Shown piece after piece: positions 1 to 64,000 of a stretch of DNA of 64,000 bases. The stretch spans positions 124,001 through 188,000 of the forward strand of contig NZ_VSRY01000152.1 in the NCBI RefSeq assembly GCF_008271805.1, in the 5' to 3' direction. Position 1 is the stretch's first letter. The number at the start of each line of letters is the position of its first letter. The position numbers were made by a program, and so were the translations under genes. Under the pieces are notes generated by a model. The model was not told the origin of the DNA. It ran no database searches and saw nothing but the letters and a program-made list of their open reading frames with translations. The DNA is from Streptomyces sp. TRM49041. Lineage in GTDB: Bacteria > Actinomycetota > Actinomycetes > Streptomycetales > Streptomycetaceae.

Positions 1-1
1 C

Positions 2-1378
<1,377 letters not shown>

Positions 1379-1399
1379 CCCGCCTCCGCTCCGGCGGGC

Positions 1400-1434
1400 C
1401 CGATCCCCGCCCACCCGCTGTGGGCGGGGATCGG
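1400..1434 (+). terminator. Hairpin terminator after leuA
   Basis: A perfect 15-bp stem (1400-1414 with 1420-1434) closes a 5-nt loop 21 nt after the leuA stop. There is no T-run, which is usual for Streptomyces terminators. The call rests on stem strength and position. Confidence 0.7.
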
Positions 1435-1539
1435 CCATGTCCGTGGCGTTCTCCCGATGGGGTGCTGACGCCACATCATGGATGTGGCTAACATCACGTC
1501 AACGTCGGCAAAGGTGGCCGAGGCGTCTGGAGGTGCGAG

Positions 1540-2244
1540 GTGCAGCCAGCACGGGGATCACGCGGATCACGTGGCCGGAAACTCCGCATTTGTTCCGTTC
1601 ATACCTCGTGGCACACCGTCGGCGACGGCGAGTTCTTCTGCCCCAGCTGCGGCGGCGACCGCAATTACCGGCGTCGCACAGGCCGTCGCCGGTTCACTCT
1701 TCTCGGTGTTCCTCTGCTGTCGCGCGGCGCCGCCGGGCCCGTCGTCGAATGCGCCGCCTGCCGCGACCGGTTCGGTACCGACGTCCTCGACCACCCGACC
1801 ACCGCCCGGTTCTCCGCGATGCTCCGCGACGCGGTGCACACCGTCGCCCTCGCCGTACTCGCCGCCGGCGGCACCTCGTCCCACACGGTCGTACGGACGG
1901 CTGTCTCCGCCGTACGGGCCGCCGGGTACGCCGACTGCACCGCCGACAGCCTCACCAGCCTCATCGAGGCGCTCGCCGCCGACACCGGCAGGTTCCTCAC
2001 CGACGCCGACGGGCCCTGCGGCGCCGCCCTCGCCATCGAGCTGCACGAGGCGCTCGAACCGCTCGCGCCCCACCTGGCGCCGGCCGGGCGCGAGTCGATC
2101 CTCCTGCAGGGCGCCCGGATCGCCCTCGCCGACGGCGCGTACATCCCGGCCGAGCGTGAGGTGCTCACCACCGTGGGCAACGCCCTGCTGCTCCGGCCCG
2201 ACGACACGGCCCGCCTCATGGAAGCGGCGCGCGCCCCGTTCTGA
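1540..2244 (+). CDS. TerB-like protein with N-terminal zinc ribbon
   Basis: This is a 234-aa cytoplasmic protein. A zinc ribbon is visible near residues 33-77, with one CxxC pair in FFCPSCGG and another in ECAACRDRFG. The remainder is alpha-helical and resembles the TerB/tellurite-resistance fold, ending with an acidic DGAYIPAEREVL segment typical of that family. The function of such stand-alone proteins is not established; TerB domains are linked to metal and stress responses. The GTG start at 1540 is chosen because GGAGG lies 6-10 nt upstream. The gene stands alone between the leuA terminator and the convergent ferredoxin reductase gene. Confidence 0.75.
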   Translation: MQPARGSRGSRGRKLRICSVHTSWHTVGDGEFFCPSCGGDRNYRRRTGRRRFTLLGVPLLSRGAAGPVVECAACRDRFGTDVLDHPTTARFSAMLRDAVHTVALAVLAAGGTSSHTVVRTAVSAVRAAGYADCTADSLTSLIEALAADTGRFLTDADGPCGAALAIELHEALEPLAPHLAPAGRESILLQGARIALADGAYIPAEREVLTTVGNALLLRPDDTARLMEAARAPF

Positions 2245-2316
2245 GCCCCCGGCTTCCGGGGTCCAGGACGGGGCACGCGCCGCTTCCGCGGTCGGCGGTC
2301 GGCCGCCGCCGGGGCG

Positions 2317-3687
2317 TCAGACCTCGACGCCGCTCGCCCGCAGCATCTCCTCGCGCTCCACGATCTTCACGCGCTCCCGGCCCTCGGCCTCGCCGCGCGC
2401 CCGCTCCGCGGCGTCCAGCCGGTACCAGCCGTCCCAGGTGGTGTACGCGACGCCCCTGCCCTCCAGGAACTCCACCACGGCGTCCTCGCCCGGCGCGTCC
2501 GGCGTGTGCAGCCGGCCCTCGCGGTGGTCCTCCAGCAGGTTGGCGACCGTCTCGTTCGCATCGCCCTTGGTGTGGCCGATCAGGCCGATCGGACCTCGCC
2601 GGATCCAGCCCGTCACATACGTCGACGGGACGTGCTCGCCGCCCTGCTGCACCACGCGGCCGCCCTCGTCCGGGACGGTGCCGGAGTCGGCGTCCCACGG
2701 CAGCTTGGGCAGCTCCTCGGAGAGGTAGCCGACCGCGCGGTAGACCGCCTGGACGTCCCAGGAGGTGAACTCGCCGGTGCCCTTCACATTGCCAGTGCCG
2801 TCCAGCTCCGTGCGCTCGGTGCGCAGGCCGACGACCTTGCCGTCCTCGCCGACGATCTCGGAGGGCGACTCGAAGAAGTGCAGGAACAGCTTGTGCGGGC
2901 GGTCGCCGACGTCGCGGATCGCCCAGTTCTCCAGGGTCTTGGCGACCATGTCGACCTGCTTGTTGGAGCGCCGGGCGTCGATCGAGCCCTGGTCGTAGTC
3001 GATGTCCTCGGGGTTGACGATGACCTCGATGCTCGGCGAGTGGTCCAGCTCGCGCAGCTCCATGGGGCTGAACTTCGCCTGCGCGGGGCCGCGCCGCCCG
3101 AAGACATGGATCTCCAGGGCCTTGTTGGCCTTCAGGCCCGCGTGCACATTCGGCGGGATCTCCGTCGGCAGCAGCTCGTCGGCGGTCTTCGCGAGGATGC
3201 GCGCCACGTCGAGAGCCACGTTGCCGACGCCCAGCACCGCGACCTTCTCGGCCTCCAGCGGCCAGGTGCGCGGCACGTCGGGGTGGCCGTCGTACCAGGA
3301 GACGAAGTCGGCGGCGCCGTACGAGCCTTCGAGCTCCACGCCCGGGATGTTCAGCGCCCGGTCGGCGTCCGCGCCCGTCGAGAAGATCACCGCGTCGTAG
3401 AAGGCGCGCAGGTCGTCCAGGGTGATGTCGGACGGGTAGTCGACGTTGCCGAAGAGGCGGATCTGCGGCTTGTCCAGCACCTGGTGGAGGGCCGTGACGA
3501 TGCCCTTGATGCGCGGGTGGTCCGGGGCGACGCCGTACCGGATGAGCCCGAACGGCGCCGGCATTCGCTCGAACAGGTCGATGGAGACACCCGGGTCGGC
3601 GGCGGCCTCGGACTTCAGGAGCGCGTCGGCGGCGTAGATGCCGGCCGGGCCGGCACCGACGATCGCGACCCGCAGGGGGCGGGGCAT
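2317..3687 (-). CDS. fprA: Ferredoxin/adrenodoxin-type NADP+ reductase (FprA family)
   Basis: The product is a 456-aa FAD enzyme that passes electrons between NADPH and ferredoxin, serving for example cytochromes P450 or sulfite and nitrite reduction. The N-terminus carries the FAD Rossmann motif VAIVGAGPAGIYAA and the middle carries the NADP site VLGVGNVALDVAR. GWIRRGPIGLIGHTKGDA near residue 370 is characteristic of mitochondrial-type adrenodoxin reductases. The ATG at 3687 is preferred to an upstream in-frame start at 3777 because an AGGGAA ribosome site precedes it and the upstream 30 residues look non-coding. The gene is convergent with the TerB-like gene and monocistronic as far as can be seen. 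The partner ferredoxin is not encoded nearby. Confidence 0.9.
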   Translation of the reverse strand: MPRPLRVAIVGAGPAGIYAADALLKSEAAADPGVSIDLFERMPAPFGLIRYGVAPDHPRIKGIVTALHQVLDKPQIRLFGNVDYPSDITLDDLRAFYDAVIFSTGADADRALNIPGVELEGSYGAADFVSWYDGHPDVPRTWPLEAEKVAVLGVGNVALDVARILAKTADELLPTEIPPNVHAGLKANKALEIHVFGRRGPAQAKFSPMELRELDHSPSIEVIVNPEDIDYDQGSIDARRSNKQVDMVAKTLENWAIRDVGDRPHKLFLHFFESPSEIVGEDGKVVGLRTERTELDGTGNVKGTGEFTSWDVQAVYRAVGYLSEELPKLPWDADSGTVPDEGGRVVQQGGEHVPSTYVTGWIRRGPIGLIGHTKGDANETVANLLEDHREGRLHTPDAPGEDAVVEFLEGRGVAYTTWDGWYRLDAAERARGEAEGRERVKIVEREEMLRASGVEV

Positions 3688-3862
3688 GGCAGGTTCCCTT
3701 CGAAAGTCAGCACTTCTCGCTCCGCCAGCCTCACAAGTGCAGGGAAGGAGTGGTACCCAGTTCCGTTCTATGACCACATAAGTATGGCTTATGACTTTTC
3801 GGGGTCGGTTCCGGGGTGGGGAGCGGGGGTGGGAGCGGCGGCGCGGGCCGGTGCGGGCCCCC

Positions 3863-4225
3863 TCAACGCGCTGCCAGGACGAAGCCCAGGGTGATCAGCG
3901 CGGGCACGGTCTGTACGAAGACGATCTTCCGGCTGGCCGTCGCCGCGCCGTACACGCCCGCCACCGCCACGCAGACCAGGAAGAACACCTTCGCCTGGAA
4001 ACCCACCGGGTCCGCGGCGACGGCGCCCCACACGAGGCCCGCCGCGAGGAAGCCGTTGTACAGCCCCTGGTTGGCGGCGAGCGCCTTCGTCTGCCGGGCG
4101 AACTCCTCCGTCGTGCCGAAGGAGGCGCGCGCCTTCGGGGTCGTCCACAGGAACATCTCCAGGACGAGGATGTAGAAGTGCAGCGCGGCGAGGAGGAGGA
4201 CCAGGACGGTCGCTGTGGTCGACAT
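3863..4225 (-). CDS. DUF1304 small integral membrane protein
   Basis: This 120-aa protein has four predicted hydrophobic segments: an N-terminal one (VLVLLLAALHFYILVLEMF), two in the middle (YNGFLAAGLVWGAVA and VFFLVCVAVAGVYGAA) and one at the C-terminus. The order and the motif NQGLYNGFLAAGL match the DUF1304 family, whose function is unknown. The start at 4225 gives MSTTATVL; an in-frame ATG lies 6 codons upstream. It lies divergently next to recO, about 70 bp away, so the two promoters share one intergenic region. Confidence 0.8.
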   Translation of the reverse strand: MSTTATVLVLLLAALHFYILVLEMFLWTTPKARASFGTTEEFARQTKALAANQGLYNGFLAAGLVWGAVAADPVGFQAKVFFLVCVAVAGVYGAATASRKIVFVQTVPALITLGFVLAAR

Positions 4226-4272
4226 CCCGCCAGCATGCCGCAACCGCTTTCCCGGGGCGGCACCGGCACCCC

Positions 4273-4296
4273 TGTCCCGTACGGGACAATGGGCCC
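4273..4296 (+). promoter_or_regulatory. Leaderless recO promoter with a perfect palindrome
   Basis: The perfect 16-bp palindrome TGTCCCGTACGGGACA (4273-4288) overlaps a -10-like GACAAT (4285-4290), which ends exactly 6 nt before the recO ATG. No Shine-Dalgarno sequence is present, so a leaderless transcript is inferred. The same CCGTACGGGACAATGGG block sits before dusB at about 12254. Confidence 0.55.
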
Positions 4297-5043
4297 ATGA
4301 GCCTGTTCCGTGATGACGGCATCGTGCTGCGCACCCAGAAGCTGGGCGAGGCCGACCGCATCATCACCTTCCTCACCCGCGGACACGGGCGCGTGCGTGC
4401 CGTCGCGCGCGGGGTGCGGCGGACCAAGTCGAAGTTCGGCGCGCGGCTCGAACCCTTCTCGCACGTGGACGTCCAGTTCTTCGCCCGCGGCGGCGAACTC
4501 ATCGGCCGCGGGCTGCCGCTGTGCACGCAGAGCGAGACCATCGCCCCGTACGGCAGCGGCATCGTCACCGACTACGACCGCTACACCGCCGGTACCGCCA
4601 TGCTGGAGACCGCCGAGCGGTTCACCGACCACGAGGGGGAACCCGCCGTGCAGCAGTACCTGCTGCTCGTCGGCGCCCTGCGCACCCTCGCCCGCGGCGA
4701 GCACGCCCCCCGTCTCGTCCTGGACGCGTTCCTGTTGCGCTCGCTCGCCGTCAACGGCTACGCCCCGTCCTTCGTGGACTGCGCCCGCTGCGGCATCCAC
4801 GGGCCGAACCGGTTCTTCTCGGTCGCGGCGGGCGGAGTCGTCTGCGGGGACTGCCGGGTGCCCGGCAGCGTCGTACCCTCGGCGGAGGCCGTCGGTCTGC
4901 TCAGCGCGCTGCTGACCGGCGACTGGGAGACGGCGGACGCGTGCGAACCGCGCCACGTCAGGGAGGGGAGCGGACTGGTGTCCGCCTATCTGCACTGGCA
5001 CCTTGAGCGCGGGCTGCGCTCGCTCCGCTACGTGGAGAAGTAG
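4297..5043 (+). CDS. recO: DNA repair protein RecO
   Basis: RecO (248 aa) anneals single strands and loads RecA with RecR/RecF in recombinational gap repair. The N-terminal OB-fold begins [22 protein letters not shown], the family signature. It is followed by the helical domain and a C4 zinc-binding knuckle (CARCG near residue 163 and CGDC near 186), as in many actinobacterial RecO proteins. Length is normal. The ATG at 4297 lies right behind a -10-like hexamer without a ribosome site, suggesting leaderless translation. The uppS gene follows 34 bp downstream on the same strand, and this recO-uppS order is common in actinomycetes. Confidence 0.95.
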
Positions 5044-5077
5044 AGAAGATCCAGAAGGTCTAGGAGAAGTGAGCCGC

Positions 5078-5950
5078 ATGGCCATCGCACGACGCGGAAT
5101 CCTCGGGCGCTCCAAGCGCGAGTACCAGGCCCCCGAGCCGCACCCGTCCGGCGCGCGCCCGCCGAGGATCCCCGGCGAGCTGGTGCCGAAGCATGTGGCG
5201 ATCGTCATGGACGGCAACGGCCGCTGGGCCAAGGACCGCGGCCTGCCCCGCACCGAGGGCCACAAGGTCGGCGCCGAGCGTGTCCTCGACGTACTGCAGG
5301 GCGCCATCGAGATGGGCGTCGGGAGCGTCTCGCTGTACGCCTTCTCCACCGAGAACTGGCGGCGCTCGCCGGACGAGGTGCGCTTCCTGATGAACTTCAA
5401 CCGGGACTTCATCCGCAAGACCCGGGACCAGCTCGACGCACTGGGCATCCGGGTGCGCTGGGTGGGCCGGATGCCCAAGCTGTGGAAGTCGGTGGCCCAG
5501 GAGCTCCAGATCGCCCAGGAACAGACGAAGGGCAACGACAGGCTCACGCTGTACTTCTGCATGAACTACGGCGGCCGTGCCGAGATCGCGGACGCCGCGC
5601 AGGCGCTGGCGGCGGACGTGAAGGCCGGGAAGCTCGACCCCTCGAAGGTCACGGAGAAGACCTTCGCGAAGTATCTGTACTACGCGGACATGCCGGACGT
5701 GGACCTGTTCCTGCGGCCGAGCGGCGAGCAGCGCACCTCCAACTACCTGCTCTGGCAGAGCGCGTACGCCGAGATGGTGTTCCAGGACGTGCTGTGGCCC
5801 GACTTCGACCGCCGCGACCTGTGGCGGGCCTGCCTGGAGTACGCGCAGCGCGACCGCCGCTTCGGCGGCGCCGTCCCCAACGAGGAGCTCCTCGCGATGG
5901 AGGCCGCGATGAAGGGCCGCCCCGAGGACGCGGCCGGCGCGACGGGCTGA
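5078..5950 (+). CDS. uppS: Isoprenyl transferase (undecaprenyl diphosphate synthase)
   Basis: This 290-aa cis-prenyltransferase builds the long-chain polyprenyl diphosphate used as lipid carrier for peptidoglycan and other wall polymers. The catalytic Asp motif MDGNGRWAK, the YAFSTENW segment and the C-terminal [23 protein letters not shown] region are all present in the usual order. There is an N-terminal extension of about 35 residues before the fold. The ATG at 5078 is chosen because AGGAGAAG lies 8-15 nt upstream; an in-frame GTG at 5069 is too close to that site. It follows recO and probably shares its transcript. Confidence 0.95.
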
Positions 5951-5995
5951 GCGACGCCTTACGATCTTGGCCTGTCCGCGTCACAAGGAGGGGCC

Positions 5996-6538
5996 ATGAC
6001 GGCAGAGGTACGGGGCGACCGTGAGGTGGTGGAGCTGGTCCACCAGCCCACCGCCGAGGACGCGGCGGAGATGCTGCGGGCCCGGATGCGCCGTACCTCG
6101 GCGGGCCGCCGGCTGCGGTGGCTGCTGTGGCCGAGCGGGGTGGCCGGCGCGCTCCTCGCGGCGGCGCTGATCGCCGGTCCCGGCACCAGCCATCCCGCTG
6201 TGACGGCGGGACTCTGCGGGCTCAGCGGCGCGGCCTTCGGGCTGCTGTTCCTGTCGCCGCGCCTGCAGGCGCGCCAGATCCATCGGCTGGCCGAGCCGCA
6301 CGGCGAGCACCATGCCGTGGTGGACGACTCCGGGGTGCGCTGGACGACGCAGGCGCAGGAGGTCTCCAGCACATGGCGGGCGCTGCCCCGGTACACGGAG
6401 ACGCCCCGGCTGTTCGTGCTGTTCTCCGGCGACCGCGCCGGCCTCGGCGTGGCCTGCCTGCCGAAGCGCGCCCTCACCGGGCCCGGAGGCGTCGACCGGC
6501 TGCGCGCGATCCTCGACCGGAACACGAGGCGGATATGA
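5996..6538 (+). CDS. YcxB-like membrane protein
   Basis: This 180-aa protein has two adjacent membrane helices near residues 42-85 (LLWPSGVAGALLAAALIAG and ALTAGLCGLSGAAFGLLF-like segments). A C-terminal soluble beta-rich domain carries a GVRWTTQAQEVSSTWRALPRYTETPRLFVLF motif, characteristic of YcxB-like C-terminal domains. Function is unknown. An AAGGAGG ribosome site is placed well before the ATG at 5996. The stop overlaps the start of the next gene (ATGA at 6535-6538), so the two membrane proteins are translationally coupled. Confidence 0.75.
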   Translation: MTAEVRGDREVVELVHQPTAEDAAEMLRARMRRTSAGRRLRWLLWPSGVAGALLAAALIAGPGTSHPAVTAGLCGLSGAAFGLLFLSPRLQARQIHRLAEPHGEHHAVVDDSGVRWTTQAQEVSSTWRALPRYTETPRLFVLFSGDRAGLGVACLPKRALTGPGGVDRLRAILDRNTRRI

Positions 6539-6882
6539 CGCCGCGCGGCTGCCTCGGCGCCCTGTTCTTCGCCCCCGCGCTGTGGCTGGCGCTGCTCAGC
6601 ATCGGAGGCACCAATGACCTGGCCATGCTGGGAATGGACTGGAACAACGCACCGGTGGTCGTCGTCATGTGCGGGCTCGCCGTCGCGCTCGGCCTGGCCG
6701 GTTACGCGGCGCTGGGGTGGCGTTCCGTCGTCGGGGCCGGCATGGCGCTGCTCCTCGCGGGGGTCGTCGCCACGAGCCTGTACATCGTCGTGCCGATGCT
6801 GCACTGCTGGTCGTACGACACCGTCGCGGCGAACGACGACGGGTCGTACTACTGCCTCAACCGCGACATGAGCATCCGCTAG
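6535..6882 (+). CDS. Small four-helix membrane protein, unknown function
   Basis: A 115-aa hydrophobic protein starting at the ATG that overlaps the stop of the YcxB-like gene by 4 nt. About three to four membrane segments can be seen (LGALFFAPALWLALLSI, VVVVMCGLAVALGLAGYAAL, VVGAGMALLLAGVVATSLYIVV). A short polar tail with two Cys residues (HCW and YYCLN) follows and probably faces outside. I do not recognise a family. Coupled translation suggests it works with the preceding membrane protein. Confidence 0.65.
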   Translation: MTPRGCLGALFFAPALWLALLSIGGTNDLAMLGMDWNNAPVVVVMCGLAVALGLAGYAALGWRSVVGAGMALLLAGVVATSLYIVVPMLHCWSYDTVAANDDGSYYCLNRDMSIR

Positions 6883-6910
6883 CCGCTCGGCGGTCCGCGC
6901 CGCCGCTGCC

Positions 6911-7336
6911 TCAGCCCTCGGCGGCCGCCGCGGCGGCGCACTCCGCGCAGGTGCCGAAGATCTCCACCGTGTGCGCGACGTTCACGAATCCGTGCTCCGC
7001 CGCGACCGCCTCGGCCCACTCCTCGACCGCCGGGCCCTCGACCTCCACGGCCTTGCCGCAGCCCCGGCACACCAGATGGTGATGGTGCTCACCGGTCGAG
7101 CAGCGGCGGTAGACCGCCTCGCCCTCGCTGGTGCGGAGCACATCCACCTCGCCCGCGTCAGCGAGCGACTGCAGCGTGCGGTAGACCGTCGTCAGGCCCA
7201 CCGAGTCGCCGCGGTGCTTGAGCATGTCGTGCAGCTCCTGCGCACTGCGGAACTCGTCCACCTCGTTCAGCGCCGCCGACACGGCGGCGCGCTGCCGGGT
7301 CGACCGGCCGCGTACGCCGGATCCTGCAGTCGCCAC
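6911..7336 (-). CDS. zur: Zinc uptake regulator Zur (Fur family)
   Basis: The product is a 141-aa Fur-family repressor. The winged helix holds GLTTVYRTLQSLADAGEV. The metal sites are the His-rich TGEHHHHLVCRGCG segment and a second CxxC pair (GTCAEC) near the C-terminus; these two CxxC pairs form the structural zinc site of the family. It is assigned to Zur rather than Fur or Nur because it directly follows znuB, C and A on the same strand and a Zur-box-like sequence precedes znuA. In streptomycetes Zur represses zinc uptake genes when zinc is replete. Whether it has its own promoter in the 115-bp gap is not clear. Confidence 0.92.
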   Translation of the reverse strand: MATAGSGVRGRSTRQRAAVSAALNEVDEFRSAQELHDMLKHRGDSVGLTTVYRTLQSLADAGEVDVLRTSEGEAVYRRCSTGEHHHHLVCRGCGKAVEVEGPAVEEWAEAVAAEHGFVNVAHTVEIFGTCAECAAAAAAEG

Positions 7337-7451
7337 AGGTGCCTCCTTGCCCTCGGCCCGCTCAGTCGTACGTCCGTACGTCGCTTACGTCGGGCCATTC
7401 TGCCAGGCTCCGCCGTGGAGTCCGGCAGCCGTGATTCCGTGCGCGGCCGGT

Positions 7452-8345
7452 TCAGACCCTGACGTCGTCCGCCGTGCCCTGGGCCGGCCGTGCGCCCCGT
7501 TCGTACACCTCCGTCGCCGCCTCGGCGGCCCGGGCGCGCCGCCGTGCCAGTGGCGCGGCCAGCGCGGTGAGCAGGACGAACACGGCGATGGCCAGCAGGA
7601 CGATCGTCGCGCCGGGCGGCACGTCCTGGTAGTACGTCGTGATCGTGCCGCCCAGGGACACCGCCGTACCGATGAGCACCGCCACCGCGAACGTCGCGCG
7701 GAAGCTCCGCGTCAGCTGCTGGGCCGCCGCGACGGGCACCACCATCAGCGCGCTGATCAGGAGCAGCCCGACGACGCGCATGGCGACCGTCACGGTCACC
7801 GCCGCGGTCACGGCGACCAGCAGATTGAGGGCCCGCACCGGCAGGCCGGTGACGCGGGCGAACTCCTCGTCCTGGCTGATCGCGAACAGCTGGCGGCGCA
7901 GCCCCAGCGAGACGGCCACCACGAAGGCGGCCAGCACGCAGATCGCGGTCACGTCCTCCTCGGAGACCGTCGCCAGCGAGCCGAAGAGGTAGCTGACCAG
8001 GTTGGCGTTGGAGCCGGCCGACGAGAGGCTGGTCAGCATGACACCGCCGGCCATGCCCCCGTAGAAGAGCAGGGCGAGCGCGATGTCGCCGCGTGTGCGC
8101 CCGTACATGCGGATCAGCTCCATCAGCACGGCGCCCGCGACCGACACGAGCCCGGCCATCCACACCGGGTTCGTGGACATCAGGAAGCCGAGGCCGACAC
8201 CCGTCATGGCGACATGGCCGATGCCGTCGCCCATCAGGGCCTGTCGCCGCTGCACCAGGTGGATGCCGACGGCGGGCGCGGTGATACCGACCAGAACGGC
8301 GGCGATGAGCGCCCGCTGCATGAACGCGGGTTCGAGGAAGTCCAT
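7452..8345 (-). CDS. znuB: Zinc ABC transporter permease ZnuB
   Basis: This is a 297-aa ABC-3 family permease with about eight membrane segments and the family hallmark QRRQALMGDGIGHVAMTGVGLGFL near the N-terminus. The polar tail after residue 270 is short. It starts 2 bp after the znuC stop, so the two are transcribed and translated together. With ZnuC and ZnuA it forms a high-affinity Zn2+ importer; the local Zur gene and Zur box support zinc rather than manganese. Confidence 0.92.
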   Translation of the reverse strand: MDFLEPAFMQRALIAAVLVGITAPAVGIHLVQRRQALMGDGIGHVAMTGVGLGFLMSTNPVWMAGLVSVAGAVLMELIRMYGRTRGDIALALLFYGGMAGGVMLTSLSSAGSNANLVSYLFGSLATVSEEDVTAICVLAAFVVAVSLGLRRQLFAISQDEEFARVTGLPVRALNLLVAVTAAVTVTVAMRVVGLLLISALMVVPVAAAQQLTRSFRATFAVAVLIGTAVSLGGTITTYYQDVPPGATIVLLAIAVFVLLTALAAPLARRRARAAEAATEVYERGARPAQGTADDVRV

Positions 8346-8347
8346 GG

Positions 8348-9112
8348 TCAGGTCAGCAGTCCCGTGCGGAGCGGCTCGTCGGCCGCGTGCGGATGTACGT
8401 GGTCGTGGCCGGGCAGCGCGTGCTGCCCGACCGCCTCCGGGGGCGGCCCGTCGTGGACGACACAGCCGTCGCGCAGGACGACCGCGCGATCGATCAGCGG
8501 TTCCAGCGGGCCCAGTTCGTGGAGGACGAGCAGCACGGTCGTGCCGTTCGCGACCTGTTCGCGCAGGGTCGCGGCGAGCACCTCCTGGCTGGCCAGGTCG
8601 ACGCCCGCCATCGGCTCGTCCATGATCACCAGCTCCGGCTCGGAGGCGAGGGCACGGGCGATCAGCACGCGCTGGTGCTGGCCGCCGGAGAGCGCCCAGA
8701 CCGATTCCCCGGCCCGGTCGGCGAGCCCGACCAGCTCGATGGCCCGCTCCACGGCGGCCCGGTCGGCCTTGGACGGCCTTCGCAGTTTCGTACGGGACAG
8801 CCGGCCGGACGCGACGACCTCGCGGACCGTCGCGGGCACCCCGCTCGCCGCGGTGGTGCGCTGCGGTACGTACCCGACGCGCGCCCAGTCGCGGAAGCGG
8901 CGCAGTTCGGTGCCGAACAGGGATATCGCGCCGCCGGTGAGCGGCACCTGTCCGATCACCGAGCGGACCGCGGTCGACTTGCCCGACCCGTTGGCGCCGA
9001 GCAGGGCGACGACCTCACCGTGGTCGACGGTGAAGTCGATGCCGCGCAGCACGGGGCGGGAGCCGAGCGTGGCGGTGGCCTCCCGGACGGAGATGACGGG
9101 CTCGCTGCTCAC
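8348..9112 (-). CDS. znuC: Zinc ABC transporter ATP-binding protein ZnuC
   Basis: A 254-aa ATPase subunit with Walker A GANGSGKST, the signature ALSGGQHQR, Walker B LVIMDEPMAGVD and the H-loop VLHELG, all intact. The GTG at 9112 is preferred because TCTGGAGG lies about 6 nt upstream; an in-frame upstream GTG at 9136 would put the ribosome site inside the gene. It powers import through ZnuB. It lies between znuA (20 bp upstream) and znuB in one operon. Confidence 0.92.
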   Translation of the reverse strand: MSSEPVISVREATATLGSRPVLRGIDFTVDHGEVVALLGANGSGKSTAVRSVIGQVPLTGGAISLFGTELRRFRDWARVGYVPQRTTAASGVPATVREVVASGRLSRTKLRRPSKADRAAVERAIELVGLADRAGESVWALSGGQHQRVLIARALASEPELVIMDEPMAGVDLASQEVLAATLREQVANGTTVLLVLHELGPLEPLIDRAVVLRDGCVVHDGPPPEAVGQHALPGHDHVHPHAADEPLRTGLLT

Positions 9113-9132
9113 CGGGCCTCCAGAGGAATCGA

Positions 9133-10146
9133 TCACTTGGCGCCGAGGGCCTTCTGGAGCGCCGCCAGGTTGGACTCCATGACCTCGAAGTAGTCAGCGC
9201 CCTTGGACCGCTCGGTGATTCCCTCCAGCGGGTCCAGGACGTCCGTCCGCAGACCGGTGTCCTTGGCGAGCGTCTTCGCGGTCTTGTCGCTGGCCAGGGT
9301 CTCGAAGAAGACGGTGGTGACCTTCTCCTTCCTGGCGGTGTCCTGGAGTTCCTTGATCCGGGCGGGGCTGGGCTCCGACTCGGGGTCGAGCCCGGCGATG
9401 CCCTCCTGGTCCAGGCCGTACCGCTCGGCGAGGTAGCCGAACGCGGAGTGGGTGGTGATGAAGGTCTTGGTGGTGGTGTTCTTCAGGCCCTGCTGGAACT
9501 TGGTGTTCAGGGCGTCGAGCTTCTTCACCAGCTCGTCGGTGTTCTTCTCGTACGTGGCCGCGTTGTCCGGGTCGGCCTTGGCGAGGGAGTCGCCGACGCC
9601 CTTGGCGACCTCGGCGTACTTCACGGGGTCCAGCCAGATGTGCGGGTCGGCGCTGCCCGCCTCCGCCTCGTGCCCGTGCTCGTCGGCGTGGGGCTCCTCG
9701 GCGTGGGACTCCTCCGCGTGGGCTTCCTCGCCCTCGTGGCTGTCGTGGCCGTCGACCCCGGTGCCGTGCGTCTCAAGGGTGGTGAGCGTGGCCGCGTCGA
9801 CCGTGTTCTTGACGCCCGCCTGCTTGATCGCGTCGTCCACGGCGGGCTGGATGCCCTTGAGGTAGAGGATGTAGTCGGCCTCGCCGAGATCGGCGATCTG
9901 CCGGGCCTTGAGCTCCAGGTCGTGCGGCTCGACACCGGGCTTGGTGAGCGTGGACACCGAGACCTTTTCGCCGCCGATCTGTTCGGCCAGGAACTGCATC
10001 GGGTAGAACGACGCCACAACGTCCAGTTTGCCGTTCTTGTCCTTCTCCGCGCTTTCGGAGGAGCCGCCGCAGGCGGAGAGGGTGACCAGGCCGAGGACCG
10101 CGGCGCCGGTGACGGCGGTGGTGGATATGCAGCGTCGTACGTTCAT
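9133..10146 (-). CDS. znuA: Zinc-binding lipoprotein ZnuA
   Basis: This is a cluster A-I substrate-binding protein of about 337 aa. It has an N-terminal signal ending in the lipobox LSACGG, so it is lipid-anchored outside the membrane. The metal ligands HDLELK, the central stretch rich in His, Asp and Glu (EEAHAEESHAEEPHADEHGHE) and HSAFGYLAERYG follow. The charged His loop is typical of zinc-specific members. Starts at 10161 (TTG), 10155 or 10146 are all possible; 10146 gives a normal signal peptide. The Zur-box-like sequence lies 22 bp upstream of that codon. Confidence 0.92.
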   Translation of the reverse strand: MNVRRCISTTAVTGAAVLGLVTLSACGGSSESAEKDKNGKLDVVASFYPMQFLAEQIGGEKVSVSTLTKPGVEPHDLELKARQIADLGEADYILYLKGIQPAVDDAIKQAGVKNTVDAATLTTLETHGTGVDGHDSHEGEEAHAEESHAEEPHADEHGHEAEAGSADPHIWLDPVKYAEVAKGVGDSLAKADPDNAATYEKNTDELVKKLDALNTKFQQGLKNTTTKTFITTHSAFGYLAERYGLDQEGIAGLDPESEPSPARIKELQDTARKEKVTTVFFETLASDKTAKTLAKDTGLRTDVLDPLEGITERSKGADYFEVMESNLAALQKALGAK

Positions 10147-10167
10147 GACACTCATTTTCAACTTTGC

Positions 10168-10182
10168 TGGAAACCATTGTCA
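10168..10182 (-). promoter_or_regulatory. Zur box upstream of znuA
   Basis: On the minus strand the 15-mer TGACAATGGTTTCCA matches 12 of 15 positions of the actinomycete Zur-box consensus TGAAAATGATTTTCA, including the central AATG and the outer TGA/CA. It lies just upstream of znuA, whose operon ends with zur. Zinc-dependent autoregulation of the operon is inferred. Confidence 0.75.
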
Positions 10183-10264
10183 ACAAGCGGACCAAGTGGC
10201 CTCCACCACCCACCGATTTGATCGAAGGGGTGCGCCCGCCGCTAACCTGAGTCATTCGCCCGCA

Positions 10265-10361
10265 CGTCTCCCGACCACCACCCCTAATCGAGGCGCTTCG
10301 CGCCGCCCTCTGTTTCCTGCCCGTCTCCCGACCACCACCCCTAATCGAGGCGCTTCGCGCC
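10265..10361. repeat. Two perfect 40-bp direct repeats in the znuA-glyS gap
   Basis: The copies at 10265-10304 and 10322-10361 are identical over 40 bp and separated by 17 bp. Each ends with the small hairpin GGCGC-TTC-GCGCC. They fill most of the region between the Zur box and the glyS start and would lie in the glyS leader or promoter. I believe similar sequence recurs in other Streptomyces genomes as a dispersed intergenic repeat, but this was not checked. Confidence 0.85.
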
Positions 10362-10401
10362 ACCCCCTGTCCCATTTCGTCGTCGTAATGAAGAGAGCAC
10401 C

Positions 10402-11784
10402 GTGGCCGCCGACAAGATCGACACCATCGTCAGCCTGAGCAAGCGCCGTGGCTTCGTCTACCCCTGTAGTGAGATCTACGGCGGCCAGCGCGCCGCCTGG
10501 GACTACGGACCGCTCGGCGTCGAGCTGAAGGAGAACATCAAGCGCCAGTGGTGGCGCTACATGGTCACCTCGCGTGAGGACGTCGTCGGCATCGACTCGT
10601 CGGTGATCCTGGCCTCCGAGGTCTGGGAGGCCTCCGGCCACGTGGCGACCTTCACCGACCCGCTCACCGAGTGCACCTCCTGCCACAAGCGGTTCCGCGC
10701 GGACCACCTGGAGGAGGCGTACGAGGAGAAGCACGGCCGCCTCCCCGAGAACGGCCTCGCCGACCTCAACTGCCCCAACTGCGGCAACAAGGGCACCTTC
10801 ACCGAGCCCAAGCAGTTCTCCGGCCTGCTCTCCACCCACCTCGGTCCGACGCAGGACTCCGGCTCCGTCGCTTACCTGCGCCCCGAGACCGCCCAGGGCA
10901 TCTTCACCAACTTCGGCCAGGTGCAGCAGACCTCGCGCAAGAAGCCGCCGTTCGGCATCGCGCAGATGGGCAAGTCCTTCCGGAACGAGATCACTCCGGG
11001 CAACTTCATCTTCCGCACCCGTGAGTTCGAGCAGATGGAGATGGAGTTCTTCGTCAAGCCGGGCGAGGACGAGACGTGGCACGAGTACTGGATGGAGCAG
11101 CGCTGGAACTGGTACACGGACCTGGGTCTCCGTGAGGAGAACATGCGCTGGTTCGAGCACCCGAAGGAGAAGCTCTCCCACTACTCGAAGCGCACCGCCG
11201 ACATCGAGTACCGCTTCCGCTTCGGCGGCAGCGAGTGGGGCGAGCTGGAGGGTGTCGCCAACCGCACCGACTACGACCTCTCGGCCCACGCCCAGGCGTC
11301 CGGCACCGACCTGTCGTACTTCGACCAGGAGGCCGGCGAGCGCTGGACGCCGTACGTGATCGAGCCGGCCGCCGGTGTCGGCCGCACGATGCTGGCCTTC
11401 CTCCTCGACGCGTACGTCGAGGACGAGGCGCCGAACGCCAAGGGCAAGATGGAGAGGCGCACCTCGCTGCGGCTCGACCACCGCCTCGCCCCGGTCAAGG
11501 TCGCGGTCCTGCCGCTCTCCCGCAACCCGGAGCTGTCCCCGAAGGCCAAGGGCCTCGCCGCGGACCTCCGCAAGAACTGGAACATCGAGTTCGACGACGC
11601 GGGCGCCATCGGCCGCCGCTACCGCCGCCAGGACGAGATCGGCACGCCGTACTGCGTGACGGTCGACTTCGACACCCTGGACGACAACGCGGTGACCGTG
11701 CGTGAGCGTGACTCGATGAAGCAGGAGCGCGTCTCCCTGGACCAGATCCAGGGCTACCTGGCGTCCCGTCTGATCGGCTGCTGA
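10402..11784 (+). CDS. glyS: Glycyl-tRNA synthetase, dimeric type
   Basis: A 460-aa class II synthetase of the alpha-2 type charges tRNA-Gly in the cytoplasm. The visible signatures are the N-terminal [15 protein letters not shown], a zinc-type Cys cluster (CTSCHKRF and CPNCGNKG) and motif 2 around [21 protein letters not shown]. The flipping-loop region [13 protein letters not shown], motif 3 [14 protein letters not shown] and an anticodon-binding C-terminal domain follow. The GTG at 10402 has only a weak GAGAG site upstream. No T-box elements were seen in the leader. A terminator follows. Confidence 0.96.
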
Positions 11785-11799
11785 CACCCGCCGAACGCG

Positions 11800-11837
11800 C
11801 GAAGCCCCCGTTTCCCCGCACGGAACCGGGGGCTTCG
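11800..11837 (+). terminator. Terminator after glyS
   Basis: An 11-bp stem (11800-11810 with 11827-11837) is extended internally by TTCC/GGAA pairing, and starts 16 nt after the glyS stop. Confidence 0.75.
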
Positions 11838-11892
11838 CTCTTGCCCGCTCGGGGTGTGCGGAAAATCCGGTGCCCGCGCGGCCCGAGCCCGC

Positions 11893-11935
11893 TACGGTCG
11901 TCGTCATGTCCTCCTTCCTCCCGATCTACGAGTGA
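11893..11935 (+). other. Putative leaderless 9-codon leader ORF with its own -10 box
   Basis: A -10-like TACGGT (11893-11898) ends 7 nt before an ATG at 11906 that opens a nine-residue frame, MSSFLPIYE, ending at TGA 11933-11935. This is the geometry of actinomycete leaderless starts. It lies about 80 bp upstream of the DUF6243 gene and may be a leader peptide on that transcript. It could also be coincidence. Confidence 0.35.
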
Positions 11936-12012
11936 GAGTGCGCCGGGCCTCGACGCCCGCAGCGCCCCACGAGACACATTCCGGATGACTTCTCACCCAG
12001 AGGGAGACCCCC

Positions 12013-12198
12013 ATGGCCAAGAGCCGCAACAACCTGCTCGGCGTAGGCGGGCAGCGCAAGAAGCTGTCCCGCGACGGACGCCAGGGCTCCGTGCCGCCCC
12101 GCGACGGCGCCGGGCGCGCGGCGGACGCCGCGGAGGCCAGGCAGGAGCTGCTGCGCAAGATGCGTGAGCGGAACCGTGCGCCGGAGCAGCGGAGCTGA
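12013..12198 (+). CDS. DUF6243 small basic protein
   Basis: A 61-aa highly charged protein without membrane segments. The N-terminus MAKSRNNLLGVGGQRKKLSR matches a small Streptomyces-specific family (DUF6243) of unknown function. A clear GAGGGAG ribosome site lies 7-13 nt before the ATG. It is a single gene between the glyS and dusB units, ended by a long hairpin. Its basic, Arg/Lys-rich composition would fit nucleic-acid or ribosome association, but that is inference. Confidence 0.75.
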   Translation: MAKSRNNLLGVGGQRKKLSRDGRQGSVPPRDGAGRAADAAEARQELLRKMRERNRAPEQRS

Positions 12199-12213
12199 TC
12201 CCGTTCACTGACG

Positions 12214-12252
12214 GAGTGGGCCCGGCCGCCGGCGAGGCGGCCGGGCCCACTC
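12214..12252 (+). terminator. 17-bp stem terminator after the DUF6243 gene
   Basis: A perfect 17-bp stem (12214-12230 with 12236-12252) with a GGCGA loop begins 16 nt after the stop. It ends right where the dusB promoter block begins, insulating the two units. Confidence 0.8.
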
Positions 12253-12253
12253 G

Positions 12254-12274
12254 CCGTACGGGACAATGGGGGGC
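12254..12274 (+). promoter_or_regulatory. Leaderless dusB promoter block
   Basis: CCGTACGGGACAATGGG is shared with the recO promoter. The -10-like GACAAT (12262-12267) ends 7 nt before the dusB ATG and no ribosome site is present. Confidence 0.5.
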
Positions 12275-13411
12275 ATGACCGCGTTCAGCCCCCTGTCCAT
12301 CGGCCCGCACACCGTGCGGCCGCCGGTGGTGCTCGCCCCCATGGCCGGTATCACCAACGCCCCGTTCCGCACCCTCTGCCGTGAGTTCTCCGGCGGCAAG
12401 GGGCTCTTCGTGAGCGAGATGATCACCACCCGGGCGCTGGTCGAACGCAACGAGAAGACCATGCAGCTCATCCACTTCGACGCGACCGAGACCCCGCGCT
12501 CGATCCAGCTGTACGGAGTGGACCCGGTAACCGTCGGCAAGGCCGTCCGTATGATCGTGGACGAGGACCTCGCCGACCACATCGACCTGAACTTCGGCTG
12601 CCCGGTCCCGAAGGTGACCCGCAAGGGCGGCGGCTCGGCTCTCCCGTACAAGCGGCCGCTGCTCCGGGCGATCCTGAACGAGGCGGTCAGCAACGCGGGC
12701 GGCCTGCCGGTCACGATGAAGATGCGCAAGGGCATCGACGACGACCACATCACCTACCTCGACGCCGGCCGCATCGCCGTCGACGAGGGCGTCACCGCCA
12801 TCGCCCTGCACGGCCGCACCGCCGCCCAGCACTACGGCGGCACGGCGGACTGGGACGCCATCGCCCGTTTGAAGGAGCACGTCCCGGAGATCCCCGTGCT
12901 CGGCAACGGCGACATCTGGTCGGCGGACGACGCCCTGCGGATGATGCGCGAGACCGGCTGCGACGGCGTGGTCGTCGGCCGCGGCTGCCTCGGCCGCCCG
13001 TGGCTCTTCGGCGACCTCGTGGCCGCCTTCGAGGGCACGGGTACGGCGGCGACGCCCACGCTGCGGCAGGTCGCGGACGTGATGGTGCGCCACGCCCAGC
13101 TGCTGGGGGAGTGGATCGGCGATGAGTCGCGCGGAGTCATCGACTTCCGCAAACATGTGGCCTGGTACCTGAAGGGCTTCGCGGTCGGCTCCGAGATGCG
13201 CAAGCGACTGGCGGTCACCTCGTCCCTGGACGAGCTCCGCGCTCAGCTGAGCGAGCTCGACCTGGACCAGCCCTGGCCCGTCGGCGCGGACGGCCCACGC
13301 GGCCGCACGTCCGGCAACAACCGCGTCGTCCTCCCGGACGGCTGGCTCAAAGACCCGTACGACTGCGCGGCGGTCGGCGCGGAGGCCGAGCTGGACACCT
13401 CGGGCGGCTGA
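12275..13411 (+). CDS. dusB: tRNA-dihydrouridine synthase
   Basis: A 378-aa FMN enzyme that reduces specific uridines in tRNA to dihydrouridine. The TIM barrel shows the N-terminal VVLAPMAGITNAPFR, the signature around DLNFGCPVPKVTRKGGGSAL (with the catalytic Cys in GCP), the FMN-contacting ALHGRTAAQ and the GNGDI and GVVVGRGCLGRPWLF segments. The ATG at 12275 is chosen because a -10 hexamer lies 7 nt upstream (leaderless); an in-frame ATG three codons earlier overlaps that box. It appears monocistronic. Confidence 0.94.
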   Translation: MTAFSPLSIGPHTVRPPVVLAPMAGITNAPFRTLCREFSGGKGLFVSEMITTRALVERNEKTMQLIHFDATETPRSIQLYGVDPVTVGKAVRMIVDEDLADHIDLNFGCPVPKVTRKGGGSALPYKRPLLRAILNEAVSNAGGLPVTMKMRKGIDDDHITYLDAGRIAVDEGVTAIALHGRTAAQHYGGTADWDAIARLKEHVPEIPVLGNGDIWSADDALRMMRETGCDGVVVGRGCLGRPWLFGDLVAAFEGTGTAATPTLRQVADVMVRHAQLLGEWIGDESRGVIDFRKHVAWYLKGFAVGSEMRKRLAVTSSLDELRAQLSELDLDQPWPVGADGPRGRTSGNNRVVLPDGWLKDPYDCAAVGAEAELDTSGG

Positions 13412-13463
13412 GCGTCCCCCCGGCGCCCCGTTCTCGCCTCGACTGCCGTGGTGCGAAACCGAG

Positions 13464-13490
13464 TTGCCCATCCGGCGCCTCGCCTAGGAT
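13464..13490 (+). promoter_or_regulatory. Candidate promoter of the caspase-MoxR cassette
   Basis: TTGCCC (13464-13469) and TAGGAT (13485-13490) are separated by 15 bp, a little short for a main-sigma promoter. The -10 box is a good match and lies about 30 nt before the chosen start of the first cassette gene. Confidence 0.4.
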
Positions 13491-13520
13491 GTGAGACTCG
13501 GGACACAGGTGGGGGACCAG

Positions 13521-14756
13521 GTGACAAGCGTCGTCTTCGTTCATGGCACGGGTGTGCGCGAGAAGGCCTACCGGGACTCGTGGGAGCGGGTCCGGCGGGG
13601 CCTTGCGCGGGTGAGACCGGACGTCCGGCTCATCCCCTGCTTCTGGGGCGAGCCCCTCGGCGCGCGCCTCGGCCTGGAGGGGGCCTCCTTTCCCGTAAGG
13701 GATCGGGACCGCGCGGCTCCGGGCGGTGACGCGGACGGGGCCGCGGACGACGGCCTGGCGCTCTGGGCCGCGCTCGACGCCGATCCGCTCGCCGAGATCC
13801 GAACGCTCGCCGAGTCGGCCGGTCCGACGGCGGGCGGTGGTTTCTTCCCGGGGCGGGTGGACCCGTGGGACGCCCTGGCAGCTCGGGTACGCGCCCTCTC
13901 CGGCGAGGACCTGCCCCAGGAGGGCGCCGACACCACCCGCCGGCTCGTCGAGGACCTCGCCGGGCACCTCACCGCCGCCGCCGGTACGGTCGCGGACGAG
14001 CTCTCCCTGCGGCTCTCCGGAACCGCCGGCACGGGCGACGCCGAGGCCCTGGCCGCCCGAGCCGTGCTGGCCCTCGCCGTCCGGCGCGCCGAAGAGGCCA
14101 CCGACGCCGACGAGCCGCTGCCCTTCGACGGCGCCGACCGCGATCTGCTCGTGGGCGCCCTCACCGACCGGCTCGGCGGCAAGGACCGCGGCGCCCTGCG
14201 CTCCGCGGCCTCGTGGGCGGGAGCGCGCACCCTCGACCCGGTCTGGTGGACGGTGTCCGGCGGTGTCGGGCTCGTCGGCCGCCGCCGCACGACGGACGCG
14301 GTCGTCCCGGCCGGCGGCGACATCCTGCGGTACCAGGCCCGCGGTGAGGCGCTGCGCGCCAGGATCGCCGAGACCGTGGCGCTCACCCGGGAACAGGACC
14401 CGGGCCCCGTCGTCCTGCTCGCCCACAGCCTTGGCGGCATCGCCTGTGTCGACCTCCTTGCGCTGGGGCCGGTGCCAGGTGTCGAGCTGCTGGTGACCGT
14501 GGGGTCGCAAGCACCCTTTCTGTACGAGATCGACGCTCTGGCCGGACTGCGGCGCGGCGACGGGCTGCCCGGCCACTTCCCGCGCTGGACCAATCTGTAC
14601 GACCGCCGCGACCTCCTCGGCTTCGTCGGCGAGCGGGTCTTCCCCGGCCGCGTCACCGACCTCCGGGTCGATCTGCGCCAGCCCTTCCCGCGCTCGCACA
14701 CCGGATACTTCGCGCACGCCCCCCTGTACGACCGGTTGGCCGCGGAGCTGCCGTGA
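13521..14756 (+). CDS. Alpha/beta hydrolase, first gene of a caspase-MoxR-vWA cassette
   Basis: A 411-aa serine-hydrolase-like protein. The N-terminus has the oxyanion-type motif VVFVHGTG (residues 4-11). A nucleophile elbow LLAHSLGG places Ser303, and a His candidate (His393) lies in the C-terminal RSHTGYFAHAPLYDRL. No signal peptide or membrane helix is evident, so it is probably cytoplasmic. The substrate is unknown; esterase or lipase activity is inferred from the fold only. GTG 13521 is preferred because GTGGGGGA lies just upstream; other in-frame starts at 13491 and 13509 exist. Its stop overlaps the caspase start (GTGATG junction), tying it translationally to the cassette. It may be an effector or an accessory enzyme. 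Confidence 0.8.
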   Translation: MTSVVFVHGTGVREKAYRDSWERVRRGLARVRPDVRLIPCFWGEPLGARLGLEGASFPVRDRDRAAPGGDADGAADDGLALWAALDADPLAEIRTLAESAGPTAGGGFFPGRVDPWDALAARVRALSGEDLPQEGADTTRRLVEDLAGHLTAAAGTVADELSLRLSGTAGTGDAEALAARAVLALAVRRAEEATDADEPLPFDGADRDLLVGALTDRLGGKDRGALRSAASWAGARTLDPVWWTVSGGVGLVGRRRTTDAVVPAGGDILRYQARGEALRARIAETVALTREQDPGPVVLLAHSLGGIACVDLLALGPVPGVELLVTVGSQAPFLYEIDALAGLRRGDGLPGHFPRWTNLYDRRDLLGFVGERVFPGRVTDLRVDLRQPFPRSHTGYFAHAPLYDRLAAELP

Positions 14757-16957
14757 TGTCCGGAGCCACCGACTGGTCCCGCGCCCATGCCGTGGTGGTG
14801 GCGATCGAGCAGTACGCGGGCGGCCGCGACTGGGAGCTGTCCGGGCCCGCGAACGACGCGGCGAGGCTGCTGCGCTGGTTCACCGACCGGGGCATGCCGC
14901 AGGAACAGATCCGGCTGCTCGCGTCGCCCCTCGAACGCAACGAGGGACTGCTCGCCCCGTTCCCCCGGGTCGACCGCCGCCCCGCCGACCGCGGCACCCT
15001 TCGCCGCGTCTTCCAGGACGAGCTGAGCGCTCTCGCCGGCGAATGGCTCTGGATCTACTGGGCGGGGCACGGCGTACAGGCTCAGGGCAACCGCTGGAGC
15101 CTCCTCTACCCGGAGTCCCGGACCGGCGACCCGCTGGGGCTCGACGCCGACAACCTGGTGTCGCTGCTGCGGACCGAGCACCTTCCGGTCCGCGACCTGC
15201 CACGGGCGACGGTGATCATCGACGCCTGCCGCACCGCCCTGCCGGCCCGGGACCACGCGCACTCCACGCCGCCCGACCTGCTGACCCACTCCCCGGAGAC
15301 CAACCGCGACCGGCGCATCTTCGTGATGCGCGCCAGCCAGTCCGGTACGGCGGCCAAGAACAGGGACGGGTCGGGACTGTTCACCTCCCGCCTTCTGGAC
15401 CGGCTGGAGGAGACCACCCGCCACGGGCTCCCCGTAGACCTCGACGACACCTGGTCGTCCCTGCGCGCCGACTTCGCCCGGCTGCACGCGACGGGCGCCG
15501 CCCGGCAGATCCCGACGGTCCACGTCGTGAACTGGGAGGAGAACGCGTACGAGTACATACCGCTGTCGCTCCCCGAGGATCCGGCCCAGCGGCGCGCCCG
15601 GGCTGAGCTGACCCTCGCCACCAAGGCGGTGCTCGAAGGCGTGGGAGCCTCCGCGCACCGAGTCGCCAAACGTCTGTGCGAGGAACTGGACGCCGTGCCG
15701 CCCGCGGCGGAGGGGGACGTTCATGTCGCCGACATGGTCGCCTGGGCGCTGACCAGCCCGCACGGCGTCCCCACACTGATCCATCTGCTCACCCTGGAGC
15801 GCGGCGAGATGATGGACCGGGACGAGATGCGGCGCGCCTCCCTGTCGCTCGCGCCCGACCGGTGGCTGCTGTGCAGCGAGTACCACGAGCTGCTCCGCCT
15901 CCTGACCGACGAATCCCCCACCGTCCACCAGCGGTTCGCCGAGGCGGCCCGGCAGGCCGTGCCCGGGATCGATCTTCCGGACGCCACCCCGGCCGTCGTC
16001 GTCGACGAACTGGAAGCCCGCCTGCTCGACCCCGGCCGACTCCCGCAGCTCCTGCGCGCCGTCGAACACACCGCGGCCGCTCTGCCCGGCCGGATCGCAC
16101 CCGCCCTGCGGTCCTGGTCCCTGCGGTGCGCCGAGCGCATCGACATGAAGGCCGTACTGCTGGACCGGCGTGCGGAGGCCGAGGAACAGGCCGAGCGGGC
16201 GCCGGCCGGCGCCACCGACTCCGTACAGATCAGCGTCTCCTCCGGGTCCGGACCCGACGCGAAGCGCACCTACCAGGTCTGGACGCGGGGCAGGCACGGC
16301 ACCGAACTGCTCGCTGTCGAGGACAGTCCCAGGGAACTCCCGGCCGTCATAAGGGAGGTGGACACCCTCCTGTCCCGGCACGCCACCGCCCGGCAGACCC
16401 TGGTCGAGTTCTTCCTCGCCCCGACGGACCTCGAACTGCAGGTCCACCGCTGGGAGATCGGCGCCGCGGGGCCGGTCGAGCGCTCGATCGGCACCGACTT
16501 CCCCGTGGTCGTACGCTGCGCCGAGCACCGGTCGTTCAACGAGCCCCTGTGGCGTGAGCGCTGGTCGAGGGTGGCGTCGGCGGGCACCGCCGATCTGCAC
16601 TGGCTCCCCGGCCACCTGCGGAACACGCGACAGGTGTACGGAGAGTTGCAGGCGCGCGAGGAGGCACCCGGTGTGGTCGTCACGGCGCCCCCCGAAGCCA
16701 GGGCCGAGGTGTTCACCGCCTGCCTGTTCGGCGGCGTTCCGGTGATGCTCTGGAACGGCGGGGCCGAACAGCCGGTCGGCAGGGAACAGCTGGAAACCCT
16801 TGTGGCCGACCGCCTGTTGGAGGAACTGCCCGGGGAATTGCGTAGGCTGCGCTCGGCGTGCGATGCCGACGACGACCATCCGGGACGGCACCTCGCCCTG
16901 CTCTGGGACAACCCGGAACGGCCGCTGCCGCCGCGACTCGACCTGTCTGCACCTTGA
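14756..16957 (+). CDS. Caspase-like protease with VMAP-C-type C-terminal domain
   Basis: A 733-aa protein with three parts. Residues 8-230 form a C14 caspase/metacaspase-like domain with the catalytic His105 in WIYWAGHG and Cys158 in VIIDACR, both at the expected places after the hydrophobic strands. Residues 260-470 are helical and resemble the adaptor (effector-associated) segments of predicted bacterial conflict systems. Residues 480-733 match the VMAP C-terminal domain (vWA-MoxR-associated protein), including the terminal signature HLALLWDNPERPLPP. Starts at GTG 14753 or ATG 14756 both overlap the hydrolase stop. The MoxR ATPase follows 12 bp after the stop. By analogy with described ternary systems, proteolysis would be triggered by the MoxR-vWA pair; the trigger and substrate are unknown. 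Confidence 0.88.
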   Translation: MSGATDWSRAHAVVVAIEQYAGGRDWELSGPANDAARLLRWFTDRGMPQEQIRLLASPLERNEGLLAPFPRVDRRPADRGTLRRVFQDELSALAGEWLWIYWAGHGVQAQGNRWSLLYPESRTGDPLGLDADNLVSLLRTEHLPVRDLPRATVIIDACRTALPARDHAHSTPPDLLTHSPETNRDRRIFVMRASQSGTAAKNRDGSGLFTSRLLDRLEETTRHGLPVDLDDTWSSLRADFARLHATGAARQIPTVHVVNWEENAYEYIPLSLPEDPAQRRARAELTLATKAVLEGVGASAHRVAKRLCEELDAVPPAAEGDVHVADMVAWALTSPHGVPTLIHLLTLERGEMMDRDEMRRASLSLAPDRWLLCSEYHELLRLLTDESPTVHQRFAEAARQAVPGIDLPDATPAVVVDELEARLLDPGRLPQLLRAVEHTAAALPGRIAPALRSWSLRCAERIDMKAVLLDRRAEAEEQAERAPAGATDSVQISVSSGSGPDAKRTYQVWTRGRHGTELLAVEDSPRELPAVIREVDTLLSRHATARQTLVEFFLAPTDLELQVHRWEIGAAGPVERSIGTDFPVVVRCAEHRSFNEPLWRERWSRVASAGTADLHWLPGHLRNTRQVYGELQAREEAPGVVVTAPPEARAEVFTACLFGGVPVMLWNGGAEQPVGREQLETLVADRLLEELPGELRRLRSACDADDDHPGRHLALLWDNPERPLPPRLDLSAP

Positions 16958-16969
16958 GGGGAAACGAAA

Positions 16970-17938
16970 ATGAACCAGGACTGGCGGCTCTTCCGCGGCG
17001 GCGCCGAACCGCACGAGGTCGAGGAGTGGCCCGCCGCACCACCGTGGCGGACCTTCGGCGCCGGCTCCGGCCGGAACGGCACCGAACGGGGCCGGGTGCG
17101 CCACGTCATCTCCGACGAGGACCGGGACACCGTCAACGCCGCCCTCCACCTCCACCGGCCCCTGCTCGTCACCGGCAAGCCCGGCACCGGCAAGTCCACA
17201 CTCGCACGCGCCATCGCCCGGGAACTCGTCCTCGGCGAGGTGCTCCACTGGCCGGTCAACAGCCGCTCCACCCTTGCCGACGGCCTCTACCGCTACGACG
17301 CGGTGGGCAGGCTCCGCGACGCGTCCCTGAACAGCCGCGGCACCGACGAACCCGCGCCGGAACCCGGCATCGGCGACTACCTCCGGCTCGGCCCCCTCGG
17401 CACGGCCATGCTGCCGCGTCCCAAACCCCGGGTCCTGCTGATCGACGAACTCGACAAGGGCGACGTCGATCTGCCCAACGACCTGCTCACGGTCTTCGAG
17501 GAGGGCACCTACGAGATCCCGGAACTCGCCCGGCTCAAGGAGTCCCGCGTCCAGGTCCGCGTCGACGGCGCCGGGGACGAACGAGTGACCGTCGAGGACG
17601 GCCGCGTCACCTGCCAGGTGTTTCCCGTCGTCGTGATCACCAGCAACGGCGAGCGCGACTTCCCCCCGGCCTTCCTGCGCCGCTGTGTCCGCCTCGACCT
17701 CAAGCAGCCGGACGAGCGGCAGCTCAGGGAGATCGTCCGCATGCACCTCGGCGAACGCGTCGGCGCCCTGGCCGACGAACTGATCGAGGACTTCATCCAG
17801 CTGCGCGACTCCCAGGCCCACGACCTCGCCACCGACCAACTCCTGAACGCGGTCCACCTGCGGGCGTCCGGCATCTCCATGGACTTCCCGAGTCTGCGTG
17901 AGACCGTGCTGCGCTCACTGGACGAATCGGACGCGTGA
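16970..17938 (+). CDS. MoxR-type AAA+ ATPase of the conflict cassette
   Basis: A 322-aa AAA+ ATPase with Walker A GKPGTGKS (69-76), Walker B VLLIDELDK (about 155-163), sensor-1 ITSN (223-226) and the following RR of the arginine-finger region near 238. All key residues are intact. The N-terminal 45 residues precede the fold. A GAGGGGAAACG ribosome site precedes the ATG. MoxR ATPases generally remodel a vWA partner using metal- and nucleotide-dependent contacts. Here the next gene encodes a degenerate vWA-like protein, and the stop overlaps its start (GTGATG at 17935-17940), the same junction as between the first two genes. Confidence 0.92.
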   Translation: MNQDWRLFRGGAEPHEVEEWPAAPPWRTFGAGSGRNGTERGRVRHVISDEDRDTVNAALHLHRPLLVTGKPGTGKSTLARAIARELVLGEVLHWPVNSRSTLADGLYRYDAVGRLRDASLNSRGTDEPAPEPGIGDYLRLGPLGTAMLPRPKPRVLLIDELDKGDVDLPNDLLTVFEEGTYEIPELARLKESRVQVRVDGAGDERVTVEDGRVTCQVFPVVVITSNGERDFPPAFLRRCVRLDLKQPDERQLREIVRMHLGERVGALADELIEDFIQLRDSQAHDLATDQLLNAVHLRASGISMDFPSLRETVLRSLDESDA

Positions 17939-20900
17939 TGATCCAGCGGCTGTGCGGTCTGCTCGAGGACGCCGGAGTCGACCTCTCCACCGAGGAACTC
18001 CTCGACGTCCTCTGGCTCGCGGTCACCACCCGGCCTGACGGACGCGAGCCCGGCCGGGCCGCCGCCACGCCCGCGGCGACAACCGCCATGGACGAGCCGC
18101 CGGAGGAGACCGGCACGGACGGCGCCGCCGCCAAGACGGGCGCCCGGCACGGCGGTGCCACGGACGAGCCACGCCCACGGCGGGGAACAGACGAGTCCCG
18201 TGCTCTGTACGCCCCGGGCCGAACCGGCACCGGCGGCCGGGAGCACGCACGCGCCGTCGGGGTCCGAGGGGTACGCGCCATCCCCGCCGCGCGGCGACTG
18301 CACCGCTCCCTGCGCGTCCTCCGGCAGCCCGTCCCGTCCCGCACCTCGTATGTGCTCGACGAGACCGCCACCGCCGACTGGGTCGCCGACACCGCCCTGC
18401 CGGACGTCATCCTGCGTCCGGAGACCGAACGCTGGCTCGACGCCGTCCTCGTCGTCGACGACGGACCGTCGATGGTCCTCTGGCAGCAGTACGCGGCCGA
18501 GACCCGGACCCTGCTGGAGCGCCACGGCATCTTCCAGCGAGTCCGGACCTACGGACTGGACAGCGGTCACCCGGACCGGGCGGTGGTCAGGGCCCGCCCC
18601 TTCCGGCCCTCGTCGGCGCGCCGGCCCGCCCGCCGCCTGGGGGACCAGGTCCGGCCGACGGTGGTCCTGGTGCTGTCCGACGGGGTCGGCCCAGGCTGGC
18701 GCAGCGGCGCTGTCCACGCTCTGCTGCGCCGTTGGGCCGCGCACTCCCCGGTCGCGATCGTCCAGCCCCTGCCGGAACGGCTGTGGCCGTCCCCCGGCAT
18801 GCCGGCCGAGCATCTGCTCGTCACCGCGGACCGGCCCGCCGCCCCCGGCCGGGCCCTGAAGGTGCGCCACCCCGTCCTGCCGCGCGAGCTCCTCTCGTAC
18901 GAAGGGACCGCGATCCCCGTACTCGAACTGGAGGAGGGGCGCCTGGCGTCCTGGGCCCGGCTGATCCTCGACGGTGCGGCGAACGGACCGCTGCCCGTGG
19001 TGCTGCTGCCCGACTCCGGGCAGCCGGACGGTGTGGGCCCGCCTGTGGAGGCGGAGCGCGGCACCTGCGACCTCTCCGCCGACGACCACTTCCACCGGTT
19101 CCGCCAGTCGGCCTCGCCCGAGGGCCGGCAACTGGCCGGCGCTCTCGCCTCGGTACGGCCGCTGACCCTGCCCGTGATGCGGCTGGTCCACCAGGCGCAC
19201 CAGCCGGGATCCGGACGGTTCCACCCGGCGCAGCTCGCGGAGGTGTTCCTCGGCGGACTCCTGCGCCGGGCGGAGGGGCGGGAGCGGCGCGGGCCCGACA
19301 CCGCCGAGTACGAGTTCCTGCCCGGCGTCGCCGAGCTGCTCCTGGACACCGTGCGGACTTCGCACGCCCTGGACACCGCCGCCCGGGTCAGCGAGTTCCT
19401 GCTGACCCGCCGCGGGACCGGGCCCGAGTTCCGGGCCCGGCTCTCCGGCGGGGAGGGCGAGTCGACGGTCGGCTCCGAGGCGGGTCCGTTCGCCGCGGCC
19501 TCGCCCCAGCTGCTGCGGAGGCTGGGGCTGTCCCAGGAGCGGCCGAGGACCGGGACGCATCCGGAGCCCGACCCTATGGAGGCGTCCGACGTCGATGACG
19601 AGCATCTCGAAGACGGGGACCTCGATGTCTCGCTCGCGCACGTCTGGTCCCGGATGGCGGACTTCGTGCGCCGGCTGGCGGGCGACCCCGACAGCCCTGC
19701 CGTGGTGACCCAGGCGTGCGGACCGCTGATGCGATGGGTCGACCGGCCCGATCCCGGCAGGCAGCCGATCTACGACCTCGACGGCCTGGCTTCGGCGCTG
19801 ACCGATGCCCGGCAGCATGCCGACGCGGCGGAATTCATCGCCCTGCTGCGCGAGGGCCTGGAGCCCTTCACCCAGGACGAACGGCTGGCGGCCCGCAGCG
19901 CACGCGGCCATCTGGCCATCGCACTGAGCACACTCGGGGAGACGGCGGAGGCGGTCGCCCATCTCCTGGCGATCATCGACGTCTCGGGCCGGGTGCACGG
20001 CCCCGAGCACGCCTACACCCTGAACGCCCGCAGACACCTCCACGATATGTACTGGCGCGCCGACCGGCTGGAGGACGGCGAGGCGGAGGGCCGTGTCCTG
20101 ATCGGGACGCTGCGGCGGCTCCCGCCCTCCGACGACCTGCCCGACCTCTCGGACATCCAGCTCGTCCAGGGGTTCATCCTCATGGATCTCGGCCGCTTCC
20201 AGGAGGCACAGGCGGCGTTCGGCGCGGCCCACTCCGACAGCAGCGCCCGGCTGGGAGCCGCGGCCGACAGGGACAGGTCCTGGGAGGCACGGGGATGGCT
20301 GGCGAGTGCGCTGGTGCGCCAGGAGCGTCTCGAAGAGGCCGAGGCGGAGGCCCGGGACGTGCTTGCCCAGCTGGAGCGGACAGAGGGCGGGGCCCGGCCG
20401 GGGCTGGGCAAGCTGACGACGCTGGATGTACTCGCCGACGTGCTGGAAAGGAGCGGTCGCACCGACGAGCTCGTACAGGCCCGCAGAGCGGTGGTGGAAG
20501 CGTCCGAGTACGTCTACGGCCCTGACACGCGCCGCACCGTCGCGGCCCGTCGCAACTGGATCGCATCACTGCGCGACGCTGGAGAACGGAAGACGGCGCG
20601 GCGGGAGGCGGAGGCCCTGGCACAACTGGCCCGGAGCTCACTCGGTGAAAGGCACATCGAAACAGTCAAGGCCCAGGAGGAGTTCGTCCGCGCGTTGGCC
20701 GACGAGGGGGAGTACGAGGAGGCCGAGGCACGGCAACGGGCGGTGCTGGACCAGGTGAGGCGTGACCTCGGGGCCGAACACCCCGCCACGCTCTCCGTCC
20801 GTCACAACCTCGGCTGGCTCCTTCACGGCGCGGGACGGCCGGCCGAGGCGGAGGCCATTCTCGCCGAGGTGTTGCGGGACAGGACCCGCTTCCTCGGGGA

Positions 20901-21468
20901 GGAGCACGGTTCCACGCGGGTGACGTGGTGGTGCCGCGCGCTGGCGCTCGATGCCCTCGGCCGACGGGAGGAGGCCGAGTCGGCTCTGCGGGCCCTGCTC
21001 GACGTCGAGATCCGCACGCTGCGACCGCACAGCCTCTCCCTCGCACAGACCCGTCGGGCCCTGGGCGACGTGCTGCGGGACGCCGGGCGCCTGCAGGAGG
21101 CGGAGGAGCAGTACCGGCTTGTGCACGCGGCCAGGTGCGAGACGCTGGGGCGGGAGGCGCCGCCCACGCTCACCACCGCCCACACCATCGGGGCGCTGCT
21201 CAACGAGGCGGGCCGGTACGAGGAGGCGGCCGCTCTCCTTGAAGAGGTGGCCGCATCACGTGAGCGGGTTCTCGGCGGGAACTCCGCGCACACGCTGCGG
21301 TCCCGCGTCCGGCTGGGCGTCGCGCTGGACGGGCTCGGACGCCGTGCGGAGGCGGTGGATCTGTGGAGGGCGGTGCTCGCCGATGCCGTGCGGGAGCTGG
21401 GCGAGGACCATGAACGCGTGGTGGAGACCCGCAGGCTGCTGGGGGCGGCGGGGGCCGCCGAGACGTAG
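17938..21468 (+). CDS. SAV_2336-type degenerate vWA protein with long TPR array
   Basis: A 1176-aa cytoplasmic protein. Residues 1-30 form a short helical head and a disordered Ala/Gly/Pro-rich stretch follows to about 120. Residues 165-400 look like a vWA domain: VLVVDDGPSM (from Val171) stands where a MIDAS DxSxS would be, with Gly replacing the first Ser, and VVLVLSDGVGPGW follows. The region matches what databases call the SAV_2336 N-terminal type. From about residue 600 to the end there are roughly ten 42-residue TPR units of the kinesin-light-chain style, with recurrent LG-x-x-H-x-x-T boundaries. No P-loop is seen between the two halves, so the NB-ARC module often found in such proteins is absent. 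It probably senses or scaffolds; the MoxR protein supplies the ATPase. Confidence 0.85.
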   Translation: MIQRLCGLLEDAGVDLSTEELLDVLWLAVTTRPDGREPGRAAATPAATTAMDEPPEETGTDGAAAKTGARHGGATDEPRPRRGTDESRALYAPGRTGTGGREHARAVGVRGVRAIPAARRLHRSLRVLRQPVPSRTSYVLDETATADWVADTALPDVILRPETERWLDAVLVVDDGPSMVLWQQYAAETRTLLERHGIFQRVRTYGLDSGHPDRAVVRARPFRPSSARRPARRLGDQVRPTVVLVLSDGVGPGWRSGAVHALLRRWAAHSPVAIVQPLPERLWPSPGMPAEHLLVTADRPAAPGRALKVRHPVLPRELLSYEGTAIPVLELEEGRLASWARLILDGAANGPLPVVLLPDSGQPDGVGPPVEAERGTCDLSADDHFHRFRQSASPEGRQLAGALASVRPLTLPVMRLVHQAHQPGSGRFHPAQLAEVFLGGLLRRAEGRERRGPDTAEYEFLPGVAELLLDTVRTSHALDTAARVSEFLLTRRGTGPEFRARLSGGEGESTVGSEAGPFAAASPQLLRRLGLSQERPRTGTHPEPDPMEASDVDDEHLEDGDLDVSLAHVWSRMADFVRRLAGDPDSPAVVTQACGPLMRWVDRPDPGRQPIYDLDGLASALTDARQHADAAEFIALLREGLEPFTQDERLAARSARGHLAIALSTLGETAEAVAHLLAIIDVSGRVHGPEHAYTLNARRHLHDMYWRADRLEDGEAEGRVLIGTLRRLPPSDDLPDLSDIQLVQGFILMDLGRFQEAQAAFGAAHSDSSARLGAAADRDRSWEARGWLASALVRQERLEEAEAEARDVLAQLERTEGGARPGLGKLTTLDVLADVLERSGRTDELVQARRAVVEASEYVYGPDTRRTVAARRNWIASLRDAGERKTARREAEALAQLARSSLGERHIETVKAQEEFVRALADEGEYEEAEARQRAVLDQVRRDLGAEHPATLSVRHNLGWLLHGAGRPAEAEAILAEVLRDRTRFLGEEHGSTRVTWWCRALALDALGRREEAESALRALLDVEIRTLRPHSLSLAQTRRALGDVLRDAGRLQEAEEQYRLVHAARCETLGREAPPTLTTAHTIGALLNEAGRYEEAAALLEEVAASRERVLGGNSAHTLRSRVRLGVALDGLGRRAEAVDLWRAVLADAVRELGEDHERVVETRRLLGAAGAAET

Positions 21469-21529
21469 TCCGGATCGTGGGATCCAGGCGGGGGCGGGGC
21501 GTGATTCTCGCCACCTCTGATCGGGGGTG

Positions 21530-21644
21530 CGCTCAGATGAGCATGTTAAGTGCGGGTGCACTTCTCAAAGGATGGCACTGAGTGCCATCCTTTTTGTGTT
21601 TAAGTCTTGAAGGCAAGTGTGCGAGGTGTCCGCTCATCTGAGCG
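21530..21644 (+). ncRNA. Candidate structured RNA or terminator-bearing inverted-repeat element
   Basis: A perfect 13-bp inverted repeat (21530-21542 with 21632-21644) encloses two hairpins. One is AAGTGC-GGGT-GCACTT at 21548-21563. The other is a 12-bp stem at 21567-21578/21582-21593 followed by further T residues, which by itself looks like a Rho-independent terminator. A minor CTTG/CAAG pairing lies at 21606-21617. The whole could fold as a multi-branched RNA of about 115 nt, could be the terminator of the TPR gene inside a fortuitous repeat, or could be a small non-autonomous inverted-repeat element. Confidence 0.4.
21567..21595 (+). terminator. Rho-independent terminator-like hairpin with T-run
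   Basis: A 12-bp perfect stem with a TGA loop runs into TTTTT, unusual in this G+C-rich genome. It lies about 100 bp after the TPR gene and is the likely end of the caspase-MoxR cassette transcript. Confidence 0.75.
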
Positions 21645-21846
21645 GTCCTTGGGGGCTTCTTGACCATGTCGATTCAAGGGGTGAACTTTCCGCCGTCCAG
21701 GCGGAAACCGTTGCGTAACTTTCGATCTGCTGGCGGACGGGTGGTTAAGGCCGCATGACGGGTAGGCGTACCTCCCAAGAAGCCTTCGATCTGGGTATGT
21801 TCCTCGCCGTCAGGGCAGCCACGTCGTCCTCGAGGAGTCGAGACCC

Positions 21847-24558
<2,712 letters not shown>

Positions 24559-24563
24559 CACCC

Positions 24564-24591
24564 GGTCCCGCCGCGGCACCGCGGCGGGACC
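24564..24591 (+). terminator. First terminator after ppdK
   Basis: A 12-13-bp G+C-rich stem begins 5 nt after the ppdK stop. Confidence 0.75.
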
Positions 24592-24660
24592 CCACGGCAC
24601 CGGAGCCGTCGCCTGTCACCCGACCCTCACCGATCGGCGGCGGCTCCGGGACGCAAGAGA

Positions 24661-24695
24661 CGGGGCGGACACCTTGTGCGGAGGTGTCCGCCCCG
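24661..24695 (+). terminator. Second terminator after ppdK
   Basis: A perfect 14-bp stem (24661-24674 with 24682-24695) with a 7-nt loop is followed by the T-rich TGCTGTTTCGT. Confidence 0.75.
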
Positions 24696-24895
24696 TGCTG
24701 TTTCGTCCCCGCGGGAATTGTAGGTTCCTGTTGAATCAAGGTGAAGCAAGGCGGATTGAATTCTTCGCAAGTTGAAGAGCGGACTTTTTACCGAAGGTTG
24801 ACATCCCGTCAATTCCGGCCCTTGTCAGAGCAAACAACGGGCGGAGCGCGGCCACCGGATCCCCACCCGCCGACCGCGCCCCATTACCCCTGCCA

Positions 24896-24990
24896 GACAG
24901 GAGAGCCGCAACCTTTCAGGCCCGCCGCCGGGCGTGAGAAGCCCCCCACGGTCTTCCGACACGCCACCTCGGTCCTGAAGGTTTCCTGTC
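24896..24990 (+). ncRNA. Candidate structured RNA (95 nt)
   Basis: The closing helix GACAGGA/TCCTGTC (24896-24902 with 24984-24990) stacks on a second helix (24910-24920 with 24974-24983, one bulged T) across a one-sided 7-nt bulge, GAGCCGC. Inside lie CCCG-CCGC-CGGG (24921-24932) and a two-part hairpin CGTG/CACG plus GAAG/CTTC (24933-24963). Paired elements with a one-sided bulge look like a selected fold. I cannot assign it to a known riboswitch class, and it may lie upstream of the next gene's promoter rather than in its leader. Confidence 0.3.
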
Positions 24991-25129
24991 CGACGGCGTA
25001 CAGCTTTTCGTTTCCCGGCCTCCCCCCGCGACGCGTTTCAAGTGTGGCTGAAATGCCGTGGTAACAACCTGTGATGGCATGCATACTCATCGGTGGGGGG
25101 TGATTGCGGATGCAACAGGTGGGGGTTCA

Positions 25130-26161
25130 GTGCTTCGTATACATTTCACCGGCGCGGATCTCGCCGGGGTGCGGATGGCGGCCCGGCCCGACGTGCTGTG
25201 GGAAACGATTCTCAGCTTTCACCGTTTGCGCGACCGGCGCGGCGCCCTGGTCTACGGGGAATGGCGCTCCGAAACGCGGACGCGGTTGAACGGTGAAACG
25301 CGACTGCTGGGCGCGCTCGTCCCGGCCCGCGGATATTTCCCGGACTTCCTGACGCCACCGCAGGGCCTGCACGGCCTCGACACGGCGCTGGAAGCCGTAC
25401 GTGCCACAACGCCCGCCCGGCTCCACACGGAGCTGGGCCTGCTGTCCGCCGAGCGCCCGGCGGCCGCCCCGCTGCCCTCCTGGACGGCGGCCCTCGCCGA
25501 AGGTCGCCCCGAGCCGCTCAGCCGCCTCCTCGGCGCCCTGCGCGGCTACCACGGCGCGGCCATCGAGCCGTACTGGACGTACATCCAGGCGCGCGTGGAG
25601 GCGGACCGGGCCGTGCGGGGACGGGCGCTGCTCGACGGCGGCGCCGAGGAACTGCTGGCCTCCCTGCCGCCGATGCTCCGCTGGCACGCACCCGTCCTGG
25701 AGGCCGACTACCCGGTCGACCGGGACGTACGGCTCGACGGGCGCGGGCTGCTGCTCCAGCCGTCCTACTTCTGCCGGGGCACCGCCGTGATGTACCGGGA
25801 CCCGGGGCTGCCGCCGGTCCTCGTCTACCCGGTCACGCACACCGAGCCCCCGGCCGCCTCCGGGGAACCCGGCGGGGCGCCGCTCGGGAAGCTCGTCGGC
25901 CACACCCGGTCCGCCGTCCTCAAGGCCATCGGCCCCGGCGGCACGACCAGCGAACTGGCCCGCCGCGCCGGGGTCTCCCTCGCCTCGGCCAGCCAGCACG
26001 CGGGCGTCCTGCGCGAGGCCGGCCTCGTCGTCACGCTGCGCCAGGGCAGCTCCGTGCTGCACACCCTGACGCCACTGGGCGCCGCCCTGCTGCACGGCGG
26101 CGCCCAGCCGGTAAGGGAGCGGCAGCGCCGCTACGCCCGGAACGGCCCCGTCACCTCGTAG
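25130..26161 (+). CDS. ArsR-like winged-helix transcriptional regulator (DUF5937 type)
   Basis: A 343-aa soluble protein. The first 250 residues form a family-specific domain beginning VLRIHFTGADLAGVRMAARPDVLWE. The C-terminal 80 residues are a winged helix: LGKLVGHTRSAVLKAIGPGGTTSELARRAGVSLASASQHAGVLREAGLV, the ArsR-type helix-turn-helix, followed by a beta wing. No metal-binding Cys pattern is seen. GTG 25130 is chosen for its GGGGG ribosome site; an upstream GTG at 25058 would add 24 unlikely residues. It converges with the PhoX-type gene and overlaps it by 31 bp. The ligand and targets are unknown. Confidence 0.8.
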   Translation: MLRIHFTGADLAGVRMAARPDVLWETILSFHRLRDRRGALVYGEWRSETRTRLNGETRLLGALVPARGYFPDFLTPPQGLHGLDTALEAVRATTPARLHTELGLLSAERPAAAPLPSWTAALAEGRPEPLSRLLGALRGYHGAAIEPYWTYIQARVEADRAVRGRALLDGGAEELLASLPPMLRWHAPVLEADYPVDRDVRLDGRGLLLQPSYFCRGTAVMYRDPGLPPVLVYPVTHTEPPAASGEPGGAPLGKLVGHTRSAVLKAIGPGGTTSELARRAGVSLASASQHAGVLREAGLVVTLRQGSSVLHTLTPLGAALLHGGAQPVRERQRRYARNGPVTS

Positions 26162-27291
26162 GTGATGCCGCCCGACGAGCTGCCCGTGGTGCCGCGCTGG
26201 CTGGAGAAGTACAGCCGCTTGCCGTCCGGCGAGAACGCCGGGCCGCAGATCTCGGAGCCGGACTGGTTCTCGATCCGCAGGAACCGCGCCACCACATCGT
26301 CCGGCGTGATGAGGCAGATCTCCATGTCGCCGCCGTCCTCGGCGACGTACAGGTCGCCGGAGGACGCGCCGGTGACGTTGTCGACGCCGGTCAGCGGGGC
26401 GCCGCCGCCCGACACCAGCGAGTCGTCGTACGCCAGCTCATAGGTGTTGCCGCTGAGGTTCAGCTGCCAGACGCGGTTGTCGCCCTTGGTGGTGAACCAG
26501 ACGGTTCCGTCGGCGTAGTGGCAGCCCTCGCCGCCGTTGAACCGCTTCGCACCGGACACCTGCTTGCGGGTAGCGGTGGGGGAGCCGTCGGGGTCGGGCA
26601 CGGTCGCCCAGGTGAAGCCGCCGGACGTGCCCGAGCCCGCCTTGAGGACCTGGAGGGTGCCGGACGACAGGTCGCCCCAGGTGTGCGGGACGAACCGGTA
26701 GAAGCAGCCGTCCGACGCGTCCTCCGTCAGGTAGACCACCTTGCGGACCGGGTCGGCGGCGGCCGCCTCGTGGTTGAACCTGCCCATGGCGGCACGGCGG
26801 ACGGCGGGCTGCACCCCCCACGGGTCGGTCTCGTACACGTAGCCCGAGCTGACCTCCTCGCAGGAGAGCCAGGTGTTCCACGGAGTGGCGCCGCCCGCGC
26901 AGTTGCGGTTGGTGCCGGAGAGGATCCGGTACGCGCCGGTGACGGAGCCGGACGAGTCGAACCTGATCGCGCTCGCCCCGCCCGTGCTGGAGATCTCGGA
27001 GTTGGAGACGTAGATCCAGCCCGAGCCGTCGGCGAAGCAGGCGCCGCCGTCAGGGGCGTTGTGCCACTTGTAGGAGGTGGAGCCCACGTTCTGGCCGGAG
27101 CGGGCTATGACCCGGCTGGTGAAGCCGGCCGGGAGCCGGATCCCGTTGGCGTCCGCCGCGCCGAGCGCTCCGTACGGACCGGGGCCGGGCTGGGCCGGGG
27201 CCGCGTAGGCCGCGCCCTGCATCAGCGTGTAGCCGAAGGCCGCGGCCGTACCGCCCGCGACCGCTCCGCGCAGGAAACTACGACGTTCCAC
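26131..27291 (-). CDS. Secreted PhoX/DUF839-type protein with Tat signal
   Basis: A 386-aa protein starting with a twin-arginine signal (ERRSFLRGAVAGGTAAAFGY), so it is exported folded. The mature part is a beta-propeller-like DUF839/PhoX domain with family motifs NAPDGGACFADGSGWIYVSNSE, WNTWLSCEEV, NHEAAAADPVRKVVYLTEDAS and GGEGCHYADGTVWFTTKGDNRVWQL. PhoX enzymes are Ca/Fe-dependent alkaline phosphatases; activity here is not certain. GTG 27291 is preferred because CTGGAG precedes it and the Arg pair then sits at the N-terminus. Its 3' end overlaps the convergent regulator by 31 bp. Confidence 0.82.
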   Translation of the reverse strand: MERRSFLRGAVAGGTAAAFGYTLMQGAAYAAPAQPGPGPYGALGAADANGIRLPAGFTSRVIARSGQNVGSTSYKWHNAPDGGACFADGSGWIYVSNSEISSTGGASAIRFDSSGSVTGAYRILSGTNRNCAGGATPWNTWLSCEEVSSGYVYETDPWGVQPAVRRAAMGRFNHEAAAADPVRKVVYLTEDASDGCFYRFVPHTWGDLSSGTLQVLKAGSGTSGGFTWATVPDPDGSPTATRKQVSGAKRFNGGEGCHYADGTVWFTTKGDNRVWQLNLSGNTYELAYDDSLVSGGGAPLTGVDNVTGASSGDLYVAEDGGDMEICLITPDDVVARFLRIENQSGSEICGPAFSPDGKRLYFSSQRGTTGSSSGGITYEVTGPFRA

Positions 27292-27779
27292 TTGATCACT
27301 CCAGAGGGGATCGTGACCGCCCCGCCGCACCGGTCGGCGACGGGGTCGCGCGCTGCTGGAACCTAGGAGGCGCGGATTGACGGTGCGTCAACGGCCGGTG
27401 AAGTGGAAGAGGAGTGCGGAGGTCGGCTGCTGTCGGCCCTCCAGGAGCGCCTTGAGCCTGTCCGGCCGCCCGTCGCCGGTGTCGGACAGACGGAGATCCG
27501 GCTGGTCGCTCCGGCGTGGCGGTGACCTTCGGGCTCGCGGACACCCGCCGGTCGCCGTCCGAGGACCGGCCACCTCGCCGGTGGCGTCCGCAGCGCGTCG
27601 CCCGACGGCTTCTCGGCGATCATCCGGCCGGCGGGCTCATGCCGCCGAGGCCAGGCCGGACGGGCCTGCCCCGCAACGCGGAGAATTTCTTCGGAGACGG
27701 CGATGAGTTCCGCCCGGGCCCCCGGTCTACCCCTGCGTAAGCGACCACACCGAAGCCACACCACATGGGGAGACCCGCC
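27292..27779. other. Intergenic region without an intact gene
   Basis: 488 bp with no convincing complete coding frame on either strand. A possible gene remnant lies at 27388-27510. The end, from 27768, is the leader of the VOC gene with a GGGGAGA ribosome site. Confidence 0.5.
27388..27510 (-). pseudogene. Possible remnant of an FG-GAP/VCBS-repeat protein
   Basis: On the minus strand a short frame reads DLRLSDTGDGRPDRLKALLEG and ends with SALLFHFTGR and a stop. DTGDGRPD resembles the calcium-loop core of FG-GAP repeats. No start or further repeats are found, so at most it is the tail of a lost gene. Confidence 0.2.
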
Positions 27780-28202
27780 ATGACCGCTCAGATGATCTTC
27801 GTGAACCTGCCCGTCAAGGACCTGGAGGCAGCCAAGGCGTTCTGGACGAAGCTCGGCTTCTCCTTCAATCCGCAGTTCACCGACGAGAACGCCGCCTGCC
27901 TGGTCTTCAGCGACACGATCTTCGCGATGCTCCTCACCGAGCCGTACTTCAAGAACTTCACGAAGAAGGAGATCGCCGACTCGTCCGCCACCACGGAGGC
28001 CATCGTCGCGCTGAGCGCCGAGAGCCGCGCCAAGGTCGACGAGCTGGCCGACGCCGCCCTGGCGTCCGGGGGCTCCCCGGCCAACGAGCCGCAGGAGTAC
28101 GGCGACTTCATGTACAGCCGGTCCTTCCAGGACCCGGACCACCACATGTGGGAGGTCGTGTGGATGGACGTCGCCAAGATGCCGGAAGAGACCCAGAGCT
28201 GA
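27780..28202 (+). CDS. VOC (glyoxalase/bleomycin-resistance fold) protein
   Basis: A 140-aa protein of the vicinal-oxygen-chelate superfamily. Two beta-alpha-beta-beta-beta modules can be followed: MIFVNLPVKDLEAAKAFWTKLGFSF at the start and SFQDPDHHMWEVVWMDV at the end, the latter typical of the PhnB/extradiol-like subgroup. The metal ligands are not obvious and the substrate is unknown. ATG 27780 follows GGGGAGA at the right distance. It converges with nirD over a shared hairpin. Confidence 0.85.
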   Translation: MTAQMIFVNLPVKDLEAAKAFWTKLGFSFNPQFTDENAACLVFSDTIFAMLLTEPYFKNFTKKEIADSSATTEAIVALSAESRAKVDELADAALASGGSPANEPQEYGDFMYSRSFQDPDHHMWEVVWMDVAKMPEETQS

Positions 28203-28217
28203 CCGGGGCGCCGTGAG

Positions 28218-28247
28218 GGCCGGGCGGATGTGTGCCCGCCCGGCCCC
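28218..28247. terminator. Bidirectional hairpin between the VOC gene and nirD
   Basis: An 11-bp G+C-only stem (28218-28228 with 28237-28247) lies midway between two convergent stops. Confidence 0.65.
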
Positions 28248-28310
28248 GGCCGCTCAGAGCCGTACGGCGCTCGGCCGGATACGGCGGCTCCGGCTCCGCC
28301 GGGTGGGCGG

Positions 28311-28646
28311 TCAGGCCGTACGGACCGGGTACACCGACACCGCGACCTCGTCGTCGTCCAGGCAGCGGCCGGTCTCCAGGTCGAAGCGCTGCTTCAGCAG
28401 CGGCGAAGCCACGTACGTCCGGCCGTTCGCCGAGCCGATCAGGCCCCGCGACAGGACCTGGGCCCCGGTGAACGGGTCGCGGTTGTCGATCGCGTACAGC
28501 CGCCCCGACCGGTCCCGGAAGAGCGCCGCCTGCCGGCCGTCCGGCAGCAGGGCCGCCATGCCCCTGCCCGGCACCAGCACGTCCGGGTCACAGACCGGCA
28601 GCCATTCGCCGTCGTCGCTTCCGTCGTGGGAGAGTTCCAGCTTCAT
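28311..28646 (-). CDS. nirD: Nitrite reductase (NADH) small subunit NirD
   Basis: A 111-aa Rieske-fold protein that accompanies NirB in assimilatory nitrite reductase. The fold is recognisable from WLPVCDPDVLVPGRGMAALLPDG, LYAIDNRDPFTGAQVLSRGL and VASPLLKQRFDLETGRCLDDD. The Cys/His cluster ligands of true Rieske proteins are missing, as is normal for NirD. Its ATG overlaps the nirB stop by 4 nt, so both subunits are coupled. It is the last gene of the nir unit. Confidence 0.92.
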   Translation of the reverse strand: MKLELSHDGSDDGEWLPVCDPDVLVPGRGMAALLPDGRQAALFRDRSGRLYAIDNRDPFTGAQVLSRGLIGSANGRTYVASPLLKQRFDLETGRCLDDDEVAVSVYPVRTA

Positions 28647-31165
28647 CGGGCGGACACTCCTTCCAGGGTGAGAATCGTCAGGTCGGGCTTGATCTGGCCG
28701 CGCTCGGGCACGAACTGCACCGTCGGGTCGGGCGCGTCGGGGGCGTTCACGAAGGACACGAACCGCGCGAGCCGCTCGGGGTCTTCCAGCGTCTCGGCCC
28801 ACTCGTCCCGGTAGTTCGCCACATGGCGGACCATCAGCTCGTCGAGCTCCTCGCCGATGCCCAGCGAGTCCTCGACGACGACCTCCCGTACGTGGTCGAG
28901 ACCGATCCGCTCCACCCAGGGAGCCGTACGCTCCAGGCGCTCGGCGGTGCGGATGTAGTACATGAGGAACCGGTCGATCAGCTGGATCAGCCCGTCGTCC
29001 GACAGGTCCTTCGCCAGCAGGTCCGCGTGGCGCGGCGTCGCGCCGCCGTTGCCGCCGACGTACAGGTTCCAGCCGTTCGCCGTGGCGATGATGCCGAAGT
29101 CCTTCGACTGGGCCTCCGCGCACTCGCGCTGGCAGCCGGACACCGCCGACTTCAGCTTGTGCGGCGCCCGCAGCCCCCGGTAGCGCAGCTCCAGGTCGAT
29201 GGCCATCCGTACCGAGTCCTGCACGCCGTACCGGCACCAGGTCTGCCCCACACAGGACTTCACGGTCCGCAGGGCCTTGCCGTACGCGTGCCCCGACTCG
29301 AAGCCCGCGTCCACCAGCCGCGCCCAGATCGCCGGCAGCTGCTCCACACGCGCGCCGAAAAGGTCGATCCGCTGACCGCCGGTGATCTTCGTGTAGAGCC
29401 CGTAGTCCCGTGCGACCTCGCCGATGACGATCAGCTTGTCCGGAGTGATCTCCCCGCCGGGGATACGCGGCACGATCGAGTACGAGCCGTTCCGCTGCAT
29501 GTTGGCGAGGAAGTGGTCGTTGGTGTCCTGGAGCGCGGCCTGCTCACCGCCGAGGATGTAGCCGTTGGAGAGGGACGCCAGGATCGAGGCGACCACGGGC
29601 TTGCAGATCTCGCAGCCGTCGCCGCCGCGTGCCTCCTCGCGCCCGTACCGGTCGAGGAGCTCGGCGTACGAGGTGATCCGCAGCACCTGAACGATCTCGT
29701 ACAGGTCCTGGCGTGTCTTGCCGAAGCAGCCGCACAGGCCGCCGTCTCCGCTCTTCGGCAGCAGCTGCTGGATGACCTTGACGCAGCTGCCGCAGCCCGT
29801 GCCGGCCTTGGTGCACTTCTTCACCTCGGGCAGCGTGGTGTGCTCGCAGATCGCGCCCTTGGAGACGTTGTGGCACGAGCAGATCACCGCGTCGTCCGGC
29901 AGCGACTCCGGGCCCAGCGCGACCGGCGCGCCCGCGCCCGCCGGCAGGACCAGCTGCTCGGGGGAGACCGGCGGCACCGACCCCGTCATCGGCCGCAGCA
30001 TCCCGTACGCCTCGGCGTCACCGACGAGCACACCGCCCAGCAGCGCGCCCTCGGGGGAGACCACGAGCTTCTTGTAGACACCGGCCCGCGAGTCCGAGTA
30101 GACGACGTCCAGGCAGCCCTCGGCCGTGCCGTGCGCGTCACCGAACGACGCCACGTCCACACCGAGCAGCTTCAGCTTGGTGGAGGTGTCGGCGCCCGTG
30201 AACGACGACTCCTGCTCGGTGATCGCGTCCGCCGCCGTCAGCGCCATCTCGTAGCCCGGCGCCACCAGCCCGTACACCCTGCCGTCCGCCGCGAGGGCGC
30301 ACTCGCCGATCGCGTAGACGGCCGGGTCGGACGTACGGCACTGCTCATCGACCGCGATACCGCCGCGCTCGCCGACCTTCAGGCCGCAGTCGCGGGCCAG
30401 CTGGTCGCGGGGGCGGACACCGGCCGAGAACACCACCAGGTCGGTGGCGAGCTCGGAGCCGTCGGACAGCTTCATCCCGGTGACGGCGCCGTCGTCGCCG
30501 ACGGTGACCTCCTGAGTGCCGACGCCCGTGTGGACGGAGAGGCCCATGCCCTCGATGGTGCGCAGCAGGGCCGCGCCGCCGCCCTCGTCCACCTGCACCG
30601 GCATCAGCCGGGGCGCGAACTCCACGATGTGCGCGTCGAGGCCCAGGCCGTTGAGCGCGCCCGCCGCCTCCAGGCCGAGCAGGCCGCCGCCGACCACGGC
30701 GCCGGTCTTCGCGTCCTTGGCGTACTCCTCGATGGCGAGGAGGTCCTCGATCGTCCGGTAGACGAAGCAGCCCGTGGCGTCCTTGCCGGGGACCGGCGGC
30801 ACGAACGGGTACGAGCCGGTGGCCAGGACCAGCGTGTCGTACGCGACCGTCCTCCCGGACCGGGCCGTGACCGTGCGGGCCTCGCGGTCCACCGCGACCG
30901 CCGGGTCGTCCGTGTAGAGCTCGATGCCGTGCTCCGCCATGAAGCCCTCCGGCACCATCGACAGGTCGTCGGGCGTCCGGCCGGAGAAGTACGAGGTCAG
31001 CTGGACCCGGTCGTAGGCGGGCCGGGGCTCCTCGCACAGGACGACCACGCGGGCCCGCTCGGTCACACCACGCTCGGCGAGGGCCTCCAGGAAGCGCTGG
31101 CCGACCATGCCGTGGCCGACGAGGACGATGGTGGGCGTGTTCGCAGCCCCGGGCGTGTTCGGCAT
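28643..31165 (-). CDS. nirB: Nitrite reductase [NAD(P)H] large subunit NirB
   Basis: An 840-aa cytoplasmic enzyme reducing nitrite to ammonium with NAD(P)H. In order it has an FAD/NAD(P)H domain (IVLVGHGMVGQRFLEAL at the start and GGGLLGLEAAGALNGLG near 150), a BFD-like [2Fe-2S] domain with CSCHNVSKG and CTKAGTGCGSC, a second Cys region GCEICKP, a ferredoxin-like half and the siroheme/[4Fe-4S] domain with CVGQTWCRYG and SGCQRECAEAQ. All four cluster Cys are present. The start at 31165 follows GGAGG; an ATG at 31183 would overlap the upstream gene. Siroheme can come via the CbiX-type chelatase at 39885. Confidence 0.96.
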   Translation of the reverse strand: MPNTPGAANTPTIVLVGHGMVGQRFLEALAERGVTERARVVVLCEEPRPAYDRVQLTSYFSGRTPDDLSMVPEGFMAEHGIELYTDDPAVAVDREARTVTARSGRTVAYDTLVLATGSYPFVPPVPGKDATGCFVYRTIEDLLAIEEYAKDAKTGAVVGGGLLGLEAAGALNGLGLDAHIVEFAPRLMPVQVDEGGGAALLRTIEGMGLSVHTGVGTQEVTVGDDGAVTGMKLSDGSELATDLVVFSAGVRPRDQLARDCGLKVGERGGIAVDEQCRTSDPAVYAIGECALAADGRVYGLVAPGYEMALTAADAITEQESSFTGADTSTKLKLLGVDVASFGDAHGTAEGCLDVVYSDSRAGVYKKLVVSPEGALLGGVLVGDAEAYGMLRPMTGSVPPVSPEQLVLPAGAGAPVALGPESLPDDAVICSCHNVSKGAICEHTTLPEVKKCTKAGTGCGSCVKVIQQLLPKSGDGGLCGCFGKTRQDLYEIVQVLRITSYAELLDRYGREEARGGDGCEICKPVVASILASLSNGYILGGEQAALQDTNDHFLANMQRNGSYSIVPRIPGGEITPDKLIVIGEVARDYGLYTKITGGQRIDLFGARVEQLPAIWARLVDAGFESGHAYGKALRTVKSCVGQTWCRYGVQDSVRMAIDLELRYRGLRAPHKLKSAVSGCQRECAEAQSKDFGIIATANGWNLYVGGNGGATPRHADLLAKDLSDDGLIQLIDRFLMYYIRTAERLERTAPWVERIGLDHVREVVVEDSLGIGEELDELMVRHVANYRDEWAETLEDPERLARFVSFVNAPDAPDPTVQFVPERGQIKPDLTILTLEGVSAR

Positions 31166-31166
31166 G

Positions 31167-32387
31167 TCAGGAGCCTCCGTCATGAGTCAACAGGTGGAGC
31201 AGGGGCGCGTCCGGGAGGGCCTCGTCGCCCTCCCACGCCCGGGCGAGCGTGCCGACCGCGGCGAGGTCGCCCAGCAGGACGCCGCCGACGAGCCGGTCGC
31301 CCCGGACGACGACCTTCCGGTACGCGCTGCGCGTGGCGTCGGCCAGTTGCACGGTGTCGTCGCCCGGCTGGGGCACCGCCTCGCCGAACGCCGCGAGTTC
31401 CAGGGCGTCCAGGCTGAGCCGGGTCAGCGCCCGCGTGCCCCGGTAGGCGGCGGTGCCCCCGGTCAGCACGTCCGCCAGCGCGTCGGCCTGTTCCAGGGCG
31501 GCCCCGGCCAGGCCGTAGAGCCGGCCGTCGTGCTCGGCGCAGTCGCCGACAGCGTGGATGTACGGGTCGGAGGTTCGCAGCTGGTCGTCGACGACGATCC
31601 CGCGCCGCACGTCCAGGCCCGCCTCCAGGGCGAGACCGACGCGCGGCCGCACCCCGCAGGCCAGCACGACGAGGTCCGCGTCCAGGACGAACCCGTCGGC
31701 CAGTTCGACCGCCGTCACGGCACCGTCCGCGACCTTCAGACCGCGCACCCGGCACTCCGTGTGCACCTCCACGCCGAGGCCGGCCAGATGGCCGCGGAGC
31801 AGCTCCGAGGCGTCGGCGTCCAGCTGGCGCTCCATGAGGTGCTCGCCCTGCTGGGCCAGCATCACCTCGGCGCCCCTGGCCGCCAGCGCGCGCGCCGCCG
31901 ACACGCCCAGCAGGCCGCCGCCGATCACCACGGCGCGGGCCCCGGGGCGTACCAGCGTGTCGAGCGCCAGGCAGTCGTCGAGCGTCCGGAACGCGTACAC
32001 ACCGGAGGGCAGCCGGTCGCCGTCGGCGCCGCCGGGCAGGGCGCTGCCGGGCAGGCCGCCGCCGGTGAGGCCGCGCAGCGGGGGCAGCACCGGGTTGGAA
32101 CCGGTCGCCAGGACCAGCCGGTCGTATGCGACCCGGGTGCCGTCCGCGCAGCGCACCTCGCGGGCCTCCCGGTCGATGCCGGTGACGCGTACCCCGCGCC
32201 GCACCGGCTCGCCCCGGGGCGCGGGGAGGGCGATCACCTCGGGCCCGTACCGGCCGGCCAGGACGTCCGCGAGCAGCACCCGGTTGTACGGGGCGTGCGG
32301 CTCCTCGCCGAGCAGGGTGACGGGCAGCCGCTCGGCGAGGCGCGCCCCTGCCGTTCCGCCGCCTACCACCACGATCCGTGAACTCAT
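31167..32387 (-). CDS. NirB-like FAD/NAD(P)-dependent oxidoreductase of the nir unit
   Basis: A 406-aa flavoprotein with the same layout as the N-terminal reductase half of NirB: IVVVGGGTAGARLAERL (FAD), YDRLVLATGSNPVLPPL and AVVIGGGLLGVSAARAL (NAD(P)H), then the RTSDPYIHAVGDCAEHDGRLYGLAGAALEQA FAD-closing motif. The iron-sulfur and siroheme modules are absent. It lies immediately before nirB (the upstream nirB ATG would overlap it), so it likely feeds electrons to nitrite or nitrate reductase; similar proteins act as electron-transfer subunits beside NasA. The exact partner is inferred. Confidence 0.85.
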   Translation of the reverse strand: MSSRIVVVGGGTAGARLAERLPVTLLGEEPHAPYNRVLLADVLAGRYGPEVIALPAPRGEPVRRGVRVTGIDREAREVRCADGTRVAYDRLVLATGSNPVLPPLRGLTGGGLPGSALPGGADGDRLPSGVYAFRTLDDCLALDTLVRPGARAVVIGGGLLGVSAARALAARGAEVMLAQQGEHLMERQLDADASELLRGHLAGLGVEVHTECRVRGLKVADGAVTAVELADGFVLDADLVVLACGVRPRVGLALEAGLDVRRGIVVDDQLRTSDPYIHAVGDCAEHDGRLYGLAGAALEQADALADVLTGGTAAYRGTRALTRLSLDALELAAFGEAVPQPGDDTVQLADATRSAYRKVVVRGDRLVGGVLLGDLAAVGTLARAWEGDEALPDAPLLHLLTHDGGS

Positions 32388-32399
32388 GTCCAGCAGCGT

Positions 32400-32437
32400 G
32401 CGTCGTCGGTGTTACCCGGCGGGATCCCGTTTGTTTC
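32400..32437 (-). promoter_or_regulatory. Possible GlnR site upstream of the nir unit
   Basis: On the minus strand GAAAC-n6-GATCC-n6-GTAAC-n6-GACGC occurs 18-50 nt before the start of the first nir-unit gene. The five-base boxes have the 11-bp phase of GlnR sites (gTnAC-n6-GaAAC repeated), though only GTAAC and GAAAC match well and their order is not canonical. Confidence 0.3.
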
Positions 32438-32540
32438 ACGCGGGGAAAGCTGACCTCAGCGGGAACGGGTCCGGGCGGTGAGGGGGAGCGGCCCTGGCCG
32501 GGGCCGGACCTCAGACGTACCTCAAGTCTTCAGTGATTCA

Positions 32541-32577
32541 TGGACGCACCATCCATTCCGTTCATAGGGTCATGGGC
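32541..32577 (+). promoter_or_regulatory. Promoter of the TSUP permease gene (leaderless)
   Basis: TGGACG (32541-32546), an 18-bp spacer and TAGGGT (32565-32570) end 7 nt before the ATG at 32578. This is a good main-sigma promoter with leaderless geometry. Confidence 0.55.
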
Positions 32578-33357
32578 ATGCCGGACATCTCGCTGACCAC
32601 GCTCGTTCTGCTCTGCCTGGCCGCGCTGCTGGCCGGCTGGATCGACGCCGTGGTGGGCGGCGGCGGGCTGCTGCTCCTGCCCGCGCTGCTGCTGGGCGTT
32701 CCACAGGTCCCGGCCGCGCAGTGCCTGGGTACGAACAAGGCGGTGGCCATCGTCGGCACGACCGGCGCGGCCGTCACATACGTCCGCAAGGCCCCGGTCC
32801 GGGTCGGGACGGCCGTACGGATCGGGCTCGCAGCGCTCGCCGGGTCGATGGGCGGGGCCTTCTTCGCGGCGGGGATCAGCAGTGACGTACTGCGGCCGGT
32901 GATCCTGGTCGTGCTGCTGGGCGTCGCGGCCTTCGTGCTCCTGCGCCCGTCTTTCGGCACCGGCCCGGCGCCGGAGGGCACCGTGCGGCGTGCCCGCGTG
33001 GTCGCGGCGATCGTGCTGGTGGGCGGAGGGATCGGGTTCTACGACGGGCTGTTCGGGCCGGGCACCGGCACGTTCCTGGTGCTGGCCCTCACGGCGGTGC
33101 TGCACCTGGACCTGGTGACCGCGTCGGCCACCGCCAAGGTCGTCAACGTGTGTACGAACGCGGGGGCGCTGGCGATGTTCGCCTACCAGGGGAACGTGCT
33201 GTGGCGGCTGGCCGCGCTGATGGCGGTGTTCAACCTGGTGGGCGGCACGCTGGGGGCGCGGATGGCGCTGCGGAAGGGCGCGGAGTTCGTCCGTGGGGTG
33301 CTGCTCGTGGTGGTGTTCTCGCTGGTCGCGAAGCTGGCCTTCGACCAGTGGGCGTGA
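32578..33357 (+). CDS. TSUP (TauE/SafE) family permease
   Basis: A 259-aa membrane protein with about seven to eight helices. The N-terminal AGWIDAVVGGGGLLLLPALLL and the central GGGIGFYDGLFGPGTGTFLVLAL are the two family repeats. Members export or import small anions such as sulfite, sulfoacetate or other organosulfur compounds. The exact substrate cannot be read from sequence. ATG 32578 is chosen because the -10 box ends 7 nt before it; the ATG two codons earlier would lie almost on the box. It stands alone and divergent from the nir unit. Confidence 0.85.
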   Translation: MPDISLTTLVLLCLAALLAGWIDAVVGGGGLLLLPALLLGVPQVPAAQCLGTNKAVAIVGTTGAAVTYVRKAPVRVGTAVRIGLAALAGSMGGAFFAAGISSDVLRPVILVVLLGVAAFVLLRPSFGTGPAPEGTVRRARVVAAIVLVGGGIGFYDGLFGPGTGTFLVLALTAVLHLDLVTASATAKVVNVCTNAGALAMFAYQGNVLWRLAALMAVFNLVGGTLGARMALRKGAEFVRGVLLVVVFSLVAKLAFDQWA

Positions 33358-33390
33358 CGGGGCCGCGCGCCCGGACCGGCGCGGCGGCGA

Positions 33391-33452
33391 GGCGGGACCG
33401 CGTGGCGGGACCGCGTGGCGGGGCCGCGTGGCGGGGCCGCGTGGCGGGGCCC
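33391..33452. repeat. 13-bp tandem repeat between convergent genes
   Basis: Four full copies of GGCGGGRCCGCGT (33391-33442; R is A in the first two, G in the last two) plus a partial fifth lie between the TSUP stop and the sortase stop. Confidence 0.85.
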
Positions 33453-33453
33453 G

Positions 33454-34089
33454 TCAGCGCGCGCCGATGAGGTGGGCGTACGCGACGACGTTCCCCTGGT
33501 AGCCGGTCTTCGGTGAGAAGCCGCCGCCGCAGGTGATCACGCGCAGCTCCGCGCGGTCGGCCCGGCCGTACACCTTGTCGTCCGGGAACGCGTCGTTGTC
33601 GTACACCTCGACCGCGTCGACCGTGAACACGGCGGTCCGCCCGTCCTGCCGGTTCACCTCGATCCGGTCGCCCTTCCGCAGGGCGCCCAGCGCGTAGAAC
33701 ACGGCCGGGCCCTGGGCGTTGTCGACATGGCCCGCCATGATCGCCGTACCCCTGGAGCCCGGCGGGGTGCCGTCCTTGTACCAGCCGGCGACGTTGCGGT
33801 TCCCGGCGGGTGGTACGTCGAGGCTGCCGTCCGGGGCGAGGCCGAGCCGGATGACCGGGGCGTCGACGTCGATCCGGGGTATGCGGACGCGTATGGGCGC
33901 GGACGGCGCGAGCGGCTCGGCGGCCGCGGACGTGTGCCAGCCGGGCCCCGCGGCGAACGCCTCGGCGGCGGACGGGACCGGCGGGGTCACGTCCCCGGAG
34001 CCGCTCTGGACCAGCCACAGGCCGACGCATGCCGCGACGGCTATGCCCCAGCCCTTGCTGCGGGCCTGGGTCTCGGTGGGGCTGCTCAT
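33454..34089 (-). CDS. Class F sortase
   Basis: A 211-aa membrane-anchored transpeptidase. An N-terminal helix (WGIAVAACVGLWLVQSG) anchors it and the sortase barrel follows. AIMAGHVDN carries the catalytic His and RVITCGGG the catalytic Cys, with a later Arg-rich strand end. Class F assignment rests on the PIRVRIPRIDVDAPVIRLGLAPDG entry strand and the actinobacterial context. ATG 34089 is taken as start. It lies downstream of a surface-protein gene in the same direction, its likely partner or co-expressed neighbour. Confidence 0.88.
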   Translation of the reverse strand: MSSPTETQARSKGWGIAVAACVGLWLVQSGSGDVTPPVPSAAEAFAAGPGWHTSAAAEPLAPSAPIRVRIPRIDVDAPVIRLGLAPDGSLDVPPAGNRNVAGWYKDGTPPGSRGTAIMAGHVDNAQGPAVFYALGALRKGDRIEVNRQDGRTAVFTVDAVEVYDNDAFPDDKVYGRADRAELRVITCGGGFSPKTGYQGNVVAYAHLIGAR

Positions 34090-34221
34090 ACGGGTCGTCC
34101 TCCGTACGTGCTCCGCCAAGGGGTCTCCCCGCCCGCGCCGCGGTCTCGGGGTCACGCGGCGGGGGCGGGGAGGTATGAGGGGGCGGGGGTGTCGTCCGGT
34201 GCCGGGGCGGGCGTACCGGCC

Positions 34222-34788
34222 TCAGCCGCCGTGGTTTCCGTTCGCCCGGCGGCGCAGCAGCCACGCCCCACCGCCCGCGGCCGCAGCGAGCACCGCCACG
34301 CCCGCGGCGATCCGGGTGGTGTCCGGGCCGACGCTGCCGCCGACTCCCGTCTTCACATGGCCCTGCGGGCGGTCGTGCGGCGGGTAGTGGGGGGTGGGCT
34401 GATGCTGGGTCGGGTGGCGGGTGGGGTCCTGGCCCTGTCCGACGACCAGGTCGCCGGTGGCCGTCTTGCCGTTGTCGCAGGCCACGCCGATGCTGTAGGT
34501 GCCCGGCTTGGTGTGCTTCGGCACCTTGAACTGTCCGGTCACGACCTTCTTGTCGGTGCCGGGCCGCAGCTTGAACTCGCCCGCGCCGAGTGCCTCCGCG
34601 TCGCCCACGCCGTGGCCGTTCGGCCCGCACGCCCAGGTGCTGACGGTGACGGTCGTGCCCGGTGCGGCGGTGGACGGGGACACCTCCAGCGCCTCGAAGT
34701 CACCGGCGTACGCCGCCGGCGCGACGAGGGCGCCGAGGCAGACGGCCGCGAGCGCGGTACCGGTCAACGAGCGGGCAGTGGTGCGCAT
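34222..34788 (-). CDS. Exported surface protein with C-terminal membrane anchor
   Basis: A 188-aa protein with a Sec signal ending near APAAYA. A 90-residue beta-rich Ig-like domain (DFEALEVSPSTAAPGTTVTVS, with one Cys pair) and a His/Pro-rich linker (PTRHPTQHQPTPHYPPHDRPQGH) follow. A membrane helix (IAAGVAVLAAAAGGGAWLL) and a basic tail RRRANGNHGG close it. This layout resembles sortase-anchored proteins, but no LPXTG or LAXTG motif is visible before the helix. The neighbouring class F sortase suggests a link. Function is unknown. Confidence 0.75.
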   Translation of the reverse strand: MRTTARSLTGTALAAVCLGALVAPAAYAGDFEALEVSPSTAAPGTTVTVSTWACGPNGHGVGDAEALGAGEFKLRPGTDKKVVTGQFKVPKHTKPGTYSIGVACDNGKTATGDLVVGQGQDPTRHPTQHQPTPHYPPHDRPQGHVKTGVGGSVGPDTTRIAAGVAVLAAAAGGGAWLLRRRANGNHGG

Positions 34789-34965
34789 GGGTTCCTCCGG
34801 GTCGCGCTACGAGCAGGTGTCCTGTCTCCGAGGTAAGGCGGCACTTTGGTCCGCCGCCTGCTGATGCCCCATCAGCTCCACTGCCGTCCGGCCGTATCTC
34901 CGCAGCTCAGGGCGGTGACGCGTGGTCGTCCCGGATGAATTCCGAACGGGTGAAGAGGTGCGCGG

Positions 34966-34988
34966 TTGACCTCAAGCTTGGTTGAGGT
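34966..34988 (+). promoter_or_regulatory. SoxR-type operator upstream of the FMN reductase
   Basis: The dyad ACCTCAA-n6-TTGAGGT (34969-34988) overlaps a TTGACC -35 element (34966-34971), as in MerR-family promoters with a long spacer. It closely resembles reported Streptomyces SoxR sites, and an NADPH-dependent FMN reductase is a known member of the small S. coelicolor SoxR regulon. Confidence 0.75.
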
Positions 34989-35003
34989 GTGAGTCTCCTC
35001 GGC

Positions 35004-35600
35004 ATGGAACTCACCACGCCTGAGAAGCCCCTGACCCTCACCGTCGTCCTCGGCAGCAACCGCGAGGGCCGCTTCGCGCCCACCGTCGCCGACTGGTTCC
35101 TCTCCCTGGTCCGCGAGCGCACCGACTTCACCCTCGACGTGGTCGACCTGGCCCGGACGGACCTGCCGACCTCGCTCTCCTTCAACCCGGCCCCGGCCGT
35201 CCGTACCGAACTCGCCCAGGTCAGCCCCCGGCTGGCCGCGGCCGACGCGTTCGTCGTCCTCACCCCCGAGTACAACCACTCCTACCCGGCGTCCCTCAAG
35301 AACCTCATCGACTGGCACTACGGCGAGTGGCAGGCCAAGCCCGTCGGATTCGTCTCGTACGGCGGGGTCTCCGGCGGCCTGCGCGCGGTCGAGCACCTGC
35401 GCCAGGTCTTCGCCGAGCTGCACGCCGTCACCGTCCGCGACACGGTCTCCTTCCACAACGCGGGCGGCCTCTTCACCGACGACGGCACCCCCAAGGACCC
35501 GTCCGGCCCCGAGGCCGCCGCCAAGAAGCTGCTGGACCAGCTCGCCTGGTGGGCCGATGCCCTCCGCACCGCCCGCACCGCCCACCCCTACGCGGCCTGA
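35004..35600 (+). CDS. NADPH-dependent FMN reductase, likely SoxR target
   Basis: A 198-aa flavodoxin-fold reductase. The phosphate-binding loop TVVLGSNREGRFAPTVADWF, the VVLTPEYNHSYPASLKNLIDWHYGEW segment (NADPH/FMN contact) and VGFVSYGGVSGGLRAVEHLRQVF define the NADPH_dep_FMN_red family. It probably reduces flavins or quinones. The ATG at 35004 fits a short or absent leader after the SoxR-type promoter; an in-frame GTG at 34989 overlaps the operator. Redox-cycling compounds, including endogenous pigments, are the expected inducers by analogy. Confidence 0.88.
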   Translation: MELTTPEKPLTLTVVLGSNREGRFAPTVADWFLSLVRERTDFTLDVVDLARTDLPTSLSFNPAPAVRTELAQVSPRLAAADAFVVLTPEYNHSYPASLKNLIDWHYGEWQAKPVGFVSYGGVSGGLRAVEHLRQVFAELHAVTVRDTVSFHNAGGLFTDDGTPKDPSGPEAAAKKLLDQLAWWADALRTARTAHPYAA

Positions 35601-35612
35601 GGGGCGCCCGCC

Positions 35613-35714
35613 GTGCTGCTACGACTCCTCGCCACCCTGTTCCTCCCGACGCTCGACGCCGGCCTCGTCGACAACGGCGTCCTGCGCGGCGACGAGGCAG
35701 CGGCGGCGGCATGA
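35613..35714 (+). CDS. Possible 33-aa peptide
   Basis: A GTG-started frame of 33 codons (beginning MLLRLLATLFLPTLDAGL and ending in a run of Ala) lies between the FMN reductase and cutA and has the local third-position G+C bias. There is only a weak ribosome site. It has one hydrophobic N-terminal stretch. It may not be translated. Confidence 0.25.
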   Translation: MLLRLLATLFLPTLDAGLVDNGVLRGDEAAAAA

Positions 35715-35792
35715 CGGGAAGCCGGCGCCCGGCGGGGCCACCGGTGCGATGCTGGTGGGGAGCCGGGCGTCGTCGACCCAAGGAGTACGAGC

Positions 35793-36110
35793 GTGATCCA
35801 GGCCCTGACCGTACGGACCACCACCGACAGCGCCGCGAAGGCCGAGGCGCTGGCACGGGGCGGGGTGGAGGAGCGGCTCGCCGCGTGTGCGCAGGTTTCC
35901 GGGCCGGTGACCTCCGTCTACCGGTGGCAGGGCGCGGTCGAGACCGCGCGGGAGTGGCAGGTGCTCTTCAAGACGGCGGAGAGCCGGTACGACGCGCTGG
36001 AGGCGTACATCCGGGAGTACCACGACTACGACACACCGGAGATCATCGCGACAGCGGTGGTGCGGGGCAGCGCGGGCTATCTGGAGTGGGTCGCCCGGGA
36101 GATCGCATGA
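35793..36110 (+). CDS. cutA: Divalent cation tolerance protein CutA
   Basis: A 105-aa trimeric ferredoxin-like protein of the CutA1 family, linked to copper and other divalent metal tolerance. The motifs ALARGGVEERLAACAQVSGPVTSVYRWQGAVE and EWQVLFKTAESRYDALEAYIREYHDYDTPEIIA are nearly diagnostic. An AAGGAG site precedes the GTG. Its stop overlaps the next start by 4 nt (ATGA at 36107), indicating coupling with the cyclotransferase-like gene. Confidence 0.93.
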   Translation: MIQALTVRTTTDSAAKAEALARGGVEERLAACAQVSGPVTSVYRWQGAVETAREWQVLFKTAESRYDALEAYIREYHDYDTPEIIATAVVRGSAGYLEWVAREIA

Positions 36111-36535
36111 GTGAGCTGCCGATCTTCGTCTACGGGACGCTGCGGCCCGGCGCGTACAACCACGACCGGTTCCTGAAGGGCCGCACCGGCGCCGAGGAGC
36201 CCGCACGGCTGCCGGGTGCCCTGCTGCACGACGGGCCCGGCTATCCGTACGTCGCGCGCGGGGACGGCGAGGTCGTCGGTGACCTCGTGCACGCCGCCCC
36301 CGGCCGCTACCGCGAGCTGCTCTCCGTACTCGACCGGCTGGAGGACTTCCTCGGGCCCGGCCACCCGCTCAATGTGTACGAGCGGGAGGCCCGCGACGTC
36401 GTCCGGGTGCGGGACGGGAGCGCCGTGCGCGCGTGGGTGTACGTCGCCGCGCCCCGCACCGAGCTGGGCGCGCCCGTTCCGGGTGGGGACTGGCTCAGTC
36501 GCCGGCCGGTTCGAGGCGTACCGCGCACGTCTTGA
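36107..36535 (+). CDS. Gamma-glutamylcyclotransferase-fold protein
   Basis: A 142-aa AIG2/GGCT-like protein. The N-terminal substrate loop FVYGTLRPGAYNHDRFL and the central YVARGDGEVVGDLVHA followed by LDRLEDFLGPGHPLNVYERE (with the conserved Glu region) identify the family. Members release 5-oxoproline from gamma-glutamyl amines or dipeptides. Translation is coupled to cutA. The 3' end overlaps the end of the convergent nasA by 41 bp. Confidence 0.88.
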   Translation: MSELPIFVYGTLRPGAYNHDRFLKGRTGAEEPARLPGALLHDGPGYPYVARGDGEVVGDLVHAAPGRYRELLSVLDRLEDFLGPGHPLNVYEREARDVVRVRDGSAVRAWVYVAAPRTELGAPVPGGDWLSRRPVRGVPRTS

Positions 36536-38576
36536 ACTCGGGCATCCGGGAGGTCGGGTCGAGGGCCGGGTTCGTGAGCGTGTTGGCGCGGCCCTCGCCC
36601 GGCCAGTGGAACGGCATGAAGACCGTGTCGGGGCGGATGGTGGCCGTGATCCGGGCGGGGGCCACGGCACGGCCGCGCCGCGACACCACCGCGACCGGCT
36701 CGCCCTCCGCCACGCCCACCCGCTCGGCGAGCCGCGGGTGCAGCTCCACGAACGGCCCCGGCGCGGCGGCGGTCAGTTCCGCGACACGCCGGGTCTGGGC
36801 ACCCGACTGGTACTGGGCGACCACGCGGCCCGTCGTCAGCACGACCGGGTACTCGTCGTCCGGCTCCTCGGCCGCCGCGCGGTGCGTGACCGGCACGAAG
36901 CGGGCCAGGCCGTCAGGGGTGGCGAACCGGTCCAGGAAGAGGCGCGGCGTACCCGGGTGCTCCGGGTCCGGGCACGGCCAGAAGACGCCGTCCTCCTCCG
37001 TGATGCGCCGGTAGCTGATGCCCGAGTAGTCGGCGGCGCCGCCCGCCGAGGCGCGGCGCAGCTCGTCGAAGACCTCCTCCGGGTCGGTCGGGAAGCCCTT
37101 CTCCCAGCCGAGCAGCCCGGCCAGCGCGTTCATCACCTCAAGGTCGCTGCGTACTCCGTCGGGCGGGGTGATCGCCCGGCGGCGCAGCAGCACCCGGCCC
37201 TCCAGGTTGGTCATGGTGCCGGTCTCCTCCGCCCACTGCGTCACGGGCAGCACGACATCGGCGAGCGCGGCCGTCTCGGAGAGCACGACGTCGGCCACGG
37301 CCAGGAAGTCCAGGGACTTCAGCCGCTCCTCGATGTGCGCGGCGCGCGGCGCGGACACGACCGGGTTGGACGCCATGACGAGCAGCGCCTTCACGTCCTG
37401 GCCGAGCGCGTCGAGCAGTTCGTACGCGCTGCGCCCCGGGCCGGGCAGCGTGTCGGGGTCGACGCCCCACACGCCGGCCACATGGGTGCGGGCCTCGGGG
37501 TCGTCCAGCTTGCGGTAGCCGGGCAGCTGGTCGGCCTTCTGACCGTGCTCGCGCCCGCCCTGCCCGTTGCCCTGCCCGGTCAGGCAGCCGTACCCGGAGA
37601 GCGGGCGGCCGGCGCGGCCGGTGGCCAGGCACAGGTTGATCCAGGCGCCCACCGTGTCGGTGCCCTTCGACTGCTGCTCGGGGCCGCGCGCGGTGAGCAC
37701 CATGCCGTTCTCCGCGTCGCAGAACATCCGCACCACCTCGCGCAGCTGCGGCACGGGCACGCCCGTGATGCGCTCGACGAGCGTCGGCCAGTGGGACATG
37801 GCGGCGGCACGGGCGTCGGCCCAGCCCGTCGTACGGCTCTCGACGAACTCCTCGTCCACGCGGCCCTCGGCGACCACGAGGTGGAGCAGCCCGAGCGCGA
37901 GCGCGAGGTCGGTGCCGGGGCGTGGCGCGATGTGCAGGTCGGCCTGCTCGGCGGTGCGGGTCCGGCGCGGATCGATGACGATCAGCCTGCCGCCGTTCTC
38001 CTTCAGCTCAGTGAGGTAGCGGAGCGCCGGCGGCATGGTCTCGGCCAGGTTCGAGCCGACCAGGATGACGCAGCCGGTCCGAGGGATGTCCTCCAGCGGG
38101 AACGGCAGCCCCCGGTCGACACCGAACGCCTTGATGCCCGCCGCCGCGGCGGACGACATGCAGAAGCGGCCGTTGTAGTCGATCTGCGAGGTGCCCAGGG
38201 CCAGCCGGGCGAACTTGCCGAGCGTGTACGCCTTCTCGTTGGTGAGCCCGCCGCCGCCGAACACACCGACCCCGTCGGGCCCGTACGACTCACGGGTGCG
38301 CCGCAGTCCGTCGGCGACGGCTCGCAGTGCCTCCTCCCAGGTGGCCGGTTCGAGCCCGCCTGTGGCGTGGCGTCGGATCAGCGGCCCGGTCAGCCGGACC
38401 TGGGAGGAGAGCACGGCGGGTGCGGTACGTCCCTTACCGCACAGGGCACCCCGGTTGACGGGGAAGTCCGTGCGCTCCACGACATCGACACCGCCGTCCT
38501 CGGCGGGCCGTAGGTTCATCCCGCACTGAAGGGCGCAGTACGGGCAGTGCGTGGAGGTGGTGGCGGCGGCGAGCAT
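36495..38576 (-). CDS. nasA: Assimilatory nitrate reductase catalytic subunit
   Basis: A 693-aa molybdopterin enzyme of the NasA/NarB class reducing nitrate to nitrite in the cytoplasm. The N-terminal [4Fe-4S] ligands CPYCALQC and the later RGALCGKG Cys are present. The Mo-bis-MGD domain follows with GVFGGGGLTNEKAYTLGKFARLAL, and the C-terminal cofactor-binding domain begins near VVLTTGRVVAQYQSG. No Tat signal is seen, consistent with assimilation. A GlnR-like site precedes it and nirBD lie 8 kb away. Its 3' end overlaps the convergent cyclotransferase gene. Confidence 0.94.
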   Translation of the reverse strand: MLAAATTSTHCPYCALQCGMNLRPAEDGGVDVVERTDFPVNRGALCGKGRTAPAVLSSQVRLTGPLIRRHATGGLEPATWEEALRAVADGLRRTRESYGPDGVGVFGGGGLTNEKAYTLGKFARLALGTSQIDYNGRFCMSSAAAAGIKAFGVDRGLPFPLEDIPRTGCVILVGSNLAETMPPALRYLTELKENGGRLIVIDPRRTRTAEQADLHIAPRPGTDLALALGLLHLVVAEGRVDEEFVESRTTGWADARAAAMSHWPTLVERITGVPVPQLREVVRMFCDAENGMVLTARGPEQQSKGTDTVGAWINLCLATGRAGRPLSGYGCLTGQGNGQGGREHGQKADQLPGYRKLDDPEARTHVAGVWGVDPDTLPGPGRSAYELLDALGQDVKALLVMASNPVVSAPRAAHIEERLKSLDFLAVADVVLSETAALADVVLPVTQWAEETGTMTNLEGRVLLRRRAITPPDGVRSDLEVMNALAGLLGWEKGFPTDPEEVFDELRRASAGGAADYSGISYRRITEEDGVFWPCPDPEHPGTPRLFLDRFATPDGLARFVPVTHRAAAEEPDDEYPVVLTTGRVVAQYQSGAQTRRVAELTAAAPGPFVELHPRLAERVGVAEGEPVAVVSRRGRAVAPARITATIRPDTVFMPFHWPGEGRANTLTNPALDPTSRMPEFKTCAVRLEPAGD

Positions 38577-38588
38577 GCCATCGAGCGT

Positions 38589-38626
38589 GCGACGCGTGTG
38601 TTACACGCGGGCTCCCGCCGTATTAC
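38589..38626 (-). promoter_or_regulatory. Candidate GlnR site upstream of nasA
   Basis: The minus strand reads GTAAT-n6-GGAGC-n6-GTAAC-n6-GTCGC, the four-box, 11-bp-phased layout of GlnR operators (gTnAC-n6-GaAAC twice), with good matches in both a-boxes. It lies 13-50 nt before the nasA start. GlnR control of nasA is known in Streptomyces. Confidence 0.55.
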
Positions 38627-38681
38627 GCCGGAGGTACTTCGTGCTCCGGTTCCGTGTCCGGAAGGCGTGAGCCGGGCCCGG

Positions 38682-39368
38682 TCACCCGGCCGAGGCGAGC
38701 GCCTCGGTCACACCCGTCTCCTGGCGCCCCAGAAACGTCGGATCCGGCCGGAAAGCGGCGTCCACGGCGGCCTTGCCCGCGGCGGCCAGCTCCCGGACGC
38801 CGCCGTAGTACCAGACCGAGTCGTGCGGCTCGGCGACCCCGACACCGTACGACTCGACCCCCGCGGCCCGACAGAGGGCGACGGCCCGCCGGATGTGGAA
38901 GCCCTGGGTGACGAGGACCGCCCGGTCGACGCCGAAGATCTTCTTTGCCCGGACGCAGGAGTCCCAGGTGTCGAACCCGGCGTAGTCGCTGACGATCCGC
39001 GTGTCGGGCACGCCGCGCTCCACGAGGTACGCGCGCATGGCGTCGGGCTCGTCGTACTCGGCCCGGCTGTTGTCGCCGGTGACGAGGACGACCCGTACCC
39101 TGCCGTCGCGGAACAGCTCGGCGGCGGTGTCGAGCCGGTGCGCCAGGTAGGGGGTCGGGCGGCCCTTCCACAGCCCGGCACCGAAGACCACGGCGACGTC
39201 CCGGGCGGGCACGTCGGCGACGGTACGGAGGTGGCCGGCGGTGCTCGTGTGCAGCCAGGTCGCGGGGGCGAGCGCCAGCACGCAGGCCAGCATGACGCCC
39301 TGCACCAGCCGCCGCCGCCCCCGCCGGGTGCCGGGCACCAGCCTCCGTATCCCGCTCCTGACCCGCAT
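38682..39368 (-). CDS. SanA/YdcF-like DUF218 membrane-anchored protein
   Basis: A 228-aa protein with one N-terminal membrane helix (LVQGVMLACVLALAPATWL) and an extracytoplasmic DUF218 domain. The core motifs are DVAVVFGAGLWKGRPTPYLAHRLDTAAELFRDGRV, VLVTGDNSRAEYDEPDAMRAYLVERGVP and VTQGFHIRRAVALCRAAGV. The family includes SanA, linked to envelope barrier function and vancomycin sensitivity in enterobacteria. Start 39368 gives MRVRSGIRR before the helix. Confidence 0.85.
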   Translation of the reverse strand: MRVRSGIRRLVPGTRRGRRRLVQGVMLACVLALAPATWLHTSTAGHLRTVADVPARDVAVVFGAGLWKGRPTPYLAHRLDTAAELFRDGRVRVVLVTGDNSRAEYDEPDAMRAYLVERGVPDTRIVSDYAGFDTWDSCVRAKKIFGVDRAVLVTQGFHIRRAVALCRAAGVESYGVGVAEPHDSVWYYGGVRELAAAGKAAVDAAFRPDPTFLGRQETGVTEALASAG

Positions 39369-39465
39369 CTGTGGACCCTCCCCTTGCCGTGCCTCTTGCC
39401 GTGCCGTTCGCCGCGCCATTCGCGTGCACTCCGCACACAGCGACGCATGCGGACGGGTGTGCGGT

Positions 39466-39756
39466 TCAGTGCGACGGCTGTGACGTACGGGACGGCCGGT
39501 CGCCCCCGAAGAGCAGCCCGGCCGGCGCGGCGCCCAGCACCCCGCAGAGGAGCTGGGCGACCGCGAGCGGGGCCGGACGGGCGCGGCCGAGCCGCTCCAG
39601 GCCCACGACCAGCAGGACGAGCCCGGCGGTGGCGACCGTCTCGCCGGGCAGGAGCCGGTCGTCGGCTACGAGCACGGTGACGACCTCGCCACCGCCCTGC
39701 GCCACGGCTTCCGCACCGCGGGCCCGCTCCGGGTCTGGCTCGCCGAAGGCTGACAC
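39466..39756 (-). CDS. Hypothetical small membrane protein
   Basis: A frame of up to 96 codons with strong third-position G+C bias over its second half and one or two hydrophobic stretches (TVATAGLVLLVVGLERL and LAVAQLLCGVLGAAPAGLLF). The real start may be the GTG at about 39705. No family is recognised and no strong ribosome site is seen. It lies just upstream of the SanA-like gene. Confidence 0.4.
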   Translation of the reverse strand: MSAFGEPDPERARGAEAVAQGGGEVVTVLVADDRLLPGETVATAGLVLLVVGLERLGRARPAPLAVAQLLCGVLGAAPAGLLFGGDRPSRTSQPSH

Positions 39757-39884
39757 CGCTCCCGGCCCGCCGGTGAGCCCACTCCAAAGCCCTTGTCACC
39801 ACCACGCAACACCCCGGCAACCTGCGCGGGCCAGGATCGACACACGATCCCCACCCCGCCCCCGACCGAACGCGCAGGCCGCCC

Positions 39885-40646
39885 ATGAGCTCACCCCACC
39901 GGCCACCCGCCCTGGTCGCCGTCGCCCACGGCAGCCGTGACCCGCGGGCCCTGCCCACCGTGTCCGCACTGCTCGACCGGGTCCGCGAACTGCGCCCCGG
40001 GCTGCCCGTACGGCTCGGCCACATCGAACTGAACGAGCCGCTGCTCACCGACACCCTGGACGGCCTGCCCGACGGCGGGGACGCCGTCCTCGTACCGCTG
40101 CTCTTCGGCCGCGGATACCACGTCAAGCACGACGTGCCGCAGGCCGCGGCGGCCGCCGCCCCCCGGATACGGGCCCGGGTCGCCGCGCCGCTCGGCACGC
40201 ATCCGCTCCTCGTCGAAGCGCTGTACGACCGGCTCACCGAGGCCGGCTGGCGCACCGGCGCCCGCGCGGCCCGCACCGCCGGAGTCGTACTGGCCGCCGC
40301 CGGGTCCCGCGACCCCGACTCCGCCGCGGGCACCCGGCGCCTCGCCGCGCTGCTCAGCGAGCGCCTCGGCGGCATCCCCGTCGTCCCCGCCTACGCCTCC
40401 GCCGCGTCCCCGACCGTCCCCGAGGCCGTCCAGGCCCTCACCGCCCGCGGCCGCACCCGGATCGCCGTGGCCTCCTGCTTCACCGCCCCCGGGCTCTTCG
40501 CCACCCGCAGCGCCGCCGCCGCGCCCTGGATCGCCGCCGAGCCCATCGGCCCGCACCCCGCACTCGCCCGGCTCGTCCTGCACCGCTACGACCAGGCCCT
40601 CGCCCGCGCCGCCGCGCCCGCACCACGCGCGTACGCCTCCGTCTGA
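39885..40646 (+). CDS. Sirohydrochlorin chelatase (CbiX/SirB type)
   Basis: A 253-aa two-domain chelatase. Each half carries a chelatase strand and the first opens with LVAVAHGSRDPRALPTV (catalytic His). The second metal-contact His is in LLFGRGYHVKHDVP, and the second half starts VVLAAAGSRDPDSAAGTRR. It inserts iron (or cobalt in cobalamin pathways) into sirohydrochlorin. With nirB nearby, siroheme supply for nitrite reductase is the likely role. Confidence 0.88.
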   Translation: MSSPHRPPALVAVAHGSRDPRALPTVSALLDRVRELRPGLPVRLGHIELNEPLLTDTLDGLPDGGDAVLVPLLFGRGYHVKHDVPQAAAAAAPRIRARVAAPLGTHPLLVEALYDRLTEAGWRTGARAARTAGVVLAAAGSRDPDSAAGTRRLAALLSERLGGIPVVPAYASAASPTVPEAVQALTARGRTRIAVASCFTAPGLFATRSAAAAPWIAAEPIGPHPALARLVLHRYDQALARAAAPAPRAYASV

Positions 40647-40679
40647 CGCACCGCAGGCTTCACTGTCACCCCGTGCGGT

Positions 40680-40691
40680 TACCTTCGGTGC
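40680..40691 (+). promoter_or_regulatory. -10 box for leaderless dgt
   Basis: TACCTT (40680-40685) ends 6 nt before the dgt ATG and no ribosome site is present. The -35 region is not clear. Confidence 0.45.
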
Positions 40692-42065
40692 ATGAACGGC
40701 ATGGAAGGTACGACCCACGCATCCGACGCGTACGACGAGGCCGACGGCGGGGCCTACGACGAGGCCGCGACCGAGCGCTGGGCCACCGAGCCCGACAAAC
40801 GCCCGGGCCGCACCGCCTTCCAGCGCGACCGCGCGCGCGTCCTGCACTCCTCCGCGCTGCGCCGCCTCGCCGGCAAGACCCAGGTCGTCACGCCCGGCAC
40901 ATTCCCCCAGGCTCTCGGCTTCGCTCGAGCAGCGGGGACCCTCATCCCGGCCTGGGACGCCAGCCCCCGCACGCGGCTCACCCACTCCCTCGAATGCGCC
41001 CAGGTGGGCCGCGAGCTGGGCGCCGCCCTCGGCTGCGACCCCGACCTCGTCGAAGCCGCCTGCCTCTCCCACGACATGGGCCACCCGCCCTTCGGGCACA
41101 ACGGCGAGCAGGCCCTCAACGAGTTCGCCAAGGACTGCGGCGGCTTCGAGGGCAACGCCCAGTCGCTCCGCCTCCTCACCCGGATCGAGCCCAAGCGGTT
41201 CATCCCCGACCCCGTCGGCGGCGACCTGGTCAGCGTCGGCCTCAACCTCACCCGCGCCGCCCTCGACGCCGCCACCAAGTACCCGTGGCCGCGCGGCGCC
41301 CACCCCACCGCCCCGCACTCCACGAAGTTCGGCGTGTACGAGGACGACCTGCCGGTCTTCGACTGGGCCCGCCGGGGCGCTCCCGCCGGCCGCACCTGCT
41401 TCGAGGCGCAGGTCATGGACTGGTCAGACGACGTCGCGTACTCCGTGCACGACTTCGAGGACGGCCTCCACGCCGGTCACATCGATCCCAACCTCCTCCT
41501 CGCCGAGCCCGAGCGCGCCGAGATCTGGCGCGTCGCCGTCGGCCGCTACGTACCCGACGACACCGATCCGCAGGAGCTCGCCGACGCCCTCGACCGGCTC
41601 ATCGACCAGGACTGGTGGCCGCACGGCTACGACGGCACCGCCCTCGCCCAGGCCCGGCTGAAGGACGCCACCAGCCAGCTCATCGGCCGCTTCTGCCTCG
41701 CCGCCGAGGGCGCCACCCGTGAGGCGTACGGATCCGGCCGCCTCACCCGCTACGGCGCCCGGCTCGTCGTACCCCGCGAGGCCCGCAACGAGTGCGCGGT
41801 CCTCAAAGCCGTCGCCGACCGGTACGTCATGCAGCGCGCCGAACAGGAGGCTCTCCGCGCCGACCAGCGCATCGTCATCGCCGAGCTCGCCGAGGCGCTC
41901 CTGCACCGCGCCCCCGACGGCCTCGACCCGCAGTTCCGCGCCCTGTTCGACGCCGCGCCCGACGACCGGGCCCGCAAGCGGGTGGTCGTCGACCAGATCG
42001 CGTCGTTCACCGACGCCTCCGCGCGCGCCCTGCATGCCCGCCTCACGGCACCCCGCGCCAGGTAG
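40692..42065 (+). CDS. dgt: Deoxyguanosine triphosphate triphosphohydrolase (HD domain)
   Basis: A 457-aa HD-superfamily dNTPase that removes triphosphate from dNTPs, influencing dNTP pools. The HD metal site is complete: [12 protein letters not shown] (His), [14 protein letters not shown] (His-Asp) and [17 protein letters not shown] (Asp). [30 protein letters not shown] near the N-terminus is typical of bacterial dGTPases. It is followed by the flavoprotein gene and dnaG, a neighbourhood often conserved in actinomycetes. Confidence 0.93.
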
Positions 42066-42072
42066 TGCCTCT

Positions 42073-42097
42073 TCCCGCACCCGTCCTCCGTGCGGGA
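42073..42097 (+). terminator. Weak hairpin after dgt
   Basis: An 8-bp stem (42073-42080 with 42090-42097) lies 8 nt after the stop, without a T-run. Confidence 0.4.
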
Positions 42098-42185
42098 CCC
42101 TCCCTAGGGCGCCACGGCCGCCGGAGCGGTCTTGCGGCGTAGCGTGGACTTGGACGTACTGGGCATTCCGGGTAGGAGGCGACAA

Positions 42186-43463
42186 GTGGTCGACGCAGAT
42201 GAGACCTTCGTCATCGTGGGCGGGGGACTGGCCGGGGCCAAGGCGGCGGAGACGCTCCGCTCCGAGGGATTCTCCGGCCGCGTGATCCTCGTCGGTGACG
42301 AACGCGACCACCCCTACGAACGGCCACCGCTGTCCAAGGGCTACCTCTCCGGCAAGGAGGAACGCGACAGCGTCTTCGTCCACGAGCCCGCCTGGTACGC
42401 GCAGGCCGACATCGAACTGCACCTCGGGCAGCCCGTCACCGGCATCGACCGCGCCCACCGGACGGTCCGGCTCGGAGACGGGACCACCATCCACTACGAC
42501 AAGCTGCTCATCGCCACCGGCGCCGAGCCGCGCCGCCTCGACGTCCCGGGCACCGGCCTCGCCGGCGTCCACCACCTGCGCCGCCTCTGCCACGCCGACC
42601 GGCTCCAGGGCGTCCTCGCCGCCCTCGGCCGCGACAACGGCCACCTGATCATCGCGGGCGCCGGCTGGATCGGCCTCGAGGTCGCCGCCGCGGCCCGCGG
42701 ATACGGCGCCGAGGTCACCGTCGTCGAACCGGCGCCCACCCCGCTCCACCAGGTCATCGGCCCCGAGCTGGGCCAGCTCTTCACCGACCTGCACGCCGAG
42801 CACGGCGTCCGCTTCCGGTTCGGCACCCGCCTCTCCGAGATCGTCGGCCAGGACGGCATGGTCCTGGCCGCCCGCACCGAGGACGGCGACGAGCATCCGG
42901 CGCACGCCGTGCTCGCCGCGATCGGCGCCGTCCCGCGCACCGCGCTCGCCGAGACCGCCGGGCTCGCCCTCGTCGACCGCGCCCACGGCGGTGGCATCGC
43001 CGTCGACGCGTCGCTGCGCACCTCGGACCCCGACATCTACGCGGCGGGCGACGTGGCCGCCATGCACCACCCGCTCCTGGGCCTCCGGCTGCGCGTCGAG
43101 CACTGGGCCAACGCCCTGAACGGCGGCCCGGCCGCGGCCCGCGCCATGCTGGGCCAGGACGTGTCGTACGACCGGATCCCGTACTTCTTCTCCGACCAGT
43201 ACGACCTGGGTATGGAGTACTCCGGCTGGGCGCCCCCCGGCTCGTACGACCAGGTGGTGCTGCGCGGGGACGTCGCGAAGCGCCAGTTCCTCGCGTTCTG
43301 GCTGAAGGAGCGGCGGGTCCTGGCCGGGATGAACGTGAACGTGTGGGACGTCACAGCACCCATCCAGGACCTTGTCCGGGCGGGCGCGGCGGGCACCGGC
43401 GTGGACCCGGACGCGCTCGCGGACCCGGGGACGCCCCTGACGTCACTGCTGCCGCACGATTAG
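42186..43463 (+). CDS. NAD(P)/FAD-dependent oxidoreductase of the ferredoxin-reductase class
   Basis: A 425-aa flavoprotein of the rubredoxin/ferredoxin reductase group used with oxygenases and P450s. The motifs are FVIVGGGLAGAKAAETL (FAD), the RPPLSKGYLSG segment, LLIATGAEPRRLDVPG and HLIIAGAGWIGLEVAAAARGYG (NAD), YAAGDVAAMHHPLLG (second FAD loop) and a C-terminal reductase domain. GTG 42186 follows AGGAGGCGA. No ferredoxin gene is beside it, so the partner is unknown. Confidence 0.88.
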   Translation: MVDADETFVIVGGGLAGAKAAETLRSEGFSGRVILVGDERDHPYERPPLSKGYLSGKEERDSVFVHEPAWYAQADIELHLGQPVTGIDRAHRTVRLGDGTTIHYDKLLIATGAEPRRLDVPGTGLAGVHHLRRLCHADRLQGVLAALGRDNGHLIIAGAGWIGLEVAAAARGYGAEVTVVEPAPTPLHQVIGPELGQLFTDLHAEHGVRFRFGTRLSEIVGQDGMVLAARTEDGDEHPAHAVLAAIGAVPRTALAETAGLALVDRAHGGGIAVDASLRTSDPDIYAAGDVAAMHHPLLGLRLRVEHWANALNGGPAAARAMLGQDVSYDRIPYFFSDQYDLGMEYSGWAPPGSYDQVVLRGDVAKRQFLAFWLKERRVLAGMNVNVWDVTAPIQDLVRAGAAGTGVDPDALADPGTPLTSLLPHD

Positions 43464-43479
43464 GGGGCACCGACCCCCG

Positions 43480-43491
43480 TAGAATCTCCGC
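43480..43491 (+). promoter_or_regulatory. -10 box for leaderless dnaG
   Basis: TAGAAT (43480-43485), a strong match, ends 6 nt before the dnaG GTG. There is no Shine-Dalgarno sequence. Confidence 0.55.
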
Positions 43492-45411
43492 GTGGCAGGC
43501 AGGATCAACGATGACGACGTGAAGGCGGTACGGGACGCCGTCCCGATCGATGCCGTCGTGTCCGAGTACCTCCAGCTGCGCAACGCCGGCGGCGGCAACC
43601 TCAAGGGCCTCTGCCCCTTCCACGACGAGAAGTCCCCGTCCTTCCAGGTAAGTCCGAGCAAGGGTCTCTTCCACTGCTTCGGCTGCCAGGAGGGCGGGGA
43701 CACCATCGCCTTCGTGATGAAGATCGACCACCTCACCTTCTCGGAGACGGTCGAGCGGCTCGCCGCGCGCGCCGGCATCACCCTCCGGTACGAGGAGGGC
43801 GGCTACAACCCCACGCACCAGCGCGGCGAGCGCATCCGCCTGATCGAGGCGCACAAGGCGGCCGCCCAGTACTTCACCGAGCAACTCGACGGCGCCGAGG
43901 CCGAGATCGGGCGCAGGTTCCTCGCCGAGCGGGGCTTCGACCAGGCCGCCGCGCAGCATTTCGGCGTCGGCTACAGCCCCGCCGGATGGGACCACCTCAC
44001 CCGCTATCTGCGCGGGAAGGGCTTCTCCGACAAGGAGCTCATCGTCTCCGGTCTCGCCCAGGAGAGTCGCGGCGGCAGACCCATCGACCGGTTCCGCGGC
44101 CGCCTGATGTGGCCCATCCGCGACGTCGGCGGCGATGTCGTCGGCTTCGGCGCGCGCAAGCTCCGGGACGACGACAACGGGCCCAAGTACCTCAACACAC
44201 CGGAGACCCCGGTCTACCGCAAGTCCCAGGTCCTGTACGGCATCGACCTCGCCAAGAAGGATATCGCCAAGTCGAGCCGGGCGGTCGTGGTCGAGGGCTA
44301 CACGGACGTCATGGCCTGCCACCTCGCCGGGGTGACCACCGCCATCGCCACCTGCGGCACGGCGTTCGGCGGCGAGCACATCAAGATCCTCCGCCGGCTG
44401 CTGATGGACAACGGCTCCGCCCGCGTGATCTTCACGTTCGACGGCGACGCGGCCGGCCAGAAAGCGGCGCTCCGGGCCTTCGAGGACGACCAGAAGTTCG
44501 CCGCCGAGACGTACATCGCGATCGCCCCGGACGGCATGGACCCGTGCGACCTGCGTCTCGTCAAGGGTGACGAGGCCGTCCAGGAACTCGTCGAGCCGCG
44601 CACCCCGCTGTTCGAGTTCGCGCTGCGCCAGGTCGTGAACCGGTACGACCTGGAGACACCGGCGGGCCGCGCCGCCGCACTCGACGAGGCCGCGCCGATC
44701 GTCGCCCGTATCAAGAACGTCGCCTCCCAGCACGAGGTCGCGGTGGAGCTGGCCGGCATGCTCGGCATCCTCGACACCCAGTTCGTCGTGAAGCGCGTCG
44801 CCCAGCTGGCCCGCTGGGCACGGGACCGGGGCGCGGGGAACGGCGGCCCGGGCGGCCGGGCCCCGGCGCCCTCGCGTGCCCCCGCACCGGACCCGCAGCG
44901 CGGCCCTGCACCGTTCACGGGCCCGGCGCTGAACCTCCGCAGCCCGGCGCACCGCACGGAACGGGAGCTGCTGAAGCTGGCCCTCCAGTACCCGGCGCTG
45001 GTGTCCCCGGCGTTCGACGCGTACGGCGCCGACGAGTTCACCGCCCCGCCGTACGCCGCCGTGCGCCGGACCATCGCCGAGGCGGGCGGCGCCGCCCAGG
45101 GCCTCGACAGCGCCCCCGAGTACCTGGCCCGGGTCCGCGAGGCCGCCCCGGACGACACGGTCCGCGCCCTGGTCACCGAACTGGCCGTCGAGGCGGTGCT
45201 CTCCCGCGTGGTCGACGAGACGTACGCGGGCGAACAACTGGTCCAGGTCCGCCTCCGCGCGGTCGACCGCCGCATCCGAGACGTCCAGGGCACCCTCACC
45301 CGCCTGGGCGGCCACGGCGACCCCCGGCAACTCACCACGGTCCAGAACGAACTGTGGGTCCTCCAGCAGTACGCCCAGTCGCTCCGCAACCAGGGCGCGG
45401 CCGCCCTGTGA
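43492..45411 (+). CDS. dnaG: DNA primase
   Basis: A 639-aa primase that makes RNA primers at the replication fork. The CHC2 zinc domain ([11 protein letters not shown] and [11 protein letters not shown], residues 40-65), the RNA polymerase core with [11 protein letters not shown] and [15 protein letters not shown] (TOPRIM Glu/Asp) and a Pro/Gly-rich linker near 460-490 are present. The C-terminal helicase-binding domain ends the protein. The GTG start is set by the leaderless promoter. An HrdA-like sigma factor gene follows about 220 bp downstream. Confidence 0.96.
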
Positions 45412-45414
45412 TTC

Positions 45415-45431
45415 CCGGGGGACGCCCCCGG
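45415..45431 (+). terminator. Short hairpin after dnaG
   Basis: A 7-bp C/G stem (45415-45421 with 45425-45431) starts 4 nt after the stop. It is compact and lacks a T-run. Confidence 0.4.
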
Positions 45432-45628
45432 CCCCCCGGCGCGGCCCCGTAACCGCGCCGTCACGCACCGGTCTCAAAAAGTGGGCGCACGACCCTCGTG
45501 GCGGTGATGTGTCGTACCCCACACTGGGGGCGGTCGTGAGTCCGGGACGGCGCATCGCGGGACAGGCCCGCCACCGTCCCGCTGCCGCACGCCCCCGAAC
45601 CGGCAGCGATCACCTGGAGGTCGCCCCC

Positions 45629-46711
<1,083 letters not shown>

Positions 46712-46715
46712 GGAC

Positions 46716-46973
46716 CTACCGCTCGGCCCCCCGCTCCTCGCCGTCCCGCTTTCGGAGGGCGGTGCCGAAGGTGACACCGAACGCGGTGCCGATGCCCGCC
46801 CCCAGGGCGATGCCCACCGCCAGATTGTCGAGCACCGTGCCGAACACGATCCCGATGACCACGCCGAACAGCATGCCCAGGGCGATGCCCTGTCCACCGC
46901 CGCCCGACGCGCCCCCCGGCGCGCCGCCTTCCGGGTCCCCCGCGGTCCCGTCGCCCGCCGTGTTCTCCGTCAT
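46716..46973 (-). CDS. Small glycine-zipper membrane protein
   Basis: An 85-aa protein with an acidic Gly-rich head (MTENTAGDGTAGDPEGG) and two hydrophobic Gly-zipper segments (ALGMLFGVVIGIVFGTVL and AVGIALGAGIGTAFGVTFGTAL). The tail RKRDGEERGAER is charged. No family name is recognised. It ends 4 bp from the convergent hrdA stop. Confidence 0.65.
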   Translation of the reverse strand: MTENTAGDGTAGDPEGGAPGGASGGGGQGIALGMLFGVVIGIVFGTVLDNLAVGIALGAGIGTAFGVTFGTALRKRDGEERGAER

Positions 46974-47020
46974 GCCGTTCCCCGTTCCCCGTTCCCCGTT
47001 CGCCTGGTTCCACTGTACGG

Positions 47021-48952
47021 TCAGTCGACCTCGGCCACCGCTTCCGCGAACTGCGCCGCGTACAAGCGCGCGTACGCGCCCTCCGCCGCCAGCAGCTCCC
47101 CGTGCGTGCCCTGTTCGACGATGGAACCCTGCTCCATCACCAAGATCACATCGGCGTCTCGGATCGTGGAGAGCCGGTGCGCGATCACAAAGCTGGTCCG
47201 CCCGTGGGCGAGCCGCGCCATCGCCTTCTGGATCAGCACCTCCGTGCGGGTGTCCACGGAACTGGTCGCCTCGTCCAGAACCAGGATCACCGGGTCCGAC
47301 AGGAACGCCCGCGCGATGGTGATCAGCTGCTTCTCGCCCGCGCTGACGCCCGCGCCCTCGTCGTCGATGACCGTGTCGTAGCCGTCGGGCAGCGTGCGGA
47401 TGAACCGGTCGGCGTGCGCGGCCCGCGCGGCCTCCTCGATCTCGGCACGCGTCACCTCGCGCCCGGCGTCCGCGCCGTACGCGATGTTCTCCGCGATCGT
47501 CCCGCCGAACAGCCAGGTGTCCTGCAGGACCATGCCGATCGAGGACCGCAGCTCTTCCCGTGACATCCGCGCCGCGTCGACCCCGTCGAGCACGATCCGG
47601 CCTCCCGTCACCTCGTAGAACCGCATCAGCAGATTCACCAGGGTGGTCTTCCCGGCGCCCGTCGGCCCGACGATCGCGACCGTCTGGCCCGGCTCCACCG
47701 TCAGCGACAGGTCCTCGATGAGCGGTTTGTCCGGCTCGTAGCGGAAGGAGACCTTCTCCAGCGTCACCGCGCCGCGCAGCTGCTCCGGCCGCTCCAGCGC
47801 CGGGGACTCCGGCTGCTCCTCCGCGTCCAGCAGCTCGAAGATCCGCTCGGCGGACGCGACGCCGGACTGCACCAGGTTCGCCATCGACGCGACCTGCGTC
47901 AGCGGCATCGAGAACTGCCGCGAGTACTGGATGAACGCCTGGACGTCACCGATCGACAGCGTCCCGGACGCCACGCGCAGCCCGCCGACCACCGCCACCA
48001 GCACGTAGTTCAGGTTCGACACGAAGAACATCAGCGGCTGCATCAGCCCGCTGTTGAACTGCGCCCGGAACCCCGCCTCGTACAGCTCGTCGTTCTGCTC
48101 GCGGAAGTCCCGGGCCGCCTCCTCCTGCCGGCCGAAGACCTTCACCAGCGAGTGCCCCGAGTACATCTCCTCGACGTGCGCGTTCAGCTGCCCCGTGGCC
48201 TTCCACTGCCGCACGAACTGCGGCTGCGACCGCTTGCCGACCCGCGTCGCCACGACCACCGACACCGGCACGGTCACCAGCGCCACCAGCGCGAGCAGCG
48301 GCGAGATCCAGAACATCATCACCAGGACGCCCAGGATCGTCAGCGCCGAGTTGATCAGCTGGCCCATGGTCTGCTGCATGGTCTGGCCGATGTTGTCGAT
48401 GTCGTTCGTCGCCCGGCTCAGCACCTCGCCGCGCCTGGACCGGTCGAAGTACGACAGCGGCAGCCGCTCCAGCTTCGCCTGCACGTCCTCGCGGAGCCGG
48501 TACACCGTCCGGTTGATCACCAGGATGGACATCCGGGTCGACACCAGCATCAGCAGCCCGGCGACCGCGTACACCGCCAGGGCCAGCAGCAGGACGTCCC
48601 CGACCGCGCCGAAGTCGATGCCCCGGCCCGGTGTGAAGTCCACCCCGGACAGCATGTCCGCGAGCCCGTGCTCACCGTCCGCCCGCAGGGCCGCGACGGC
48701 CTCCTCCTTCGTGCTGCCCTCCGGCATGCCACGGCCGACGACACCCGCGAACACCAGGTCCGTCGCCCGGCCGAGGATCTTCGGCCCGATCACCGCCAGC
48801 GCCACGCTCAGCACACCGGCCGTGACCATCACCCAGAGCGCGGCCCTCTCCAGGGCCAGACGCCGCAGCAGCCGCTTGAACGAGCCCTTGAAGTCCATCG
48901 ACCGATCGCCCGGGCCGCCACCGGCCCGCATCATTCCGCCAGGACCGGCCAT
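47021..48952 (-). CDS. ABC exporter half (membrane plus ATPase), canonical site
   Basis: A 643-aa type-IV ABC exporter subunit with six membrane helices in the first 330 residues and an ATPase domain after. Walker A is GPTGAGKTT, Walker B is ILVLDEATSSVD with the catalytic Glu, and the signature is divergent (VSAGEKQ rather than LSGGQ). Its start overlaps the stop of the next subunit (TGATG at 48952), so the two form a heterodimer. The N-terminal 15 residues are Gly/Met-rich. The substrate is unknown; drugs, lipids or peptides are typical. Confidence 0.9.
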   Translation of the reverse strand: MAGPGGMMRAGGGPGDRSMDFKGSFKRLLRRLALERAALWVMVTAGVLSVALAVIGPKILGRATDLVFAGVVGRGMPEGSTKEEAVAALRADGEHGLADMLSGVDFTPGRGIDFGAVGDVLLLALAVYAVAGLLMLVSTRMSILVINRTVYRLREDVQAKLERLPLSYFDRSRRGEVLSRATNDIDNIGQTMQQTMGQLINSALTILGVLVMMFWISPLLALVALVTVPVSVVVATRVGKRSQPQFVRQWKATGQLNAHVEEMYSGHSLVKVFGRQEEAARDFREQNDELYEAGFRAQFNSGLMQPLMFFVSNLNYVLVAVVGGLRVASGTLSIGDVQAFIQYSRQFSMPLTQVASMANLVQSGVASAERIFELLDAEEQPESPALERPEQLRGAVTLEKVSFRYEPDKPLIEDLSLTVEPGQTVAIVGPTGAGKTTLVNLLMRFYEVTGGRIVLDGVDAARMSREELRSSIGMVLQDTWLFGGTIAENIAYGADAGREVTRAEIEEAARAAHADRFIRTLPDGYDTVIDDEGAGVSAGEKQLITIARAFLSDPVILVLDEATSSVDTRTEVLIQKAMARLAHGRTSFVIAHRLSTIRDADVILVMEQGSIVEQGTHGELLAAEGAYARLYAAQFAEAVAEVD

Positions 48953-50685
48953 CAGGCAGCCTCCGCCTCGGTCAGCTGGGAGAGCACGATCTCCCGGTAC
49001 GTCTCGTTGGTCGCCATGAGTTCGTGGTGCCGTCCCACGCCCACGACCCTGCCCTCGTCCAGGACCACGATCCGGTCCGCGTCACGGATCGTCGACACCC
49101 GCTGGGCGACGATCACCACGGTCGCCTCCGCGGTCTCACGTGCGAGCGCGGCCCGCAACAGGGCGTCCGTCGTGTAGTCCAGCGCCGAGAAGGAGTCGTC
49201 GAAGAGGTAGATCTCCGGCCTCCGCACCAGCGTCCGGGCGATCGCCAGCCGCTGCCGCTGCCCGCCGGACACATTCGTGCCGCCCTGCGCGATGGGCGCG
49301 TTCAGCCCGCCTTCCAGCTCCCGTACGAAGTCGGCGGCCTGCGCCGTCTCCAGGGCCTGCCACAGCTCCTCGTCGGTCGCGTCCGGCCGCCCGTAGCGGA
49401 GGTTCGTCGCGACCGTCCCCGAGAACAGATACGGCTTCTGCGGGACGAGCCCCACCGTACGGGCCATCAGCGCGGGGTCCAGCTGCCGCACGTCGACCCC
49501 GTCCACCAGCACCTGACCGCCCGTCACATCGAACAGCCGCGGCACCAGGCCCAGCAGCGTCGACTTGCCGCTGCCCGTCGACCCGATCACCGCGGTGGTC
49601 TCGCCCGGCCCGGCCGTCAGGTCGATGCCGTGCAGCACGGCCTCCTCGGCCCCCGGGTAGCGGAATTCGGCACCCCGGATCTCCAGGCGGCCGCGGCGGG
49701 TCAGCTCCCGCACCGGCACGGCGGGCGGCAGCACGCTCGTCTCCGTACGCAGCACCTCTTCGATGCGCTCGGCGCACACCTCGGCCCGCGGCACCATCAT
49801 GAACATGAACGTGGCCATCATCACGGCCATCACGATCTGCATCAGATACGCGAGGAACGCGGTCAGCGCACCGATCTGCATCCCGCCGCTGTCGATCCGG
49901 TGGGCGCCGAACCAGACGACGGCGACGCTGGAGACGTTCACCACGGTCATCACCGTCGGGAACATCAGTGCCATCAGCCGGCCCGCCGCCATCGACACGT
50001 CGGTGAGCTCCTCGTTGGCGCCCTTGAACCGCTCGCGCTCGTAGGCGTCCCGGACGAACGCGCGGATGACCCGGTTGCCGGTGATCTGCTCGCGCAGCAC
50101 CCGGTTCACCGAGTCCAGCCGCTTCTGCATCGTGCGGAACAGCGGACGCATCCGCATCACGATCAGGGTGACCGCGATACCGAGCACCGGCACCACGGCC
50201 AGCAGCACCGCCGACAGCGGCACGTCCTGCCCCAGCGCCATGACGATCCCGCCGACACACATGATCGGCGCCGACACCATCAGCGTGAACGCCATCAGCA
50301 CGAGCGTCTGCACCTGCTGGACGTCATTGGTGGTACGGGTGATGAGCGACGGCGCCCCGAAGTGCCCGAGCTCCCGCGCCGAGAACGACTGCACCCGGTC
50401 GAAGACGGCCGCCCGCACGTCCCGGCCGAGCGCAGCGGCCGTGCGCGCGCCGTAGAACACTGCACCGATGTTGCCCGCGACCTGCACAACCGACACCGCG
50501 ATCATCAGGGCGCCGTACCGCAGGATGTAGCCGGTGTCGCCGGTCACGACACCCTTGTCGATGATGTCCGCGTTGAGCGTGGGCAGATAGAGGGTGGCGC
50601 TCGTCTGGAGCAGTTGGAGCGCCACCAAGAGAAGTATGGGCCGTTTGTACGGCCCCAGATGGTTGCGGAGAAGTTGTCTGAGCAC
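48952..50685 (-). CDS. ABC exporter half (membrane plus ATPase), degenerate catalytic site
   Basis: A 577-aa partner subunit. Six membrane helices precede an ATPase with Walker A GSTGSGKST and an intact signature NVSGGQRQR. The Walker B is IYLFDDSFSALD, where Asp replaces the catalytic Glu. Together with the divergent signature of the other subunit this gives one active and one degenerate ATP site, the usual design of heterodimeric exporters such as TM287/288 and BmrCD. It is the first gene of the pair. Confidence 0.9.
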   Translation of the reverse strand: MLRQLLRNHLGPYKRPILLLVALQLLQTSATLYLPTLNADIIDKGVVTGDTGYILRYGALMIAVSVVQVAGNIGAVFYGARTAAALGRDVRAAVFDRVQSFSARELGHFGAPSLITRTTNDVQQVQTLVLMAFTLMVSAPIMCVGGIVMALGQDVPLSAVLLAVVPVLGIAVTLIVMRMRPLFRTMQKRLDSVNRVLREQITGNRVIRAFVRDAYERERFKGANEELTDVSMAAGRLMALMFPTVMTVVNVSSVAVVWFGAHRIDSGGMQIGALTAFLAYLMQIVMAVMMATFMFMMVPRAEVCAERIEEVLRTETSVLPPAVPVRELTRRGRLEIRGAEFRYPGAEEAVLHGIDLTAGPGETTAVIGSTGSGKSTLLGLVPRLFDVTGGQVLVDGVDVRQLDPALMARTVGLVPQKPYLFSGTVATNLRYGRPDATDEELWQALETAQAADFVRELEGGLNAPIAQGGTNVSGGQRQRLAIARTLVRRPEIYLFDDSFSALDYTTDALLRAALARETAEATVVIVAQRVSTIRDADRIVVLDEGRVVGVGRHHELMATNETYREIVLSQLTEAEAA

Positions 50686-50741
50686 GGCTTCAACTATCGC
50701 CCGCCACCCGCGGCCGTTACGAGCGAGTTTCGCAGCGTCCG

Positions 50742-52181
50742 CTACGAGCCGAACGCTCCCGGGTGCAACTGGTCCCGCGTCGCCCCGTACTGCTGACGCA
50801 CCGCCTGCCCCACCGCCAGCTCGTCACCCGGCTCGAACACCTGCGCCGCGGCGCCCTGCCAGGCGGGCGGCGCCTGCGGGGACAGCGTGCCTTGCGCAAC
50901 CCCGAGCGCCCACGCCGCCTGCCGGGCGGCGCCCAGCGCCGTGTAGTCGGCGGGCTGCGGTACGACGACCTGCGCACCGAAGATCGCGGGCGCGGCGGCC
51001 TGCACGGCCGGCAGCTCCGCGGCGGCGCCCAGCAGGAACACCCGCCGCACCTCCACACCGCGCCGGCGCAGCACGTCCATCGCGTCGGCCAGCGAGCACA
51101 GCATGCCCTCGAACGCGGCCCGCGCCAGGTGCTCCGGCTTCATCGACTCGCGCCGCAGCCCGCTCAGCGTGCCCGCCGTGTGCGGCAGCGGCGGCGTCCG
51201 CTCACCCTCCAGATAGGGGAGCAGCACCAGCCCCGAGGCGCCCGGCGTCGACTTCAGCGCCAGCGCCGACAGCTCCTCCAGACCGTCCACACCCAGCAGT
51301 TCCGCGGTACCCCGCAGTGCCCGGACCGCGTTGGACGTGTGGACCACCGGCAGATGCGTCCCGACCGCGTCCGCGAACGCCGTGATCATCCCCTGGGGGT
51401 CGGCCGGCGCCTCGTGGTGCACCGCCATCACGGAGCCGGACGCCCCGAGCGACACCACGGCGTCCCCCGGGCCCAGGCCCAGACCGAACGCGGCGGCCAT
51501 CGTCTCCCCGGTGCCCGCCGAGATCAGCAGCCCCTCGGGCGTCGTCCCCGCGGCCTCCGCCGGGCCGAGCACCTCGGGCAGCGCCACCTGGTGCCCCAGC
51601 GCCAGCTCCACCAGGTCCGGCCGGTACGAGCCGGTGGCCGCCGACCAGTACCCCGTGCCGGACGCGCCGCCGCGGTCCGTGGTCCGCCGGGCGGGCCGGC
51701 CCAGCAGCTGCCACACCAGCCAGTCCTGAGGCTGCAGCACCGCCGCGACCCGCCGCGCCGCCTCCGGCTCGGTCCGCGCCAGCCAGCGCAGCTTCGACAC
51801 CGGCTGCGCCGACTGCGGTACGCAGCCCACCGCCTCCGCCCACGCCTGACGGCCGCCCAGCGCCTCGACCAGATCCGCGGCCGCCACCTGCGCCCGCTTG
51901 TCGTTGCCGACCAGCGCGGGCCGCACCGGCGCGCCCTGCTGGTCCAGGAGGACCAGACCGTGCTGCTGCGCGGACACCCCGATGGCCTGCACGCCCTCGA
52001 GCAGCCCGCCCGTGGCGGCCTCGCCGAGCGAGAGCAGCCACGCCTGCGGGTCCACCTCGGTGGCCTTCGGCTCGACGGGGTGCGCGGCGTACCCCTGCCG
52101 CAGAACGGCGCCCGTGTCCGTGTCGCAGACGACGATGCGCGTGAAACCCGACGAACTCTCCAACCCGGCGACTATCCCCAT
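50742..52181 (-). CDS. xylB: FGGY carbohydrate kinase (xylulokinase-like)
   Basis: A 479-aa sugar kinase. The N-terminal GIVAGLESSSGFTRIVVCD, IGVSAQQHGLVLLDQQG and ALVGNDKRA belong to FGGY domain 1. GDAVVSLGASGSVMAVHHEAP and VFLLGAAAELPAVQAAAPAIFGAQVVVPQPADYTALGAARQAAWALG belong to domain 2 with the ATP site. It phosphorylates a pentulose, most likely D-xylulose. No xylose isomerase or transporter lies beside it, so the substrate is inferred from similarity only. Confidence 0.85.
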   Translation of the reverse strand: MGIVAGLESSSGFTRIVVCDTDTGAVLRQGYAAHPVEPKATEVDPQAWLLSLGEAATGGLLEGVQAIGVSAQQHGLVLLDQQGAPVRPALVGNDKRAQVAAADLVEALGGRQAWAEAVGCVPQSAQPVSKLRWLARTEPEAARRVAAVLQPQDWLVWQLLGRPARRTTDRGGASGTGYWSAATGSYRPDLVELALGHQVALPEVLGPAEAAGTTPEGLLISAGTGETMAAAFGLGLGPGDAVVSLGASGSVMAVHHEAPADPQGMITAFADAVGTHLPVVHTSNAVRALRGTAELLGVDGLEELSALALKSTPGASGLVLLPYLEGERTPPLPHTAGTLSGLRRESMKPEHLARAAFEGMLCSLADAMDVLRRRGVEVRRVFLLGAAAELPAVQAAAPAIFGAQVVVPQPADYTALGAARQAAWALGVAQGTLSPQAPPAWQGAAAQVFEPGDELAVGQAVRQQYGATRDQLHPGAFGS

Positions 52182-52267
52182 GAAGAAGATTCTGCCGTAC
52201 TCCGCCCGGTATCCGGCCCGCCCGGAACACCCGTCTCCGAGGTGTCAGGCGTCACGTCGGGTGTCGG

Positions 52268-52567
52268 TCAGGTGTTACTGGTGCCCCAGTCGTCCTCGCC
52301 GGCCTGGCCGCGGCCCCGCAGCGAGCGGACCCGCTCGGCGACCGACTCGGGCATCCGGTCCCCGACCCTGTCGCTCACCACCCGGTACGCGCGGCCGGCC
52401 ACCCCCCGGCCGGTCTGCGCGGCCGACTCGGCGGCGTTGCGCACGGCGGGGTTCTCCGAGAGCTCGCGTGCGGACTTCCGCAGCTGTTCGTACCGCTCGC
52501 GCCCGGCCCGGGTCCCGAGGACGTACCCGACGGCCAGTCCAACGACGAACGTGAGCTTGTACCGCAT
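52268..52567 (-). CDS. YtxH-like small membrane-anchored protein
   Basis: A 99-aa protein with an N-terminal helix carrying the YtxH-like pattern KLTFVVGLAVGYVLGTRAGRERYEQLRKSA, then an amphipathic helical region (RNAAESAAQTGRGVAGRAYRVV) and an acidic tail. Such proteins are abundant in actinobacteria and of unknown function. ATG 52567 follows an AAGGG site. Confidence 0.75.
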   Translation of the reverse strand: MRYKLTFVVGLAVGYVLGTRAGRERYEQLRKSARELSENPAVRNAAESAAQTGRGVAGRAYRVVSDRVGDRMPESVAERVRSLRGRGQAGEDDWGTSNT

Positions 52568-52748
52568 GGCTGCCACCCTTCCGTAGGCGTCGGTGCCGGC
52601 CGCCTGCCCGTGGGGGCTGACGTCACCCGGCCAGGCCGGGGCGATACCGATTGGCGGAGCACCCCCCAGCTTGCGCTAATGTATGTGTCGCAGCGAGCGA
52701 GCGCCGCCCGGAACGCCCCGGGTGGGTACGTTCGGTGCAACGCAGCAA

Positions 52749-52821
52749 TCCCCTGTAGCTCAATTGGCAGAGCAGCCGGCTGTTAACCGGCAGGTTACTG
52801 GTTCGAGTCCAGTCGGGGGAG
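52749..52821 (+). tRNA. tRNA-Asn (GTT), copy 1
   Basis: 73 nt fold as a cloverleaf: acceptor TCCCCTG with CGGGGGA, anticodon stem GCCGG/CCGGC around CTGTTAA (anticodon GTT) and T-arm ACTGG-TTCGAGT-CCAGT. The discriminator is G. CCA is not encoded. Confidence 0.97.
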
Positions 52822-52826
52822 CGCGA

Positions 52827-52899
52827 TCCCCTGTAGCTCAATTGGCAGAGCATTCGGCTGTTAACCGGAGGGTTGCTGGTTCGAGTCCAGCCGGGGGAG
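52827..52899 (+). tRNA. tRNA-Asn (GTT), copy 2
   Basis: 73 nt, 5 bp after the first copy, with the same acceptor stem and D-arm. The anticodon stem differs (TTCGG/CCGGA with a T-G wobble) and the T-stem is GCTGG/CCAGC, so the two genes are not identical. Confidence 0.97.
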
Positions 52900-52907
52900 C
52901 GGTGACG

Positions 52908-52933
52908 AGAGAGGACCCTCCCGGGTCCTCTCT
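52908..52933 (+). terminator. Terminator of the tRNA-Asn pair
   Basis: An 11-bp stem (52908-52918 with 52923-52933) with a 4-nt loop is followed by TTCGTTTTCT, a canonical Rho-independent terminator. Confidence 0.9.
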
Positions 52934-53076
52934 TTCGTTTTCTCGGCTGATCCGGAACCGTGCGGGGGCGGCGGCAGTCTTCAACGGTGTGCGTTGCCGA
53001 CCATCCGGAGCAGGAGATCGTATGAGCGGCTATGCTGCGGCAGACGGCGCGCACAAATGTGCGCGACGCACCGCAC

Positions 53077-53150
53077 GGGGCGGTAGCTCAGCCGGTTAGA
53101 GCAGCGGACTCATAATCCGTCGGCCGTGGGTTCGAGTCCCACCCGCCCCA
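53077..53150 (+). tRNA. tRNA with CAT anticodon (elongator Met or Ile2)
   Basis: 74 nt: acceptor GGGGCGG with CCGCCCC, anticodon stem GCGGA/TCCGT around CTCATAA, T-arm GTGGG-TTCGAGT-CCCAC, discriminator A. It lacks the unpaired first acceptor position of initiator tRNA, so it is elongator Met or the lysidine-modified Ile2. Sequence alone does not let me choose. Confidence 0.95.
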
Positions 53151-53199
53151 CCGTCTGCCAGTCGAGCAGAAACCTTCTTACCTGCAGATACGCAGGTCT

Positions 53200-53230
53200 G
53201 AGGGCCCTCACAGTCGCTGTGAGGGCCCTC
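53200..53230. terminator. 14-bp hairpin downstream of the CAT tRNA
   Basis: A perfect 14-bp stem (53200-53213 with 53217-53230) and 3-nt loop lie 50 nt after the tRNA; probably its terminator. Confidence 0.65.
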
Positions 53231-53559
53231 ACTGTAGCTCCGGCCGACACCAGCTCCCGGGACAGTCACGCGGCGGGTCGCGACGGGTTCACCCCATCGG
53301 CTGCGGGGCCGGAGACCGGGGTGAAGTCGGGCGAGGACCTCCTGGACGCGGCTCACCGGCTCGTCGAGGCGGAGGCGGGCGCGGGCGTTCACGTGGCCGA
53401 GGTGGCCGAGGTGGCCGAGGCGATATGGCGGCCGACGATCACCAGGGCATGCGGCAGGCGGCCGAGCGTGTCGGCGGGCTCGCACGGCGGGACCCGTACA
53501 TACCCGCCGACGCCCGGGCCGGTGACCCGGACACCCGGGCCCTGGCCTCGCCCATGGCG

Positions 53560-53713
53560 TGTGCAGGGCGCGGCTCCAGGCGGCCGTCAGGTCCTTGTCG
53601 TCCGTGGTGAGCACGCGCATCAACGCCGGAAGGAGATCGGAATTGGGCCCGCGCAGCTGAATGACGAAATCATCCGGTGTGCGAATTCCGTCGTCGACTT
53701 CCGGCGTCTGCGA
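53560..53713 (-). pseudogene. 5' fragment of an unknown gene
   Basis: A GTG at 53713 follows a strong GGGGAGGGAACGG ribosome site and opens with MSQTPEVDDGIRTPDDFVIQLRG, then loses any recognisable coding character after about 45 codons. It looks like the head of a gene whose rest is gone. No family can be named. Confidence 0.35.
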
Positions 53714-54030
53714 CACGTGAGCCGTTCCCTCCCCTGAAGTGCCAAGACCGTTGATCCATGCGCGGGTCGGTGTCACCGTGCCGCCGCACGGTACGCCACC
53801 GTAGTCAACTGCGATCCCGCGTGATGGGCAGGGAGTCGGCCGGTCGGGAGCGGCCTCCGGTTCCCGGCCCGGGAAGATTCTCCGGCGGCCTTAGTATGCA
53901 ACGCGACGGGGGCGTGGGGGAATTGAGCGGCGCGTGTTCCCGGTGAATTCGGCTTTGTCGCGCTGCTTCTGCCGCTCTTCTTCTGGGTGTTACATGGGGG
54001 CCTCGCCGGCGTGGCCGCGCCCGGTCTCCG

Positions 54031-54183
54031 CCCGGGCGGGGTGGAGACGGCGGCGATGGCCGCCGAGCCGACGACCACCGGGTCGTACGAGAGGAGCGCG
54101 TTGTAGCTGATGCCGCCGCCCTCGCTCGCGACGAACGCGCCGATCTGGTGGAGGAACCACATCAGGCCCAGCGCCGGGCCGCC
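54031..54183 (-). pseudogene. Fragment of an MFS transporter
   Basis: About 50 codons read GLMWFLHQIGAF, GGGISYNALLSYDPVVVGSAAIAAV, which resembles the penultimate helices of MFS permeases (GxxxxxHQxGxxxGxxxGG). It is cut off on both sides and joins unrelated sequence. Confidence 0.5.
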
Positions 54184-54367
54184 CCGGCGTTTCCGGCCAG
54201 TGGGACAGAGCAGGGGTGCGCTGCTCTTCGTGGATGACACCTGGATCGGGGGCAGGAACCGCCTACGTTGTCCTACGGAATGTCTATTCATCAATAAGAG
54301 TGATGCGAATTCAGATTTTCGGCGCCTTCGCACAAGAATGACGAATCCCACGTCGTAGGAGGTGCTG

Positions 54368-55678
54368 TTGTCCCGCTCCGTCACCCCGACCGGTCCGTCC
54401 CACATGACGACGCTCGGATACGCCCTGTTCGCCACGCGATGGCTCCAGGCGCCGCTGTACTTCGGCCTCGTGGCCGCCCAGGGGGTATACGTCTACAAGT
54501 TCTTCAACGAGCTCTGGAGACTCATCGCGCACGTCCTGAGCGGCCAGGCCGACGAGACGCACGTCATGCTGGCCGTGCTCAAACTGGTGGACGTGGTGAT
54601 GATCGCCAACCTGCTGATCATGGTGATCGTCGGCGGGTACGAGACGTTCGTCTCGCGCATCGGTCTGCAGGGCCACCGCGACCAGCCGGAGTGGCTGTCG
54701 CACGTCAACTCCAACGTGCTGAAGGTGAAGCTGGCCACCGCCATCGTCGGGATCTCGTCGGTGCACCTGCTCCAGATGTTCGTCGACGTGCACCACACGC
54801 CCGAGCACGACCTGCTGTGGGGCACGGTGATCCACATGGCGTTCATCCTCTCGGCGGCGATCCTGGCGTACATGTCCGGGCCCATGGCGCCGCACGGGGC
54901 GCGGGCGTCGCACGGGGCGAAGGCCGGCGGTGACGCGGAGGGCGGCTCGGTGACGGGCGATGCGTCGGTGCGTCGGGGCCCGGCGCCGGATGACGCGGTG
55001 ACGGGCGACGCGGTGATGCGTGACGCGGTGGCCGTCGTGCCGCGGCAGGGGACGGCCTGGCGGGTCACCGCCGGGACGGAGGAGCGGATCGCGGCGGCCG
55101 GGTTCCCCGGGCGCAAACAGCTGGAGGCGTTCGACACCGGCCATCTGCGCGCCCCGGACCCGCTGGTCATCGACCGGCTGGGCCGGCTCGACTTCGTCGC
55201 GAGCCACGCCAACGTGGTGTTCCTCGGCGGCCCCGGCACCGGCAAGACGCATCTGGCCGCCGCGCTCGGCGTACGGGCCTGCGAGGCAGGGCACCGGGTG
55301 CTGTTCGCCACGGCCCTCGAGTGGGGCACCCGGCTGCGCCGCGCCCAGGCCGATGGACGGCTGGCCGACGAGCTGGCCTCGCTCGACGCGTACCCGCTGC
55401 TCATCGTGGACGAGCTCGGCTACGTGCCGCTCGACAAGGAGGCCGCCAACCTCTTCTTCCAGCTGGTCGCGCACCGCTATGAGCGCGCCTCGCTGATCGT
55501 CACCAGTGACCGGCCCTTCGGGCGGTGGGCCGAGGTGTTCGGCGACGGCGACACCGCGTCCGCCACCGTGGACCGGCTGGTCCACCACGCCGACGTCGTC
55601 ACCCTGGAGGGCGAGAGCTACCGCACCCGGGGGCTGGAGACCGCGGCGGTCGCGGGATGGGCCGGACCGGGCGCCTGA
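54368..55678 (+). CDS. UPF0114 membrane domain fused to an IstB-like ATPase
   Basis: A 436-aa single frame with two unrelated halves. Residues 20-175 match UPF0114 (YqhA): YALFATRWLQAPLYFGLVAAQGVYVYKFFNELW, VDVVMIANLLIMVIVGGYETFVS and the ISSVHLLQMFVDVHH segment, with about four membrane helices. A linker of about 50 residues contains DAV-x-x repeats. Residues 230-436 are an IS21 IstB/DnaC-type AAA ATPase with Walker A FLGGPGTGKTHLA (near 286) and Walker B LLIVDELGYVPLDKEAANLFFQL. TTG 54368 is chosen because AGGAGG ends 5 nt upstream; GTG 54362 and ATG 54404 are alternatives. No istA transposase is present. The fusion may be a domesticated transposition ATPase tethered to the membrane. Confidence 0.82.
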   Translation: MSRSVTPTGPSHMTTLGYALFATRWLQAPLYFGLVAAQGVYVYKFFNELWRLIAHVLSGQADETHVMLAVLKLVDVVMIANLLIMVIVGGYETFVSRIGLQGHRDQPEWLSHVNSNVLKVKLATAIVGISSVHLLQMFVDVHHTPEHDLLWGTVIHMAFILSAAILAYMSGPMAPHGARASHGAKAGGDAEGGSVTGDASVRRGPAPDDAVTGDAVMRDAVAVVPRQGTAWRVTAGTEERIAAAGFPGRKQLEAFDTGHLRAPDPLVIDRLGRLDFVASHANVVFLGGPGTGKTHLAAALGVRACEAGHRVLFATALEWGTRLRRAQADGRLADELASLDAYPLLIVDELGYVPLDKEAANLFFQLVAHRYERASLIVTSDRPFGRWAEVFGDGDTASATVDRLVHHADVVTLEGESYRTRGLETAAVAGWAGPGA

Positions 55679-55681
55679 GAA

Positions 55682-55733
55682 CCCTTCGCGGCGCCGCGAA
55701 GGGCCCCGGACCTGCGCGGTCCGGGGCCCTTCG
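55682..55733. terminator. Strong bidirectional hairpin with an alternative pairing
   Basis: A perfect 16-bp stem (55697-55712 with 55718-55733) separates two convergent genes. The segment CGCGAAGGG (55695-55703) can instead pair with CCCTTCGCG (55682-55690), so two mutually exclusive hairpins exist. Confidence 0.8.
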
Positions 55734-55750
55734 GCCGTGTGCGGTTCAGG

Positions 55751-56167
<417 letters not shown>

Positions 56168-56217
56168 GTGCCCGTCCTCTCGGTCAGGGGAAAGTGCGTC
56201 GGCGTTATTTCTAGCAA

Positions 56218-56244
56218 GCAATTCAATTGCACACAACTTGATTG
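56218..56244. promoter_or_regulatory. OhrR-type operators in the ohrA-ohrR gap
   Basis: The perfect palindrome GCAATT-C-AATTGC (56218-56230) and the related half-conserved CAACTTGATTG (56234-56244) lie between the divergent genes. They are A+T-rich MarR/OhrR-like sites. Confidence 0.65.
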
Positions 56245-56252
56245 GGTGGGGG

Positions 56253-56264
56253 TAGCATGGTGGT
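56253..56264 (+). promoter_or_regulatory. -10 box for leaderless ohrR
   Basis: TAGCAT (56253-56258) ends 6 nt before the ATG at 56265. It lies just downstream of the operators. Confidence 0.5.
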
Positions 56265-56840
56265 ATGCACCACACGGACACGCACGGCTCGCACGGCGGC
56301 GCGCGGGACGAGGACTTCCTCCGTCTCGACCACCAGATCTGCTTCTCGCTGCACGCCGCGACCCGCGCCTTCAACGGCGTCTACCGCATCGCCCTCAAGG
56401 ACCTGGGCCTGACCTACCCCCAGTACCTCGTGATGCTGGTGCTGTGGGAGCACGGCGAGCTGCCCGTCAAGCGGATCGGCGAGCACCTGCGCCTCGACTC
56501 CGGCACGCTCTCCCCACTGCTGAAGCGGCTGGAGGCGGCCGGTTACGTGGAGCGGCGGCGCAGCCCCGAGGACGAGCGGTCCGTCACCGTACGGCCCACC
56601 CCGGACGGCACGGCGCTGCGACGGCGGGCCCTCGGGGTGCCGCGCCGCATCTCCGCCGTGACCGGGATGAGCCTGGACGAGCTTCGCGACCTGCGCACCC
56701 GGCTGGGCGCCCTGACCGACGCCCTGGACGAGCTCGGCGCCGACGAGCTGGAGAACCTCGCGAACTGCGCCGTCGAGCCGGTCGGCCCGGAGCCGGTCGG
56801 CCACGAGACGACCGGCGCGCAGGCCGGGGCCGCCTCCTAG
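56265..56840 (+). CDS. ohrR: MarR-family peroxide sensor OhrR
   Basis: A 191-aa regulator. The conserved peroxide-sensing Cys is in [18 protein letters not shown] (near residue 26), followed by [57 protein letters not shown], the winged helix and wing. A C-terminal tail of about 40 residues is longer than in Bacillus OhrR. Oxidation of the Cys by organic peroxides is known to release OhrR from DNA. It is divergent from ohrA and probably controls both genes. Confidence 0.93.
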
Positions 56841-56853
56841 GAGGGCGTCCGCG

Positions 56854-58197
56854 TCACACGATGCCGCGTACGACCCCCAGCTCCACCAGGTCCTGGGGGC
56901 GCAGCCGCAGTTGCTCGGCCGTGTGCGGGGCGTCTTCCGGCGGGCGCTTCAGTATCGCCGCCGCCGGCTCCGGGGCGATCACCGAGAAGTAGCTGTCGGG
57001 CGTCGCCCAGGTGTTGTCCGGCGCCGCGAGGGCCAGTGCCCCACCCGAGCCGCCCTCGCCGATCACCAGCGTCGTCACCGGGACCCGCGCCCCGGCCACC
57101 GCCGCGAACATGTCCGCGATGGCCGCGCCCGCGCCCGCCCGCTCGGCCTCCGCGTCATTCGCGGCGCCCGGCGTGTCCACCAGAGTCAGCACCGGCAGCC
57201 CCAGCCGGTCCGCGAGCCGGACGATCCGCGCGGCCGTGCGGTACCCGGCGGGCCTGGTCGCCGTCCCGCACTGGGCCGCGTACGCGATGCCGTAGCCGTC
57301 GCGGAGGCCGATCCCGCACAGCATCCCCGGGTCCGTACCGCCGCACCGGTCACCGACGAGCGGCAGACGTTCGGTGAAGTACGCGTCCAGATAGGCCTCC
57401 GCGCGCGGCCGCGCCGTGTCCCGTGCCCTCCGCACCGCTTCCCAGCCGCTCCCCGGGAGCCCGCCGCCCCCGCCGAGGGCCAGCGGTGGGGGAGCCGCGC
57501 CGGACGCGGGGCGGCTGAGCGCGGCCAGCCAGTGTCCCAGCGCCGTACGCAGCTCACCGGCCGGCACCACCGCGTCGACGTGCCCCGCCGCCAGCTGCCC
57601 TTCGGCCGTGTACGCCGCCGGGTCCGCGTCCGCGGGCCGCACTCGCGCCCCGGCGAACCCGATCTGCGCGCCGGGCAGGGCAAGGCGCACATCGGCGCCC
57701 GCGCCGACCGTCGCCCAACCGCCGCCGGTCGCCGGATCCCGCAGCACCGTGACGTGCGGTACGCCCGCGTCCCGCAGGAGCACCGTCTCGCGCGCGACCC
57801 GCTGGAGCTGGGTGAGCGCGACCATGCCCTCCTGCATCCGGCTCCCGCCCGTCGCGACCAGCGATACCAGCGGGACGCGGCGTTCGCGCGCGAGCCGGTA
57901 CGCGGCACCGATCCGGTCGCCGGTGCGCTCGCCCAGCGAGCCGCCCAGGAAGCCGAACTCGAACGCCAGCAGCGCGCACGGCACGCCGGAGACCTCCGCC
58001 TCGCCGTACACCACCGACTCGTCCTCGCCGGTCCGCTCCGCCGCCCGGCCGCGCGCGGCGCCGTACCCCTCCCACGCGAGGGGCCCGTCGGGCGCCGCCG
58101 CCGTGCCTTCGGGAGCGGGCGGGGGGTGCTCGGTGAAGGCGTCCGTCACCAGCGCTATCGCCTCACGGGCCGTCAGCCGTGCCGTCGGCTCAGCCAT
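56854..58197 (-). CDS. Single-chain biotin-dependent carboxyltransferase (AccD plus AccA-like)
   Basis: A 447-aa protein combining a beta-type half (FEFGFLGGSLGERTGDRIGAAY, LVSLVATGGSRMQEGMVALTQLQRV) with an alpha-type half (GYRTAARIVRLADRLGLPVLTLVDTPGAA, VTTLVIGEGGSGGALALA). The order matches fused AccD-AccA carboxyltransferases. The zinc ribbon of AccD is absent. It should move a carboxyl group from carboxybiotin to acetyl-CoA or another acyl-CoA; no biotin carboxylase or carrier lies next to it. Its start overlaps the end of matB by 8 bp, so the two are co-translated. Confidence 0.82.
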   Translation of the reverse strand: MAEPTARLTAREAIALVTDAFTEHPPPAPEGTAAAPDGPLAWEGYGAARGRAAERTGEDESVVYGEAEVSGVPCALLAFEFGFLGGSLGERTGDRIGAAYRLARERRVPLVSLVATGGSRMQEGMVALTQLQRVARETVLLRDAGVPHVTVLRDPATGGGWATVGAGADVRLALPGAQIGFAGARVRPADADPAAYTAEGQLAAGHVDAVVPAGELRTALGHWLAALSRPASGAAPPPLALGGGGGLPGSGWEAVRRARDTARPRAEAYLDAYFTERLPLVGDRCGGTDPGMLCGIGLRDGYGIAYAAQCGTATRPAGYRTAARIVRLADRLGLPVLTLVDTPGAANDAEAERAGAGAAIADMFAAVAGARVPVTTLVIGEGGSGGALALAAPDNTWATPDSYFSVIAPEPAAAILKRPPEDAPHTAEQLRLRPQDLVELGVVRGIV

Positions 58198-59644
58198 GGA
58201 GGGCCCGCTTCATGACCTTGCCCATGTCGTTGCGGGGCAGCGCGTCCAGGTAGCGCACGACGCGGGGGCGCTTGTACGGGGCGAGCTGCGCCGCGACATG
58301 ACCGGCGAGCTCCTCCGCCGACGGGGGCGCCCCCGGGTCGGCCGGTACGACCCAGGCCACGACCCGCTCACCCAGATCCGTGTCCGGCTCCCCGGTCACG
58401 GCCGCCTCGCGCACGGAGGGATGGCCGAGGAGCACGTTCTCGATCTCCCCCGCACCGATCTTGTAGCCGCCGCTCTTGATGAGGTCCGTGGCCTTGCGCC
58501 CCACGAGCCGTACCGACCCGTCCGCGTCCCGCACGGCCATGTCGCCGGTCCGGAACCAGTCGCCGTCGAAGGCGGCGGCCGTGGCGTCCGGGCGGTTCAG
58601 GTACTCCGTGAACAGGTTCGGCCCGCGCACCTGGATCTCGCCCACCGTCTCCCCGTCGTTGGTGGGGAGGGGCGTCCCGTCCTCCTGGACCAGTCGCAGC
58701 TCGACGCCGTGCAGCGGCAGGCCGACGGAGCCGGGGCGTGAACCGGGGGCGTTGGGGTCGATCCCCACGGAGCAGAGCATCAGCGTCTCCGTCATGCCGT
58801 ACCGCTCGACGATCCGCCGCCCGGTCGCGGCGGTGATCCGCTCGTGGTCGGGCAGCGGCAGCGCGGCCGAGCCGGAGACCAGCAGCCGGGCGCCCGCGAG
58901 CGCCTTGGCCAGCTCCGGGTCCGTGTCGAGTGCCTCGGCGATGCGGTGGTACATCGTCGGCACGCCGAACAGCATGGTCGCGCCGTCCGCCAGTTCGCGC
59001 CGTACGCCCTCGGCCGAGAACCGGCCCAGGTGCCGGACGCTCCCGCCGCGGCGCAGCGGGCCGAGCACGCCGAGGACCAGGCCGTGGACGTGGAACAGCG
59101 GCAGCGCGTGGACGAGGACGTCGTCGGCGGTCCATGCCCAGGCGTCGGCGAGCGCGTCGAGCGTCGCCGCGACGGCCCGCCGGGGGAGGACGGCGCCCTT
59201 GGGCGGGCCGGTCGTGCCGGACGTGTAGACGATCAGCGCGGGGGCGTCGGGCCCTGGCTCGGCGGGCGGTCGCCCCGCTTCGTCCCCGGATGTGGGCACG
59301 TCGACGCGGGGCAGCCGGGCGAGGGGACCGGGGAGCTCGTCGCCGGGGGCGGCCAGCACCAGGGCGGGCGCGCTGTCGGTGACGATGTGCGTCAGCTCCC
59401 GCTCGCCGGTTCTCGGATTGAGCGGTACGGCCGGGACGCCGGCGAGCAGGGCGGCGACCACCGCGACGGCGGTCTCCGGGGCCGGTGTCGCCCACACGGC
59501 GACCCGTCCGGCGCCCGCCAGCCGGGGCGTCAGAGCGGCCGCCGCTGCCCGGAGTCCGCCGTAGGTGAGGGTGCGCTCGCCGAACCGCAGGGCGGGCCGC
59601 CGGTCGTCCGGTCCGGCGGTGAGCGCCGGAAAGAGGGAACTCAC
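58190..59644 (-). CDS. matB: Malonyl-CoA synthetase (MatB-like acyl-CoA ligase)
   Basis: A 484-aa AMP-forming ligase making malonyl-CoA (and often methylmalonyl-CoA) from the free acid, CoA and ATP. It shows the AMP-binding loop LIVYTSGTTGPPKGAVLPRRA, ERYGMTETLM, the GDWFRTGDMA hinge region and the C-terminal catalytic Lys in PRNDMGKVMKRALHG. Close MatB enzymes are characterised from S. coelicolor. GTG 59644 follows GGAGG; an upstream ATG would add six residues. It probably supplies extender units. Confidence 0.9.
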   Translation of the reverse strand: MSSLFPALTAGPDDRRPALRFGERTLTYGGLRAAAAALTPRLAGAGRVAVWATPAPETAVAVVAALLAGVPAVPLNPRTGERELTHIVTDSAPALVLAAPGDELPGPLARLPRVDVPTSGDEAGRPPAEPGPDAPALIVYTSGTTGPPKGAVLPRRAVAATLDALADAWAWTADDVLVHALPLFHVHGLVLGVLGPLRRGGSVRHLGRFSAEGVRRELADGATMLFGVPTMYHRIAEALDTDPELAKALAGARLLVSGSAALPLPDHERITAATGRRIVERYGMTETLMLCSVGIDPNAPGSRPGSVGLPLHGVELRLVQEDGTPLPTNDGETVGEIQVRGPNLFTEYLNRPDATAAAFDGDWFRTGDMAVRDADGSVRLVGRKATDLIKSGGYKIGAGEIENVLLGHPSVREAAVTGEPDTDLGERVVAWVVPADPGAPPSAEELAGHVAAQLAPYKRPRVVRYLDALPRNDMGKVMKRALHG

Positions 59645-59887
59645 GGGTCGTCCTCCTCGCATCGCTGCACAGGCTGTCCCGCCATGGTCGCAGCCGCCAC
59701 CGACAACACTGCGGCCGGCCGGGCCGCGCGGCCGAAAGGACCCGGTGAGGCCACCTCTGTCCGTCCGCGCCTCCGCCTGTCCGCCCGTCCGCCCGGCCGC
59801 GCCCGCGTCAAGACCCCGGCGGGGTGCCCGGCGCGGCCGGGCCGCGCTGGACCGCGTACACGTACACCGTCGCCGGAGCCTTCGGGC

Positions 59888-60277
59888 TCACGGGCCTTCA
59901 GGAGGCTCTTGCGGCTCAGCGCTTGAGGTGGAACCCCAGCAGCGCGCCTCGCTGCCGTTGCGCTCCGCGGGCGTGATGTCGACGTGCCCGCCGGTGCCGC
60001 TGAAGTGGCCCGTGCCGCCGGTGGCGGCGAACGTCACACACGTCGCCAGGTTCGCGACCTCCTCGCCGCCCGTGAAGACGAGGTTGCCCATGTCGGTGAG
60101 ACGCACGGTGCCGTCGAGAAGGAGGCTGCCGCCTTCGAGGAACCGGATCCGGGTCGGCGCGTCACCGGCCTTCCTCCCGTTCATGAACGCGGGGTCCTCG
60201 GTGAGGACGGTGTCTCCGGGGTCCGTCTCGGTGAAGCTGCCGAAGGCCGGCTCCTGGCTGACGAGTACGCTCGCCGC
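59888..60277 (-). pseudogene. 5'-truncated dirigent/allene-oxide-cyclase-like barrel protein
   Basis: The frame carries LVSQEPAFGSFTETDPGDTVLTEDPAF, GGSLLLDGTVRLTDMGNLVFTGGEEV and FAATGGTGHFSGTGGHVDI, the repeated GTG-x-F-x-G strands of secreted beta-barrel proteins of the dirigent type. No start codon or signal peptide is found before it; the frame runs back into the mbl stop region. An internal ATG at 60184 would give only 98 aa lacking the first strands. It is best read as a remnant that lost its 5' end beside mbl. Confidence 0.55.
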
Positions 60278-60278
60278 C

Positions 60279-61322
60279 TCACTCGGCGTCGGCGAGCGGG
60301 TCCAGCGTCAGCGGCTCGATACGGCCTTCGAGCATCTCGCCGAGCCCGAGGACGGAGCAGACGTCCGGACGTTCGGCGATCTGGACGGGCATACCGGTCG
60401 CGTTGCGCAGCATCTGGTCCAGGCCGGGCAGCCGGGCGCTGCCGCCGACCATCATGATTCCTCGGTCGGCGAGGTCGGCGACCAGGTCGGGCGGGCAGTC
60501 CCGCAGTACCTTGCCGATGCCGTCGAGTACGGCGGTGAGCGGGGTGTGAATGGCCTGGCGCACCGCCGCGGTGTCCACGAGCACCGACCGGGCCAGGCCG
60601 GTCGCCACGTCCCGGCCGTGGATCTCCGTGGAGGACGGGCCCTGGGTGGTGAGGCCGTTGCCGTGCAGGGCCAGCTGGAGGGGGCGTACGGACTGGCTGG
60701 GCAGCATCAGCTCGTGCTGGTGGCGCAGGTACTGGATGACTGCGTGGTCGATGGCGTCGCCGCCGATCGGGATGCGCTCTGCGGTGACGATCGAGCCGAG
60801 GGAGAGCACCGCGACCTGGGTGGTCGCCGCCCCGCACACCAGGATCATGGTCGCGGTCGGCTGCGCGATGGGCAGTCCGCAGCCGACGGCCGCCGCGATC
60901 AGGGTGTCGACGAGTTCGACGCGCCGCGCGCCCAGCCCGACCATGGTCTCGATGGTCGCGCGCTGTGCGAGCGGGTCGCTGTCGTGCGGGGTGCAGGCGG
61001 CGGCGCGGAGCATCGGCTTGCGGCGCAGCTGACGGCGGAGCTTCTCGCCGAGGAGGCTGCAGAGCATCCGCTGGGCCATGTCGATGTCGACGACGCTGCC
61101 GCCGGAGACGGGGCGGACGACGCGGATGTAGTCGGGCGTGCGGCCGGTCATCTTCTCGGCGAACGCCCCGACCGCGATGAGGGCGCCGGTGCGGGTGTTC
61201 ACGGCGGCCACGCTCGGCTCGTCGACGACGAGCCCGGCGCCCTTCACGAAGACCCGGGTCCTGGCGGCCCCGAGGTCGACGGCGACATGGCAGCGGCGCA
61301 ACTGCTCAAGACTGACGGTCAC
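60279..61322 (-). CDS. mbl: MreB-like actin homologue Mbl
   Basis: A 347-aa bacterial actin. The phosphate-1 loop CHVAVDLGAARTRVFVKG, MILVCGAATTQVAVLSLG (phosphate-2) and RGIMMVGGSARLPGLDQML (adenosine region) are present. It is rather divergent from true MreB: the loop has Ala-Ala instead of the usual Thr/Ser-x-Asn pattern. Streptomycetes carry MreB with the mre cluster plus this Mbl-type protein, which acts in spore-wall formation. The start at 61322 places the loop at residue 12. Confidence 0.88.
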   Translation of the reverse strand: MTVSLEQLRRCHVAVDLGAARTRVFVKGAGLVVDEPSVAAVNTRTGALIAVGAFAEKMTGRTPDYIRVVRPVSGGSVVDIDMAQRMLCSLLGEKLRRQLRRKPMLRAAACTPHDSDPLAQRATIETMVGLGARRVELVDTLIAAAVGCGLPIAQPTATMILVCGAATTQVAVLSLGSIVTAERIPIGGDAIDHAVIQYLRHQHELMLPSQSVRPLQLALHGNGLTTQGPSSTEIHGRDVATGLARSVLVDTAAVRQAIHTPLTAVLDGIGKVLRDCPPDLVADLADRGIMMVGGSARLPGLDQMLRNATGMPVQIAERPDVCSVLGLGEMLEGRIEPLTLDPLADAE

Positions 61323-61519
61323 GGCAGATCCTCCCGAGAGCGGTGTGTGTCTGCATCGTGCGATCAGCCGGGCCTACGCGCGCGCTGGGCTGCGCCGTAG
61401 GGGGTACGGACCTGACGGGTGGTCAGTCGAGTGGCGCAGGCGTCGCCCGGCGCGACACGCGCGCGGGGCGGGCGCACTATGGGAGGAGGGCACAACGCCA
61501 GGACGGAGGTGCGGACGTC

Positions 61520-61768
61520 ATGGGTAGGTTCATGGACGTTCACCACGAGATGAAGGGCATCACCACGGAGCAGCTGCGTGAGGCCCACCAGGCGGACCTC
61601 GCCCACGAGAAGCCGGAAGGCGTGCACTTCGAGCGCGCCTGGGCCGACCCGCAGTCCGGGATCGTGTACTGCCTGTCCTCGGGGCCGTCGAAGGAGGCGG
61701 TGCAGCGCGTCCACGAGAAGTCCGGTCACAAGGCCGACGAGATCCACGAGGTACCCATCGAGGTGTGA
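61520..61768 (+). CDS. DUF4242-like small ferredoxin-fold protein
   Basis: An 82-aa protein with FMDVHHEMKGITTEQLREAHQADLAHEKPEGVHFERAWADPQSGIVYCLSSGPSKEAVQRVHEKSGHKADEIHEV. The pattern of a paired beta-alpha unit, the MDVHH start and the terminal HEV match the family containing the S. coelicolor nickel-binding protein SCO4226. Metal binding through the early His residues is therefore possible. ATG 61520 follows GGAGG by 10 nt; ATG 61532 is an alternative. Confidence 0.75.
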   Translation: MGRFMDVHHEMKGITTEQLREAHQADLAHEKPEGVHFERAWADPQSGIVYCLSSGPSKEAVQRVHEKSGHKADEIHEVPIEV

Positions 61769-61907
61769 GCGACCGGTCACGGTGGGTGCGATTACACCGT
61801 TACGTCCGAGGGGTCGAACAGGCGCACCCGAGTGAGGGTCTTCCACACGAGATCCTCACATGGTCTCCAGTGCTTGGGCTCGGTCCGCCGCATACTCTGC
61901 GGGCGCC

Positions 61908-62705
61908 ATGGATTACTGCCACCAGTGTCAGCGGCACCTCAACGGAGCCCTGGCCTGCGCCGGGTGCGGTACGCCTGTCGAGGAGCTCCGGCGTGACGAC
62001 CCCCACATATCCGCGGCGGACCGCGTCTTCGAGCTGGCTCGCGACGAGGAGGTGCCGCCGGCGGCACCTCGCCGTGCGCAGCGTGGCACGTCCCGCCGTG
62101 CCACCCGGGCGAGCGGCCGCCGGGCTCGCAGACGCCGCGGCCGCAACATCCTGCTCGGTTTCACGGGCCTGGTGCTGGCGGCGGGCGCCCTGAGCCTGGC
62201 CCGGCTGGCGATGGAGCACCCGGCGGGCGGCGGCCCGGCGACCGCCGTACGGCAGGACGACGTGGCCGAGCCCGAGCCGCTGCCCGACCCGTCAGACAGC
62301 GCCGAGCCCCCGGAGGACCCGGACACGGTCGACGAGTCCGCCTCCGTGTCGGAGCCGTCGGGCGGCGTGTCCGTCTCGGCCGACGCCGGCGCCGGCGAGG
62401 ACGACGGCGAGGACGACGGCGGCGGTGGCGCGTCGGGTGTGCCGGGGGCCTCCGCGTCCGGCGACGGCGCGGGCGTCGGCTCCGAGGAGGGTGCCGGGCC
62501 GGACAAGGCCAAGGGCGGGCTGAAGGGCTCGTCGAAGCCGGACGCGTCCCCGTCCTCCTCCGCCTCGCTCCCCGCGTCGTCCTCCGTGGCGCCGTCGGCC
62601 ACGTCCTCGGCGCCGATCGGCGACCCGGCCCCGGACCCCACCACGGTCACCCCCGCTCCGGCGTCCACGGAGACCTGCCGCCAGTGGCTGTGGTGGTGCT
62701 TCTGA
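61908..62705 (+). CDS. Zinc-ribbon protein with one membrane helix and disordered exterior tail
   Basis: A 265-aa protein. Residues 3-20 form a zinc ribbon (CHQCQ and CAGCG). A basic stretch (RRATRASGRRARRRRGR) leads to one membrane helix near 82-103 (LLGFTGLVLAAGALSLARLAM). About 155 residues rich in Ser, Asp, Gly, Ala and Pro follow and end in CRQWLWWCF. The zinc ribbon is inside and the tail outside, by the positive-inside rule. A TACTCT box at 61893-61898 lies 9 nt before the ATG with no ribosome site. Similar streptomycete proteins exist; function is unknown. Confidence 0.75.
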   Translation: MDYCHQCQRHLNGALACAGCGTPVEELRRDDPHISAADRVFELARDEEVPPAAPRRAQRGTSRRATRASGRRARRRRGRNILLGFTGLVLAAGALSLARLAMEHPAGGGPATAVRQDDVAEPEPLPDPSDSAEPPEDPDTVDESASVSEPSGGVSVSADAGAGEDDGEDDGGGGASGVPGASASGDGAGVGSEEGAGPDKAKGGLKGSSKPDASPSSSASLPASSSVAPSATSSAPIGDPAPDPTTVTPAPASTETCRQWLWWCF

Positions 62706-62840
62706 CCGCACGCCGAGCCGCGGGACCGGCCCTGCGCCGGCCCCGTCGCACAGCGGTGCGATCAGCGGTGCGCTGACCCTGGTCCGGAGCCGCGCGGCCC
62801 GGTGGGCGGGCGTTCGGGCGAGGGGCAGGCAGGCAGGCGG

Positions 62841-63281
62841 TCAGGCGGGCGGTTCGCCCAGCATGCGGCGCAGGAGGTCCCGCAGCAGGGCCCGTTCCGC
62901 CGCCGTCAGGCCGGCCAGCGGTTCGCGGGCGAAGTCCAGGGCCTCCCGCAGGCGGCGCGCGGTGGCGCGGCCCTCGGCCGTCGGGGCGGCCAGTTTGACG
63001 CGGCGGTCCGCCGGGTCGGGGCGCCGCTCCACGAGGCCACGGGCCTCCAGGCGGTCGACGATGCCCGTCACGTTGGACGGCTCGCAGCGCAGCGACACGG
63101 CGATGCGCCGCATCGGCATGGGCTCCAGCCAGAGCAGGCTCAGGACTCGCGCCTGGGCACCGGTCAGCGAGTGCTGCGCGGCGGCCTGCTCGTACTCCTC
63201 GTGGTAGCGGGCCACGACCGTGCCGATGAGTTCCACGACCTCGAGTGTGAGCGGGTCTGTGCGTGTGCTGGCCATGTCCAC
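62841..63281 (-). CDS. MarR-family transcriptional regulator
   Basis: A 146-aa winged-helix regulator. The motifs are HSLTGAQARVLSLLWLEPMPMRRIAVSLRCEPSNVTGIVDRLEARGLVERRPDPADRRVKLAAPT, the helix-turn-helix and wing typical of the family. A single Cys in the recognition region (RCEPS) could be redox-sensitive, but that is speculative. It is divergent from an NADP-dependent oxidoreductase gene with a palindrome between them, so it most likely controls that gene. Start GTG 63281 (GGGG 7 nt upstream) or ATG 63275. Confidence 0.9.
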   Translation of the reverse strand: MDMASTRTDPLTLEVVELIGTVVARYHEEYEQAAAQHSLTGAQARVLSLLWLEPMPMRRIAVSLRCEPSNVTGIVDRLEARGLVERRPDPADRRVKLAAPTAEGRATARRLREALDFAREPLAGLTAAERALLRDLLRRMLGEPPA

Positions 63282-63327
63282 AAGCTTACCCCTTTACTTG
63301 ACAACCTGAAATATCGAGGAGCATGGT

Positions 63328-63346
63328 TGTTTCACGTCATGAAACA
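63328..63346 (+). promoter_or_regulatory. MarR-type operator before the oxidoreductase gene
   Basis: The 7-bp dyad TGTTTCA-n5-TGAAACA is perfect and lies downstream of a TTGACA -35 element (63298-63303), about where transcription would start. Repression by the divergent MarR protein is inferred. Confidence 0.65.
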
Positions 63347-63365
63347 TCTCCAGGAGGCACGCAGC

Positions 63366-64000
63366 ATGTCCGCACTCCCCGCCACCGGCCGTGAATGGCA
63401 CCTCGTCGCCCGCCCGCACGGCTGGCCGAAGCCGGAGGACTTCGCGCTCCGCGAGGCCCCGGTCGCGGCGCCGGGCGAGGGCCGCATCCTCGTTCGCAAC
63501 CTGCACTTCTCCGTGGACCCGTACATGCGCGGCCGCATGAACGACGTGAAGTCGTACGTCCCGCCGTTCCAGCTGGACCAGCCCATGGAGGGCGGCGCGG
63601 TCGGCGAGGTCATCGCCTCCGAGGCCGAGGGCTTCGCGGTCGGCGACCACGTCCTGCACGGTCTCGGCTGGCGAGAGTACGCCGAGGTGGCGGCCCGGCA
63701 CGCCACCAAGGTCGACGGCTCCGTCGCCCCCCTCAGCGCCTACCTCGGCGTCCTCGGCATGCCGGGCCTGACCGCCTACGCCGGTCTCTTCGAGACGGCC
63801 TCCTTCAAGGAGGGCGACGCGGTCTTCGTCTCCGGCGCGGCCGGTGCCGTCGGCAGCCAGGTCGGCCAGATGGCCAAGCTCAAGGGTGCCTCCCGGGTGA
63901 TCGGCTCCGCCGGCTCGGACGAGAAGGTCAGGCTGCTGGTGGAGGAGTACGGCTTCGACGCCGCCTTCAACTACAAGGACGGCCCGGTGGCCAAGCAGCT
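63366..64000 (+). CDS. NADP-dependent oxidoreductase (MDR, leukotriene B4 dehydrogenase-like), 5' part
   Basis: 211 codons are visible before the window ends. The product is a zinc-free medium-chain dehydrogenase/reductase: FSVDPYMRGRMNDVKSYVPPFQLDQPMEGGAVGEVI and GMPGLTAYAGLFE lead into the nucleotide-binding motif VFVSGAAGAVGSQVGQMAKLKGASRVIGSAGSDEK. Relatives reduce alkenal or enone double bonds with NADPH (CurA and prostaglandin reductase type). A GGAGG site precedes ATG 63366. Probable control by the divergent MarR protein fits a role in reactive-electrophile detoxification. Confidence 0.9.
   Translation, partial: MSALPATGREWHLVARPHGWPKPEDFALREAPVAAPGEGRILVRNLHFSVDPYMRGRMNDVKSYVPPFQLDQPMEGGAVGEVIASEAEGFAVGDHVLHGLGWREYAEVAARHATKVDGSVAPLSAYLGVLGMPGLTAYAGLFETASFKEGDAVFVSGAAGAVGSQVGQMAKLKGASRVIGSAGSDEKVRLLVEEYGFDAAFNYKDGPVAKQ

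Follow-up and report, generated by a model that had tools for sequence, protein, structure and literature searches.

Results

Architecture of the fusion gene

The window, i.e. the whole stretch of 64,000 nucleotides of Streptomyces DNA analysed here, carries an open frame (54368..55678; it and its parts and leader described below lie on the forward strand) that starts with TTG, ends with TGA and encodes 436 amino acids, a UPF0114 domain followed by an IstB-type AAA+ ATPase. The ribosome-binding site AGGAGG (54357..54362) is located 5 nt before the TTG, and GGAGG, a GTG or TTG start and TCCCGCTCC are similarly arranged in several close relatives, both of which support TTG 54368 as the start codon. 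An alternative in-frame ATG lies at 54404, and residues of the fusion are counted from there.

The UPF0114 domain (54425..54781, residues 8-126) was recognised by Pfam with an E value of 2.6e-37 and, over residues 6-157, by the NCBIfam model TIGR00645 (186.3 bits; cut-off 144.4). The ATPase half matched Pfam IstB_IS21 (residues 205-409, E 1.9e-59) and NCBIfam IS21_help_AAA (231.8 bits; cut-off 200), so that all four scores are above the respective cut-offs. AlphaFold2, run with a 49-sequence alignment, predicts four long helices (residues 2-45, 51-85, 103-127 and 134-157; 54407..54874) with pLDDT mostly 72-87 which, judged also by their loop charges, would form a membrane bundle. They are followed by a variable linker of low confidence (residues 162-220, 54887..55063; pLDDT below 50 for nearly all positions) and by the ATPase core (residues 229-409, 55088..55630), mostly at 94-98. 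As the pTM of the whole model is 0.51, the relative placing of the two halves is not fixed by it. GC content at third codon positions is 0.96 in the UPF0114 part, 0.92 in the linker and 0.95 in the ATPase part. An earlier note on this DNA had described one uninterrupted frame that joins a four-helix UPF0114 domain to an IstB/DnaC-like ATPase with retained codon bias, and this description was borne out.

Between positions 52500 and 56500, Rfam returned only tRNAs above the gathering score. An internal start splitting the product was considered and discarded: a linker start with a Shine-Dalgarno-like word is present in only 9 of the 65 fused loci, including the window (residue 182), and is therefore not conserved.

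The membrane half

Loop 2 of the UPF0114 domain contains on average 4.0 lysine plus arginine residues, loops 1 and 3 only 0.8 and 0.6. Based on this distribution, both ends of the domain are predicted to lie inside and the ATPase side is thus predicted to be cytosolic. The first helix remained below the hydrophobicity threshold used. Among the 112 distinct fused proteins, 92 equal the window at all 26 invariant UPF0114 positions, which were defined from a 23-sequence alignment that includes the window by construction; the remaining proteins deviate at position 74 (17), 155 (3) or 147 (1). Comparison of the UPF0114 fold with the PDB by Foldseek gave no match at E 0.001. The best VIA-align Z score was 9.7, a range common for helical bundles, and the rows comprised BAR domains, Orai, NINJ and VTC, all below 10.

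We found no known activity for UPF0114. Overexpression of E. coli yqhA is listed among 20 genes permitting growth in 6 mM peroxide in the part of PMC8228696 consulted, and a passage of PMC10991953 describes a YqhA W14L exchange that arose during adaptation to bio-oil inhibitors. The tryptophan matching W14 seems to be the conserved W13 of the fusion. The peroxide and bio-oil findings, made on YqhA, serve as leads only.

The ATPase half in comparison with IstB

Residue conservation was counted in 112 distinct fused proteins, to which 145 rows had been reduced. K281 and T282 of Walker A (GGPGTGKT, residues 275-282, 55226..55249), D336 of Walker B (LLIVDE, residues 332-337, 55397..55414), the presumed Arg finger R391 in DRLxHH (55574..55576; the name is our assignment) and the sensor II residue R407 (55622..55624) are present in 112/112 proteins, Tyr340 in 110 and the Walker B residue E337 in 109. 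The sensor I position (D369, 55508..55510) is Asp in 99 proteins, the window among them, and Asn in 10. In IS5376 IstB, the active site described in the consulted part of PMC11208146 comprises Walker B E167, Tyr170, sensor I Asn199 and sensor II Arg237; D369 and R407 of the fusion correspond to the last two, and a passage of PMC8213410 likewise discusses how important the sensor I contact is. The intact Walker motifs of the earlier note were thus confirmed, though the altered sensor I (Asp for Asn) went unmentioned there.

Three relatives (L063 of G044, L064 of G019, and L279) carry Ala in place of the Walker B Glu (E337A) and keep the Walker A Lys, the presumed Arg finger and sensor II. These proteins are candidates for natural hydrolysis-dead variants. 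Hydrolysis therefore seems dispensable in at least that lineage, where ATP binding alone may suffice.

In fold comparisons of the ATPase part, the IstB structures 8q3w, 8q4d and 5bq5 rank first, as they do by sequence. The match to IS5376 IstB begins at chain residue 62. Thus, the N-terminal domain is missing from the fusion, and the "almost complete" IstB of the earlier note is correct in this sense; where IstB has this domain, the fusion has the linker and UPF0114. As far as the consulted text of PMC11208146 goes, the first 65 residues of IS5376 IstB dimerise the protein, raise its DNA affinity (to 40 nM, the ATPase module having 1.5 uM) and keep the ATPase in an inactive state, and nucleotide-controlled assembly needs both the N-terminal domain and the AAA+ part.

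A further difference concerns residues 304-330 (55313..55393), a two-helix insert placed after beta2 and before Walker B, which we assign as the DNA-contacting initiator-specific motif. Its net charge averages −1.58 in the 112 fused proteins (−1 in the window) and +2.22 in 18 IstB proteins, a contrast that sets one clade against another and does not count independent events. A charge of +1 or more was found in 12/112 fused proteins versus 18/18 IstB; of more distant IstB, 10/11 are at +2 or +3 and one is at −1. The turn from a basic to an on average acidic insert points away from DNA as the substrate. New basic residues in the fusion ATPase are located at positions 258, 261, 315 and 361.

In the window's genome, a 174-contig draft, no IS21 transposase scored above the cut-off and nine weak matches lay below it, which agrees with the absence of a nearby transposase stated earlier. 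The sole IstB-type match at E 0.001 in this genome was the fusion itself (29 of 33 candidates scored).

Distribution of the fusion

UPF0114 was found in 58 of 392 genus genomes with 59 matches in total. Fifty-two of these, including the window, are fused in frame to the ATPase, four are unfused (G241, G300, G012 and the second copy of G367) and three are unreadable: G081 and G032 are cut off by the end of a contig, and in G325 the linker is interrupted by a run of N, past which an ATPase match follows in another frame. In this 392-genome sample, each genome with a fusion has one fused copy. In G367, a fused UPF0114 occurs alongside an unfused one (L077, L108), and the unfused copy is 77% identical. 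A sample of the order added 14 new genus loci, 13 fused and one unfused (G463), as well as two unfused UPF0114 loci from another family. Altogether, of 68 UPF0114 loci in the fused clade, 65 continue into the ATPase without leaving the open frame, and the remaining three are the two contig ends and the N run; 65/68 is the informative count, since the 65 frames were taken from stop to stop and their lack of stops partly reflects this choice. When GTDB species genomes were scanned with peptides from the window protein, 145 relatives were obtained. The best 80 by score, a ranking that favours fused loci and overlaps the genus sample, are all titled Streptomyces and all fused (80/80).

Outside the genus, no UPF0114-ATPase fusion was detected in a class sample (394 genomes) or a phylum sample (296 genomes), both of which include some genus members and cover the window's phylum only. 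UPF0114 frames from outside the genus in these samples are either too short for the ATPase or long without it. The long frames of G552, G521, G499 and G784 contain no IstB homologue, and those of G1096, G941 and G521 no Walker A-like pattern. One of the loci, L170 of G784, is a single frame of 405 residues with two tandem UPF0114 domains. UPF0114 as such is widespread and occurs in 4 of 14 control genomes, E. coli and Caulobacter among them.

Common origin and selection

In a tree with 28 IstB proteins, the 65 fused ATPases form one clade (support 0.923) adjoining a clade of actinobacterial IS21 IstB; the IS21 IstB proteins nearest to the window ATPase are 58-62% identical to it. The fused UPF0114 domains together with the three unreadable loci likewise form one clade, with a support of 0.853 at the DNA level and a modest 0.671 at the protein level, and its sister is unfused Streptomyces UPF0114. 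Unfused members of this tree were G367 (second copy), G241, G300, G463, G394, G396, G499 and G521, and G012, G552 and G784 were left out by a motif rule. UPF0114 and ATPase distances correlate with r 0.891, the best of 999 permutations reaching 0.328.

The median dN/dS is 0.09 for UPF0114, 0.83 for the linker and 0.40 for the ATPase, calculated from those 2072 of 2080 pairs that have an ATPase dS below 1 and by the Nei-Gojobori method, which ignores base-composition bias. In ten chosen close pairs, the ATPase values range from 0.07 to 0.46. By these measures the UPF0114 half is extremely conserved, and the ATPase is under clearly weaker purifying selection. In an alignment of 57 proteins, the linker stretch corresponding to residues 157-213 is between 24 and 114 residues long (eight of the 65 fused loci were left out by a motif rule). 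Despite this variable length, the frame is kept in all 65 fused-clade loci with complete sequence.

Genomic sites

A gene for an XPB repair helicase, named by NCBIfam, lies upstream on the opposite strand in 48 of 65 fused loci. This region was inspected in 13 genomes, ten without UPF0114 and three with the fusion elsewhere, the window's included. XPB and a UvrD/HelR-like helicase are present in 13/13 of these stretches and a match to a Helicase_C_3/WYL protein, partial in some, in 12/13; neither half of the fusion occurs in any of them. In the window's genome, the fusion is located between tRNA-Asn/tRNA-Met genes and an OsmC-like gene. The two tRNA-Asn and one tRNA-Met upstream of it (52749-53152) are a possible landing site. 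An OsmC or MarR side is common to four other fused loci (G210, G251, G483 and G006), and a third site is common to three (G163, G247 and G093). The other nine fused loci differ in site, save G187 and G094, which have two common neighbours, and some short contigs. The occurrence at several different sites argues that the gene changed place as a unit, often with its leader. The neighbouring genes gave no lead to a function: the sites differ, and there is no steady neighbour beyond the XPB block. Terminal inverted repeats around the unit were sought in five loci, and nothing longer than 9 bases was found.

This conserved 5' leader (54268..54345), around TCTATTCAT...GAATTCAGAT, accompanies many fused copies at different genomic sites (loci L051-L165). 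Many copies contain a short, imperfectly matched inverted repeat in which some changes are paired, as counted in 21 distinct sequences that were picked by a pattern and thus lean towards a hairpin. When up to 3 mismatches are allowed, the window's genome has a single copy of the leader, and the leader is not evident in the upstream stretches inspected in G187 and G094.

Carriage of the fusion on plasmids was examined and dismissed, as none of the best 5000 plasmid records covers 80% of it. UPF0114 alone matches in 107 plasmid records (best identity 61.6%) and in eight phage records. Caulobacter phages CcrColossus and CcrPW have UPF0114 genes that are about 32-34% identical. For Pseudomonas putida S12, Table 3 of PMC5658596, of which a part was consulted, gives "Membrane protein (UPF0114 family) - cation transporter" as the location of one copy of ISS12, an element of the IS21 family. 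This shows how such a fusion could begin.

Discussion

The fusion is a real and conserved joining of two known families that arose once and in which the ATPase has changed; the architecture is new, its components are known. At the level of sequence comparison, our data establish that in the Streptomyces lineage an IS21-type istB lost its N-terminal domain and was attached in frame behind a UPF0114/YqhA gene, with a flexible linker between the two, and that the resulting protein has since been passed on and moved as one unit under purifying selection. The suggestion of a recent accidental fusion without function, or of an assembly error, has next to no probability left. The assembly of the window is a draft in 174 contigs, but the same fusion recurs in 64 other genus genomes and in 80 named records, two overlapping sets that include records of complete genomes. 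It is thus not unique to this assembly, and an accidental or assembly-made product is ruled out.

The fusion shares with IS21 IstB (IS5376; PDB 8q3w, 8q4d and 5bq5) the AAA+ fold, Walker A and B, the Arg finger and sensor II. It differs in the absence of the N-terminal dimerisation and DNA-contacting domain, assigned to the first 65 residues in the consulted part of PMC11208146, in an insert that is no longer basic on average and in a sensor I that is mostly Asp. Moreover, it does not seem to be encoded in an IS21 element with IstA, as no IS21 transposase passes the cut-off in the window's genome, it is fused to a membrane domain, and it occurs as one fused copy per genome in the 392-genome sample. 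From the side of UPF0114 (YqhA, TIGR00645), the fusion has the full domain above the cut-offs with largely kept invariant positions; in the class and phylum samples, UPF0114 from outside the genus is never joined to this ATPase. By fold, the ATPase belongs to the same AAA+ group as the initiator-type proteins DnaC, DnaI and DnaA, but the fusion has no Pfam helicase or origin-binding domain outside its AAA+ part. FtsH is a membrane-anchored AAA+ machine. The fusion resembles it in combining membrane helices with a cytosolic AAA+ domain, and FtsH is among the lower-ranked fold matches of the AAA+ part. In contrast to FtsH, there is no metalloprotease domain (Pfam shows none up to E 1), the nearest AAA+ proteins are IstB, DnaC and DnaA, and the membrane part is UPF0114.

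The idea of a domesticated transposition ATPase tethered to the membrane, put forward in the earlier note, is well supported by the single origin, the lack of an IS21 transposase above the cut-off, the kept frame and catalytic residues, the purifying selection and the predicted cytosolic location of the ATPase side. We give about an even chance to the explanation that this ATPase now serves a membrane protein, probably as a cytosolic, ATP-switched regulatory or assembly module for UPF0114. UPF0114 would reside in the membrane and have its C terminus on the inner side. The AAA+ domains tethered to it would bind ATP and assemble with one another by way of the kept Arg finger and sensor II, residues whose retention argues for ATP-dependent contacts between subunits. 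Such ATP-controlled association, reset by hydrolysis, might then open, close or cluster the UPF0114 assembly. In the simplest reading, the DNA-templating and dimerising N-terminal domain would have been swapped for a membrane domain, and DNA is probably no longer the substrate of the ATPase. By analogy with E. coli YqhA only, the likely physiological output would be tolerance to membrane or chemical stress.

The remodelling of DNA or protein proposed earlier fared unequally. A role on DNA is unlikely given the lost N-terminal domain and the changed insert charge. In a role on proteins, the AAA+ domain would act not on UPF0114 itself but, in the manner of membrane-anchored AAA+ machines, on another protein as its client, which UPF0114 would bring along or which would be brought to it. 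A tether combined with an AAA+ domain that keeps its catalytic residues would suit such a remodeller and the long, variable linker would give it reach, but no client-binding feature was identified and the neighbour genes, which differ between sites, indicate no partner; we consider it rather improbable. That the fusion retains IstB-like bending of DNA and acts as a membrane-tethered DNA-binding, nucleoid or replication factor is distinctly less probable. The IstB/DnaC/DnaA fold, the XPB gene adjoining 48 of 65 fused loci and some gained basic residues in the ATPase speak in its favour, but the N-terminal DNA and dimerisation domain has been lost, the insert charge has shifted from basic to acidic on average, the XPB block also occurs in genomes or stretches that lack the fusion, and other sites can harbour the fusion as well.

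The weaker constraint on the ATPase (dN/dS 0.40 compared to 0.09 for UPF0114) could also mean that UPF0114 does all the work and that the ATPase is a near-passive tail needed for folding, oligomerisation or ATP binding only. The exchange of the Walker B Glu for Ala in 3/112 proteins and the persistence of unfused UPF0114 in G241, G300 and G463, and beside the fused copy in G367, are compatible with this. However, K281, T282, D336, R391 and R407 are unchanged in 112/112 proteins and no complete fused-clade locus has lost the frame (65/65 keep it), and we regard a passive tail as improbable, slightly more so than action on a separate client.

In the open-access literature, we found no paper with both UPF0114 and IstB, nothing on TIGR00645 and nothing that brings IstB together with Streptomyces, transmembrane and fusion protein. 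A search of this literature for IstB, Streptomyces and "domesticated" retrieved only a survey of Tn7 target selectors. As the fusion passes the IS21_help_AAA equivalog cut-off, automatic annotation may label it as an IS21 helper ATPase and thereby hide it.

Returning to the ATP-switched module for UPF0114, a broader interpretation can be offered tentatively, although we think it less likely than its alternatives taken together. An insertion sequence ATPase would have been exapted from DNA into an ATP-dependent switch of a membrane protein, DNA-templated assembly would have given way to membrane-templated assembly, and UPF0114 proteins would generally be oligomeric membrane devices open to such control. 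If this exaptation is true, the three relatives with a Walker B Glu-to-Ala exchange would be natural ATP-locked variants. The fusion presents a case of a transposon helper ATPase domesticated after the loss of its DNA-handling parts. By keeping UPF0114 durably joined, in nature, to an ATPase that is well understood, it provides a "Rosetta stone" clue to UPF0114, whose function becomes testable via the known ATPase residues.
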